Source: Gorsachius magnificus (Eukaryota; Chordata; Aves; Pelecaniformes; Ardeidae). Taken from it: a stretch of 64,000 nucleotides of DNA. Position 1 is the first letter of the stretch, and every line of letters starts with the position of its first letter. Below, piece by piece: positions 1 to 64,000 of this stretch. The notes beneath the pieces are model-generated. The model saw nothing but the letters and a program-made list of their open reading frames with translations. It had not been told where the DNA came from and ran no database searches. A program made the translations under genes and the position numbers. The stretch is from positions 38,772,507 through 38,836,506 of the forward strand of contig CM067086.1 of NCBI GenBank assembly GCA_034008185.1, read 5' to 3'.

Positions 1-701
1 AAACCTCCCTACAGCCTTGAGTAAAGAATCTAAAAGGCAGAATTAAATATCTCTCTCTTCATTATTCACTATTGATGATCTGTAGGAAGCTACATGAAGA
101 GTATCTATGCATATTGAGTAGAGTCCTGCATATTTAGAGAGGACCCTAGGCAGGTGCTTCCACTGGGATCTCTGATTGCCCTGGAACGATTAGAAGCCTA
201 AAAAATAGGCTCTGTAAAGTTCCTTGGATGTGGTTCTTATACACTAACTAAATCACTTGTCACAAGTTCAGCTGGGATTGATAGTTCTGGGAAGATATTT
301 CCTGGCTCTCCTTTATATCCTATCTCAAATTCAATTCCACTGGTATATGTAAAGTCAAGCTAGTTGCAAAATAGTAAGAAACTAAGGAAGAAAAATAAAA
401 ATGAGAAATAGGAGTAAAAATAAATTAAAAAGTGGAATCTTGCTTTGAACTAGTAAAGATGATATTCTCATCTTTTTCTCCTGTGAAGATTGCAAAGGAA
501 ACTCATTTCAGCTTTGTAAGGCCACAATGATTGCTTCAGACACAAAATGAATCAGGCCTCCTGTTGGATTATGTGGGTGGTATTTCCACTCTTCCCTAGC
601 GTGATAATTCACAGCCTACAGCTGTGGCATGCAAACTCAAATATTTTTCTCTTTCTGTTTGGCTTTAAAATGAATGACCTGCATTCATTTGCTGTTTTTA
701 A

Positions 702-721
702 GAAAAAGAAAAAAAAAAAAA
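702..721 (+). repeat. A-rich simple repeat
   Basis: A 20-bp run of A broken by two G residues. It could be the tail of an old retrotransposed copy, but no recognisable body lies upstream. Confidence 0.8.
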
Positions 722-1201
722 CAGTTGAAGGCCCATTAAAAACTAGTAGTTTGAAACAGACCAGTCATAAAACAAAACAGTGTAAACAAAGAATGAATTA
801 ATTTGTCTTGACAACAGCATATTTTTAGTGCAGTTATAGTTTAGTATTGGAAAATTAACAATAAGATAGGTACTTGCTCAAATGTATAAATAATAAGATA
901 AATAAGATAATGGTTGTAAACAACCCCTATTGCACTGTTAAGAGTCATAAAAAAGACTTTTTATCTAATACTTACTTACCTGCTCTTAAAGAATTAACTT
1001 TTCTCTTTATACAGCAAAATTATTTGATGTTATTAATACCTATTAAAGCATATTTATTGGATTTTGTGTGTAATTCAAATGAATCAGATAAAACATAAAC
1101 CATAAACTTGCTATTCTATATCATTAAAATCACTTTGCAAACTCATGCTTGAACTTCATTTCCAAGTACACTTTTATTAGTCTAGGAAGCTCTTCTCCCA
1201 G

Positions 1202-1268
1202 AAAAAACAAACAAAAACACAAACAAACAAAAAACAACAACAACAACAACAACACAACAACAAAAAAA
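1202..1268 (+). repeat. (CAA)n / A-rich microsatellite
   Basis: Imperfect CAAA units pass into a perfect run of CAA units and then an A run. It is a simple repeat likely to vary in length. Confidence 0.9.
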
Positions 1269-1861
1269 CCCTAAAACTTGAATCCAATGTTTCTTTGCTT
1301 GCTACTACAACATAAAGTTGATCTTCCATGGCATGTTTCTTAAAAGCTGCTCTAAAGTTTTTCTATACCCTGTAAATTATTTTCTTTCCCTAATGGCTTG
1401 TTGTATTGTTTGCCAGTACAATGACTAGGAAAGCACTATTAACACTTGAGCTAATTAAGGTTTTCAGAAAACATTGGTTACGTTGTTCTCATTAACAGAC
1501 TTAAAAAAAATGCTATTCAGATGTATGAAAAAGAAGATTGCTTTTAAATCTCAAGAAATGAATGTAAGTGTTCATATTCTGGTACATTAACAGTTTGTTC
1601 CAGTACATTGATATTTTATGTGGAAATCCTACTCTGCAATTAATATGCCTGATGCAAATTGAAAAACCCATAATCCATCCTTCTCTGTTGGAATGTAAGA
1701 GCATATTATTATTGAGAAGCTACAGGATACCAGAACCATTTTTTAAAGTTGAATGCTCATTACCTTAAATCTGCATATGAAATGGTTTGCTTTCAGACTA
1801 GGTAATATATAAGTGAATATATTATGATACACATGAAAATGTATCAAATAACAACAGTAAC

Positions 1862-1876
1862 AATAATAATAATAAA
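1862..1876 (+). repeat. short (AAT)n microsatellite
   Basis: About four AAT units preceded by degenerate AAC units. Confidence 0.75.
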
Positions 1877-2799
1877 GCCAGTGTGCTTCACCTCCACAGA
1901 GATATTTATGTCTTTTAGCATTAGAATATAAAAATAGCTAAAAACTAAACTAAAGTCACTGCCACTTACTACCTCCTGGGGACATTTTTAGCCAAAGTGA
2001 TTGCTCAGGTGGGCATTGGTAATGAGATACCCTTTCTTGATCAGATGTGGAATGTTTATTGCAAAGGAGCAGGGTAGTATGACTGTTCAGCACACAACTC
2101 TTCTGAGTAACAACAAGCAAGATTTGTACATTTTAGTGGTTTGTCATTGTATTGATCTTGTGAGTTGAGTCCTCTCAAAGGGATTATCAGAGTCAAAATA
2201 GATGGATATCATTGGAGATGTCATTTCCTGACCCAGTTTTCAGAAGACTTTGTCTTTCATGCTGACAATGTGAAGAAAAACATTCTCAGGAGGCTTTTTA
2301 ACATTGGATACAGATCTTAACGAAAAATTGCTCTCTGATTCAGGTAAAAAGAAAATGTCATTAAAAAGTGCAAATTCTATCTGAAACTGATAGTGGCAGG
2401 TTCTGGAAGACTATAGAAATCATTCCTTATTTCCAAACCCAAAACCAGCTAGAGATCTTTTGTATTATTGAGGTTTTTTTAATTCCCTTCTCATTTTTCT
2501 TCCTTTGGAAGAATGCATGCACCTGGTAGTCTATGACTTGTTTTTTTTCCTGAGAGTGTGAGGAACACTCCTCAACCAGAGTATTTTCTACAGCCATGAC
2601 ATAATTTCACAATGGGATGAGACCCAGGGGTATAGCCTCAATTTCTGGAAAGATTTTGATTTCTATGGAAAGAAAAAGAAGGTATGTTTGATAGAAGGGA
2701 TGCAAAGTGTTCTGCAGCAAGATCTCAGTTTGGATCTTATGGGACCAGAACTCTGAAATGTACCGAAACTACCCCACCAAAGAGTCATAGTCTACAATA

Positions 2800-2838
2800 A
2801 CTTTTATCCGAAGATCTCAAAGCACTTTGCAAACAGAA
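2800..2838 (+). repeat. possible ancient MIR/L3-type fragment
   Basis: The bases read ctttta-tccgaagatctcaaag-cactttgcaaac. This resembles the tail segment, roughly 'atctcaaagcrctttacaaa', shared by old amniote MIR/L3/CR1-type repeats. Only about 40 bp are recognisable, so chance similarity is possible. Confidence 0.35.
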
Positions 2839-5394
2839 ACGATCTTGGCTGAAAATGTGTTTGTGGGAATAACTTCCATAAATTTGAGGATTAATTAGGA
2901 CAGGAACAAGAATCTCTTAAAAATGTTCAGAGATGCTTGTTTCCAAACATATCTGGCTTGGGATATATCAAAGGTCTCCAAGTTCCTCATATTTACCATA
3001 AAAACCCTAGAAAACTGTTGGCAGGATGACCAGCAACAGCAAAGTTTTTCCACAACCTCTGTCCCACATGGTAGAAACTCACATTCACCTTTTAAGTACA
3101 CCATCTCTTTTTCTGGAGGGGTCACAGTTTTAGTCTGCATATAAGAAGGATATAATGCAAGTCAAACTGTCATACTTGGCCATAGCACTGAGTAACATGG
3201 TGTGCAGAGTGTCAATGTACTCTACAAACTCTAGGGAGTTTAGAAAGAGACTTTGCCTTTATAGGACACAATCTTTCCTTGTGAGGTCTGCAAATTCCTT
3301 TGGAAAAGTGCATTTATGGGAGGTATATTAACTGCAGATTAATGGCATTCTGCTCTGACCCCAACCTACCCTTCTCATTCGGTTATTTGTTCCCTGAGCA
3401 AGGAATGGATTGCTATTCTAGTAATTTTCTCATTAACAATGATGACAACATCTCATTGTAACTCTTTCAGAATATTACTACTTCATGTAGGTTATCACAA
3501 GCTAAACTCAGAATGAATAAAACCAGTAAACTAGATTCTACAAAGATTACAGCAAGATTGATTTCAAAAAGGTGATAAAAAACTTAGCTTTGTTCTTGCT
3601 TACAGATGCATTTTTTTCCTAATATGCAATGGAGGGCTGGAACCAACCCCTGAAACCCCAGACCAAAAAGAAAGATCTAAATGTGTGATTTATGGCTTCA
3701 TTGGTATGGTATTATAGTTTAAAAGCTTGCTTTTAAACAGAAGGTCTTCAAAGCTTTCTTGATTTCATAAAGCATGTTCTCTTGATTCTTTGTCAGGGAA
3801 AAAAGAAAAAAAGCCAGTGAATTTTGTACCCAAGAAGAAACAAATCCACAGATAAATATCTACTTTTGTCACTCAGCAATGCTAGTTCACAAATAGTGTC
3901 AACTTTTCTATTCAGGTTTTCATCTCTTTGGTATTTACTCTTTTTTATGAAACTGAATGTTGCTGATGAATTTGAATTAATCTCTAAACTCTCATCTTTC
4001 CTTTCGTTCATGGGTTCATTAAATATTCCCTCTTTCAAGAAAAGAGTAAAGTTACATTAAAAGAAACACTTTCTCCTGTTACAGTTTGGCAGGAGTTAAT
4101 GATTTGTAGTTTACCTGTAAAGTATGCAAAAACAAGAAAAGGAAAAAGACCATAGAGAAGCCCATTTACTTAATCCTGTTAACTGTTATACGAAAATATT
4201 TTAACAAGAAAAAAGATTTTCTGTTTTTCTAATTATCATAATGTCATCAAACTACCATTCCTTGATGTCTTTAGCTGTCTGCAGCAGCAACAATAATATA
4301 AATCACCTCTGCTGTTTTTCCCTTTGCACGTTTCCTGTTTCCTTGCTCAAGCTGCTGAAGTATTCAGTGCTGAGGAAAATGATGGGAAAAAGCTTTATGG
4401 ACATAGGGCATAGTCTAATGATTGACATCACTGCTCATCACATACATATTTCCATGAAATACACAGTGTGGCAGAATGAGAGAATATACCCTTGCTGCTT
4501 TTTCTTTGATGTTGCAGCAGCAAGTTTACATGATATATTATATGAAAAATCTCCATCAGACCACTACATAGAAAGCAAAGATACCATATTTTGAAAATGT
4601 TTATCCAATCACCACTTCAAACCCAGTTTCAAGTTAATATCTCAAGTAATGCACCTTTCCCAAAAGATCCCAAATAATATAATTTAAACTGTTAGAAAGC
4701 AAATAGAGGATGTTACAAACTTTTGTGAATCCTCATAGTTCAATCAGTGTCTATGATACCCTGATGCGTTCCTAAAGGCTTCCAGCTAGAAGCCCTCAAT
4801 AGAAGACACCATCCCAATAATACAATTTTGTGTTACCAAAACCTAACCATATCATCTCAGTGGACAAATAGCACAGCAACTTCCCGCAGCTGCCCAATTT
4901 TCTGTCAGAGTACTGGATACTGCACTGCTAGTACTGTGATTTCAGGTATTGCTGCAACTGGGGGAAATTAACACCTCATGTATCACATACCCTGAAAACT
5001 TCTTTAAAGCCAGACAAAGGATTAGTACAAGAAAATAAATCATGTGTAGCAATATGTCTCTTCAGTTTAGACACACCATCTTTCTGCCTGTGGTTTAGAA
5101 CTCCAAGAGATGTTGTTTTCTGATTCTGCTAGCAAAAGTAGTTGGGATACTGCACAAACTGAAGAAATCAAAGCCCTCTTTCAGAGGATCGCTCTCTGAA
5201 CAACATCCCCCTTCAGGGGATACATGCAGCTTTCTGAAATGAGAACATTCCTGAGACCATATTCAGGCTTCACTCATCCTTCTTCAGGAGGCAGCTTTTA
5301 ATCTTCTTCCTTGTACAGAAATGTGGAATGTCTGACTTAAAAGGTACTACTGTCATTTGGATATTACAGAGCTATCTTGAGCCTGGTCTGTATA

Positions 5395-6104
5395 CCAGGA
5401 TGAGTGGCTGGAAAGCTGCTTGGCAGAGAGGGATCTGGGGGTACTACTTGGCAGCCAAACTGAATACGAGCCAGCAGTGTGCACAGGTGGCCAAGAAGGT
5501 CATAGAAGCCATCCTGGCTTGTATCAGAAATAACGTGACCAGCAGGACCAGGGAAGTCATCGTTCCCCTGTACTTGGCATTGATGAGGCCGCACCTCAAA
5601 TTCTGGGTTCAGTTTTGGGCCCCTCACTACAAGAAAGACATTGAGGTGCTGGAGTGTGTCCAGAGAAGGGCAATGAAGCTGGTGAGGGGTTTGGAGCACA
5701 AGTCTTAAGAGGAGCGGAAGAGGAAACTGGGATTGTTTAGCCTGGAGAAGAGGAGGCTGAGGGGAGACCTTATCACCCTCTACAACTACCTGAAAAGAGG
5801 TTGTAGCAAGGTGGGTGTTGGTCTCTTCTCCCAAGTAACAAGCAATAAGACGAGAGGGAATGGCCTCAAGTTGTGTCAGGGGAGGTTTAGATTAGATATT
5901 AGGAAAAAAATTTTCACTGAAAGGGTTATCAGGCACTGGAATGGGCTACTCAGGGAAGTGGTTGAGTCCCCACCCCTGGAGGTATTTAAAAGAAGGGTAG
6001 ATGAGGTGCTTAGAGACAGGGTTTAGCAGCAGACAGGTACAGTTGGGCTCAATGATTTTGAAGGTCTTTTCCAACCAAATGATTCTGTCATTCTATGATT
6101 CTAT
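5395..6104 (+). mobile_element. 5'-truncated CR1 LINE (ORF2 C-terminus and 3' tail)
   Basis: Plus-strand remnant of the non-LTR retrotransposon CR1. The frame encodes the end of CR1 ORF2: residues such as [36 protein letters not shown] and, further on, [13 protein letters not shown] and [11 protein letters not shown] match the intact copy near 60 kb in this window. One in-frame TAA at 5706-5708 interrupts it; the frame is otherwise kept to the normal stop near 6024. The element ends in the CR1 3' tail (gattctgtcattctatgattctat). The 5' border, near 5395, is judged from loss of similarity to the other copy. It is a dead insertion of moderate age. Confidence 0.93.
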
Positions 6105-7949
6105 ACAGAATATGCAAACCATTGCTCCAGTGCTTACCTATAAACAAATAGTTCATCCTTCTCTGATTGATTTTTTCATACCCTGAAATCAACATTTCTT
6201 AAAAACTTATGCAATAATTGCATTATCTTATAGAAGCAATTGAAAATAATTAATCTTGTTTATGTCTAGCTCTCAGTCAAAATGAGACATCACAAGAACA
6301 AAACGACTTTGAGGTGGCAAAGACTAGGATTGAAGGCTTTCAAGGATACTGTGCAGTAACTAAGTAGGAGATTCTAAAAGTCACAGAAATTGCCAAACAT
6401 CATAACTTTTTAACAAAATACTTCAAAAGTCACAATATTGACTTCTATAACAATTAGTTTCTTATTCTGTGGGAGCTGGAATCACTTCCAGCTGTGTGTA
6501 TGGAGACGGATGTATGGAGATGGTCCAATATAACTTATTCCTGTATTTCAAGCTATGTAGAGGTATAAACACATTGTTTTAATAACTATTGCCAATCTAA
6601 CCCCAAGTTTCCCATTACTCTGACCACCACTTCCTGCTGCTGCCCATCCAGCACTATTATTCTGTGACTCCTCCAGGCATATGAGTCCTTCTGGAAAGTA
6701 TCACCATCCTGATCTTACAATAGAAAAGTTCAACTCCATGTCCTCATGACTGAGCAATGTCTAACAAGCACAACATTCCCCTTGATTGGGAAAATGAAAA
6801 TCAAAGTGGGAAGAAATTTCAGGTTTTAAGTTCTTTATTCCCATTCCCTGAATGACATAATTGAAAAGCACATTCTTGTAGGGCTCTACAATTTGATGCA
6901 GCATAGAGCGCTACCGTTGCTTACTATCCAGCAGCAACTGCAGTCCCTCTGAGAGACATCAGCCTGTTGTGGACAGAGCAGCTGGAGAAACAAAGTGATC
7001 TGTACACTGTAAAGCAGACGGCCACATACTTATGGCTGAACATCCATTCTGAACATCCACTCTGGTGGCAACAGGCTGATAATGTTCAGAGTGGCTGTGA
7101 CAGCTGACAGAATGGCATCAATGAAATTGTCTTCACACTAAACAAATTCACAAAGAATGAGCCTGAGAACTAGCAGTACTCAAAGCAAAAATGAGGACAA
7201 AGTTTGTAAAACTGAGATATAATTTTAAATTAGATTTATATGCTGAGTGGTTTCCTTTCAAAATAACTGTGTTCTACTTGCAATTATATATATATGGACT
7301 CTTCTTTTTAGCAGCTTTTCTTCTATCCTCTTCACTCCCTACCAGGCTGCTGATTCTCTCTCTCTCTTTTTAAAAAAAGTCCTTCACTCTCTCACTGCAC
7401 TCGTTCCACTTTGTTCCTCTTTCACCACCACATTTCAAAGACTTCCAGGAGTCAGACAAAGTTGTTTCAACAAGGTAACACTTTCCTTTGCAGAAGGGCA
7501 AAATTCTTCTCTGTATAAGACAGGCACAGTCTAGGTATCCTTACACTTTTTTTTTTCTTTAATATATCCTATACCCATTACTGCTGGAACAGTCTGAGAT
7601 AAATGCAGCGAACTACAGTTGTTAAGGGAGAGCACATGATCTATTCTCCCCACATCGCGGGACTCTCAGTCCCAGACTGGAATAGAATCCAGATATATTT
7701 ATCAATTACACGTTTTTATATCAATGTTCCCAAGTGAAGTTCTCTGCTTTGATGCAGAGAAAATCCCTTGCTTGTGAAAATAATCTTTCAGATTTTTTTT
7801 TAATAATTCATTATTTTTAAAACACTATATAACTGCAGACTATTTGGGGGGGGAGGGACTTGAGGTATATTTATTTAACTATGCAGAGAAAGCCATCCCA
7901 GAGTTTCTGACTCCTGAATTTATGTGATTTTTTTAAATGATTGAATTTG

Positions 7950-7978
7950 AGTACTTAGTTAGTACTCAACTAAGTACT
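7950..7978. repeat. 11-bp perfect inverted repeat
   Basis: Left arm agtacttagtt (7950-7960), 7-nt spacer, right arm aactaagtact (7968-7978). The arms would make an 11-bp hairpin. No neighbouring gene explains it. Confidence 0.85.
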
Positions 7979-10900
7979 TCTGACATCTACAAAAATTACT
8001 AAAAGACAGGACATGATGCCAATATTTCATTTCAGCTGTACAGTGCTTAACAGTCTGTGAGGATGTTGTGATGCAAAAATGATTATGAAGACTGGCTCAG
8101 AACCAAGCCATGGAAACCACTGATGCTTTCTGGTTCATATTACGGCTTTAAAAAACTTACCAAGCTATTAGCATGTAGTTACTGAGGAAATTTGGACCAC
8201 CTACTGGGCTGAATATCTTTTATTTACAAAAAGACAATGTCATTAATAATCAGGTTTATATTTTTTTTTATTTCAGTACATGCCATATGCTTTTACAAAC
8301 TGAGATGAGCTAGTAAATACATAATAGATAGCTCTGCACATATCCATTTTGAAGAGTCAAAAAAAACCCGTGTCACACTGTCAGTAGAAAATTGCAGTTA
8401 TGGCATATAGTAAAAAGACTTTACACATACAGTGTTTGTTTCAATAAAGGAAATTAAATGTTTATGTTATAGCTATCATTGGTAGGACATTTTAAAGACT
8501 GGGAGGATAATTGTGAATTTAAAAAAAAAAAAATTTGATTCCGAGAGAAGTATAAATACTACATGTCTAAACCAAGAACTATTACACAGATATCCACAGA
8601 CTTCCAGTAAGTAAATGTTAGTTTCTCCAGTCTTTCTGACTACACACATTTTATTTTCCCTTCAAATTAATTTTCCAGCAGACTACAATGCCTAAAAACT
8701 CCCTGAGGACTTGAGCTAACTGAAAAAGGGGAGCTATTGAAGCACTGTATACAAGACGAATACTTTTCACTACTCAGATACAAGCATCTCAGAGACAATT
8801 TCCAATCATTTCAGTTATTGCCATGTGTTCTTTATCTTGTAGAATGGTCTGAACTGTACTTTACCCAAACACTCGTCAGACTGGTGCTGTGAAAAATCTA
8901 CTGCTAAACCAAACTCTGATTTTTGACAATTAGCTTCACCTTTAACCTTTGTGTGCTTGCAAACAGAGTATCTCTGTTGGCCAAAGTGTCCTTATGTTTC
9001 CTATCTGACCTATTTAGATCATTTTAGTGTAATCCCAATAACCTAAAATGTTGGGTTTATGCTGCTCCTTGTGGATCCTTTCTGAGTTTTTTTGGCCAGT
9101 GTGTTTAAGGAATTTCTGTTAGTTTGCTTCATCTGTGAGGCCATCCTGATCCTCCCACAGGTGATGCATAAAGGAATTATGAGTGTGAAAGCTTCACTGG
9201 GCCAGAATAAGCATAGTGCTCTGACCAAACAAAGCTGAAGGGAGTTCATTTCTCAAGCATTGGTAGAATCTGGGATTCTTACAGCAATACGTTCAGACCA
9301 GCTCTGAGGTAGACTCACTTCATGTATTGGAAGGCCTCATCATCGATAAGGTTATTCTTTCAGCCATTTTTTCATGCTACTATCCCCCTGACAACTAGCA
9401 GCTTCTCTATATTATGTGAATTAAGTGTGTGCCAGCTGCTGTTTTTTCTCGGATCCCCATTACATAATATCTCCTTTATTAACAAGACCACATTACTCAC
9501 AAAATTTAAAAAAAAGAAAAGCCAAAAATATTCAGTTTGTGGTTGATTATGATTGTTTGTATATTGATGACTTCAACTCCCTATTTACCCTGACTTTACA
9601 AAATTCTGATTGTTTGCTTGCTAACAGCATGATAATTATCAATGAAGATAAAGCAACATACACATACAGCCTCTTATTTCTGGCTTGACTTATTTACATC
9701 AAACACACTGTAAGCACACTTCATAATTCACAGAAGGCTAAGCCAAAGTCATCAATACGGGTGAACAAATCCATGTTTTGAAGCCTTTGCTCTGTCTGAT
9801 ACTCTAAGGTGGATATGCAGAAGATCATTATGTATTCTTCACCACAGGTCAGTTGCTTAGCTACCAGAGAAGTAGAGAACTACTAATTGAAAGTATTCAG
9901 TATTGCTGGCAACATTTGCTGCAGGACACTGGTCTTAGAAACAGTCAGATATAAATGTTGCAGGAGGAAGGATGAAAGAAAAATCTGCTCAACATCATCT
10001 TGCTGAAAATAACAAATGTCTTTCTTCAGTGTTATGATGTATGGACTCTCACCAGTAAAATGGTACTGATTCTGATGATCAGTCATCAAATGATCCTGTG
10101 ATGAGTTTAGTAGTTGTAGAGATTAGTTATTCCCAGCAAGTTAATATACTGTGGTTATATTTTAAATGTAATTATTGTTGCAAATACTGGAGTAATTTCC
10201 TATTTATATAGCTCCAGCACATTTCCAAGTGTTTGATTACCTTCAGGGATCTCTAGTTAATAGGTGCAGCTATTAAAAGGGAAAAAAAAATGAACAACTG
10301 GCCAGAATACTAACCTCTCATGAGATCCTTAATTGCTAAACCCCTTGCATTTGTTTCACATGTACACCTGAAACTCTGTCGTGAAAACAAACACTCATTT
10401 TTCTTTAGCTCAAAGAAGAATTCCACAATACAGCATTATCAGCTTTTCTTTTCACAGTATTCTCCAGTGTAGGTTTTCTTTTTATTTTTTTTTTTCCTTT
10501 GTAGTCAATGTTTTAATAAATTCATTTTCTGCCAGTCTGGAATATAAAAGTTAAGGCCATCCTGTTGGGATAAATGAGAGGATATCTTTAATGTATTGTC
10601 ATCCTACCAGACTTTTCAAATGAGATGTTTTCAACCTTTACCTTTCAGTTGCTAGGTTAAAAAAAATAAACTTAGTTTAGAATTACATTCTACTGCAGTC
10701 TTTGCATATAAAGCATTAAGAAAGCGTTCCTTGAAACAGTCGCAGTAGTTCTATTGAGAAACTTCAGTTAAATTGCTTCCACGGAGAAGTATCTCCCAGA
10801 TAAATTCACATGCATTCAGTAAATCTATATTTCCATAGATACATAGTTTTTAAAGTAAGGAGGGCTCATAAGGATGACTTTGTTTATGTATCATTTCGTA

Positions 10901-11114
10901 GATTTGATAGAATGTAAGTGAATGAAAGATTTAAGTTTGCCATACTTATCCAATATCCAGAGAATTTAAAACCAAAGACAAACTTTCAGAGTTTCTGGAC
11001 CTATTTTAAATATATTATTTAGTTACTATAGAGCAGCTGATATTTTTATAGTAAAGAAAAAGCATACATATTACACTGTCCCACAAAGTCTCTTGTCCCA
11101 GGATTATCTGTTCA

Positions 11115-11156
11115 CATACCAGGAATTTAAATTCGCATACCAGGATTTCAAATTCC
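11115..11156 (+). repeat. 21-bp tandem duplication
   Basis: Two adjacent 21-bp units beginning cataccagga are identical at 18 of 21 positions. It is a small local duplication. Confidence 0.8.
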
Positions 11157-12205
11157 CTCAAGTGTGAGGAGAGTCCTGAATCTGAGTAAATAAAATAGAT
11201 TTAACTGACAGACTGCCCCGTGTTAATTTAGCACATTTTATCTACCCATTCTTTCTCTTATCTGCATTAATGAATCAAATGTGACATTGCAAGGGTCCAC
11301 CTATATAACGTGCAACTCAGTAAATCCTTTTTTCTAATTTCATCATTCATTCTGAATCTAAAAAAAAACTTTTTTTTGCTTGAGTTGTACAGTTTTCCAT
11401 TACAGAGTATGCCTAGGATTGTCTATTTGCTGCCTTTTTAAAATGTCCCTAAACCAAGTCACCAAGGAAAGTAACAAGTACAGCTTGTTGGAGACAACTT
11501 CAGCGCATACAATTGCATGTTCTAAATAAGACATCCAGTTGAATATCCATGTGTTTATGACTGCATCAGCTTGTATTCGGAAAAAGTCAGCAAGGCAGCT
11601 TACATTGCCCTTCATAGAACTAGTACATGATCCACAGGGAACACTGCACAAAATACCACCTGAAGTGCAGAGACATGTTTAGTATACCAGAGACTCCTTA
11701 ATTCTCACCTATGAATTCAACCCAAATTTAACTTTCCTCAGACAAATGAAGTTTTCTCCTTCTCTAAAACTGTTATGGTCCTACAAACACTAAAGCACCA
11801 CTCAGTAGTCTCAGCTAACATCTGATATCCCAAAGCCTAGGGAACCCTGGAAATGTCACTGCTTCCTTGCCAACCCTTAGGATTCTACTGTATTTAAGCT
11901 CTACACTTCTCTTGGTTTTCTTTTCTCTGACTTTCTCTTTCAACTTTAAATTTTCTGTTACATGGAGAACGTAGATTTAACTGGAAACATTAACACTGTA
12001 ATTCTCATTATTAGAAAATTTTATTGCATATCCATCTGCCTTATCATTAGTACATGTTCAGAAATCCCTGGCCAGCCTGTAGGACTCAGCTTCCTCTAAA
12101 ACAGAAAGTGGATTAGAAAGTGTTGGTTCATCCCATTACTGTTGCCTGCCTCCTGACACTTTTCTGTCAGCTACTCCTACCACAATGACCACTGCACCTC
12201 TGTAG

Positions 12206-12227
12206 CCTCCCTCCCAAAGGAGGGAGG
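12206..12227. repeat. 9-bp hairpin of C/T and G/A strands
   Basis: cctccctcc (12206-12214), loop caaa, ggagggagg (12219-12227): a perfect 9-bp stem with a tetraloop and strict purine/pyrimidine strand bias. Confidence 0.8.
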
Positions 12228-13460
12228 AGGAGGAATTTTCATTGTCATTATCCACGGTCAAGAAGCTGTGCCTTGGGAACCAGAACTATTTGCTATGCCA
12301 GACAGAAAACAAAGAGAAGACAAGTTATTAATATATCCTCATCCAAGAGCAAATCTACCACCTCTCTAAACTGACTTTTTAGGCTAATTTCCAAAATAGT
12401 TCTCCTACCTTCCTAACAATAGCAAAATTTACTTGTGGGTATGTTATGCCCTTCCCTGAACATTTTGGATAAAATGTATGCTCTTTCCTCTGACAAGAGC
12501 TTTTCTTTCCTTGTCATCTTTTTGGAATGCCCTGAAATCCATATGGACAATTCAGGCGTCAATGAATCTTTGGTCCCTCCTTAGGTATTCCTATTTGATG
12601 TAAATAATAAAACTTCTAACACAGAAGACCTAAGTGGTTTTTTGTAAATCCTGTTCTAAATTTGGGAAAGAAGCAGGTTGTGGTTGAAAGAAAAATACTT
12701 TTCATCCCAGCGAATATTAAGCAGGATTTAAACAATAGCTAATGAGGTTGCACATTTCAAATCAGAAGGTATGGATAATTTACAAACAATAATTGGAAAA
12801 AGCTCGGCTCATGAAGTCTCTGGACCATTAATATTCAATTTCAACAACTCTGGAATTTCCAGAAGACTGATAAGAAACTGCCACTCTGTATCTGGTTTAA
12901 TAGGGTAAAAACAATGGCCCAAATAACTATATATTTTTCAGCCTGACCATTTTCACAGATTTAATAACAGAAATACTGATGCAAGATTCAATAGAGAGAT
13001 TTAAAGAAAGCTAAATTAATTAATGACATTTAATAACTTGAGCAAATAGAACTATCTTTGTATGCTTGGACACATGAACAAGGATACACTGAATGGAATG
13101 AGGAGGTTATATCGTATCTGTATATGGCACATGACTACTGTGACTTCTTCTATATTTCATAATTCAAGCGACACAATGACAAATTTGAAGGCAAAACCAA
13201 AAAAAAACCCACAAGTGATAGAACTCAGCTGGTAAGGTTCCAGATGAGTTAAAAGGAAACGGCTCAGGTAGAAAAATGTAATCATAAAGTGTGCAAAGGT
13301 TGGTTGTGGAATTTAGAAATTTGAATAAGAAATAAAGCATATCAGTACTTTTATGTATTTTGCTGACTTTAAAATCAAGAATGAGATCAGACTAGTTGGT
13401 CAGGACCTAGATTTACAGACTACAAAACTAAGCCTGCCCCTTTGATTCTCAGAAATTAAT

Positions 13461-14188
13461 CTGCAACAAGAGCCAGCAATGCCCCCTTACAGCCAAGAAG
13501 GCCAACAGCATCCTGGACTGCATTAGGAAGAGCAGCACCAGCAAGCACGTCTTGGTAGTCGATCCTTCCCCTCTACTCAGCACTGGTGAGACACATCTGG
13601 AGCGCTGTTAACAGTGCTAGATTTCATCATATAAGAGAATGCATTGGAGAGAGTCCAGGCAATTCAAGGCTTGGAGCATCTTTTGAACTAGGAGAGACAG
13701 AGAGATGGGGCTTTTTGCCTGGAGAAGAGAAAGGTCAGAGGGGATCTTATCAATGTGTATCAATATTTGATGGGAGGGAATAAAGATGCAGGTGCCAGAC
13801 TCTTCTCAGTGGTGCCTAATGAAAAGACAAGAGGCAGTGCACACAAACTGAAGTACAGAACATTCCATTTAAACACAAGAAAGGGTGTAATCGCTGTAGA
13901 ACCATAGAATAGTTTGGGTTGGAAGGACATTTTAAACATCATCTAGTCAAAGTCCCCTGCCATGGGCAGGGACATCTTTTACTAGATCATCTTAAAGATG
14001 TAAGGTGATTGAGCACTGGAACAGGTTGCCTGAAGGGTCTGTGGAGTCTCCATCTTCAGAGACAGCCAAAACCCAGTTGGACACATTCCTGAGCAATCTG
14101 CTCTAGTTGATCTTGCTTTGAGAAGTAGGTTGGATAAGATGACCTCTGGAGGTCCCTTCCAACCTCAAAGATTTTGTGATTCCACAAT
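13461..14188 (+). mobile_element. old CR1 LINE fragment, interrupted
   Basis: Plus-strand CR1 of an older, more diverged subfamily than the one at 5.4 kb. It reads through sequence equivalent to the ORF2 C-terminus (gccaagaaggccaacagcat; ctggagaagag) and ends in the CR1 3' region ('gaggtcccttccaacctcaa') at about 14188, followed by an A12 run. It is broken by indels and by the antisense CR1 piece at about 13899-13995, after which the host element resumes with 'gtgattgagcactggaacag'. Confidence 0.88.
13899..13995 (-). mobile_element. nested antisense CR1 3' end
   Basis: The bases from 'accatagaatagtttgggtt' onward are the reverse complement of a CR1 3' terminus, including 'ccctgccatgggcaggga'. 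They sit inside the sense-oriented CR1, whose sequence stops before and resumes after. Borders are accurate to about 10 bp. Confidence 0.82.
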
Positions 14189-15346
14189 GAAAAAAAAAAA
14201 AGGGAGGAGACTGTTGCATTGCTGATGTATACTAACAAAAACTGTGAGTAGATGTTTGAAATGGAGCTTCCTGCAAAGCTTTGTTATTAGATACTGAAGT
14301 ACTTCAGATATTAAAATTTATCTATGAATTGTTAAGATATGGACACTTGCCTTATGAAATTTCCCTTTCTTTCTCTTACTCCTTCGTAAACAGATGCACA
14401 CAGATCCATTTTACTTTCTCTCTTTATACAACCAGGCCTATCATACAACCACTGAAAATTTTGAAGGCAATCTTAAAGTTACTGCAAGTTTTAGCAACCT
14501 TTTTTGGTGTCAGTTTTCATGACCCCCTGCTTTTGACAAAGACATAACTGTGAGATGGCTAAATGGTAGGCACTAAACCACAGCCCCCAAGATTTCAGTT
14601 TCCTAAATGTGTACAAATGTATGAGAGCTGGAGGGCATTCCTCCAAATAAGAATTTTAATTTTTCCAACAAAAAAAAATTAGCATTGTAAAATAAATGTT
14701 TTTCAGTATTTTCTTTTCAAGGAATTTTCTGTCCTTCTACCTTTATTCTGTTTCTTCCTCCACCAATTTTCAGACTTTTTTAAGGAACATAAAATTCTCA
14801 CCAGGCCTCTTATCAAATATTTCCTTCACATTATTCTTATATTGTGAAATTAAACCAAAAGCAAACACTTTTACTGCAACTGTTTGATTGTTTCCTGTAA
14901 GAGCTTTTCCTACTAAATGTCTGGGAAAAAGATCAGAAAAGCAGTGTTCAGAATAAAGAAAAGTTGACTGAGAGTCCCAAAATTGCATGCTTCTTAACCC
15001 AGCATCTAATTTCCGTTTCAGTCATATATCATTGACTCTGACATACTGAAATATACAGTACTGTCCTATTAAGCTGGTGGCTTATACAAAGGAATGGTTT
15101 CCCACTCATTTTCTGACTCTAAGATAGTCTTTGAAAATGTCATTCCTGGATAATTACCTCCCATCAAAAAAAAATCAATATTTGTTTATGCCCAAGTTTA
15201 TGCATCACTTTTATGGCATGTGCAGAAACTGGGTGCTTAGACTGAGCTTGTAATAATAAGTCAAGCATGCCACTTTCTGAAAATTACTGTTATTAGATTG
15301 CTTTTGACTTGCTGATGTAGTTTCTAAATGTGCAAACTGAATCAGT

Positions 15347-15458
15347 CTACACAGTCTCACTGATAGCAGTGGTTGGAGTTAAGTCAGCTGCAGAGTCATC
15401 ATTGTTCTGGAGATGATAGTAAGCACTTTCCACCTTGTCCTCATGACTGCTCTTCACA
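15347..15458 (-). other. candidate terminal coding exon (minus strand)
   Basis: On the minus strand a pyrimidine-rich tract ending ...cttcttcctcctag is followed by an open frame of 36 codons and a TAG stop (15347-15349). The frame enters in phase 2 (one base before the first full codon). The peptide begins VKSSHEDKVESAYYHLQNND and ends TAISETV; its composition is polar and coding-like, unlike most open frames here. I do not recognise the family. It would be the last coding exon of a minus-strand gene whose other exons lie at higher coordinates. A chance splice-like site before an open frame remains possible. Confidence 0.35.
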
Positions 15459-17891
15459 CTAGGAGGAAGAAGATAGTTAAAATTGTCTACATAAAGAACA
15501 ATACTACAACAATCTATCAATTAATCTTCTGTTAAACAGTCATGTCCCCTGCCACATTCCTTTAGAATCCTGGAAATCTGAAAAAGATAACAGATGGAAC
15601 ATCCTCAAACTTTTCTTGACCTTTCATACTCACAGTGACATCATAATCAAATGTCATAATTTCTGTTGCAAATATATCTCTTGGTAATGCAGCCAAAAAA
15701 CATGCATGAGCAATTTAGTTACTAGAAGGAACAAAAAGCAAAAATATCCTTTATTTGCGTACAGCAGATGCTCACCTCACTTATTCCAGCTATACTGGTT
15801 TTATTTCCTATTGTTTAATTCCTAATACTCTCACTGTGTTTTCCTTATTTTTCTTTTTATTATTAACTTACATTTTAGTTACTTCAAGGATGATGAGGAT
15901 TTTAAAATCTGACACCATGCCATGAGCCTCTGCCACTCCTTTTTATGTTCTCAACTCCAGATTATAAACATACTCTTCTTACTTAAACCCAGTAGACACC
16001 TTGATCATCAAAAGCTAACAATGTTGTCTTACCTGCTTCCCTGCCCAAACCTGCTTTCTAGACTAACCTACTTAAAATTCTATGTCTTTGGGGATTTGGT
16101 TCATACGCTGAAGTGAGAGAGGAGCTTTGCTAATTGGTGGGTTTATGATGTCAAGTAAGGTTTTAAGGCAATAGAATAATAGAGGTAGAAAGCTGGGAAA
16201 ATAATTATCATTTAAATTCCTACCTGTACTAATGTTATTTTAAGTCACCCAAAATGCTATTGAATTTTGACTTACATTTAAATGTGTGTTCTTTAGTTCA
16301 AAAATGTAAGAAGTGTTCATTTTCTTTTCCATATGGATTCAGCTTATGCTCACTATGTATGCAAAGCAAATAATTTGCTCATACTTGTAAAGGATATGCA
16401 TTATCAGAACACAACACCTGCAGGACAAAAGAGAGGTTAATTTCATTGTTGCTATGAAGCAAAGGAGATCATTATAGAGCCTGCAGTAACCAAGCTCTGT
16501 GAAATAGCTGCATTAGTCATTAACTTTCCAGCACTAAATTTCATATCAGACTCAATTAACTACTACATAGCTTTTAATGACAATATTTTTCAGATGCAGC
16601 TCTTGTTTACTAATAAGATTTCCCATCACAACCATCTTTGCCATTACTTTGGTGGTGTTAATATTCAAGTCTTGAGTTTCTCCAAAGAAAATGGAGCAAT
16701 GAAAATCACATTTGCTGAAAGTACTCCTTGAATAGTGCTTCTAAATTTCAAAGTATTTAAACTGCACTTCTGCAGTAAAAGAAAATAAGAGTGTAGAAGA
16801 TGAATGTTCTCTCTGCATTATATCCACAGAACAGACTGGAGTTGTCACAGAACTTCCAGAACATTTTGACCAGAATATTTCTGTTGTGTTTGAGACTTTC
16901 ATGTTCAAAACCCTTTAAATTAGAAATGTCCTTTAAGTTTGTTATTTTCTTATCACACTGAAAGTAAAAGCTCAGAATAAAAGAAGTCATAAAGTTAATA
17001 TAACCATGGAATAATTTACATAGGTAATTAGCACAACATGCACATATTAACAGCAGCTGGATTAAGAGATCAGATCACCCGTAGCTCGCAGCAAAAATAT
17101 TCTTTAGTCTCTCTCTGGTGTCCATCCACAATTTTTGCCTTTTTTTGGAGAGGTGGGAGAGATCCTTAGATTCAGATAACACCATTTATACCTTATTTGT
17201 TTTTCTGTTCTGATGTCTTTGTGTCACTTGTATTATTGTTAATTGTTGGGGGGTTTTTGTCTGTGCTATGGAAAAAATACAATTACAAATGGTTAACATT
17301 TAAACCAGTATTAGATTTTGGCTTTGAAAAATACCCAGGCACACACAGGTTTCATCTGTGAAAACCTAGTTTTGAAAACATTTGTGAAAGCACTACTCTA
17401 ATTTGGAAGGAACTGCAAATGATATGCTTATCATCTATAGTCATTGCTGGGTTGTGTTTGTATTCACAACCCTAGAAAGCCTGAGTGACAAGGCTGTACC
17501 ATAAAGAAAGAACTATAAAACTTCAGAAAGACATGTGGACATAGCGTGCAAGAATAGCTAATGGGGATACCCAGTGAAAAGAAGACTTCTCAAAGTGAAT
17601 GGTAAATAGTTTTAAAAGTTGGTTAAGAAAGACTATGCTTATTCTAATGCAAAAAACCCAACAGTTAATGTTCTAGCCCTGTATGTTTTTTCCTGCTTCT
17701 GTGACTTTTTCTTCTCCAGCCTTCTCACCTCTTTTGTTTTCTGCATGTTTTTATCATCTGCTATGTTCCACTATTTTCTTTTGGGTATGTGATAGGGAGT
17801 ATAGGAAAGAATCATCAGTAAGCGAGTTTTATGCTGTTTTCACTTTATTTAATTATTTTAATAAGGAAGTTATATACCCTAGGGAAAGCCA

Positions 17892-17911
17892 GGGGTGGGG
17901 GGGTGGGGGGG
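17892..17911 (+). repeat. G-rich tract, possible G-quadruplex
   Basis: Runs of G4, G7 and G7 separated by single T residues. It stands out in an AT-rich setting and could fold as a G-quadruplex. Confidence 0.7.
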
Positions 17912-19642
17912 AAGCTATCACTTAACTACCTAGGACATATCAATCACAAGGCATTAATAATGACACCATCAACAGGTTTTGTATAATTTACAGTGACCAT
18001 AATGAGAATGATGGAGTAGGATCTGTTCATGGCATCTCACAGATCCTGTATAGGGCAATCCCTCCCATTCTCCTTGTGCTGGGGCCAACTGGGATTACTG
18101 CCTTATTCGCACCATTTGGTGCTCTCTCCAGGCAGTACTCACAGCCAGTTATCTCATCCTGTCCTTGAATAGAAAACCTAAAGGAGCAATATCTAAATGG
18201 TATGGAAAGCCAAAAGAAGGACCTATGTTTAGTGAAACTCTCCAGTAAGGAGCTGGATTGCTGCCCAGAGCAATATTTATCTGAAGGAGCATATTTATGA
18301 GCTCCACTGCAGTTCTATTTAGTAATATCATGTGACATAGAGATGATGCATTGCATCTCATAGTAAATCCTCATGTTATAAAAACATCGAGGGAGCCCTA
18401 GCCACTTTCCTCCTGGAAGCAAAAGTTATTCTATCTTAGGGCTGCCCTCAGTCACCCATTTGCAAGGTTGTAGGAGAGACAACAACATGGCACGCAGTGA
18501 ACAAGTACAATCGAACAAGCAAATGGAACACATTCCCTCTGCAGAATACAGAGTGGTGTGCATGTTTGTTTGTATATTTTTTTTATTATAAAGCTCCCAC
18601 TTTAGATTAAGAAATATGGTTTTCAGATAGAACATTGTCAAGGAAAAATGTGTTGTTAAAGGGAAATGATCCACTCTGTCAGATGAGCAAACTATCTCAG
18701 TGAAATGTTGTGCATTTGAAAACTATTTTGATGAAAACTTTGATGAAACAGTTTAGCTTCCCCGTATCTTCTTCTGCACATAAAAGAATCCTACTAAATG
18801 GCAGCAGAAACTCACTTCTCTCTTTCCAATGGCATAGTAAAATAAGACTTCTCAGGTAGACTTAACTAACAAAACAGAGCTCCTGTTCCTGCCCTCCACC
18901 CTCTTTTCCCAGTATTCTTTGCAGTATAATAGTATGGGGTATTTCTCATATTTCTATTGGGAAATCCTTTATTTGCTATAGGGAATAACTTGTACTAATA
19001 AGGAAAAAAGGTCTCATGTGTAAAAGATTTGTTGTCTTGTCTAAATATTTTGCAAGCTTGTTGAGCTCATAGAGGGAGATCTCCAAGGTTATACAATTTT
19101 AATACAAATTCAAAACATAATTTGATATTGGTTACTTCTCAAAGCTTACACAGTTTTAATTTGAAGTGTGGTCTCAGGGGTGAAAGGCCATTAAATAACC
19201 TAGCGATCCATGAAGACAATTTCAAAACGTACAGTAGGTAAAATAATATGAGATTGTTTCTGTATTTGCATGTTTAATTTGTTGCTGCTAAAGTGTATTA
19301 TTAAAGATCTTCCCCTTCGATATAAGGTTCTTCTCTCTAATAAGCTAGTTGAACTTTTTAGTACTGACAATCACAGCCTCACCTTGAGCCCTGACCTCCT
19401 CCCAAGCAAGTGTGTAATGAGCAGCTCTCTGGATGCTTCTGTAATGCCTGCTATCCTGCACACATATCCTGTAAGACAGTTGGTTCTAAAAGCAGGAAGG
19501 AGCTAGCTTCTCCCTTCCTCCCATCCAAAAAAAAATGTAGGGGATCATACACTGTTTATGTGGACACCTGTAGTTAAAAAAAAAAATAAAAAAATTACTT
19601 CCTTCTGAATATCTCACCTAGCTTTTCTCTATTTGTACATGA

Positions 19643-19836
19643 CAGAAAGGGTTGTCAAGCATCGGAATGGGCTGCCCAGGGAAGTGGTCGAGTCCCCTTC
19701 CCTGGAGGTTTTTAAAAGATGGGTGGACAAGGTGCTTAGGGACGTGGTTTAGTGGTGGGATGACAGTGTCAGGTTAACAGTTGGACTTCATGATCTTAAA
19801 GGTCTTTTCCAGCCTAAACAATTCTATGATTCTATG
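19643..19836 (+). mobile_element. CR1 LINE 3' fragment
   Basis: About 190 bp of the CR1 3' end. It covers the equivalent of the last ORF2 codons ('atgggctgcccagggaagtg', 'ggtgcttagggacgtggttt') and the tail 'attctatgattctatg'. It is a short 5'-truncated copy, the usual form of CR1 insertion. Confidence 0.92.
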
Positions 19837-20097
19837 TATTTGATGGCAGGTAAACATCCTAAAAGCTATTATTGATCCTTTACACCGTTATGTGGATGAC
19901 CAGCTACTAGAGAAGCGCAAATGGAAAAAGCATATTTACCAGGAAGAGACTACCATTTTAGATACCATTTCAAAAGAAAAAGTTGTTTTCCTTTACTATT
20001 TTTTAAATAGTATATTAACTGAAAAATCTAGACTAAAAGGGATCTCCATAACACCATCTGGTTCAATCTGGTTTTGAAATCATGGCCTCTGAGAAGG

Positions 20098-20310
20098 TGT
20101 TCTGTGTCCATGTCAAACCAAGTCTTGGATATTTCCAGTGAGGGCAATGCCACCACTTCTCTGGGGAAGCTACTCCAATCCTGAGTTATTCACATCATAA
20201 ATTTTTGCTACAAGAGTGCACTGCTGACTCGTGTACAGCTTGCTGTCCACCAGGACTTCCAGATCCTTCTCAGCAGAACTACAGGACAAACAGTCAGACC
20301 TCAGGCTGAG
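20098..20310 (-). mobile_element. antisense old CR1 fragment with internal deletion
   Basis: The reverse strand resembles CR1 ORF2 C-terminal sequence. Recognisable plus-strand stretches are 'caaaccaagtcttggatat', 'ccaccacttctctgggga' and 'cttgctgtccaccaggactt', the last equivalent to 'ctggccgtcaaccagtaccc' in the CR1 near 60.4 kb. Material between about 20205 and 20215 is missing relative to that copy. Borders are approximate. Confidence 0.7.
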
Positions 20311-22944
20311 TTGCTACTTGGGATTATTTTGTCCCATTTGAATAATTTAACATGGTCTGCTCTCGAGTGATGAATGAAATACTGTTGTATGGAAGATTAA
20401 TAAAATTTTTTATTTGCCTTTTACTATTAATAAAAGGTTCTAAAATATTTTGTGGTGGAATCTGATAAACTATAGAAAGGATTAGACAAGAAAATGACAG
20501 AGCCACTGGAGTTAGAAATTAAAACATTTTTTATGTTTTCCTCATATGTTTGAGTACAAACTGACTACAAAATTTGGAATTTGGAAAGAATTTTGCTTAG
20601 ATCAAATTACCAGAGGCTACTGAGATCTCTCTGGAATGAGGTACAGTCCAACATTTGGAATGATCTGAGAAATACTCTGCCTTTAAAAGACAAAAAAACC
20701 CTATGCTTGTATCTCCAGTCTAGTATTACAGAGCTCTAAGGCGTTGTTGATATCACTGTTCTTTTCTTAGTATTGTCCTGAGGTACATTGTATTTCTCTG
20801 TGTTGGTAGTGACTTTAATATAGCTTGTTGGGAATTGATCTGTAACATGGATTTATATGGTTGTATAAAACGGGGTATAAAATAGCACAGTGTACAGAGG
20901 TGTGCAGGATATGACTTCATGCTTTCTTATGACCATGAGGGATGGACTCTAAATGACTCTAAGATATGTAATTCATATGCATCCGATGCCAAAGCTGTTC
21001 TAAAATTAATATTCACATATGTCAGCATTCAAAATGCCTCCCATTCCAAGTGTGAACTGTTTGAGATTTCAGAAATAACAAACAATTGGGTCATCTTTAC
21101 CATTCTATCAGGTTCAGTTTTGAGCTATTGTTTGAATTTCAGCACCTTAAGTTGTTCCTCTCTATTTATTTGGTGTGAACATGACTCACACTAATTTTAA
21201 CTCTCCTCTTCAATTTTGCAGAGGAAAAGTTTTCAGCCTAAAAATCACTTCTGCTGCTTTTGGCTATATTGTAAGTTTATGTTTACAAAAATGAAATTTT
21301 ATTAAACAAATAATATTCCCTCTTCCAGTGGTGTTTTAACCACAGGTATGCAAATAGGGTTATATATATGAAAAAAAAATCCTCTGAATAATTGTGGGAA
21401 TATAAAGTCACCTACCGAAACCATAAATAAAAGAGTTGTTGAGAAGATCCCATAGAATCTCTACTCCAATTTCACACAAAAGTCTGCAAACAACACCGTC
21501 AGAAAATTTGCCTGGCTGCTGGCTGAATAGAAAATGACTATTGGAGCATTGCAAAGGACCACACCGCTGCAGTGGAAATAGCCAAACAGCAGGTGGAATA
21601 TAGCAGGTGAGGAATAATATCAAGAAGGAAGAAAAGCTACAGCTATGAGAGGGGGACTGGAAAAGACATGGAAAGATGAAAGCAAAATGATATTCTATTA
21701 GAAAGAAGAAACCTTCACTGATAGCAGTATGACACTTTCTGTTATTAACCATGGACTAGAGATAAATTTGCAGAAAAGAAAAACAAAAATTAAACTTTTC
21801 CACCCCCAAAATTAAGAAATCACAATAGGCAAAAAATAAAATTATTTGCACACTAATTTTCCAAAATAGTGCTTTCTTTTATTTAAATCAGTTTGGTGAT
21901 TCAATTTATACATAGTCAAAAATAAGTCTACAAGTGGGAGTTAAAGTAATTGGACATGTTTCAGGATGTAGTTCACACTGTAGGTAGAGAAACAAATTTT
22001 ATTTTATTTCTAGCAAATAATATTCAATTCAGTGTCAGGATTTAGATGATTTAGCAGAGAAACAGGTATTTGTTTACTTGTAGGCCTAAAAAAATCTTAC
22101 TATAACACATTGATTACATTTAAACATTAAATTAGATTGAATAAGATAAAACCCAAGGAAACACCATGGAAGCTTTATGCAAGACACAATAGCTGCAGTT
22201 TGACAATTTGGTTGATCTTTAAACATCTCCAAGGAAAATGAGAGTCAGGATTTTCTGTACAAAAATTTGGACTGGTTTTGTGAGCATAACCAGTACACAC
22301 TAAGACAAAAAGTGAGAGCACTAAACCAGTTTAATCATGGTCTAAGTTGCTGACAGGCTGTGATCAAATCTATGTCTGTACCTAGTTGTAAGCATCTGCA
22401 ATACTAACCCCTGACTGGTTTCATGTACCATTTAAAAGCAAACAAACCAAAAACCAATTAAACTGTCAAAAACCTATTGTCCTCACCTAAAACATTTTTA
22501 CTAAAACAATATTTTTTGGTAAGTGTGACTACCAAAATGAGACAAAACCTGAAGAATCTTCACTTCATTTGTACCAGAAAGGCATACTAAGACTCTGGAT
22601 TCGAGGATACTGGGCGTGGTGCTGAAACCACTTATGATGATTCCATTATATATTTTTCATTTTGTGATCACAAATTTTCTATCTCCATTTTGCACCTCCA
22701 CGTGACCTCCATTTCTCCTGCTGTCTCTTTCACATTCCCACAATAATTTATTCTTTCCCTAACTTTCACCTTTATCATCATGCATAGTCCCAATATTTTT
22801 AAATGTCTACTGCCACATGACTCTTGTGTATTTTTATGGAGCCACTGCATTCTTATCTTCTCTTTCTTTTATTCCAAACTCATCAATTTTATATAATTTT
22901 ATTTTATATGCTAGCCTTTTGGAAACAGTACTGTTTATTTGCAC

Positions 22945-23016
22945 ATACATATATATTACTGTAACATATATATTACTGCTCTCATATATTTCTGTATATA
23001 TATGTATATATATATT
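22945..23016. repeat. (TA)n-rich imperfect microsatellite
   Basis: Repeated atata and catatatattact units in a purely AT-rich block. It is expected to be length-variable. Confidence 0.75.
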
Positions 23017-24054
23017 TAGACACTGAGAGATACTCAACAGCTATGACTAACATGACTAACACACTATACTTCTTTAGAGATTCTAAGATGTGTTTGAGAG
23101 ACTGATTAATGTCTTTGGCCTAAAAAGAAGATAAAACCATAGCTATTTTCATCTCAGCATTATATTCAAACAGGCAAAACTCATTATCAGCTGTTGCCAG
23201 TTAAGTAGCCAGGATGCAAACTGAATTTGGAAACTTCTGATTTTAAGGGGACAGATATTTTATATATTTTTTTAATTATTATATTCTATTATTATCACAT
23301 ATCAGAACTCAGTAGTCAATTTGTATGTCTCAACACCATAGACCACATCTTTATAAATTTTAGATGGTCCAGACGAGGTTGTGAAGATTTTATTAACCTC
23401 TCAGCCAGGAGGACCTTCATTTATATTAATGGAATTACACTAAACAGGAGGGGGGGAAAGGCTTTTTGTGCAGCAAGAAGACCTGAATATTTTTGACTAG
23501 TTAAAGATAACTTTTCATGTGGTATGCACACTCCTATTTTTTTATAACATCAGCTGTGGTATGCCATGGCATAGTTTACTTTATGATGACTTTATGATGA
23601 CAGACTTCACCCAGTACCTCCCTTTTCTCCAATAGCTATGCTATCTCTATGTCATTCTTGAATCTAGTAACATCAACAGTGGCCTTTTGTCTTTACTTTT
23701 TGAAGGTAAAAACTGAAAATTGTATCTATTTAAAGCAAAAAGAAGAAAAATATCTGTTTCATATATTTTGCAGAACAATACCAGAAGACAGGACAGCTTT
23801 AGCTATTACTGGCTGTACTATTGCACCTGAAAATAGTTGTTGTGTATTTTTACAATAGAACAAAGAAACTAAATCTTACCACTTGCTTTCAAAATTCCTT
23901 TCCCCATGCTATTACCATGTTTGTCTTCAGCACACTTAACACTGCACTCTATTTTATATACCTTGTAATTTGTAGCCATGTCATCTGAGCTTCTCATTTC
24001 GAAACCAATCAGCTCCCTATTCATTCATCTGCTCCTGGGTTTTGAAATACTCAC

Positions 24055-24252
24055 TATGCACTTATCATCTCTCCAATGTTGTTTTAGATCCTCTTCTAGT
24101 TTCTGCTGGTTTTGCTCTTTTGATTTTTGTGTAGAAATAAGCAAGTTTTCTGTTATAAACAAATATGTCATGTTGTCCTCTTTTTCATTTACATTCATCA
24201 ACAGTTTCTCAAGCAATTCTTCAGTGACTTCCATATATTCTGCTGGATTACT
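24055..24252 (-). other. candidate internal coding exon (minus strand)
   Basis: A 198-bp minus-strand segment is open for exactly 66 codons. It is preceded by ...tttcctgcattgctag and followed by the good donor gtgagt (24049-24054), so it would be a phase 0-0 exon. An in-frame TAG ends directly at the acceptor, so the open frame starts there. The peptide starts SNPAEYMEVTEELLEKLLMN and later has QKSKEQNQQKLEEDL; it is rich in Glu, Lys, Gln and Leu and may form a coiled coil. I cannot name the protein. The acceptor tract is only moderately pyrimidine-rich, and AT-rich DNA yields such frames by chance. Confidence 0.35.
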
Positions 24253-27200
24253 CTAGCAATGCAGGAAATTCACAAGTCTGGTTTTGCACCATGAAAGAGT
24301 ACTGAATTTATTAGTAGACAGCATGGAAATAGTTATGTACCAAGTTGCATTCGAAGCTGAAGAGTTCCTTTCTCCGAATTTCAGTATTCAGATCAAGCTA
24401 CAAACCAAAAGCACACTTATCACTTTAATTACCTCTCCTTTAGACAAGGAAATCAGACAGTTAGGAGAATAAAAATGTGTATTAGACATTTATTCTGGTT
24501 TTAATCTTATAATAGCAGCCACCTGTGAATAGGATTTACAGAATCCTTTTACAGGTGAGCTTAGAGGTCAACATTACCCCAAGAATGGAGCTCACAATAT
24601 GCAGAAAAAACCTGATACTGGAATGAATGCTTGTTGGCTTACTTTTTGCTACATAAGAAATCATACAAAGGCTAAGTTCTGAAGCAGTAAGCCTGGATAT
24701 TTGCCTTCAGGGCTTTTAAAGGATTTTGGAGTCTTCCTTTTTTGAAAGAAAATTAAAATATGATAAATCAGGCTGGCAGAGGGGCTACAGATGTATATAC
24801 ATTTAATTATTAAAAATATATATATATTTTTTCACCTTCCCAGTGTATTTGGTCAGCCTTAACTGCTGCTTTAACTACTGGCAGAAATATTATGCATATG
24901 AAGTTTAACCTGCCTAGACAAGCCTTACAGCTGTATCCCTATCCTAACTAACAGAAAAGGGCTTGAAAATGGCTGAGTTTACTCTTCCAGTAGTGAATAT
25001 TTATTAAATATTTCATGCTTCCAAAATGATCTTGTACTTTTGTGCCTGCTTAATAATATTTGTTTTGAACAAGGGATCCAGTAATAGCGCATCTATATTG
25101 ACTCAGGAATGTCATTAATATATAAATTCCAGAGTTCAGAAACCATTTTTTTCCAGTCAACTGTGCTGTTACAAATGAATCTCTGAAGGCCCACACAAAC
25201 CTTAGAGGATATCCTGAAATCATCTCATAAAATTCACTATATTGAAATCAATAAATATGAGGAAAACACTTTAAACTGAGGTAACCAGGAAGAAGAGCCA
25301 TACAGTCTTACCACAAAGATGTTCCTACAGGTGAACCTGAGTAATCTTGAAGACTACAAAAGAGGAATGGAAGCTCAAAGAGAAGCAGTGACACATCCCA
25401 GTTATTGAAAAGACACATTTACCATGGGTGAGCATACCTATTCTTCAGAATTATCTCTTTAAAGATTATGAAAAGTAACATTGCACTGAGAAACACTGAA
25501 GAACAGCAGTTCTTCAGAATCAGGAATCTGAACTCATTTGAATTTTAATCTCCCTTGATTTTTCAAAAAGGTACTTCATTTATGTCATCTGTCTGTAGTC
25601 ATCCTCTAGCGATTCTTTTGAGAAGATCCTGCCTTCTGCTTCCTTTCAGACAACAGTGTTAGATAGTACCTTGTAACAAACACACTGTGATCACTTAATG
25701 GTCAGTTGTCAAACTCACAGACAGCAACAGCTTTACACGTTGATCACCTATGGCTGAAAAAGCAAAGTGCTACTTAGCTGGAGTAGGACCAGTTGAAATA
25801 CAAGCTTTATATTTTAAAAAGACACTTACATGGTTGCTAAATTTACCAGCTGGTCATGCAAAATTGTTAATATGAGACCAGCTAATCATATACATCTGCA
25901 AATCATTTGACTTAGTACTTTAGAACCAGATCAAGCCTGTCAGTATTTCTTGCTGAAACACAGAAACATCAAAACATATTTCCATCAGATTTGTGTTGGC
26001 TTTCTCATCTCCTCATTTATAAAGTTAATATTAGACTCAATACCTGTTCCATGGTGTCTCTCATAATTTCTCTGATAAGAGAGTTCTTAAAGTAACCTAA
26101 CTTATACCTACCTCACTTTTGACTTATTAAGACAACAACAGCTTTAGGATGTAAGGAGGGGAATCCCAAAACTAATATGGGAAAGAGAAGTCATTTCAGG
26201 CTTTGAAATATTCATGTGCCAAGATTTTCTCACTGTTTATACAAAATAAGTCAGATTTTCCTTGCTATTCCAGTGGACGGCAGTCTCTTCTGAGTATCTG
26301 TCAGACATTACAATGTGGAAGTGGTTTGTTAAAACCATGACAGTTAAGAACTACTGAAAATAAAATTATTTTAGTTGAAAGATCCCATTGAAGTTCATCA
26401 TGAAAAACATTAAAACTTACTAAGGCAGAACATCCCTAATACCTTTCTCTTGGATAAAATTTCAATGCCACTATTTGACTGTAGTTCAGGTTTCATGGAA
26501 ACAAAATAAATCAATGTTAGCTTCTTAAGTGACCTTTTAAATCAAAATACATTACATTCCCTGTGCATGCAATTTTCAGTCTTCTGTGAACTTTTACCAA
26601 TATTTAAAAGTAAGAAGTTTGGATCAATAATACTTATTAAGCATTTTGCACTATAACTAATGTGTAAAATATATTCTAGATATAAAAAATTATAATACAA
26701 TACAAATTAATATTTCTTTAAAAAACCCTCATCAGTTGGCTAATATGAAAAAATAAGGCAGAACTAGTTAAACTAATAAGATGACCTGGGGGTTAAAGAA
26801 TAATTTTGTATTTTCAAATACGTATTCTATGTCATGCGTTTAGCAACCACTCTCTTCAGTTCTAAGTTCTCTGAAATTCATCATCATTTTGCTAGTTACA
26901 TGCCTATTCAGGTGTTTCTTCAAACTTCAAAGAATGAGTCCCAAGTCCTTTCAAACTCTTGACAGCCTAGACTGGACTGAAAAGGCTAGTTCCTTTTATT
27001 CTGACTATAAGCACTTACTTTGCAGAACTGAAACCTTATAAACATGTTCCAACAGAGATAGCTGAAAGATGTGTGGACAACATTAGAATTTCTATTTTTA
27101 CCTAATGTGAAGGACATTGACAATTGGCTTTTGCTTAAGAGCTAAGCTCTGTCTTATCATAATGATAAGGGTTAATATGTTAGTGTGGGTTTCAGCTCTG

Positions 27201-27686
27201 TTCTCATCTAAATTGAGGAGTGTTTTACCATGTTTGGACTATTCTCCAGTCCATTCAGACTATGAGGGCTCTATTTATCAGAACATATGAGTTTATTAGT
27301 CCCTGTGAAGTCAGTAACACCTTTTTCTTGTTTAGCTGATTAGCAGTAGCACTAATCACATACTTTTAAAAGTTAAGCTTTTTTGGTAGTTAAGAACACA
27401 CCCTAGTTGATGTAAGCGGTTTTGAAATTTAATACATGGGGGCTGGGAGTGTTTTTACAACCTGCATTAATATGTTAATGAAAGTTTTAGTAGTAAAACC
27501 AAACTTTCAAAAATTAAAAAGGACCCATCTCTGAAGTTCAGATGTTTAATTCTGATGTTTGTTAAAGACAACTCATGAGCTCACTGCAAAAACTCCTCAC
27601 ATTTTCTTCACAAGGGATGTTAATTTTAATCCTCATTTGTAGGACATGCATTCACTGCTCAAGATGCAAGATTTATTAACACTTTC

Positions 27687-27691
27687 ATAAA
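27687..27691. repeat. target-site duplication, left copy (ATAAA)
   Basis: The 5 bp directly before the 5' LTR match the 5 bp directly after the 3' LTR (34550-34554), the signature of one retroviral integration. Confidence 0.9.
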
Positions 27692-28246
27692 TGTCCTGGT
27701 TTCGGCTGGGATAGAGTTAATTTTCTTCACAGAAGCTAGCATAGTGCTGTGCTTTGGATTTAGTACTAGAAGAATGTTGATAACACGCTGATGTTTTTAG
27801 TTGTTGCCAAGCAGTGCTCAGACTGCTCAAGGACTTTTTGAGCTTCTCCTGCTCGGCCAGGTGCATAACAAGCTGGGAGTACAGCACAGCTAGGACCCAA
27901 ACTGTCCAAAGAGCTATTCCATACCATAGAACGTCATGCTCGGGGGGGTTGGTGGGTCGGTCGGTCGCTCGGGTACTGATCGCTGCTCGGGACGGGCTGG
28001 GCATCGGTCGGCGGGTGGTGAGCAATTGCATTGTGCATCATTCATTTTGTATATTCTGTATATTTTGTTATCATTCTCATTATTACTATTATTATTATTT
28101 TCTCTTATTAAACTGTCTTTATCTCAGCCCTCGGCTCTAACCTTTTTTTCCCCTTCCCGATTCTCTCCCCCATCCCACTGAGGGAGGGGGGGGAGTGAGC
28201 GAGCGGCTGCGTGGTGCTTAGTTGCCAGCCAGGTTAAACCACAACA
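27692..28246 (+). repeat. 5' LTR
   Basis: 555 bp, beginning TGTCCTGG and ending CACAACA (TG...CA ends). It holds a poly(A) signal ATTAAA at 28107-28112 with a T-rich downstream stretch, a GC-rich block of GGTCG units at about 27951-28015 and a pyrimidine-rich end. Against the 3' LTR I count five substitutions plus indels of 1, 3 and 1 bp. No unambiguous TATA box is visible; tgtatattctgtatatttt at about 28050-28068 is the nearest candidate but lies close to the poly(A) signal. Confidence 0.95.
28107..28112 (+). promoter_or_regulatory. poly(A) signal ATTAAA in 5' LTR
   Basis: A common variant of AATAAA, repeated at the same place in the 3' LTR (34411-34416), where it would end the proviral transcript. 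Confidence 0.6.
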
Positions 28247-28254
28247 GTCCTTTT

Positions 28255-28272
28255 TGGCGCCCAACGTGGGGC
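28255..28272 (+). promoter_or_regulatory. primer-binding site, tRNA-Lys1,2 type
   Basis: The 18 bases tggcgcccaacgtggggc match the primer-binding site I know as complementary to the 3' end of tRNA-Lys1,2. It starts 8 nt after the LTR end, a longer gap than usual. ERV-L elements are named for a leucine tRNA primer, so this pairing of ERV-L-like pol with a lysine site is noteworthy. Confidence 0.8.
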
Positions 28273-28393
28273 ACGAAGGGCTTGAGATAACGACAGAGTA
28301 ACCAGAGTATATTAAGGAATTTATATCTGTTAAATAGTTGTGGGTTGCAATTTGATTCATTTGTTCTTGATCTTAGCTTATCCGATCTGCACC

Positions 28394-30403
28394 ATGCTCC
28401 CTCCTTTGCTGTACTTGTTAAAAGTTGGTGTTGGTTTTTGCAGTTTGTTATGCTCTGCGGTGACCAGACATGTTTTGCTTGGGAAACTTGTTATTAAAAC
28501 AATGACCTTGAGCTTTATCTGGTATTTGGGTTTCATGTCGAAGTCTGTACTGCACTTTGGGTACCACCTTGCGGGGAATATTAGCAATTATACATGGGAC
28601 TCTGAAAAGTTTGTTCTGGAGGAAATACAGAATGGCACTTTTTCTGCCTTCTTTGATGATGTTTCCTCCTTCACTACAATAACTTTTCAGTATCTTGAGC
28701 ATCCTTGGATAGTTAAGGTATATCTATTGATATCTATTTGGAATATTGTTTCAGTTTTGTCCAAAGTTTGTAAGCAACTTAATAATACCATCCAGATGTC
28801 TGCCCCAGGGCTGGATAGTTATGAGTGGAAGGGTATTTGGGGTAGTATGGGTAAATGCCTAGAACGATGGGCACCTCCAATGTTTTGGAAATTCACTCCT
28901 GAACAAGTGCAGAATCCTGAAAAACTAGTAGAGTATTTGGAAAAGGTATGCTGTCACCCTGGCAATTCTAAGCAAACACAAATCACTGCAATGTGCTGGG
29001 GCCTGGCCCATGCTTACCGAACCCTGTTCAACATGATTCAACACATCCAAAGGGAACAGAAAGTCTCTGGATCTGATGATAAGGCCTCAGCCACTGCAGC
29101 TACTCCAACCCCGGCCACAGCCACTGCAGCTACTCCAACCCTGGCCACAGCCACTGCAGCTACTCCAACCCTGGCCACAGCCACTGCAGCTACTCCAACC
29201 CCGACCACAGCCACTGCAGCTACTCCAACCCTGGCCACAGCCACTGCAGCTACTCCAACCCCAGTGATATGCACTGCGGCTACTCCAACGAACCAGCCCG
29301 TGCCAGTATCAGTCGCCCCTATACAAAAGAAGAAATCTTGGAAGCGAAAGTCAACTCGTTTAGAAAGGGAGGATGAAAAAGCGGGGCCATCACAAGGGGA
29401 GGAGGAAGAGCTCATAAACGAGACAGAAACCACCAGATCCCTATCCTTGAGTGAGCTGCGAGATATCCGAAAAGATTTCAGCCGTCGTCCAGGTGAGCTC
29501 ATTGTCACCTGGCTACTCCGATGCTGGGATAATGGGGCCAACAGCCTGGAACTGGAGGGTAAGGAAGCCAAGCAACTAGGATCCCTTTCTAGGGAAGGGG
29601 GCATTGACAAAGCAATTGGAAAAGGGACACAAATCCTCAGCCTCTGGAGGCGTCTACTGTCAGCCATGAAGGAAAGATATCCCTTCAAGGAAGATGTCAT
29701 ATGTCGCCCAGGTAAATGGAACACTGTGGAGAAAGGCATCCAGTATCTGAGGGAATTGGCTGTCCTGGAAGTGATTTATAGTGACCTGGACAATGACCAG
29801 CTGCCCAAAGATCCAGATAGTGTCCAGTGCACACGACCCATGTGGCGGAAGTTGCTACGTAGCGCACCAACATCATTTGCAAACACATGGGCAATGATGA
29901 GCTGGGAAACTGGACGGGGACCAACAGTGGATGAAGTGGCTGGCCAGCTCCGCGAATATGAAGAAAGTATCTCTTCCCCCTTTGTTTCGGCTGTGGAGAA
30001 ACTGTCCCGGAAGTTTGAACGACTCGAAAAGCATATGTCCTACTCCCCTCCTGTACAGACCAGTATCTCAGCCATCAGAAGTAAGCGCCCTTCTGCTCAA
30101 GAAAAAGAATATCGAGGGTACACACCACGGGGCACTCTATGGTTTTACCTGCGTGACCATGGAGAGGACATGAGGAAATGGGACGGAAAACCTACCTCGG
30201 TCCTAGAGTCACGGGTACGTGAGTTGCAAAGGAAAACAAGCACAAAAGGGGGCTCTTCCAAGAAACTTGTTGCTCCAATTTACAGAGACTGGGACGACGG
30301 TAGTTTTTTCAGACAAAATAGAAGGGCTGATCTTAATTCTGATTGTGATGAAGGAACTTCTGACTCATACATACAAACCATGAGCAACAGTGACCAGGAT
30401 TAG
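28394..30403 (+). CDS. ERV Gag-like polyprotein
   Basis: The frame from ATG 28394 to TAG 30401-30403 is open for 669 codons. I chose this ATG because it lies in an acceptable context (caccATGc); the frame is open further upstream but without an ATG. Residues 1-23, 27-48 and 104-126 are hydrophobic, with N-glycosylation sequons at N62, N65, N80 and N130, so the N-terminus looks membrane-directed. Residues about 234-300 are Ala/Thr/Pro-rich, from a 30-bp tandem repeat. From about residue 340 the sequence is helical and Gag-capsid-like (e.g. LIVTWLLRCWDNGANSLELE). I see no CCHC zinc knuckle. The stop is in frame with the protease frame that follows, suggesting readthrough. Family membership comes from position; no Gag motif proves it. 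Confidence 0.85.
   Translation: MLPPLLYLLKVGVGFCSLLCSAVTRHVLLGKLVIKTMTLSFIWYLGFMSKSVLHFGYHLAGNISNYTWDSEKFVLEEIQNGTFSAFFDDVSSFTTITFQYLEHPWIVKVYLLISIWNIVSVLSKVCKQLNNTIQMSAPGLDSYEWKGIWGSMGKCLERWAPPMFWKFTPEQVQNPEKLVEYLEKVCCHPGNSKQTQITAMCWGLAHAYRTLFNMIQHIQREQKVSGSDDKASATAATPTPATATAATPTLATATAATPTLATATAATPTPTTATAATPTLATATAATPTPVICTAATPTNQPVPVSVAPIQKKKSWKRKSTRLEREDEKAGPSQGEEEELINETETTRSLSLSELRDIRKDFSRRPGELIVTWLLRCWDNGANSLELEGKEAKQLGSLSREGGIDKAIGKGTQILSLWRRLLSAMKERYPFKEDVICRPGKWNTVEKGIQYLRELAVLEVIYSDLDNDQLPKDPDSVQCTRPMWRKLLRSAPTSFANTWAMMSWETGRGPTVDEVAGQLREYEESISSPFVSAVEKLSRKFERLEKHMSYSPPVQTSISAIRSKRPSAQEKEYRGYTPRGTLWFYLRDHGEDMRKWDGKPTSVLESRVRELQRKTSTKGGSSKKLVAPIYRDWDDGSFFRQNRRADLNSDCDEGTSDSYIQTMSNSDQD
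29091..29290 (+). repeat. 30-bp minisatellite inside gag
   Basis: Six full 30-bp units of the type ccactgcagctactccaacc plus ccggccacag, then a degenerate partial unit. Each encodes ten residues rich in Ala, Thr and Pro (TPATATAA). As 30 is a multiple of three, copy-number change keeps the frame. Confidence 0.95.
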
Positions 30404-33400
30404 AGGGGCCCTGCCTCCAGCCAGGTGGAGGAAAGGGACAACAGGGTTTACTGGACTGTGTGGATTCGATGGCCTGGCATGTCAGACCCACAGAAGTATA
30501 GAGCTCTAGTAGACACCGGTGCACAGTGTACTCTAATGCCATCAAGCCATATAGGGGCAGAATCCATTTGTATTTCTGGAGTGACAGGGGGATCTCAAGA
30601 GCTGACTGTATTGGAGGCCGAAGTGAGCCTAACCGGGAATGAGTGGCAAAAGCACCGCATTGTGACTGGCCCAGATGCTCCGTGCATCCTGGGCATAGAC
30701 TACCTCAGGAGAGGGTATTTCAAGGACCCAAAAGGGTACCGGTGGGCTTTTGGTATAGCTGCATTGGAGGCAGAAGAAATTAAGCAGCTGTCTACCTTGC
30801 CTGGTCTCTCAAAGGACCCTTCTGTTGTGGGGTTGCTGAGGGTTGAAGAACAACAAGTGCCGATTGCCACCACAACAGTGCACAGGCGGCAATATCACAC
30901 CAACTGAGACTCCCTGATTCCCATCCATAAGCTGATTCGTCGACTGGAGAGCCAAAGAGTGATGAGCAAGACTCGCTCACCCTTTAACAGTCCCATATGG
31001 CCAGTGAGAAAGTCTGATGGAGAGTGGAGACTAACAGTAGACTATCGTGGCCTGAATGAAGTTACGCCACCGCTGAGTGCTGCCGTGCCAGACATGCTAG
31101 AACTTCAATACGAACTGGAGTCAAAGGCAGCCAAGTGGTATGCCACGATTGATATTGAAATGCTTTCTTTTCAATCCCTTTGGCAGCAGAGTGCAGGCCA
31201 CAGTTTGCTTTCACTTGGAGGGGCATCCAGTACACCTGGAATCGACTGCCCCAGGGGTGGAAACACAGCCCTACCGTTTGCCATGGACTGATCCAGACAG
31301 CACTGGAAAAGGGTAATGCTCCAGAACATCTGCAATATATTGATTACATCATTGTGTGGGGCAATGCAGCAGAAGAAGTTTTTGAGAAAGGGAAGAAAAT
31401 AGTCCAAATTCTTCTGAAAGCCGGTTTCGCTATAAAACAAAGTAAAGTCAAAAGACCTGCACAGGACATCCAGTTTTTAGGAATCAAATGGCAAGATGGA
31501 CGTCGTCAGATTCCAATGGATGTGATCAACAAAATAACAGCCATGTCTCCACCAACTAGCAAAAAGGAAACACAAGCTTTCTTGGGCATTGTGGTTTTTT
31601 GGAGAATGCATATTCCAAATTACAGCCAGATTGTAAGCCCTCTCTACCAAGTGACCCGGAAGAAGGATGATTTCAAATGGGGCCCTGAACAACGACAAGC
31701 CTTTGAACAAATTAAATGGGAGATAGTGCATGCAGTAGCCCTTGGGCCGGTCTGGGCAGGGCAACATGTAAAGAATGTGCTCTACACCGCAGCCAGGGAG
31801 AATGGCCCTACCTGGAGCCTCTGGCAGAAAGCACCAGGGGAGACTCAAGGCCGACCCCTAGGGTTTTGGAGTCGGGGATACAGAGGATCTGAAGCCAACT
31901 ATACTCCAACTGAAAAAGAGATATTAGCAGCATATGAAGGGGTTCGAGCTGCTTCAGAAGTGATTGGTACTGAAGCACAGCTCCTCCTGGCACCCCGACT
32001 GCCGGTGCTGGGCTGGATGTTCAAAGGGAAGGTCCCCTCTACACATCATGCAACTGATGCTACGTGGAGTAAGTGGGTCGCACTGATTACACAACGGGCT
32101 CGAATAGGAAACCTCAGTCGCCCAGGAATCTTGGAAGTGATCATGGACTGGCCAGAAGGCAAAGATTTTGGAATATCGCCAGAGGAAGAGGTGGTGCGTG
32201 CTGAAGAAGCCCCGTTATATAATAAACTGCCAGAAAATGAGAAGCAATATGCCCTGTTCACTGATGGGTCCTGTCGTCTTGTGGGAAAGCATCGGAGGTG
32301 GAAGGCTGCTGTATGGAGTCCTACAAGACAAGTTGCAGAGACTGCTGAAGGAGAAGGTGAATCAAGTCAGTTTGCAGAGGTGAAAGCCATCCAGCTGGCT
32401 TTAGATATTGCTGAAAGAGAAAAATGGCCAGTGCTTTATCTCTATACTGACTCATGGATGGTGGCAAATGCTTTGTGGGGGTGGTTGCAGCAATGGAAGC
32501 AGACCAACTGGCAGCGCAGGGGCAAACCCATCTGGGCAGCCGCATTGTGGCAAGATATTGCTGCCCGGGTAGAGAACCTGGTTGTAAAGGTACGTCATGT
32601 AGATGCTCATGTACCCAAGAGTCGGGCCTCTGAAGAACATCAAAACAACCAGCAGGCAGATCAGGCTGCTAAGACTGAAGTGGCTCAGGTGGATCTGGAC
32701 TGGCAACATAAGGGTGAATTGTTTCTAGCTCGGTGGGCCCATGTTACCTCAGGCCATCAAGGAAGAGATGCAACATACAGATGGGCTCGTGATCGAGGGG
32801 TGGACTTAACTATGGACGCTATTGCCCAGGTTATCCATGAATGTGAAACGTGTGCTGCAATCAAACAAGCCAAGTGGTTAAAGCCTCTCTGGTATGGAGG
32901 ACGGTGGCTGAAATACAAATATGGAGAGGCTTGGCAGATTGATTATATCACACTCCCACAAACCCGCCATGGCAAACGCTATGTGCTCACCATGGTGGAA
33001 GCGACAACCGGATGGTTGGAAACATACCCTGTGCCCCATGCCACTGCCCGGAACACTATCCTAGGCCTTGAAAAACAAGTCCTATGGCGGCATGGCACCC
33101 CAGAAAGAATTGAGTCAGACAACGGAACTCACTTCCGAAACAGCCTCATAGACAAATGGGCCAAAGAGCATGGCATTGAGTGGGTCTATCACATCCCCTA
33201 TCACGCACCAGCCTCTGGGAAAATTGAACGATACAATGGACTGTTAAAAACTACACTGAAAGCAATGGGTGGTGGAACATTCAAACATTGGGATACACAT
33301 TTAGCAAAAGCCACCTGGTTAGTCAACACTAGAGGATCTTCCAACTGAGCTGGCCCTGCCCAATCAAACCTCTTACGTACTGTAGAAGGGGATAAAGTCC

Positions 33401-33588
33401 CTGTAGTGCATGTAAAAAATATGCTGGGGAAGACAGTCTGGGTTTCTCCTGCCTCAGGCAAAGGCAAACCCATCCGTGGGATTGCTTTTGCCCAAGGACC
33501 TGGCTCTACTTGGTGGGTGATGCGGAAGGATGGGGAAGTCCGATGTGTACCTCAAAGGGATTTGATTTTGGGTGAAAATAGCCAATGA
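30404..33588 (+). pseudogene. ERV protease-RT-RNase H-integrase (pro-pol), broken
   Basis: Continues in the gag frame after the UAG. Protease: LVDTGAQCTLMP with the catalytic Asp codon at 30512-30514. Reverse transcriptase: first catalytic Asp in TIDI (31151-31153); the active-site box reads YIDY at 31336-31347, where YXDD is expected. RNase H: TDGS (Asp 32263-32265) and LYTDSW. Integrase: HX4H and CX2C zinc ligands (about 32730-32853), then Asp 32941, Asp 33118 and Glu 33226 with 35 residues between the last two (D,D-35-E). Breaks: in-frame TGA at 30905-30907, net loss of one base at about 31157-31160, in-frame TGA at 33346-33348. The natural stop is at 33586-33588. Both TGA codons could come from CGA by CpG decay. 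Confidence 0.93.
30414..30477 (+). promoter_or_regulatory. candidate readthrough stimulator (hairpin / pseudoknot)
   Basis: Ten nt after the gag UAG, cctcca (30414-30419) pairs perfectly with tggagg (30426-30431). The loop bases ccagg (30421-30425) are complementary to cctgg at 30473-30477, so an H-type pseudoknot could form. Gammaretroviruses use a pseudoknot 8 nt after a UAG for the same purpose. Function here is inferred. Confidence 0.45.
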
Positions 33589-33991
33589 ACTGAATTGTAT
33601 AATGTTAATTGCTGTGTAATATAGTATGTCATCATTTTTACTATTGCTGTATGTCATATCAATGGTATAGCAGTAGGAATCACCCAGATTAAGAAGAATG
33701 AATTTTGAAGAAACTGAGGAAGTGCAGCGGATGGAACCAGAACTGACTTCAGCATGCGACAACCCAACACCGGACCCCATCTCTCCTGCCCTGAAAGACT
33801 GTTACAACAGATGAAGCCCAAAAGCATGGACTAGATGAACCCAATGGACATTTCAGAGGGATGGTCCATAGACTAAGGGAATGATATCTGTGTATGTACC
33901 AAAAAGATGAGAAAATGGTGGTGATTAATTGGAATGTATTGTATGGGTAGGACCTAAGCATGACGTAAATGGTATAGAATAAGGGGTGGAA
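33589..33991 (+). other. ERV 3' non-coding region and polypurine tract
   Basis: About 400 bp with no open frame and no env remnant. The purine-rich aaggggtggaa directly abuts the 3' LTR and is the likely polypurine tract priming plus-strand DNA synthesis, although a T interrupts it. Confidence 0.75.
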
Positions 33992-34549
33992 TGTCCTGGT
34001 TTCGGCTGGGATAGAGTTAATTTTCTTCACAGAAGCTAGCATAGTGCTGTGCTTTGGATTTAGTACTAGAAGAATGTTGATAACACGCTGATGTTTTTAG
34101 TTGTTGCCAAGCAGTGCTCAGACTGCTCAAGGACTTTTTGAGCTTCTCCTGCTCGGCCAGGTGCATAACAAGCTGGGAGTACAGCACAGCTAGGACCCAA
34201 ACTGTCCAAAGAGCTATTCCATACCATAGAACGTCATGCTTGGGGGGGGTTGGTGGGTCGGTCGGTCGCTGCTCGGGTACTGATCGCTGCTCGGGACGGG
34301 CTGGGCATCGGTCGGCGGGTGGTGAGCAATTGCATTGTGCATCATTCATTTTGTATATTCTGTATATTTTGTTATCATTCTCATTATTGCTATTATTATT
34401 ATTTTCTCTTATTAAACTGTCTTTATCTCAGCCCTCGGCTCTAACCTTTTTTCCCCTTCCCGATTCTCTCCCCCATCCCACTGAGGGAGGGGGGGGAGTG
34501 AGCGAGCGGCTGCATGGTGCTTAGTTGCCAGCTGGGTTAAACCACAACA
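33992..34549 (+). repeat. 3' LTR
   Basis: 558 bp, TG...CA ends, about 99 % identical to the 5' LTR. Differences: a C/T plus one extra G near 34241, a 3-bp insertion near 34270, A/G near 34390, one fewer T near 34450, G/A near 34514 and two substitutions near 34533. Its poly(A) signal is ATTAAA at 34411-34416. Confidence 0.95.
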
Positions 34550-34554
34550 ATAAA
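34550..34554. repeat. target-site duplication, right copy (ATAAA)
   Basis: Matches 27687-27691 exactly. Confidence 0.9.
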
Positions 34555-35799
34555 GCCGTTATTAAGTATTTTGTTGCATATTGATAAAAATGGGCATAAA
34601 AAAAGCTAATCACGTCATCCCATATATATTCCTAGCTGAAGATTCCATCCAGACAAGCTAAGGGCAATAGCTTTGGATCATAGCTTTATCATCAACAGTT
34701 TGCTTAAAGGAGGTAAAATGAAAAGGTTGTAATCCAGACATTAAGCGAGACACATGAATTCTTTTTAAAACAACCAACCAACCACACAAAACAATAAAAT
34801 TGTATTCCACTTGTTGAAAATAAACTAAAATCTCCAGGGTAGTCTTTTCACCAGCCTTTGAGGACATAAAATAGAAGACTACTAATCAGGAATATTCTAA
34901 AAGTCTTAAGTATTTTGTTCATTAAAATATTTTCATTGCTAAGTTTGTATCCAGATGTTCATGAAACACCTTTTAAATGAGCTACAGATTTCAAACCAAA
35001 TTAAAAATTATGTTGACTTTATCAAACTCAAGGTGAAATTTCACTATGATGTAGTTGGATGGCTCTTATAAAAGTGCTTATTCTAAGGAAAGGGTATAAA
35101 TACACTCTTTTCCCAGTTAGAAGTGCTGGATGACAGACATAAGAGTTCCTAATATCTGCTGGTCATTAGTCCCTGTTGTATTAATTTGTTGTTAGGACCG
35201 TCACTCTCATTTCTACTACTTAAATTATACTGAATATAGGGATGGACCACAGAGAGCATTTTGAACTATTTGAACCTCTGAGTTTCACATCAAATGTATT
35301 TGAGATATGCACAACTTCAATACATTCAACTGAAATTCAAAGAAAATTCCTGTGGTGGTGTTCTGGGTTTTGGGTTTTGTGTTTGTTGGGTTTGGTTTTT
35401 GGTTTTTTTCCTGAAATGATATCAAGAATTGGAAAGTTTAGCTAAACTTTTATAAAGGCAGCTCTTTTTATGAATTTTATTTCCCAGAGAATACATTCTT
35501 CAAGAACAGATGACATATGAGAGTTACTCTATTTTTTTATCCAAGATAATTTACAAGTGCCCTGGAAAAAATGAAAATTAGTTCCGGTCTGTTCTTAAAT
35601 CAAAAATTCAACTGATAGTTTAATCATAATTAGATCCAAATATGCCTCTAACAGAAACAGAAGACTTGTACATTTTCAACTCTAAATCAGATCATTTTTG
35701 TAGAACAAACAATAGTGTACAAGACTGACTAAAGATTGAATTTTTGTTCATTTTCACCAAAATGCTGTAAATATAGTTCCAACTGTTACTATTACTGCC
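34555..35799. other. unique sequence between provirus and solo LTR
   Basis: No gene or recognisable repeat apart from a short G/T-rich stretch near 35350-35410. Confidence 0.65.
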
Positions 35800-36758
35800 T
35801 GTGGGGGGTTAACCTTAGCTGGCTGCCAGGTGCCTACAAAACTGTTCTCTCAATCCCTCTCCTCAACAGGACAGGGGGACAAAATAATATGAAAAAAGGT
35901 TGTGGATCAAGATAAGGACAGGAAGATCACTCACTAGTTCCCATCATGGGCAAAACAGACTTAACTTGGGGAAGATTAATTTAATTAATTGCAATTAGAG
36001 GTAGAGGTAGTGAGAAACAAAAACAAAACTAAAAGCATTTTCCTCCCCCATACCCCCACTTCTTCCCAAGTTCAACTTTGCTCCTTCATTCCTGACTCTT
36101 CAACCTCTTCCCTATCCCGAGCTGCACAGGACAGATGGGGAATGGGGGTTGCGGTCAGTTCAGAGCACTGCATCCCGGCTGCTCCTTCCTCCTCAGACTT
36201 TTCCCCTGCTCCAGTGCGGGTCCTTTCCATGGGGTACCGTCCTTCAGGAACAGACTGTGGTGCCCCCATGGGCCACAGTTCCTGCCAGAAAACCTGCTCC
36301 TGCACAGACTCTTCTCCATGTGCTGCAGCTTCCTTCGGGCATAGCCACCTGCTCCAGCATGTGGTCCTCCGTGGGATGCAGGGGGACAACCTGCTTCACC
36401 CATGGTCTCCTCTGTGGGCTGCATGGGAATATCTGCTCCAGTGCCAGGAGCACTGCCTCCCCCTCCTTCCTCGCTGACCTTGGTGTCTGTGGGGTTGTTT
36501 CTCTCACATTTTTCTCGCTCCTCTAACTCACAGCTGCTGCACAGCATTTTTTACCCTGTCCTAAATATGTTATTTACAGAGGCACCGCCAGCATCACTGA
36601 TTGGGCTCGGCTTTGGCCAGCAGTGGAGCCCTTTGGTCCGTTTTGGAGCCAGCTGGAACTGGCTGTTCCCAACATGGGGACAGTCCCTAGTCTCTTCTCA
36701 CAGAGGCCACCCCTGCAGCCCCCCTGCTACTGACAACTTGCCATATAAACCACACACA
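35800..36758 (-). mobile_element. solo LTR of a second avian ERV family
   Basis: 959 bp with TG...CA ends, flanked by ctgcc (35795-35799) and ctacc (36759-36763), a 5-bp target duplication with one mismatch. The block at about 36120-36720 is GC-rich against AT-rich surroundings and resembles a widespread bird LTR type that I know from other genomes. Orientation is tentatively minus: on that strand an ATTAAA (35980-35985) falls in the last 190 bp. It carries degenerate spaced units starting cctgctcc (36203, 36293, 36350, 36432). No internal retroviral sequence or second LTR is nearby, so it is a recombinational remnant. Several open frames of 70-160 codons overlap here on both strands and look like composition effects. 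Confidence 0.8.
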
Positions 36759-36763
36759 CTACC

Positions 36764-39342
36764 ATAATTTAAAACAATTTAAACTTGTCTAACATTCTCA
36801 AAGAATACTGATATCTCAGCTTTACATGATTCCTAGGGTATTTTTGTAAGAAAGACAATGTTAGTGATTTCTGCACAGACATGGGTTCAAAACCAAGCTA
36901 TAATGCTCTTTTTTAGTGCATTTTAGGTGTAAAGATAGAAGGCAGCTCCCATCAGAGCAGAGAGGTTCTCTAGCAAAGCTGCAATAAGAGCTGAGAAAGA
37001 AAAATTGTTTTTAAAATGGAGCTCATTAAGTTTCTGAGAGGAAGTTTATAAAGTACTTGCTAATGTCATGAGACTGAACACCTTTTCTCTGTGATACTAT
37101 ATCTTTACTGTGAATCATATAGTTTATGAGTTGAGTAAAGATGGCTTGGACAGGAATTTCACTGGTTATTCTGAAAAAAAACGCTCAGCTACTCAGAAGT
37201 TCAATCAAGCAGTTGGGCTCAAACGGAAGGTTTCAAATTTCTGTGTATGTGAACAGCAAGAATCAGGCAAATTCTTGATGTCTCTGGAACCACAGTTTAA
37301 GGTAATACTTATGCTACATGAATTGACATTTCACCCTTCCTTTCCCACAGGCCAACAGCTTTTTCCTGCTCACACAATCCTGTGGTGAACCAAATTGAGA
37401 ATCTGATCTGAGTAAAATTAATTTGGAAAAAAAAAAAAAAAAAGCAGTTTTACCTCTGATTGGTTCCCTGATCTAGTTCAATGAGCAGCAGCGCAAACAT
37501 TTCTGCTAGCCCAAGGGAGGAAGCAAAGCAGGGTGAGAATAAGCTGTCAGGTAGAGAAGGAGGTCAGGACTGCTGCTTAAGGCAGCAGTGCTAGCTGACA
37601 GTGTACTTGAAACTCCAGCTTGAGGTGTTTCATATTTGCATTTTTTTCATCAAAACCAAATCTTCATGTTCTGCCCTTGATTAATTCCGATGTTCCCTGA
37701 GAAAGGACTACATTATGAATCTTTACTTATGAATACTTTAAAAGTATTAGCACTGGGTTCTGCTTTCTTGAAATGAGCAAGGTTTATTAATGAAAACAAA
37801 GGTGGGGTCAGTATTTACAAGGGGGGGGGGGGGGGGAGCAATAAAAAAAAGCCCAGACCAATTCAAAAAAAGCTAAATAAAATGATAGTGCTCCATCAGT
37901 TCAGACCAACAATCTTTATAGCCTAGTTTCTAGCTTTTAGTAGCTCCTGTCACTGAATATGGTGGAAAATTACAAGGTATTAATGTGATCTTTGAATGGT
38001 TTTGCAGGCACTGCACATGTGTAGCTGTTAGACATGAAAACTAGCTGCGCAGGAGTGAATCAGTATTTTCATCTGCACTGGTTATAACTTTTAAAGCAGT
38101 GATGCTTCCACATGAGGCTAAGATTCAATTTATGTAGCTATAAGTACAGAAGAGTCAAGCAAACCAGCCTTCTGTTGGAAAACCAGTCAGTTGAATGTAC
38201 AGCCTTGGATTCATAGAATGATGGCTGCACTGCAGATTACATTAATTTAGAGCTGAAAATCAGGAGATATACAGCAACTATTGCATTTCATCTGTACAAT
38301 GCTATGAAACAGCAGCTGAAATGAGGTAAGGATGCAGCAACATGTAATCTAGCAGCACTAGCTACCCTGTGACAAAAGATCACTTACATGGCAAAAAAAT
38401 CGCCTACTTTTTCACACATTCATGGACCGTAGACTCCAATTAAATACAAACAGCTTCAACTATCTGTCAGGTAAGCAGACTTCACAGATATTGCTTAAGA
38501 AAGAAAATTGAGGAAATCAATTCCAGGTGACCAACTGATTGTTCTGATTGTTTTGAGTGTCAGTATTAAAAAGAAATAGTATTTGCTCAACTATGCACAA
38601 CAGAGAGCATTTTAGAATTGCAGGCTTACAAGGCAGCAAGATGTGATGCTTTGTTATAGCTGTCAACAATTTGCTGCATTGCAGGCTAATGGTAGTTGTT
38701 TAGGACAGCAGTGTTAACGCTAATGTACAAAGACTCAGTCATTAACCAGCACTCTCAGGTTCTAAAATAAGATATTAATTGAGCACACGGGAGTGTTAAA
38801 ATGTAAAAAAATATTGTCTGTTAATTTTGAACATTAGTAGATTTCTGCTAGGTCTTTACCTCTGGTATTACAGCAACATAGCAAAATCAGAAGCAGACTT
38901 TTCACGCAGCAACGTCTTTGGAGAATTGCTTATACAGTTGGACAGATGAATGCAACAAAGAAATGGTAGATATTTCTGCTCTCTCTTTTACACATGCATA
39001 CAGAAACACAAATACAAAAGCACATGTGTGCATTTTGTTTAATAACCCCAAATATCCCTGGTGCCTGATACCTATTTGTAGCTTGCTTTTCAATATTTCA
39101 CATCTGCTTCATTAGAATAGATCAGAAAAAAATCCATAAATAGTAATAAAAAGAATAGATGCTCCAAAATTCCATTAAAAGTTATAAATAACCAGGTTTT
39201 GTTTCCTGACTGAAAACATCAACTATTTGATTCTCCCAGACATTGATATTCAGCAAGACATTGCCTCCTTCCCACCTCTAATTTTTGGTAGCTATCCAGC
39301 AGTGAATAAAGATTGCAAGAACAAACACATACAGGCACAGAA
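36764..39342. other. unique sequence, no gene supported
   Basis: It holds an A17 run (37427-37443) and a G16 run (37821-37836) but no supported gene. Confidence 0.65.
37821..37836 (+). repeat. G16 homopolymer
   Basis: Sixteen uninterrupted G residues. Such runs are rare, form G-quadruplexes and are prone to sequencing or assembly error. Confidence 0.85.
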
Positions 39343-39660
39343 AATCACAGCATAACTTTATATGATTAAGGTTGGAAAGAATCCTTCTGTTTAAAAGGCA
39401 TCTCCTCTGTATTCCTTATTTCCATATGGATTTCCCTGAAACTGTTTTTTGCCACTGAGATTTTACATGAACCCAAATTAATCTTTGGAGCCAGAGATTC
39501 CTAAAATTGCACCAAATTTTCCATAAACCAAAAAGTCCTTTTAAAAATTGTAGTGTTATAGGAGCCCAAACTGTGTTCTAGTGGTGACATCACTAAACTT
39601 AATTACTCAGTTTTCCACAGCTAGTGCACAATGCCTATTGCCTTCAGCACACAGACTTGA
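39343..39660 (-). mobile_element. probable old antisense CR1 fragment
   Basis: 'gattaaggttggaaagaatc' resembles the antisense CR1 3' end. Further on, 'ggagcccaaactgtgttc' and 'tgcctattgccttcagc' fall in the order expected for antisense CR1 ORF2 (compare 'ggggcccaaaactgaacaca' and 'atgccattggccttcttggc' near 60.2-60.4 kb). It is strongly diverged, and its borders are uncertain. Confidence 0.45.
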
Positions 39661-40078
39661 AAATGCCATTCATATGAGCTTTTTGTCTCTAGAACATTAC
39701 CTGCGCATTCAACAAGGTAATGGGAAGGCTCATGTACAGAAAAGGTGAAAAAAAAGCTGGAAGACAGTCAATTGCTAAATAGTTTGTTTGCTTTAAGGGA
39801 TACACTCATCAGTGAACTAGAGGTGCAATCCTGTACCATTAAATTGAACCCTTCCTATCAGAGGTCCCATCTAACTTGTAGACATGTTGCTACCATCTGT
39901 TTTTGTCAGGAGTGAATGCTATATGGGAGAAAATGAGCCTTGCCAATTTTCACATCCAACTTAAAAGAATTAGTTATGTATAGGTCATTGCAGAGTATGA
40001 TACTATTTTGTACCTGGGTGATTAAACTGAAGATAACATTAATCAGTCAGCATTGATTAACTAAAACATGATGAAAGA

Positions 40079-40099
40079 TTTTTTTTTTTTTTTTTTTTT
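40079..40099 (+). repeat. T21 homopolymer
   Basis: Twenty-one T residues; it could be the antisense tail of an old retrocopy, but no body was recognised. Confidence 0.85.
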
Positions 40100-40725
40100 A
40101 AATCCTGTAATTAAGGTCAAGATATTTCAGAACAACATTATCTGTCATATTTGGATATTTTGTTTCTTGAGTTGCTTTGGTAGAAAGCTGAGTTTGGGAG
40201 TGAAGGGACTGCAACAGGGTTTGGTGGAAGAGCCTGGAGGCTCTGATGCTGAGATGATGGCTTGTGTGAAAAGGATAGACTATGAATGGGAGGGTATAGT
40301 ACCAAAGAGACTCTTTAGTGGTAGGGGGCATGAAGTATTAGAGATCAGATCTATACCTCTATTTTTGTTTTCATATTGAAACTTTCTACACCATCAAGGA
40401 TCCCAGACGTTTGTCAGCCAGCACCCAGGAAAACCTTGGCTTTAAAATATAAGTGACGGTTTTGATTTGCTTTTCCAAACTGGTTAAATGAAATAGCGTT
40501 AGGGAAGATTCCTTCTTTTCATGTCACCTGGGGGCCTGAGCATCTCTCCCTAAACTCTTGAGCAAACCAGAAAAAGAGAAGGGGATCTTTAGAGGATTTA
40601 AACTTTTCTTCCCATACGTTAGCTAAAACCATGGTTAGGGTCCACACTTGTGAAGCAGGAAATGCCTTCTCCCCACCTGTCCTTTGACCCAGTATTTGGA
40701 AATAGCCTGTACTAGATCCTCTTAC

Positions 40726-40853
40726 TCCCAATTATGCCAGAATTGAGTAACAGATGGGGCCTTTTGATAGCTTTTTTCTGAGCCAACATTTCAGGAATCT
40801 CTGATTCTCTAGCAGAGATGATAATCTCTGGATCACAAGTTACTGATGATGTT
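40726..40853 (-). other. candidate internal coding exon (minus strand)
   Basis: A minus-strand segment of 128 bp follows a very strong acceptor (T10-rich tract ending cctgttttag) and ends before gtaaga. It is open for 42 full codons, entering in phase 2 and leaving in phase 1. The peptide starts TSSVTCDPEIIISARESEIP and continues with EMLAQKKAIKRPHLLLNSG, which looks like ordinary coding sequence. I cannot place it in a family. The donor lacks G at position -1, a weak point. Confidence 0.35.
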
Positions 40854-43800
40854 CTAAAACAGGAAAAAAAAAAGTTAAAATACTGATGCCTAAACCTTGT
40901 CTGTCCTTTCTTGAGTTTCCAACTCCACAGCAATGCCACCTCCATACATTCAGAGCATAATTATTACCCCCATCATAGCAACCTAGCAAATAATAAAGTA
41001 CAATTATTAATCATATAGCATCCTGTCTGTTAGCCATACCTTTGTTATAAATCTATGTGAAAACTCCAACTACCAAAACTGACATCAAATTCTAGAAGTA
41101 GTAGTTCTGTATCTCTTTGCGAAAGTTGGGCTGCGACAGTAGAGAAAAACAGAAAGAAACCTCTGAGCGCTTAAGTAAGAAGCATGTCACAGCAGTTAAA
41201 CCTTCAATCTAGCTCTTCAAACAGTGACTAAGCACATCTTGGGTATTACATACTCACCCTTTATCTTTGCAGATAACACAACATTCAGAGAAAAAGACAA
41301 ACTTAATGGAAGAGAGAGTATTTCTCACTTTCTCCAAGGAGGGCAATCAATCCAGTGAACAATTTACTCTTGGATTAGTCAGGAAGTCTGCTCCAATTTC
41401 TAGTATTTGCATTGTTATTGCTCCCCTAAAGTTGAATCAAGTCAATGTGCTCACAGGCGAATAACACCGGTTAGACATGAAAAAGAAAAAAAAGACAGAA
41501 TCTTTCTTTCAAGGTTACTCAAGGGTCCAAAGAAGGAAACTGATATGATTCATGTATCTTAGGCTTCTTACTGTACACTATTCTGTGCTGCTTCTTTTGG
41601 GAGAAGCAATACAACATAGGGATGATCTTTGTAATATTTTGCTCATATAAGAAAAAATGCCAACTGATTATAGTCCCATACTTATTGCACTCCCTCTCCC
41701 AGGTTTGAGTTATTGGGGTTTTTTTTCAAATTAAACAAGAAAATATTAACATGTTTGATCAGCTCATAACCATGAACACCAACAGGGATGGCTCAGAAAG
41801 GCAACAAGAAAGTTAGTGTTTCTTGGATTATTGTGTATTTACTAACATACATATAGCAATAGCTCCTTGGGAAAAATACACTGGAGGCATTTCATAGTTA
41901 GTGTCAATTCAACTCTTAAGGTGATTCTGTAGAGTAAATTCCAAACAGAAACTCAATGATACAGCTTCTGAGGTGTGTCATAAATCACCACTACTAGATT
42001 CTTCAAGACACACTGTAAAGAATAAAACTTCAGAACCTACAAAGGCTACCAGCACCATTTGCCATTTGCTGCCTTGAACACATATTTTCTTTCCAAATGT
42101 GGTTTTTTTCCCCAGGCTCTCCTCTTTTCCTGAATTTTATGATAGTGTTTAGTAGTGAATATGACATTCATTTTTTGCAGGCAATTTTCAGATTAAACCT
42201 CATATATGATATAATATTTTCATGCTGGTATTCCCAAATTACTTATCTAAAGTGGAAAAAAAAAATCCAAATCAGTATACATGTTTTAATTCAAAACTCA
42301 TGCCACTAGTGCATATACAGATTTTTAACACAATCTTTACCCTGAAGGTATTCTTAGGCCTTCTACCCTCCGCTGAATCAAAAGGAAAGCATATGTATGG
42401 CAAAAGGCACCAGTGCCTTTTTTTTTCCATGGGTGAATATGCAGTAAATGTGTGAACCCCTGGCTCTTTCTGTTATGTAAGAAAGTCACTATATATAGCA
42501 GCATGTTGAAAATGAAAGAGATGCACTGTTTTCCCTCATTACTCGTCATAATCTTTTTGTTAAATTCCTCTTGAACTATGGCCTTAGGGTTACTGCTGTA
42601 AGGTTATTCCACGAGCCTTTCCTAGTCCACATTTCAGACTGTCAAACCTCAGTGTCATTGCAGGAGCTGGCACATATTGGGAGAACTGATGCTAAATGTT
42701 AGGAGATGGATTTCTCAGCCACGCCTGGAAGCTGACATAACCAATTTACATCTCTGACTATAAGGGCTCAAAGAGAGAAGGAAAGCTTTCATCATACTTT
42801 TGATAATTTGCAGAGTACAACCCCATGTCTTTAGCTGATTATGATATTATTGTCATGTGGAAGGAAAACTATGGAAATCTGTTTCTTGTGAGGTTATAGT
42901 TTGACCTTTCTGAGCTGAGTCAAACAGCCTCAAACTTCGAATTTGCTGAAATAAACACAGCATCATAAATATGCATGAATAAAATGATACTGTAGATTCA
43001 GGGTAGCTGTTTCACAAAGTAAAACAAGCAAAAAAGTGTGTTAGTGTCAGTAATAAATATGAATGTTTGAATATTGGTATCAGAAGCCTTAATTCAAAAA
43101 CCCTCAATTAGCTTGTACTATTTATAGTAAGAATAAAAATAAAAGACACATAGAAATAAATTAAACTTGGACAAAAAAAATCAAATCTAATTTGATCAAA
43201 TAATTGATTTCTCTTTTGATTTAAACACGTAAAATCCATGAAAGTGTTAATTATTACTTAACCTTCTGTTTCATTTGAGCATTCTGCAGCCAACTTTGTA
43301 AAGGGCATGGGGACTTAATTTGACCAGTGAGGAACTATCTTCACTCAGCAGAGAGGAGTAAAGGTTCAGGGACACATTTCCTGGCTCAGTTTGTCCAGGT
43401 CAGCTGGTGTCAAGGGAACAAAAATCTCCCACAACTGCTTGAAGGCATATGGATATCCAAATTAGTTCCTCTACCTCTCTTTTCATAGCCTCAGTGTAGG
43501 GGACATTTCAAGGATGGGGGAGATTATGAGCAGAGGAAAAGCCAGATGACATGCTTCAGTGATACTTCAATGATGTACATTCCCTAGTGAGCTGAAATGA
43601 TTCAAATGAAAGTTTGTTTGAATTTGTTAAAAATTGACCTTAGAAACTGAAACAAATTACAGAACATTTCCCACTGGACTTACTTCTTGGACTTCTTATT
43701 TTAATTATCATGCATTTCAATTGTATTGAGAGTCTCCATTCATTGCTCATGACCCTGCTATATAAAGGAAAATGTTTGTCCTTTCACTGTAGACAGTGTG

Positions 43801-45360
43801 CCTGTAAATTATGCTAGTTTATGCTCATGAACTTCGGGGTAGTGACAATAGTGAAGTTCAGGAGAATTTGACCTGAAATGATTAGGAGACTGCATTTTGT
43901 TGCTCAAAAATAAATGGGTTATACATAAATTAACAGAAACTCATACGGATGTGAAAAAGAAGCAAATTAGAATTAAAACCTTATTCTCTTGTTCCTAGCA
44001 AAAGTTGTTTTGTTTAAATTTCTATTTAAATTTTTTTTCTTAATTACATACATATTAACTGTGATGCTATTTCATATTTATGTGCAAAAAAGATCTGTTT
44101 AATGATCAGCTGGATTTGGCCTCAGGTAAGCACTTCAATATGTATTGCAGTCTTAAAATCCATTCAAGTTTTTCCTTAAGTATGTGATTAGATTCTCATC
44201 TGATCTTTAGTGTATAAATCTAGATTTCTTGGAAAAAAAGTCTAGTATACACTGTTTACCATCACAAACTTAATTCAGAGTCTTCACATCAGCCACACAG
44301 TGGCTACTTGTGACAGAGCTAAGAAAAGAACAGATATTACCAATTTTAAAATACTGATAGGGCATCACACAACAACTTTTTTCTTCCGCCTACCTAATAC
44401 AAAAGGTACTGCTCAGCGTTTCGGGTTTTTTTAGACTTTTGAAATCAAGCAGTAACATTGTTTGTGGAAAGGAAGCTAGTATGAAAATTAAAAGGACCTT
44501 ATTTTGTTTTCAGGGTAGGACATCCATATTGTTCTTAAACTATGTATGTATTTTGGAAGTATAAGATATAGGCATAAACCCAAAATAAGCCTACAACAAT
44601 AGTAACAGTATCAATAAAATAAAAACCTATCCTGGTGACCTAGTCTTTTTTGAAGTTTGGAAAATCTTGATTCAGTCATTGTATCTTTGGAGATTAAAGC
44701 TGTGATATTTGCAGTGTGGTCACATAGGATGCATTCAAAAGGTACAAGGTGTCTTCAAACAAATGTGGGTAGCCAGGCTTGTTCAATTTAGTCAAAAGTA
44801 CAGTACAGAGGCTGGGGTCACATACCCAGTGAGGAACCTGATGTAACAGGATATGTGAATGCTGGGAACTGGAGGTGTCAAACACTGTACCCAGGAGCAA
44901 CATCAGAGGCTGAACAGACAGTTGGGAAGAGAGGAGACAGTATGCATCAAGTCCAGGGGGTGAAACAAAGCCTTGACCAGGCATTGCAGTCGAATCAAAA
45001 AGACAAGGAATTTATTTATTAAGTTAAGGTTTGGGATAGCAGGTAGTTGAAAGATTCACTAGAAAGAGGAACCACAGAGAAAGTATGATAACGAAGCAAA
45101 GACAAGATAAGGTACTATGGCTACTGCCAAAGGAAATAACAGAGCTTCTGGTAGATGACAAATTGTCAGCAATATTTTTTCACAGGCACTCCGCTAGCTT
45201 GCAGTAAAGCTTTGCTTGGGAAAGGCATTGCCTGTGCTCTCCGAGACTTCTGATTGCTTATGGGATGATTCCAATTTTTTTTCTACAAGAGCTCTAATGT
45301 TAAATAAAATACAAATGTGAACAAATGGGAAAATATTAAATTTCCATCTTCCCAGACAGT

Positions 45361-45387
45361 GTGTGTGTGTATATATACATGTATATT
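45361..45387 (+). repeat. (GT)n(AT)n microsatellite
   Basis: gtgtgtgtgt followed by atatataca and gtatat. Confidence 0.85.
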
Positions 45388-48204
45388 TAGACAAAAGAGT
45401 GAACTGTTTAGGAATCTGCTTTGAGTGAACAAAGATAAACAAGATTCTTGATGTGTTATCAAGGAAAACTCATACAGAATCTCATTCTCAGTTTATTGGA
45501 ATTGAGAACAGTCCTGGATAGAACCATCATCAAGAAATTTTCAGAAACAGAATTAGACACTGCCAATATATGTAATATGTAGATAGACTGGGGGTTACTT
45601 CTTTTTCCAGCAGCCCCTTCACCTTCATATAAGCAGTCTCCAAACACCCTGTTAAATGTCCAAAGGGTGTGGAGTTTGAATATGGTGGGTTTTGTCCTCC
45701 AGAAAGTGGAAATAATTAAGATGACCTGCATAGATTCCCAGATGAGTTAATAAAGATGCAATCTAATTAAATTACAGACCTTGCATCTTGTCTTTCCTTT
45801 CATGTCTGGGAAAAAAAAACCCTAATTCTTGTACATTTTGTATGCTCCCCTGAAGAGAAAGAGTTCCATTACATTTTAATGGCTACTTTCTGCAAACTTT
45901 GCCTTTGAGTCTTTGTAAATCTATGTCATTCCTCTTTTACTGAGCCAGTCAAAAGATATGCACCTTGTAATGAAAGATGTGCCCTTTGAGTGATTTCACA
46001 AGAACACTATCCTTTATCATGCTGTTGTGTTAGGGTGCAATTGTGGGCAAGATGGAGCATAGTCATACTGATTCCAGTGTCCTTGCTACCCAGGGGTTGC
46101 TTTCGGAGTGCTAAAGAGATGAAAGAGGCAATCAAGAAAGCGATTCCATTTCACTCTCTAGTGAAGGAACATTCAGCTTGTTTTTGTGCAGTGTGTTTCT
46201 GATGACTGCTGACACATGAATAAGAGAGACCTTAAGGCAAGTCCACATCCTCTCATAAGATGTAACAAAGGCCACAAGGCTGTCTCACTTTTTTCTTGCC
46301 ATCTGACTTCATTCCACTGGCATTTTAAGTAAAGCACCTCATAAGAGCAAAATTTGTTACAAGGAAAAAGTAGAACTAAGCCAGGAGGAAAAACTCTTCA
46401 TAAAAGAGGAGGTACAGGAACTTGGCAGGGATATAGACAGCTGCATTTTTGTCCTGCTTGCTTAATAGTGTAAACAACTTTTGTTGGTTAGCTTTGTATG
46501 TGACCATTCAGGAAACCCTCTATATAGACAATGTATCTTGTCAACCATTTCCTGTGTGTGTAAAATGTAATTCGTCACCCTGTGCTGCCTTGGCAGCAGC
46601 CTTGTAAAGAACACACTGAATTAATGAATATTTCATAAAGATGTGATTTATTAGCATTCCTCTGCCTTTGCTTTGAAAAAGATCCATCCTTCAAAAGCTG
46701 AGCACACAAAAGCTATCTGCAGGTATGGAAAGTAGACTGAACCCCCTGAAGACAAAACCAGCATTTCTTAATAACCTCTGGGCCATATAGACTTTAGAAG
46801 AGATATTTAGTCAATCTTGTATTAATATTTTAGATGGTAAAGAAATGCAGTGCTAAGCTATTATACCGAATTTGGCTGTCAGAACCATGAGCTATCACAA
46901 AAAAAATTTATTACCAACTTGGAATTTTTCAGTTTCATATATTTTGATGAACATATAACAAAATAGGTCACAGCATAGTACAAATACCTCTGGGCCTTCT
47001 GAGCTACCCGCTTTTCCATGCTGCTATAGAGCACTTTTCCTTCCCAGAACCCACCAGCAAATCTGTCATATGCACAAATTATGAAGTTGCATGTACCTGT
47101 ACTTCTATCCTAACCACTAATGCCCCCAGGTATTATCCAATACAACAACTGCTGTAACAAGTGTTCTTTTCCTATAATAGCAAATATTTATTGTGTTCAA
47201 TTAATATGCATGGTCCCGCATCTCACAAAATGACATTGTTCCTTTTCTGACAGTCTGCAGACTCTGGCACATGTTGCAATACAGGCAAAAAATAAACCAG
47301 AAAACCAAATGTGGTTTTGGTATCTCAGGCAGCTGGTGCTTTCTACTGGTGGTATAAAAATACATTTTAACTGCATTCAATGCAACACACGGTTTCAAAA
47401 AGTATTTGCTTTTTTTTTCTCAACAGACATCCCTTATTTGCAATGCTAGTTCAATCCCAGTATTCCTGTGCATTTGATCCACAACACCTGTTACATCCAC
47501 CTGGTTATTACAGCTGGATTATTAAGCTCTTATCTTCATCTGTAGGAAATCATGCTTTCAGGTTGGGAGGCCTTTTATTCTGCGAAGATGGTAAATGCTG
47601 TATAATGTCAGACCATTACGAAACATCACAGAAGTACTTCACAATAAGAATCATCCATTACGATTGTATTTAAATCTCCTAGACTAAAGCTTTCTTGTGT
47701 CTCTTTTCTCCAGTGACTGGGAGATGCATAGCTCCAATGCATAGCTTTGGAATGTGAGATCAAAGGAGAAAGATGCATGTGCATGGCAAGTTAGAAGGAC
47801 AGGGTGATTTTCCCAGGTGATAGATGATGCTTCTGTAGTGATTTCTTTTAAATCTGTCTTAATTAGTTAATGTAATAATTTTCAGTGGAAGAATTACCCA
47901 CTGTGTGTCTTTAGACTTCAGGGAGACAAATATGTATGGGAGGGGAAAGAGGCTTATGTTACAGGAGTAACACTGCAAACAGGAAAAACTAAAGAACTCC
48001 CGAGGCATACTCAAGCATAGTATGATATACATGAGCCAAGGAGCCAGCAGGACTGAATGAATCTGTAGAGTTTTTTTCAGAACCTGGAAAAGCTTTCTCA
48101 CTTGCCAAGCTATGAATCTAAGCCCAAAATGTTAAGGGAAAATATGGAGGTACTCTTCCTAGAAGCTGGCTCTTGCACTGAGGCATTGAACTAGGAAAAG
48201 TATA

Positions 48205-49206
48205 CCTGTAATCCATCAAGAGTGTCTACCAGGTATCATGCATAGCTCAGATAAAGCTTATGAAATGCTCAATCAAATATTGGTATGTGATGTGTGTAGA
48301 GAGATGAAAAGCTATTGCATATTATCAGAAGTTGACATTGTCAGACATGTCAGAAGAAAAAGAAGATATTTTCTTGAAGCTCTCTTCACCCTCTTTTAGG
48401 AGCTATTCCCTGGAGTCTTGATGGGTATTGTTGGTTTATTCTATGATCACCAAAAAAGCAGGAAAACTCTGGTTGTGGTCATGTGACATTATTTTTTCTG
48501 CAGACACAATCCTTTTCCTAATGCAGAGGTCGAAACAGTGGCAGGAGTTGTATTTCACTGAGTACCAAAGGTAGAGTAACATACTGCCAGACAAGGGATA
48601 AATTTATTTATCCTAGTTTTTAAGGATTTGTTGAACTGAATGGAGTAAAGCAAATAGTTAGGCTGAGCGATTCGAAGGGACACTTAAGTGCAGGTTACTA
48701 ATATGTTCAAACAGCAAGTGATTAAGTTACATTTTTGCTGTACTTACCCTCCCTAGATAACCTGGCATATATTCTCACTTAATCACCTATCTAAATGAAA
48801 AATCAGAACATTTTTATATTATTAGACATTTTGGGAAGGCTAGCACTGAATAAGAAGCTGAAGCAGTCATTGGGATATACTCAGTGGGTCAATAATAATT
48901 TACATTACAGGAGGAATTTGAGCAGTATCTGGTCAAGGAATTCCAAAGACAAGTTATAATAGAACCTTATGTAAACACTTAGAGCTTGAAGTCTTAATTC
49001 TTGCTAAATATCAGCAGATGCAGAATTGTTGGGAAAAGTCTTTCAAAGTGGTGGGAAAGGTTAATAACATTACTAAGAAATTAAATAAAGAATCCTTCAG
49101 GAACAATGTCATACCAACAAGGGTGTATGTCAGTAGGTTAAAATCCTGTCACAGGTGGGAGGTGGTTGTTAACTTCAGATGCAGCAGGGAGAAGGGAATT
49201 CAAGCT
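48205..49206 (+). pseudogene. gypsy integrase relic
   Basis: N-terminal zinc region: QECLPGIMHSSDKAYEMLNQ then DVCREMKSYC (48205-48330). Core: ELFPGVLMGIVG (the expected catalytic Asp is Gly here), SRKTLVVVM, NAEVETVAGVVF, an eroded DQG-type box near 48590 and AERFEGTLK (about 48664-48690). The usual YHPQTDG stretch before ERF appears to be deleted. C-terminal domain: YNRTLCKHLELEVLILAKYQ, WEKSFKVVGKVNNIT and VYVSRLKSCHRW up to about 49165; this part is open from 48922 to 49206. Stops at TAG, TGA and TAA codons show it is non-functional. Assignment rests on my knowledge of Gypsy integrases, not on a search. Confidence 0.7.
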
Positions 49207-50113
49207 GAGCATAACATAAAAAAGTAAAGGTTGAAGAATCAGTTCTAACTGGTTTTATGATTTTTGGTATCATCACCAAAGAGTGGTGCAGAGTCAAACA
49301 TGCAGGTTTTGTAGTCTTTTGTGAAGCAGATACATAAGAAGTAGGAAAAATGTCAGAGTAGGGGTTTATAACTACATCTTTGAATTCTCAGATACAATTT
49401 GGATGCAGAACTGTATCTGAGAATATTGTGAGGAAATAGTAAGATAAGGTTATATGTAGATCACTGGAGAGTCAACATGCCACTGTGACTGATGTATTAC
49501 TTTTTTTGATGGCCCATCAGATTACGTAGAGAAAAGAATGCCAGGAGACTGGATTAAACTGGAAAAGACTCTTTCCATAGAGGAAAAATAAAACCTGTTT
49601 TGATCACTGATTTGATACAAGATTATGTTAAAAAGCTGACTGGTCCTTCAACTGTATCTTGAGGCAGTTCAGCTAAATGCTGGCTGGATTACACAGTCAT
49701 GACGAACTCGCACTGATGACATCACCACCTTCTGAAACTGGAAACTAAAAGAAGTGCGGAATTATTTGGGGAAACCTACCTACAGAGTTCACACTGTTCA
49801 AAGGGAAAATCTGTCTAATGTAGTTCAAAAATAACTTGGGAGATAAAGGAAGAAATGTATCCCAGTCCCTTAAATGTGAAGGCCATTATAGATTGACCCA
49901 AATGCCTAAACTCAGTCTTTCATGGGACTTTCAGGATATTACAGAAGGTTTGTGGAAAATTCCAAAGACTTTGTTGCTCCTATTACTGCACTGTGTAAAA
50001 AATGGAAGGCTAACAAGATAATTCTGGATGAAGCTTTTCAGAGAGCCTTTAAGCAGGTAAAGGCATTCTTGGCTCAATATTTCTTGTCCCATATTTGCTA
50101 TCCCAAAATCTGA
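49207..50113 (+). pseudogene. gypsy reverse transcriptase relic
   Basis: The first 470 bp are too decayed to read. WLDY at 49681-49692 may be the eroded YLDD box, followed by HHHLLKLE (with two stops before it) where Gypsy RTs have the H-L-x-H-L stretch. Then KICLM and F-K-x-x-LG near 49806-49840, PSPLNVKAIID followed by a stop where Trp is expected (49861-49896), QSFMGLSGYYRRFVEN (from 49913, shifted frame) and AFQRAFKQVKAFLAQ to 50077. Spacing from the integrase end to this box is what a complete RT would need. Confidence 0.7.
49384..49424. repeat. 13-bp perfect inverted repeat
   Basis: attctcagataca (49384-49396) and tgtatctgagaat (49412-49424), separated by 15 nt. It lies in the unreadable RT part of the gypsy relic. 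Confidence 0.9.
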
Positions 50114-50439
50114 GAAAATATTTGAGCACATCTCCAATATTTGAGATGTGCTTATGAAATTTGGGAAAGACGGAGTAGAAAAAAAAAGCCACCTTGTTAG
50201 TTTTCTTAAGAAAAAAATACCTGAGCAAAAGTTTTCCATTATAAAGAAAATATACTTTTAAGCAGCAGAACCATTATCTGATCTATTGTAAATGTAGGCA
50301 TCTCTCATACTAGTCCTCTTTAATCTGGCTTGACAGAATGAAAGGAACATATTCTAAATTGCTATAATAGAGCCTTCTGCTTCAGAAATTTAATATGAGA
50401 GTTGTTCATATCAAAGGTAAAATGTGCATATCAAAGTAG
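50114..50439 (+). pseudogene. gypsy RNase H relic
   Basis: KDGVEKKSHLVSF (from about 50166) and IPEQKFSIIKKIYF (to 50261) fit the start of a Gypsy RNase H. Then, in the main frame, HYLIYCKCRHLSY, WLDRMKGTYSKLL (50326-50364) and SLLLQKFNMRVVHIKGK (50371-50421) fit its second half. In-frame stops are at 50311, 50365 and 50368. RNase H is the last pol domain in elements with integrase first; nothing further was recognised after 50439. Confidence 0.7.
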
Positions 50440-53400
50440 TAGATTTTTTTTTTTGGCACTTTTCAAAATAGTAAATGGGATGTTTACATTTAAATTATGC
50501 AAATGTATTTTTTCTTTTCTTTCTGCCTTAACCTTTGGCTTGTGTCAAGAGAAACTTCAGGATAGTTGGGAAAAATCAAAGCACTCTAATCTCTACCTGT
50601 GTCATCTTTAAAATAAATATATAGACCACTTAACAATGTTCAATTTTTTGTACAGGTCTGAAGACTACATGGAGAATAGGAAAGGAAATCCTTTAGAAAC
50701 CTGTAGAGGTGTCTATAAACACTTAATGTAGCACATTGGTATGATAGAAGCATTTCCTAGTGTCTCACGCTAGCCACAGAATCCCCAATAAGCAATAGAA
50801 GAGAGGGAAGACTGTTTGAACTTCAAGGGTCTCTACCAATTCATTATAAATGCACAACATATTTGTATTGAAAAAGAACCAGTTGCCTCAATTATTACCA
50901 TAAATGTTAACGCCAGTCAAACATATCTCAAAGATGTCAGATAGTACTGCCTAGACAGAGGATGCTTTTTTTTTTCTGATTTTTATTCCACCATGCAGTT
51001 ACCTATATGTAAGTTTTATTGCCATATTATGACTACCCACATAGATATTATTATTGTTTCTGTGACTTAATGAGTCCATCACAGTACAAATATGTAAATT
51101 TAGCATATTGACTTTCTACCAAAAAAATGCTCTTTTTTTCTTACATAGCTTAAAATGTGTGGCTTTACATATTGCTAAAACTCAGGGATTTCAGTCAAAG
51201 CATTTTGAAGGCCTAGGTCTGGTGCTTTATGATCCTACTGCTCTGCTGTCTGCCCTGTTTCTCTTCTGAAGGGTTATCTATATGTTGCCTGGACAGTCAG
51301 CCCTGTGTTCCAGAGTACTCACGACCCCAGACTTTGGTCATCTCTGATATCAACTGCTTTCATCAGCATTTGCCTTGAGACACTAGTCTGTAAAATATGG
51401 CTGCTGAAAAAACAGACCTGTTCTCCATTATTCACTTTTGCTAAAGAGGCAGAAATTTGTGCAGAAGATCAGGGTGAACATGGCATGGAAGACACATCTT
51501 AAACTGCAGCCACTGAGTCTGCCACATCTTGCTTCTCAGTTACACTGGGTATGCAACTTGAACACAGGAGGGAAAGAGGAAATACAGTCAAAGCATATTC
51601 ATGTTGTTTGTTGTTTGCACTTTGGGGCTTTTTTCTTTTAATGATGTCACTATTCCTATGGTTTGTAGTATTTGCTTATTTGCTTTGTCTATGTCGAGTG
51701 AATGGAAACTCATCCCCATGTTTTGAGCTTCTTAAGGCAACTGCAAAACCTAAGCACAGCGGGCTTACTGAAGGATGACATTTTAGCCTTAATGCCCAAT
51801 TTTCTGCATCTCAGTGATTTAAAACAAATCCTTTTTATGCAGCTTTTAAAGAAAGTTATTCTGGACTTTACCAACATGAATACTGACTTGAACAGTTGAA
51901 TAAAAATATTCTTATGGACTGGTAAAAATTTGTCTTTGGATGTTCTTTTGATGTTTTCTTTTTGTATGTGTTGGGAACGTGGCATTAAGTAATGAATATA
52001 AATAGCCACACTTGGTGAAGCATACAGAATAATTTAGCAAGCAGTCTGAAAATTTTCATACATTATCATCTTAAAAATATATTGCAGAAAAAGGGAATAA
52101 GCACAAGGATAATGTACATGTAGTTTGTGAATGCATAAAACTTACTGTTAAATGGCAATTGTTGATTTATGAAAAAAAAAATTAAAGGATTTTTAACTCT
52201 TCTAAATTAATTTTTTTTCCTTTTTTTTTTTAATTTAAATGTATAGGTCTCAACTCAAAACAACCACAGGGCTCCAGGTAGGAATATGCCTCTGAAAATG
52301 CTTATAACTATCTTTACTGTGTAAATTAAATGTATTCAAGAAGCTTCATTTGAAGGCAGTCCTGAACGTCTTTTTTTTTCCTTTTTTACAAATAAATAAA
52401 AGCCCATGAAAGGGATGGATAAGTCATTCTTGAGACTGATGCTCTGTTGAGTTATACAGTAAGGAAATAATAGAAAATTACAAGTAATATCATAGGCAAA
52501 GTGTCCACAAATGTTAAAACTAGTGAACCATCAAAAAGCCCTCATCCACGTCTTCCTTTATATTGCAGACGTGATGGTTGCAATTCATTTTGGTTCATGT
52601 TGTACATGTAAAATCTGGTTCTCTACAGCTGAGAACCACTATAAATACCTTTTGTAGTAAATTATTTTTAGGAAAACAATCATTTCACTTTTTTACAAGA
52701 TGCTTCAAGATGTCAAGAATCTTCGTCTTTTTACACATTTTTATTGTTGTCTGAATATATTAGAAATCAGAGAATGAAGAAGTGTTACAAAACTGAGACC
52801 TCAAAATAGGTTGCATATATGAGGTGAAATTCCCCAACTGTTCACAACATTATACATCCAGATCAAATTTAGAGGCAATTACAGAGCAATTTTTGTCCCA
52901 AAAACTCTATTATTATTTATCTTATGCTAGTGCACTAGGTTGTAAATACATTTCTAAAATTTGACCATTATGTTAAAAAGTTTGGCTGGCACAGAAAGAA
53001 AAGATACTATAAATAGTACCAGAATAGATACTCTGGAACACAATGAGCACAGAAAAAGAAAATATGAATCATAATTAGAAAGGAATTTTCAGTACCGTGT
53101 CCAATCACTGAAAGTAAATACTTCCATGGAAATGCAGAGCAGCCCAGGTGGCAATTGTCAAGCTATTATCAAATTATTATCAAGCTTCAGTAGAACTTTT
53201 TGACCTTCCAGGAGACTGGAATACAATCTCACAACACATGACTGAGAGTTATCATCCTTGTAGGAGAAGCAGTTCCAACCCAGTTAGAGTGAGCTATTGA
53301 GTTAACAACAACAAAATAGGAAAACTCTTCTTGGAGTCCACAGACATAGGAAATCAGAGGAGTCAGAACAGTAACAGTGGCCAATAAATATTACCAGAAT

Positions 53401-55180
53401 TGAGCTCAGAGTTTCATGGTCCCAAATAGCCAGACTATCAGGAGACAATGGATGCAACCAGATGCAAAAGCCGTTCTTTGCATTCTGTGGAGCACAAAAT
53501 TCATTTCTCACTCCATTTTCTTTGAACAGTAAAAGCAAAAAATACATATTGTAACTTAAATCAAAATTTTGAAGGAAAAAGTGAGTCAAATTCTCAAATA
53601 GGTACCCCTTGAGTAAAATGTATCGCCATTCTTTTTTTAGACATACTTTATATAATCTGACAAAAATGTTCTTTGATCTTTTGTCCACCCAAACCCATTC
53701 ATTTCCATAGAATTATACATCCTATTAAAATTTGCTTTAAATTCCAAGAATGCATTTTCCGTCTTTGCAACATCAATGTAAATCTGGATTGATTCCCTGT
53801 GAAACCATAGCATAACTCTGGAGTGAACTTACATGTGAGATTTACATCAGACTTAAAGAACTATATCATACAAAAATAATTTTGGCTGTTATCTGCATCT
53901 TTCCACATAGACATTTATCCATTTCATTTGGAATTGCTTATGTTATAAAATCAGTGATTTTGAGTTCTGAGTAGACCTAAACAGGTATCAGCTTTGATCA
54001 GATCTCTTTTCTCTACCAATTTTAATTTTTGAAAATGCCAATTTTGTTATTGTTATCAAAGGAATTATTTTTGTTCATTTGTTTTATTAAATCTTATTTA
54101 CACAGAGAAATATATTATTCCATTGGTGAATTGCTTGGCAAATATACATGTGCATTCATATAAAGTGGCAGCTGTTCTTGATAAATTTACTGATTTGCAG
54201 AATATTCCTTGACTCACCAAATTGTATCTCTTAGCTGAATGCAATATTGCAAAATTCTTTTTTCAGACTTTACCTCCAGGGATGAAGGTTTTCTTTGTAT
54301 GACTTGTTAACTATGATAGATTATAAGAGAGAAAAAATGTAATTTTTTTTCTCTTTCTTTTCTTTCTTTTCCTCATGAGATGTCACTAAAAAAAATAGGC
54401 CCTAGGGACCAGGACCTAAGGCAAACATTTTTCTTAAAGTACCAAAGTGGTACTTTGTGGCAAAGATATTTATTTTAAAAGAGGTTTCAAAAATGCTGTG
54501 AATTGGACAAAGCTGAGACAATAGGTAGGCAAGAATAACACTCGACCTATTGCCTTGGTACAATACAAATTCATTATTAACCACAATATAGATATGCATT
54601 ATAATATTTATATTTTAGCTGATACAAATTTTTGAATCGGTCCTGTTGTATGAACATTAAAGGCTTATCTCCCACTAATGTCAGAGAGACCAATTCTCTC
54701 AACTTGCCACAACTGACAAATTCATTATATGAACACATAACATTCACAAGCTAAAGAATGAAATTAAATGGATGCAAAATTTGAATGAATTGTAGGTATT
54801 GTCTTGCAGAAAGTAATTAATCTCTCAGAATGGCAAACATATGAGTAACAGACATAGGAACATAATTTGATTCCACAGTCTTCCTCTTTCAAGGTGATAG
54901 GATTCTTTAAAATTTTATATGGTTGTCAGTCCTGGGCCAGTGAGTTTACCTAACATAATTCAAAAACTATTGATTCTGGAATGAAACATGTCGGTCATCT
55001 TCTTGTCATGGTAATGGTTATGTAACTTATTTTCAATGTAGGAAAAAGAATGATTAAATGTAATTATTGTTCCGCTGGCAAAAAAATAAAATAAAGTAAT
55101 ATTTTCCATTTTACTTACATTTTCTAAGGACTGAAAAGTCTTACAAGCAAGCCCCTTTTCGTGCTTTGTTCTTCCCCCAG
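50440..55180. other. unique AT-rich sequence, no gene supported
   Basis: Several T/A homopolymer runs and open frames up to 128 codons (53302-53688, minus) without recognisable content. Confidence 0.6.
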
Positions 55181-55252
55181 GCTTGCAAGGAATTTAAATA
55201 ACTGTCATAAATTGCACCAACAAACCGCCGAAGGAATTCAAACTGCAAAAGG
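55181..55252 (+). other. candidate 72-bp exon (plus strand)
   Basis: gtgctttgttcttcccccag precedes and gtaagg follows this 72-bp segment. It is open in one frame, phase 1 in and phase 1 out, encoding LARNLNNCHKLHQQTAEGIQ then TAK. It has three CpGs in an AT-rich setting. It could be a coding cassette exon or a non-coding RNA exon; no partner exon was found on this strand. Confidence 0.3.
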
Positions 55253-55919
55253 GTAAGGATGCTTTACTGTGCTGCTGTGCCCATTACTCCATATACAGCA
55301 CAAGCCCTCATGTTCTCATGGTGTGTGTGTGTGCACGCACACACATCTGTAATGTTCTCAGCTGCACTATAAAGTATCTTCGGTTACTGTAGATGATGGG
55401 TTATGTACAAGATTCTGATTCTTCTTGAAATAAATGTATATTTAAGCAAATTAAGGTTCAGAAGGAGACAACAGACAAGGAGAAATGCAGGGAGTTGATG
55501 AGCCTAGTCATAATAGCAGTAGGCTTGAGATGGTCTCAGACTAAATACAAATTTATGAGGGATTTTTGTCCTCTAATAACATAAAATATTTTCAAAAGAA
55601 CAGATATATTTATTTCAATGAATATAATTAATTATGCAGAATTTAAAATGAATCATCAGATAAATTCTATTAAACTATAAAAGCTATTCTATCAAAGCTA
55701 GCTGAAAAATAGAATTAAATTCTGCACTACAGTTATTACTGAAATATGTGACAAATATTTCAGAATCCTCTGTGTCATTCAAGATTCTACTAGCTTTCCG
55801 ACCTCTAAAGTGCTACGCAGCAGTGTGCGGAAATAACTGAAGCGTTTCATACAGCAGAAACAGTACAGCTGGGCTAATGCTGGCCTCTGCCTCATGGAAG
55901 CCTTCCTGCCAAAATATAA
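55253..55919. other. unique sequence between exon candidate and tandem repeat
   Basis: Apart from the GT/CA tract at 55321, nothing recognised. Confidence 0.6.
55321..55345. repeat. (GT)n/(CA)n near-palindrome
   Basis: Thirteen bases of GT repeat run into gcacgcacacaca. The tract alternates purine and pyrimidine throughout and is nearly self-complementary around TGCA, so it can form Z-DNA or a cruciform. Confidence 0.85.
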
Positions 55920-56560
55920 AATGGAAAAGTCTGAAACATTACCATGACAAGAAGTTCATTGGTACCCTTCTGGCACAAGTTCGCGTCTTGCCAGTGAAAT
56001 ACTCACTAGTCCTACTTTAGTTAAAATACAAAGAATCATCGCAAACCTTCAGTTTAAACTAAACATGCTTAAACTGATCTTGTTGGGCCAGACCAAGGAA
56101 CAGTCAGATGATCCAGTACAATGGAAAAGTTTTGGATAACATACAAGACAAGAAGATACATTGGTACCTCTTCTCAAAAGTTCATTGTCTTGCAAGTGAA
56201 ATCACTCCATACTAGTTTTCCATACATTTATTAGTAAATAACAAAAATCAAGAAACCTAATAGTTTTAAAAACATTCTTAACATGATCTTTTGGGTCCAA
56301 CCATTAAAGTCAGGATCCATAGCAGGAGCTTGCAATCAACCATAAAGACAACTAGATGCATCAATACAGATATTTGTATTCCTTTAATATGTCATTGTCT
56401 TTTTGGAGCACCTGTTTCTCCATAGCTGGATTTCTTTTCCAATAAGGCACTTAATATTAGTAAGAATGGTCTAAACAACATAACAGTTCATATAGAAGGT
56501 ATATAAATATTCTTCATGTAATCTTTAGAGTCCAAATCTCCTATTTAATCATCATGTAGT
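55920..56560 (+). repeat. three-copy diverged tandem repeat, about 200-215 bp units
   Basis: Copy A starts at 55920 and copy B at 56120, both with aatggaaaagt. They share in order acaagaag, cattggtacc, gtcttgc-agtgaaat, actagt, a gaatca/caagaaacct-like stretch and cttaa-atgatctt-tggg. Copy C (about 56336-56560) is more diverged but keeps gatgcatcaatac, tcattgtctt, tattagtaa and a 'cttcatgtaatctttagagtccaa' version of the end. I estimate 60-65 % identity between A and B by eye. Copy B has a stem (caagacaa/ttgtcttg). The family is unknown to me. Confidence 0.65.
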
Positions 56561-59500
56561 TGCTAACCAGTGACTCCTGAAAGTATTTGACTGCTTTACC
56601 ACCTGTAAAACCTTTGCATTACCTTTAAGTACTTCGTGCTGATTGACTCTTTTTAGCACTGATTCTTCCACAGTAGCTGATTTTGTACTTTTTAGTTTAT
56701 GAGTAGCAGCTGCAAATCAGTGCCATGCTAACGAAACATTTGAGACAAGTATAAAAAAATGTGCCAGTGGAATCATTTTGAATGGACACTGGAGGGCACA
56801 GAAGGTTTGCAAAGTTGCCCGAAGATGAAGAACAGGGAGACTTATAAGGAAAAATGCCATAAAATTTAACAAAAAACCTAATGAAACTTGTGATTATGGA
56901 ATTAGTTCACCTATATATACCAGACCAAGTGAAAGAGTTGACCAGATTAAAAAGCGTAAGTGTAAGGGTAAATAAGTTGTGTCTATTAGTAGAATAGAAT
57001 TCTGCCAAAATTAGGAGGAAATAGAATTTCAATAAAATTTATTATTTTTAAATTAATAAATAAGTTTTCATCTTAAATACCTAAATTTTTAAAAGTTCAG
57101 TGAAATAATTTATTTTTCACAGTCTGACTTTTTCTTTCATAATAAGTTTCTAGACAGAAAATCATATTTGAAAGTAAAATCTGAATTTATTTAAATGTTG
57201 AAATATTTTAACATTTGATCTCTTAATTTCATTGTTTTCTAAAATAATAAAAGTCATCAAGTTTCAAAATAAATTTGTTATTTCTACAATAAGATTATAC
57301 AACAAAATTATAGATTCTGCTTATTCAGAATAGATTGGGAAAAGCAGAAAACAGATGGGATTACTGAATTTGTACTTTGTACCCATGGATACTTTTTCAT
57401 AAAGTTGTAACATTGTACCTTTGATAATGATGTTACATTGCTCAGAATGTTAAGATGAGAAGAAATTTTGTGAATATAAATCTAGCAGGCTCATTTTAGA
57501 GCTCTGAAATCATTACCTTTATTGCTGCCTAAAGACATAATGTATCACTTGCAATGGAAGCCAGCAGTGGCATTTCTCTTCCATCACTTCCAGGCTTGGC
57601 TTCAGTTTTTATACTAATGTATGTACTACATGTCTTGGAACTAAAAAAGATTAACGCATAATGGCAAAAAGATGCAACACATGTTACAAAATGGCATACT
57701 TTTAGGGTAGATGTTCAATGTTTAGGTATAAGAAATGCAGTACTTCATATTGCTGTTTTCATCACAGAGCAGTAGGTGGAACCTGGGACATCACATTCTT
57801 ACATTGCTTTATTTACACTGTTTCATATATGGTAATGACCAGTAGAAATTAATTGGATCTTTTAAGTGATGTGAGATCACCCTCCACAGGAAATACTGTA
57901 GAATGCAGAATTCCTTGATATCCTGCAAGTTCCAGTAACACCTCCGTGCACTGCTATACTTTTCCAAATATTGCATAACATTCTTTACCTGTGATACATC
58001 CTGTTCAGTCACTTCATGTTTAACAACCTTGTGAAAGCCAAAACCCCTTTCAAAACAATGAAACATGCTTAGTCTTTCGATTCCCAAACCTCTCAAAAGA
58101 CAGGCTTTTAAAAATAGATAATTGTGACATACCTCACAATTTTTGTAAGGTCACAGTCTTCATCAATTCACTTCTCATATAAGTCTTGTAGAGGATAAAC
58201 TTGTTTGGAAAATCAATTACTTCTCTATTTCCTTTTCTTTTCTTTTTAAAATATATGTCTACATGCTTTGCCTTTAAATTATTTCATTTAAAAGTGCAAT
58301 AACACGTATTTTCTAAATTCACAGCAGGAGTGATCCACAACAGTATGTCTTTTCTCTCATGTAAGGCTAGGTAGAAGGTAATTAAAAAACATTATAAACA
58401 TTTAGCATTCCTAAATAAAAGTCCCGGGAATGAGGAATCCATGTCTGTGTTAACTTCAGAAAGAAATACCTTTAATCTGGGTAATATGGAAGCTTTTTAC
58501 CCTCTCCCAATTCTAGCAGAGGCGTCCCATGGAAAAATATATATATAGATAGATATTTGGCATGGCCTGATGATGACATAATAGTCTTTGGGTTTGGTAA
58601 GATATGAAGGATACGTAAAGGTAGAAATTAAAGTTAAGAACATAAGAGAAAATGCATATGTCCTTGTAGATAAATAGCTGTGATCAGGAATCTGTGAATT
58701 ATAGCAGGGAGGTAAACAAAAATCCTCTACAGGTCTCTATCCTCTACAGAGGAGAGATTAATCCCCAGAAAACCAATTTACAAGGCATAGTTATTGCCAC
58801 TTTGTTTTAGTGATTTGGCAACATCTCCTTTTCTCCTTTCTTTGCCCTTTTACCCATTGCTGTGCATGACTGTTTACCATTCTCTAACCTCACCTTTCTT
58901 TTTCCTTCACACGCATTGCTCCACCAGTCTTCCTGAAAGCAACCAAGAGCACAAAGCACCAGACCCTTTTCAATATTATTTCTTCTTTTTATTCTTTCTG
59001 TCTCACTTGAGAATTCTTCTGAAGTTACTGACCTCTGAAGATTATCCCATACATCTGGAAAACTATGACAAATGCTGGCCCTTTTTCCAGTTCATTGCTA
59101 GAGCTCTCCCTCTGGACGATGGCTTCTAGCAGTAGCCGTGTATATGGCTCTCCCACGATTAAACCACTGCAGCATCTTTTGGAGGTGAGTAACACTCCGG
59201 TATTTCCAACTATTCTGCTCCAGGCAGACTATGATGTTTAGAAGTAGCTATTTGTCAGCCCAGTTCCCGTTCTTAAACAGCACCCATGATCAGCTTTTAG
59301 CAAGGCTTCTGTGACTGCTTGGTAAAGATAGTGGTATCACTGCATACCACCTCCCATCATGATTTCCATGGCTTTTCCCTGTTCTGTACCCTGCAGGGAC
59401 AATGAGCTGGAGACCCTGATTCATACAGAAACAAAGAGCACAAACATCAGAGCAGTGATTCCCAAACCTGATTTGTTCAGATAGGGGTACCATGCAGACA

Positions 59501-59747
59501 CATGCCACATGCAGGAGATGGGAGGCAGAAGCCCGGGGCTTTGCAGAAGGCCATGAGGCAGCACAGGGGGAAGCAGGGCACCAGCATCACCTTCCCCTCT
59601 CACCTGGGGGCTGCACAGGGTCGCTGCTGGTTCCAGGGCTCCCATGCTCCTCAGCAGGCAGAGGAGCAGCTCTCCACAGCCACCAAAGACAAGACAGTAA
59701 GACAGATATATGGCAGGTGTGAGAGGGGCAGCTATTACTGGGGTTTG
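56561..59747. other. unique AT-rich sequence; GC-rich patch at its end
   Basis: It contains (TA)n near 58536 and an unexplained GC-rich patch at about 59490-59690, next to the CR1. A 95-codon minus-strand open frame (57809-58096) ends in a stop overlapping AATAAA. No gene is supported. Confidence 0.55.
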
Positions 59748-60860
59748 AATCATAGAATCACCTCAGTTGGAAAAGACCTTTAAGATCATTGAGTCCAACC
59801 GTTAACCTAGCACTGCCATCCCACCACTAAACCATGTCCCTAAGCACCTCATCTATCCTTCTTTTAAAGACCTCCAGGGATGAGGACTCCACCACCTCCC
59901 TGGGCAGCCCATTCCAGAGCCTGACAACCCTCTCGGTGAAGAAGTTTTTCCTCATGTCTAGCCTAAACCTGCCCTGGCGCAGCTTCAAGCCATTCCCCCT
60001 CGTCCTATCATCTGTTACCAGGGAGAAGAGGCCGACCCCCACCTCGCTACAGCCTCCTGTCAGGTAGTTGTAGAGGGCAATCAGGTCTCCCCTCAGCCTC
60101 CTCTTCTCCAGACTAAACAACCCCAGTTCCCTCAGCCGCTCCTCGTATGACTTGTGTTCCAGACCCCTCACCAGCTTGGTTGCTCTCCTCTGGACCTGTT
60201 CCAGCGAGGCAACACCTTTCTTGTAGTGAGGGGCCCAAAACTGAACACAGTATTCGAGGTGCGGCCTCACCAGCACCGAGTACAGGGGCACGATCACTTC
60301 CTTGCTCCTGCTGGCCACACTATTCCTGATACAGGCCAGGATGCCATTGGCCTTCTTGGCCACCTGGGCACACTGCTGGCTCATATTCAGCTGGCCGTCA
60401 ACCAGTACCCCCAGGTCTTTTTCCACCAGGCAGCTTTCCAGCCACTCTTCCCCAAGCCTGTAGCGCTGCATGGGGTTGTTGTGACCAAAGTGCAGGACCC
60501 GGCACTTGGCCTTATTGAATCTCATACAATTGGCCTCAGTCCACCGATCCAGCCTGTCCAGGTCCCTCTGCAGAGCCCTCCTCCCCTCCAGCAGATCAAC
60601 ACTCCCACCCAGTTTGGTGTCGTCTGCAAATTTACTGAGGGCACACTCAATCCCCTCATCCAGGTCATTGATAAAGATATTAAACAAGAACGGCCCTGAA
60701 ACTGAGCCCTGGGGGACACCGCTTGTGACCGGCCGCCAACTGGATTTAGCTCCATTCACCACGACTCTCTGGGCTCGGCCATCCAGCCAGTTTTTAACCC
60801 AGCAAAGAGTACATCCATCTAGGCCATGAACTGCCAGCTTCTCCAGGAAGTTTGACATGG
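59748..60860 (-). mobile_element. 5'-truncated CR1 LINE with long intact ORF2 end
   Basis: Minus-strand CR1. The 3' terminus is at 59748 (plus strand 'aatcatagaatcacctcagt'); the ORF2 stop TAG is at 59827-59829. Upstream, about 340 codons of CR1 ORF2 are open without any break. They start within the RT ([13 protein letters not shown]), carry the palm motif [20 protein letters not shown] and the active-site FADD, and then the CR1 C-terminal domain to the stop. The 5' limit is near 60860; the open frame runs slightly beyond into flanking sequence. The missing 5' part includes ORF1 and the endonuclease. Lack of stops suggests this is the youngest CR1 here. Confidence 0.95.
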
Positions 60861-63660
60861 GTTTTGCCACTAGTGGCTTTGATACCCCTTCTAACACACA
60901 TTTGAACAAATATAATTTATTACTGTGAACATTTTATTCTTCCCTTTGACCTATCAGACCATTCAACACCTCATGATTTGATCCCATAGTTTACGCCTAG
61001 TAAACTAGTGTTATTGTTTGTCTGAATTTCATAGAGGTATGTATTTTAGAGGGGAAACAGTCTATATCATCTATCTATCTTCTATAATAAAACAAATTAT
61101 TTTTTTTTAATCTTCAATGTTTGTAGATGATATTAAATGAAACATTTTAGAATTATTTATTCATTTTTATATTTGACTATTATAAATATTTTCAAAAGCT
61201 TTGGGTTGTTTTTCACCCTTAAATCCTTCAAAATAAAAACTATAAGCAAAAAAACCTTTAATATAATCAATATATTTTATTAACATCAAAGATAACTTTT
61301 TATAGTTATTATAACTGTATATATATTATTTCATATTTTGAGGGTTTATCCTTGTCTTTTCTGCGTGGCAAAGAGAAAAAAAATCACAAAAAATTTAAGA
61401 ATACATTGAAATTCAAAATTATGTATGGGATGACTTACAAAGAACAAAGTGAATGCTAGAGATAGTTGAGAACTTGTAGATTGTCAATTCAGGCAAAGTT
61501 TGCATTTTTTAATTTTACTGACATATTTAACAGCAAGAGGGCAAGGGAAGGCAAGGAATAAATTGAAAGTTAGTTGACTAGATGATGCACTGAAATACGT
61601 ACCTAGGATTCTCAGAAAAAGATTCCACAGTCATGAGAAACTCACAAATTATTTTTATCTACCAAAACTAATCTGGTCATTTACATTTGAAATTTGTTTT
61701 TTCTATCTTTGTTTCAAGCTGTGTTTTTTTCTTCTCATACCTCTAAAATTATCTTTCGCCTTTAAAATGTGGATGATACTCAACAAACCATTGACGACTT
61801 CAGTTCCCTCATACCTAAACTTTCATCCTCTTTGATAATTTCCAGTCAAAAAGTCCTCCAATATGCATTACAATATGTCAGTGGAAAGACTGTTAGAAAC
61901 TTGAAGAGAAGAAAATTTTCTGAATAAAAGACGACTGTTTATTTATCCTGCTCTTTTTAGAAGGGATTTAAATTCTATCCAGGGAACAGCTGAAAAATAG
62001 CTTATTTTGTAACTTATAAGATGATATTTGCAGTATCTTCGTTTCCAGTCTAAAATTACACTCACTATTCAGTAAGTGAAATTCATTTTGTTCATATTTT
62101 TGTAATTATAGCTGAAGTGCAGAAGAGTCTTTGTTTTCAGCCCAAAAATATATTTCACCACATTTCAGCCTTTCAAATCAAACTATTCATACGGGGCTTT
62201 ACTAAAAGATTGAAAACAACAACTAGCATGTGTCTATGGAGTTGTCTTCCTTTCTAAGAAGAGGTTAGATATGTACATCACCAAAAAAAAACCAAACAGA
62301 AAATGTGATTCCATATATGTCTAGCTGAATCTGCTGGTAAAGCTGCTTTTTCAGTGTTTGCCTCCATGATGATAATAAGATGGCTTTCTAAAAGATTTTC
62401 CACAGGGTCTCATATGAATCTTTTTTCACCTCATCTCTACTGCTGCATATTTAATAGAGAAATGAATTGTCAAGCAAATCTGAAATTGTTTAAGTCCGGA
62501 AACAGAGAAGATAATCCAAATAGTTCCTTCTTCTCCTTATGATTTTTATATCTAACATCTTTAACAGTATTAGTGTCACTGTCCAATGACTATACTAACT
62601 ATAAAGTAAAATGAGAAAATTATCCTGCATTAATAAAATAAGGAAAAAATTAAACTCACAGGGCAAATTATCTCCAATATGACATCAAGGGCAAGTATAC
62701 CACAAGTCATATGCACCACTCAACTTTAACATGAAACTGAAAAACTGTATTAATGTATATTCCTTTATGGAACTTTGTGGAACTACAAAATGTAGCGATA
62801 ATTTGTAGTAAAGTAGCAGTGGTGGTCTGAAATAAAAAGTGCACTGGTGATGATTCAAACTGTGGTTACAACTTCAGCTAACAACAGCAAGAAAACACTT
62901 AAATGGGATTTTCTGTTTCTCTGAGGGCAAACTGTTTTTATCTTAGGAAAAGGTTTTTATTTTTATTTCTGTTTCACTCTTAGAAAAAAGATATTCTGCT
63001 GGGGTGTGTTTCCATTATGCTTCTTTCCACTCATTCCCAACATAACAACTACCTGCCTTCATGTCATATATGTGAGCTGCAGATTCTACATAACAACCTG
63101 AGGATGACAGGAAAGGGTTTCATGCTGAGTTCCAGACAGCAATGAGGTGGACTCTCTAGGATGGGGATGTCAGGAAGACTGTTTGCTCAGCCTCAAATAA
63201 GACGAATGCTTCAGATTGGTATTTCTCAGGTTTTTCAAGCTGCATCAGCCTCTATCCATGTAGAGTTCACATTCATGAAGCAGCTTGAAAAGCTGTAAAG
63301 TGTGCCTTGATGCAGAGCATGACCTTGGTTTATTTTTAAGCTCAGAGAGAGCAACCTTATTAAAGTTTGAGCCCATGACTGAAACATTCTCCTATATGTT
63401 GCAGTTAGTAAAAACTAACAGATCTTTGGATAGTAGTTGTGCAAATAAAAGATAAAAAAAAAAGACAAATAATCATATCATCACCATAATTATGCAACAG
63501 AATCAATCATTTGGGATGCAAATTTCCAACTTGAGTGCTCTGGGAACAACTTGGCCTCCATAAGGAGTTACTACCTCCTGTTGTAACTGAATGTATTTAC
63601 CACCTTAGGGTTCAATTACAGCTATCATTTTGAAACTGGAGTGATCCCTGAAGAAACTTA
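60861..63660. other. unique AT-rich sequence, no gene supported
   Basis: Very AT-rich with short homopolymer runs and (CTAT)n near 61060-61080. No gene or mobile element recognised. Confidence 0.6.
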
Positions 63661-63666
63661 AAATGA

Positions 63667-63860
63667 TAGATACTGTAGAACATTAGATCATAAAGGGACT
63701 TTGTTGGTCATTGAGACCATTCCCTTGCTAGTGCTAGAGCGGATAACCACATCACATAATCCATTGATCAAGCTCCATTTTGAAAGAAGTTACTTTTATG
63801 GGGTTTGTTGTTTCCTCTTCCCTCTCCCCCTCCTGCTGTGATTCATCCTTCTCTTTCCCT
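63667..63860 (-). mobile_element. probable old antisense CR1 3' fragment
   Basis: 'tgtagaacattagatcataa', 'agggactttgttggtcattg' and 'agaccattcccttgctagtg' follow the layout of an antisense CR1 3' end (atcatagaa...ggaagggacct...gtcatctagtcca...ccctgct). 'gatcaagctccattttgaaa' may continue the same element. Strongly diverged. Confidence 0.45.
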
Positions 63861-63971
63861 ATACTGCAAGCCCCAAATTCTCCAAAAGGAAATTAACTGT
63901 GTTTTGATCTTGAACATTTCAAACACACGGTATAATCCTATTTTCCTTAAGTAATTGCTTTTTTTCTTTAA

Positions 63972-63992
63972 TATATATATAAAAAAAAAAAA
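63972..63992 (+). repeat. (AT)n then A12 simple repeat
   Basis: atatatatat followed by an A run near the window end; could continue beyond it. Confidence 0.8.
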
Positions 63993-64000
63993 GGAGAAAG

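What the first reader, a model, noticed from the sequence alone, without database searches (positions are those of the whole stretch)
48205..50439. Fossil Ty3/Gypsy pol in a bird-like genome
Translated blocks at expected spacing (DVCREMKSYC, VETVAGVVF, AERFEGTLK, WEKSFKVVGKVNNIT, GLSGYYRRFVEN, WLDRMKGTYSKLL, LLLQKFNMRVVHIKGK) fit a Ty3/Gypsy polyprotein. Ty3/Gypsy elements are rare and mostly undescribed in birds, whose repeats are dominated by CR1 and ERVs. A standard repeat library could miss this because of its decay.
Basis: partly seen in the sequence, partly recalled or inferred. Interest (0 to 1): 0.82.

Follow-up and report, generated by a model that had tools for sequence, protein, structure and literature searches.

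The report
Decayed Gypsy element, integrase before polymerase
A bird-sized genome carries the broken remains of an old jumping gene, most likely of the Ty3/Gypsy group, whose enzyme genes appear to lie in an unusual order, which hints at a lineage known from fish, frogs and lizards.

Summary
The locus (48.2-50.4 kb, + strand) is a decayed pol relic with 43-48 stops per frame. The reverse-transcriptase connection (49,910-50,077) is well supported: 0 of 100 shuffles reach its profile score, and the only two PDB matches at E <= 10 are both Ty3 (0.11 and 0.54). The RNase H end is colinear (0 of 100; 4 of 200). The stretch read as integrase C-terminus (48,991-49,206) has a second copy 10.5 Mb away (E 2.8e-4). 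The space between fits an RT N-terminus weakly (11 of 200; 2 of 200 anchored), as does the same place in the second copy (2 of 200; 12 of 200 with a shorter model). That is the Gmr1-type order, but clade is untested, the integrase core is weak (5 of 200), and no LTR, gag or protease was found. Gypsy fossils are known in other amniotes: a new member of a known kind, probably Gmr1-like.

The parts
48232..48318 (+). Integrase zinc-finger-like stretch (GIMHSSDKAYEMLNQILVCDVCREMKSYC), frame 1
   Evidence: By eye; part of the 48,190-48,990 integrase-core profile test, 5 of 200 shuffles as good; no Pfam hit
48400..48558 (+). Integrase core-like stretches (ELFPGVLMGIVGLFYDHQKSRKTLVVVM; AEVETVAGVVFH), frame 1, stops inside
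   Evidence: By eye; same profile test; own-genome hits other than self only at E 0.3 or worse
48662..48688 (+). AERFEGTLK, read as the region of the integrase catalytic glutamate, frame 2 (frame change against its neighbours)
   Evidence: Coordinates; assignment by eye only
48922..49224 (+). Stretch read as integrase C-terminus (101-residue open frame), frame 1
   Evidence: Second copy at G000:C6:49303372-49303581(-), E 2.8e-4 genome-wide; DNA match E 1e-6 in a search of three fetched loci, 60% over 209 columns; protein score 102 against a maximum of 46 in 1000 shuffles. The name integrase is by eye
49190..49909 (+). Inferred decayed N-terminal part of reverse transcriptase between integrase-like part and connection
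   Evidence: Anchored profile fit 2 of 200 shuffles; without the end next to the connection 11 of 200; local test 15 of 100. SPLNVKAIID at 49,864-49,893 fits the RT end by eye
49910..50077 (+). RT connection stretch (TQSFMGLSGYYRRF...QVKAFLAQ), frame 2
50326..50421 (+). RNase H C-terminal stretch (WLDRMKGTYSKLL...LLLQKFNMRVVHIKGK), frame 1
   Evidence: Profile path ends at model 740 = window 50,421, 0 of 100 shuffles; 4 of 200 in the other form

Best explanation
This is a dead, frameshifted pol relic of a Ty3/Gypsy-type LTR retrotransposon whose pol ran integrase - reverse transcriptase - RNase H, the order of Gmr1-like elements. In life it would have copied its RNA to DNA with RT/RNase H and inserted it with integrase (inferred from known Gypsy biology). 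It inserted long ago, in an ancestor of this bird-like genome, and decayed; it now encodes no pol protein. Shown: the RT connection, a colinear RNase H end, a second copy of the stretch read as integrase C-terminus, and no convincing integrase downstream. Inferred: that all blocks are one insertion, that the upstream blocks are integrase, that the RT N-terminus fills the gap, and the Gmr1 affinity, which rests on domain order alone.
For: RT connection: 0 of 100 shuffles; among 254 overlapping window segments scored with the connection-RNase H profile it ranks next after the two that cover the window's young ERV (33.4; next other place 27.0 near 15 kb); only Ty3 chains hit at E <= 10 among 177,635 PDB sequences. 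RNase H colinear. C-terminal stretch has a second locus. IN core at 48,190-48,990: 5 of 200; at the canonical downstream place 92 of 200. RT N-part between them: 2 of 200 anchored, 11 of 200 unanchored. The 640 nt after the same stretch of the second copy also fit RT: 2 of 200. The gap to the connection (about 690-700 nt) matches the length of the profile's RT N-part (model 345-562, 654 nt). Gmr1 order 'integrase upstream of reverse transcriptase' is stated in PMC8220671 (passages).
Against: No retroelement Pfam family in any piece (below-cut-off DUF2533 only). The integrase reading of the C-terminal stretch is by eye: of the 25 tblastn rows shown (of 65) none matched it in frame 1, two matched 49,007-49,093 in frame 2 (E 0.52, 1.5), and one put an integrase N-terminal region at 51,295-51,468, the canonical side (P0040, E 0.32; the profile there is no better than 79 of 100 shuffles). 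The local IN score at 48.2-49.2 kb (2 of 100) came from that frame-2 stretch. In the unguided scan of 254 segments neither the RT N-part nor the IN core of 48.2-49.9 kb is among the top 12 for its profile. RT N-part tests used a distant (mag-type) profile and followed a local test that was not significant (15 of 100). The second-copy test followed a local hint (20.5, equal to an unrelated place), a shorter model gives 12 of 200, and its integrase core is not significant (20 of 200). The connection stretch alone scores about the same against 26 fetched loci, mostly taken as ERVs (79), as against Gypsy proteins (78). No LTR, gag, protease or SCAN-like gag was found.
Confidence: 0.6

Rival explanations
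1. Two unrelated fragments: the 3' end (integrase) of one canonical Gypsy element happens to lie just upstream of an RT/RNase H fragment of another, so the order is accidental; or the upstream part is not integrase at all.
For: Each block is only a fragment; the integrase name rests on eye and a 5-of-200 test; the RT N-part between them is weak (11 of 200; 15 of 100 local).
Against: Same strand, spacing that fits RT length, anchored fit 2 of 200, and an RT-like fit in the same place of the second copy (2 of 200; 12 of 200 with a shorter model).
Confidence: 0.25
2. A decayed endogenous retrovirus (pol order RT-RNase H-IN), not a Gypsy element.
For: The connection stretch scores as well against 26 fetched loci taken mostly as ERVs as against mag-type Gypsy proteins (79 against 78, BLOSUM62). 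One weak tblastn row puts an integrase region downstream (51,295-51,468, E 0.32).
Against: PDB, which also holds retroviral RTs (recalled), returns only Ty3 at E <= 10; the downstream place is no better than shuffles for integrase (79 of 100; 92 of 200); the integrase-like part lies upstream.
Confidence: 0.1
3. Chance similarity in AT-rich DNA; no retroelement.
For: Pfam finds no retroelement family; protein database searches with the RT piece found no relative.
Against: 0 of 100 shuffles for the connection and for RNase H; the C-terminal stretch has a homologous second locus.
Confidence: 0.03

Closest known systems
Gmr1-like Ty3/Gypsy elements (cod Gmr1, Ciona and an annelid: PMC8220671, passages; frog: PMC4131045, passages; pufferfishes: PMC11117352, passages)
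   Same: Integrase upstream of RT, as stated for Gmr1 in PMC8220671
   Different: Here only a broken partial pol is seen; no LTR, gag or protease; clade membership not tested, since no Gmr1 protein was obtained
Canonical Ty3/Gypsy elements (Ty3; the proteins P0001-P0120, mag-type by recall)
   Same: RT connection and RNase H are homologous
   Different: Canonical integrase lies after RNase H; no convincing one found there
Pre-amniote Gypsy protein fossils in human (PMC9004415, passages; that study also used alligator and turtle) and MamGyp / X1_LR-X4_LR repeats of human (PMC5753468, passages)
   Same: Highly decayed Gypsy relics in an amniote genome
   Different: A bird-sized genome; age and orthology of this one not established; order of domains in those fossils not examined here

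Membership tests
Ty3/Gypsy (Metaviridae) | Retroelement reverse transcriptase (connection part) | tested here: met
   0 of 100 shuffles; maximum of 100 shuffles exceeded in tblastn
Ty3/Gypsy (Metaviridae) | RT of Gypsy rather than retroviral type | tested here: inconclusive
   Only Ty3 in PDB at E <= 10, but score ties with loci taken as ERVs; no tree made
Ty3/Gypsy (Metaviridae) | RNase H after RT | tested here: met
   Colinear end at 50,421; 0 of 100, 4 of 200; similar scores elsewhere in the window
Ty3/Gypsy (Metaviridae) | Integrase with zinc finger, DDE core and C-terminal domain | tested here: inconclusive
   Core 5 of 200; C-terminal stretch replicated at a second locus but named by eye; no integrase Pfam hit
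Ty3/Gypsy (Metaviridae) | Flanking long terminal repeats | tested here: inconclusive
   Only two short pairs (26 and 29 nt) in 44-55 kb; decay could hide LTRs
Gmr1-like clade | Integrase encoded upstream of RT | tested here: inconclusive
   Favoured: with no convincing integrase downstream; depends on the integrase reading, which is itself inconclusive
Gmr1-like clade | RT/RNase H/integrase sequences group with Gmr1 in a tree | not tested
   No Gmr1 protein was obtained; protein searches returned nothing
Gmr1-like clade | Gag related to the SCAN domain upstream | tested here: inconclusive
   No Pfam hit (SCAN or other) in the three forward frames of 45.9-48.3 kb; genome-wide SCAN search did not complete
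Retroviridae (ERV) | Pol order RT-RNase H-integrase | tested here: not met
   Integrase profile downstream no better than shuffles: 79 of 100, 92 of 200; one weak tblastn row there (E 0.32)

The most novel reading that the evidence does not exclude
Bird-lineage genomes keep relics of Gmr1-like elements, the group whose gag is thought to have given rise to the SCAN domain (KRAB zinc-finger proteins with SCAN are reported absent from chicken), so the donor lineage once lived in bird ancestors too.
Probability: 0.4. Interest if true: 0.62.

Novelty: new member of a known kind. Interest (0 to 1): 0.45.

Why it matters
A survey of five birds reports low retrotransposon diversity, in contrast to reptiles and fish where Gypsy and other LTR clades are found (PMC5486457, passages), and KRAB zinc-finger proteins with a SCAN domain are described as present in mammals and lizards but absent in frog and chicken (PMC4592553, passages). 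A Gmr1-ordered relic with a sibling copy would show that this lineage was once active in bird ancestors, and would give fixed fossil loci to date its loss.

Tried and rejected
Rejected: canonical Gypsy order (integrase profile at 50,420-51,600 no better than shuffles, in spite of one weak tblastn row there, E 0.32). Chance. Other own-genome hits of the integrase-core piece (C2:29841316 E 0.3, C8:38487417 E 0.93, C3:50956953 E 4.25) and of the RNase H piece (C2:150271166, E 8): treated as chance. C2:132459147 (E 3.3): its DNA gives no match to the region better than E 1.1.

Led nowhere: Pfam on the pieces; Rfam; phages; viral contigs; PDB with two integrase pieces and the RNase H piece; protein database with the RT piece (9 candidates, none at E <= 0.01; 2 candidates, none at E <= 10). 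DNA search of the own genome finds only the locus itself plus a 41-nt inverted match inside it. Dropped rows: the Gypsy profile used 66 of 120 proteins (those of 600 residues or more, whose script stopped later on an error and was finished). tblastn: 25 of 65 rows were looked at.

Several looks at one question: the RT N-part was tested locally (15 of 100), then anchored (2 of 200), then without the end next to the connection (11 of 200). Frameshift, gap-extension and stop penalties differ between and 99/101/109. The second-copy test followed a hint and gave 2 of 200 with one model length, 12 of 200 with another.

Full report
What is there. The three frames of 48,200-50,440 hold 43, 45 and 48 stops and the longest open stretch is 101 codons, so no pol protein is encoded here.

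RT and RNase H. PDB sequences (177,635 distinct) give only two matches at E <= 10 to the 49,910-50,110 translation, both Ty3 RT, at the homologous place, E 0.11 and 0.54. A second decayed element of the same genome (G000:C2:27,674,576; Pfam RT_RNaseH_2 at 3e-15) led to 148 Gypsy-type proteins at E <= 0.001 among 168 candidates, 120 listed; six of those listed bear the name K02A2.6-like, all from fish, and the 15 best are 58-66% identical (the clade name mag is recalled). With these 120 as queries, tblastn against 47,500-51,500 puts its best match at 49,913-50,077 (P0026, E 0.001 for a search space set to 64 kb), and 22 of the 25 rows shown, of 65, start at 49,910-49,919. The best score, 32.3 bits, exceeds all 100 dinucleotide shuffles (maximum 30.3; reversed sequence 24.1), and 25 queries reach 23 bits against a shuffle mean of 2.4 and maximum of 19 (reversed 9). 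A profile of 66 of the 120 proteins finds 49,910-50,077 as the best place outside the window's ERV (5.3 bits, E 0.025). In a frameshift-tolerant alignment the connection scores 33.4 (shuffles 11.6 +/- 1.6, 0 of 100) and RNase H 21.0 (12.9 +/- 1.6, 0 of 100), the latter ending at model position 740 = window 50,421, colinear with the connection. In a scan of 254 overlapping segments of the window the connection comes next after the ERV; another place near 15.0 kb scores 27.0, and scores near 21 for RNase H also occur elsewhere (near 18.6 kb, 20.9), so RNase H is supported mainly by its place.

Gypsy or ERV? The connection stretch by itself does not decide. Its best score is 79 against 26 loci fetched (mostly taken as ERVs; I looked at few of them) and 78 against Gypsy proteins (BLOSUM62), and 97 against 98 (BLOSUM45), where the 97 belongs to L015, Gypsy-like by eye. 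In the own genome the stretch finds itself and 148 weak matches (E 0.23 to 9.1; 150 of 476 candidates scored), aligned from query position 1 or 2 to 51-56, as expected if they are RT-connection places. The Ty3-only PDB result and the upstream integrase-like part speak for Gypsy.

Integrase. The stretch 48,922-49,224 finds one other significant place in 1.18 Gb: G000:C6:49,303,372-49,303,581 (-), E 2.8e-4; a third candidate has E 3.3. The two agree at 31% over 70 columns; DNA identity is 60% over 209 columns, E 1e-6 in a search of three fetched loci; 126 of 195 ungapped columns are identical, Jukes-Cantor distance 0.48; the protein alignment scores 102 against a maximum of 46 in 1000 shuffles. 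Reading it as the C-terminal domain of a Gypsy integrase is by eye: none of the 25 tblastn rows shown matched it in frame 1, two matched 49,007-49,093 in frame 2 (E 0.52 and 1.5), and Pfam gave only below-cut-off unrelated families. The core region 48,190-48,990 fits a mag-type integrase profile better than 195 of 200 shuffles; the earlier local score for 48,200-49,230 (2 of 100) ended in the unrelated frame-2 stretch.

Order. The integrase-like part lies before RT. At the canonical place after RNase H the profile does no better than shuffles (79 of 100; 92 of 200), although one tblastn row puts an integrase N-terminal region at 51,295-51,468 (P0040, E 0.32, stops inside). The roughly 690-700 nt between the C-terminal stretch and the connection are about as long as the RT N-part of the profile (654 nt) and fit it weakly: local 15 of 100, anchored to the connection 2 of 200, without the 80 nt next to the connection 11 of 200. 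Negative stretches gave 50 and 129 of 200 and 158, 171 and 200 of 200; two positive controls gave 0 of 200 in both calls. In the unguided scan these places do not stand out. In the second copy, the 640 nt after the C-terminal stretch fit RT at 2 of 200 (12 of 200 with a shorter model), with control stretches at 24 and 49 of 200, and its integrase-core place at 20 of 200; I ran that test after a local scan had shown a hint there. Taken together the order integrase-RT-RNase H is likely but not proven. It is the order given for Gmr1 elements in PMC8220671 (passages; the original description, Goodwin and Poulter 2002, seen only in a reference list).

How it worked. An element with these enzymes would copy its RNA by RT/RNase H and insert the DNA by integrase (established for LTR retrotransposons; inferred here). 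This copy is dead. If the two copies decayed at about 2e-9 per site per year (recalled avian rate), 0.48 would correspond to roughly 120 million years or less, since part of the difference may predate insertion; this is an inference with a wide margin.

Known and new. Gypsy fossils older than the amphibian/amniote split are reported in human by a study that also used alligator and turtle (PMC9004415, passages; its main text as searched does not contain the word chicken). Human repeats include MamGyp and related families (PMC5753468, passages). A survey of five birds reports low retrotransposon diversity and names Gmr1 in the passage I saw only as a reference element (PMC5486457, passages). Gmr1-like gag is the proposed source of the SCAN domain (PMC3424704, passages; PMC3406341, passages), and KRAB zinc-finger proteins with SCAN are said to be absent in frog and chicken (PMC4592553, passages). 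My paper searches (listings, with passages of eleven papers opened) showed no report of Gmr1-like relics in birds, but the library lacks most subscription journals. Filed as a new member of a known kind, with Gmr1 affinity probable from order alone.

Noticed in passing
window 27690-34549: A young endogenous retrovirus, + strand: LTR-like direct repeats 97-100% identical about 6.3 kb apart, with RT/RNase H and integrase matches at 30.4-33.3 kb.
   Followed up: partly
window 29083-29289: Tandem array of a 30-bp GC-rich unit, 6.9 copies, 92% matches, inside the ERV.
   Followed up: no
L029 (G000:C2:27669700-27679600), about 4.8-5.2 kb: Another decayed Gypsy copy; its RNase H piece is 58-66% identical to the 15 best-matching proteins, several from fish (E down to 1e-24).
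   Followed up: partly
L043 (G000:C11:21646500-21656400), reverse strand: A further decayed pol relic, Gypsy-like by eye, with an RT end and a connection stretch that aligns to the window's without a gap; the RT part fits the profile at 0 of 200 shuffles.
   Followed up: partly
L002 (G000:C4:76398866-76402156): A long open pol-type frame (1221 codons reported) with protease-, RT-, RNase H- and integrase-like parts by eye; a young element or a domesticated gene, not resolved.
   Followed up: no
window 49384-49424: A 41-nt stretch that matches itself inverted at 86%, so it could form a hairpin.
   Followed up: no
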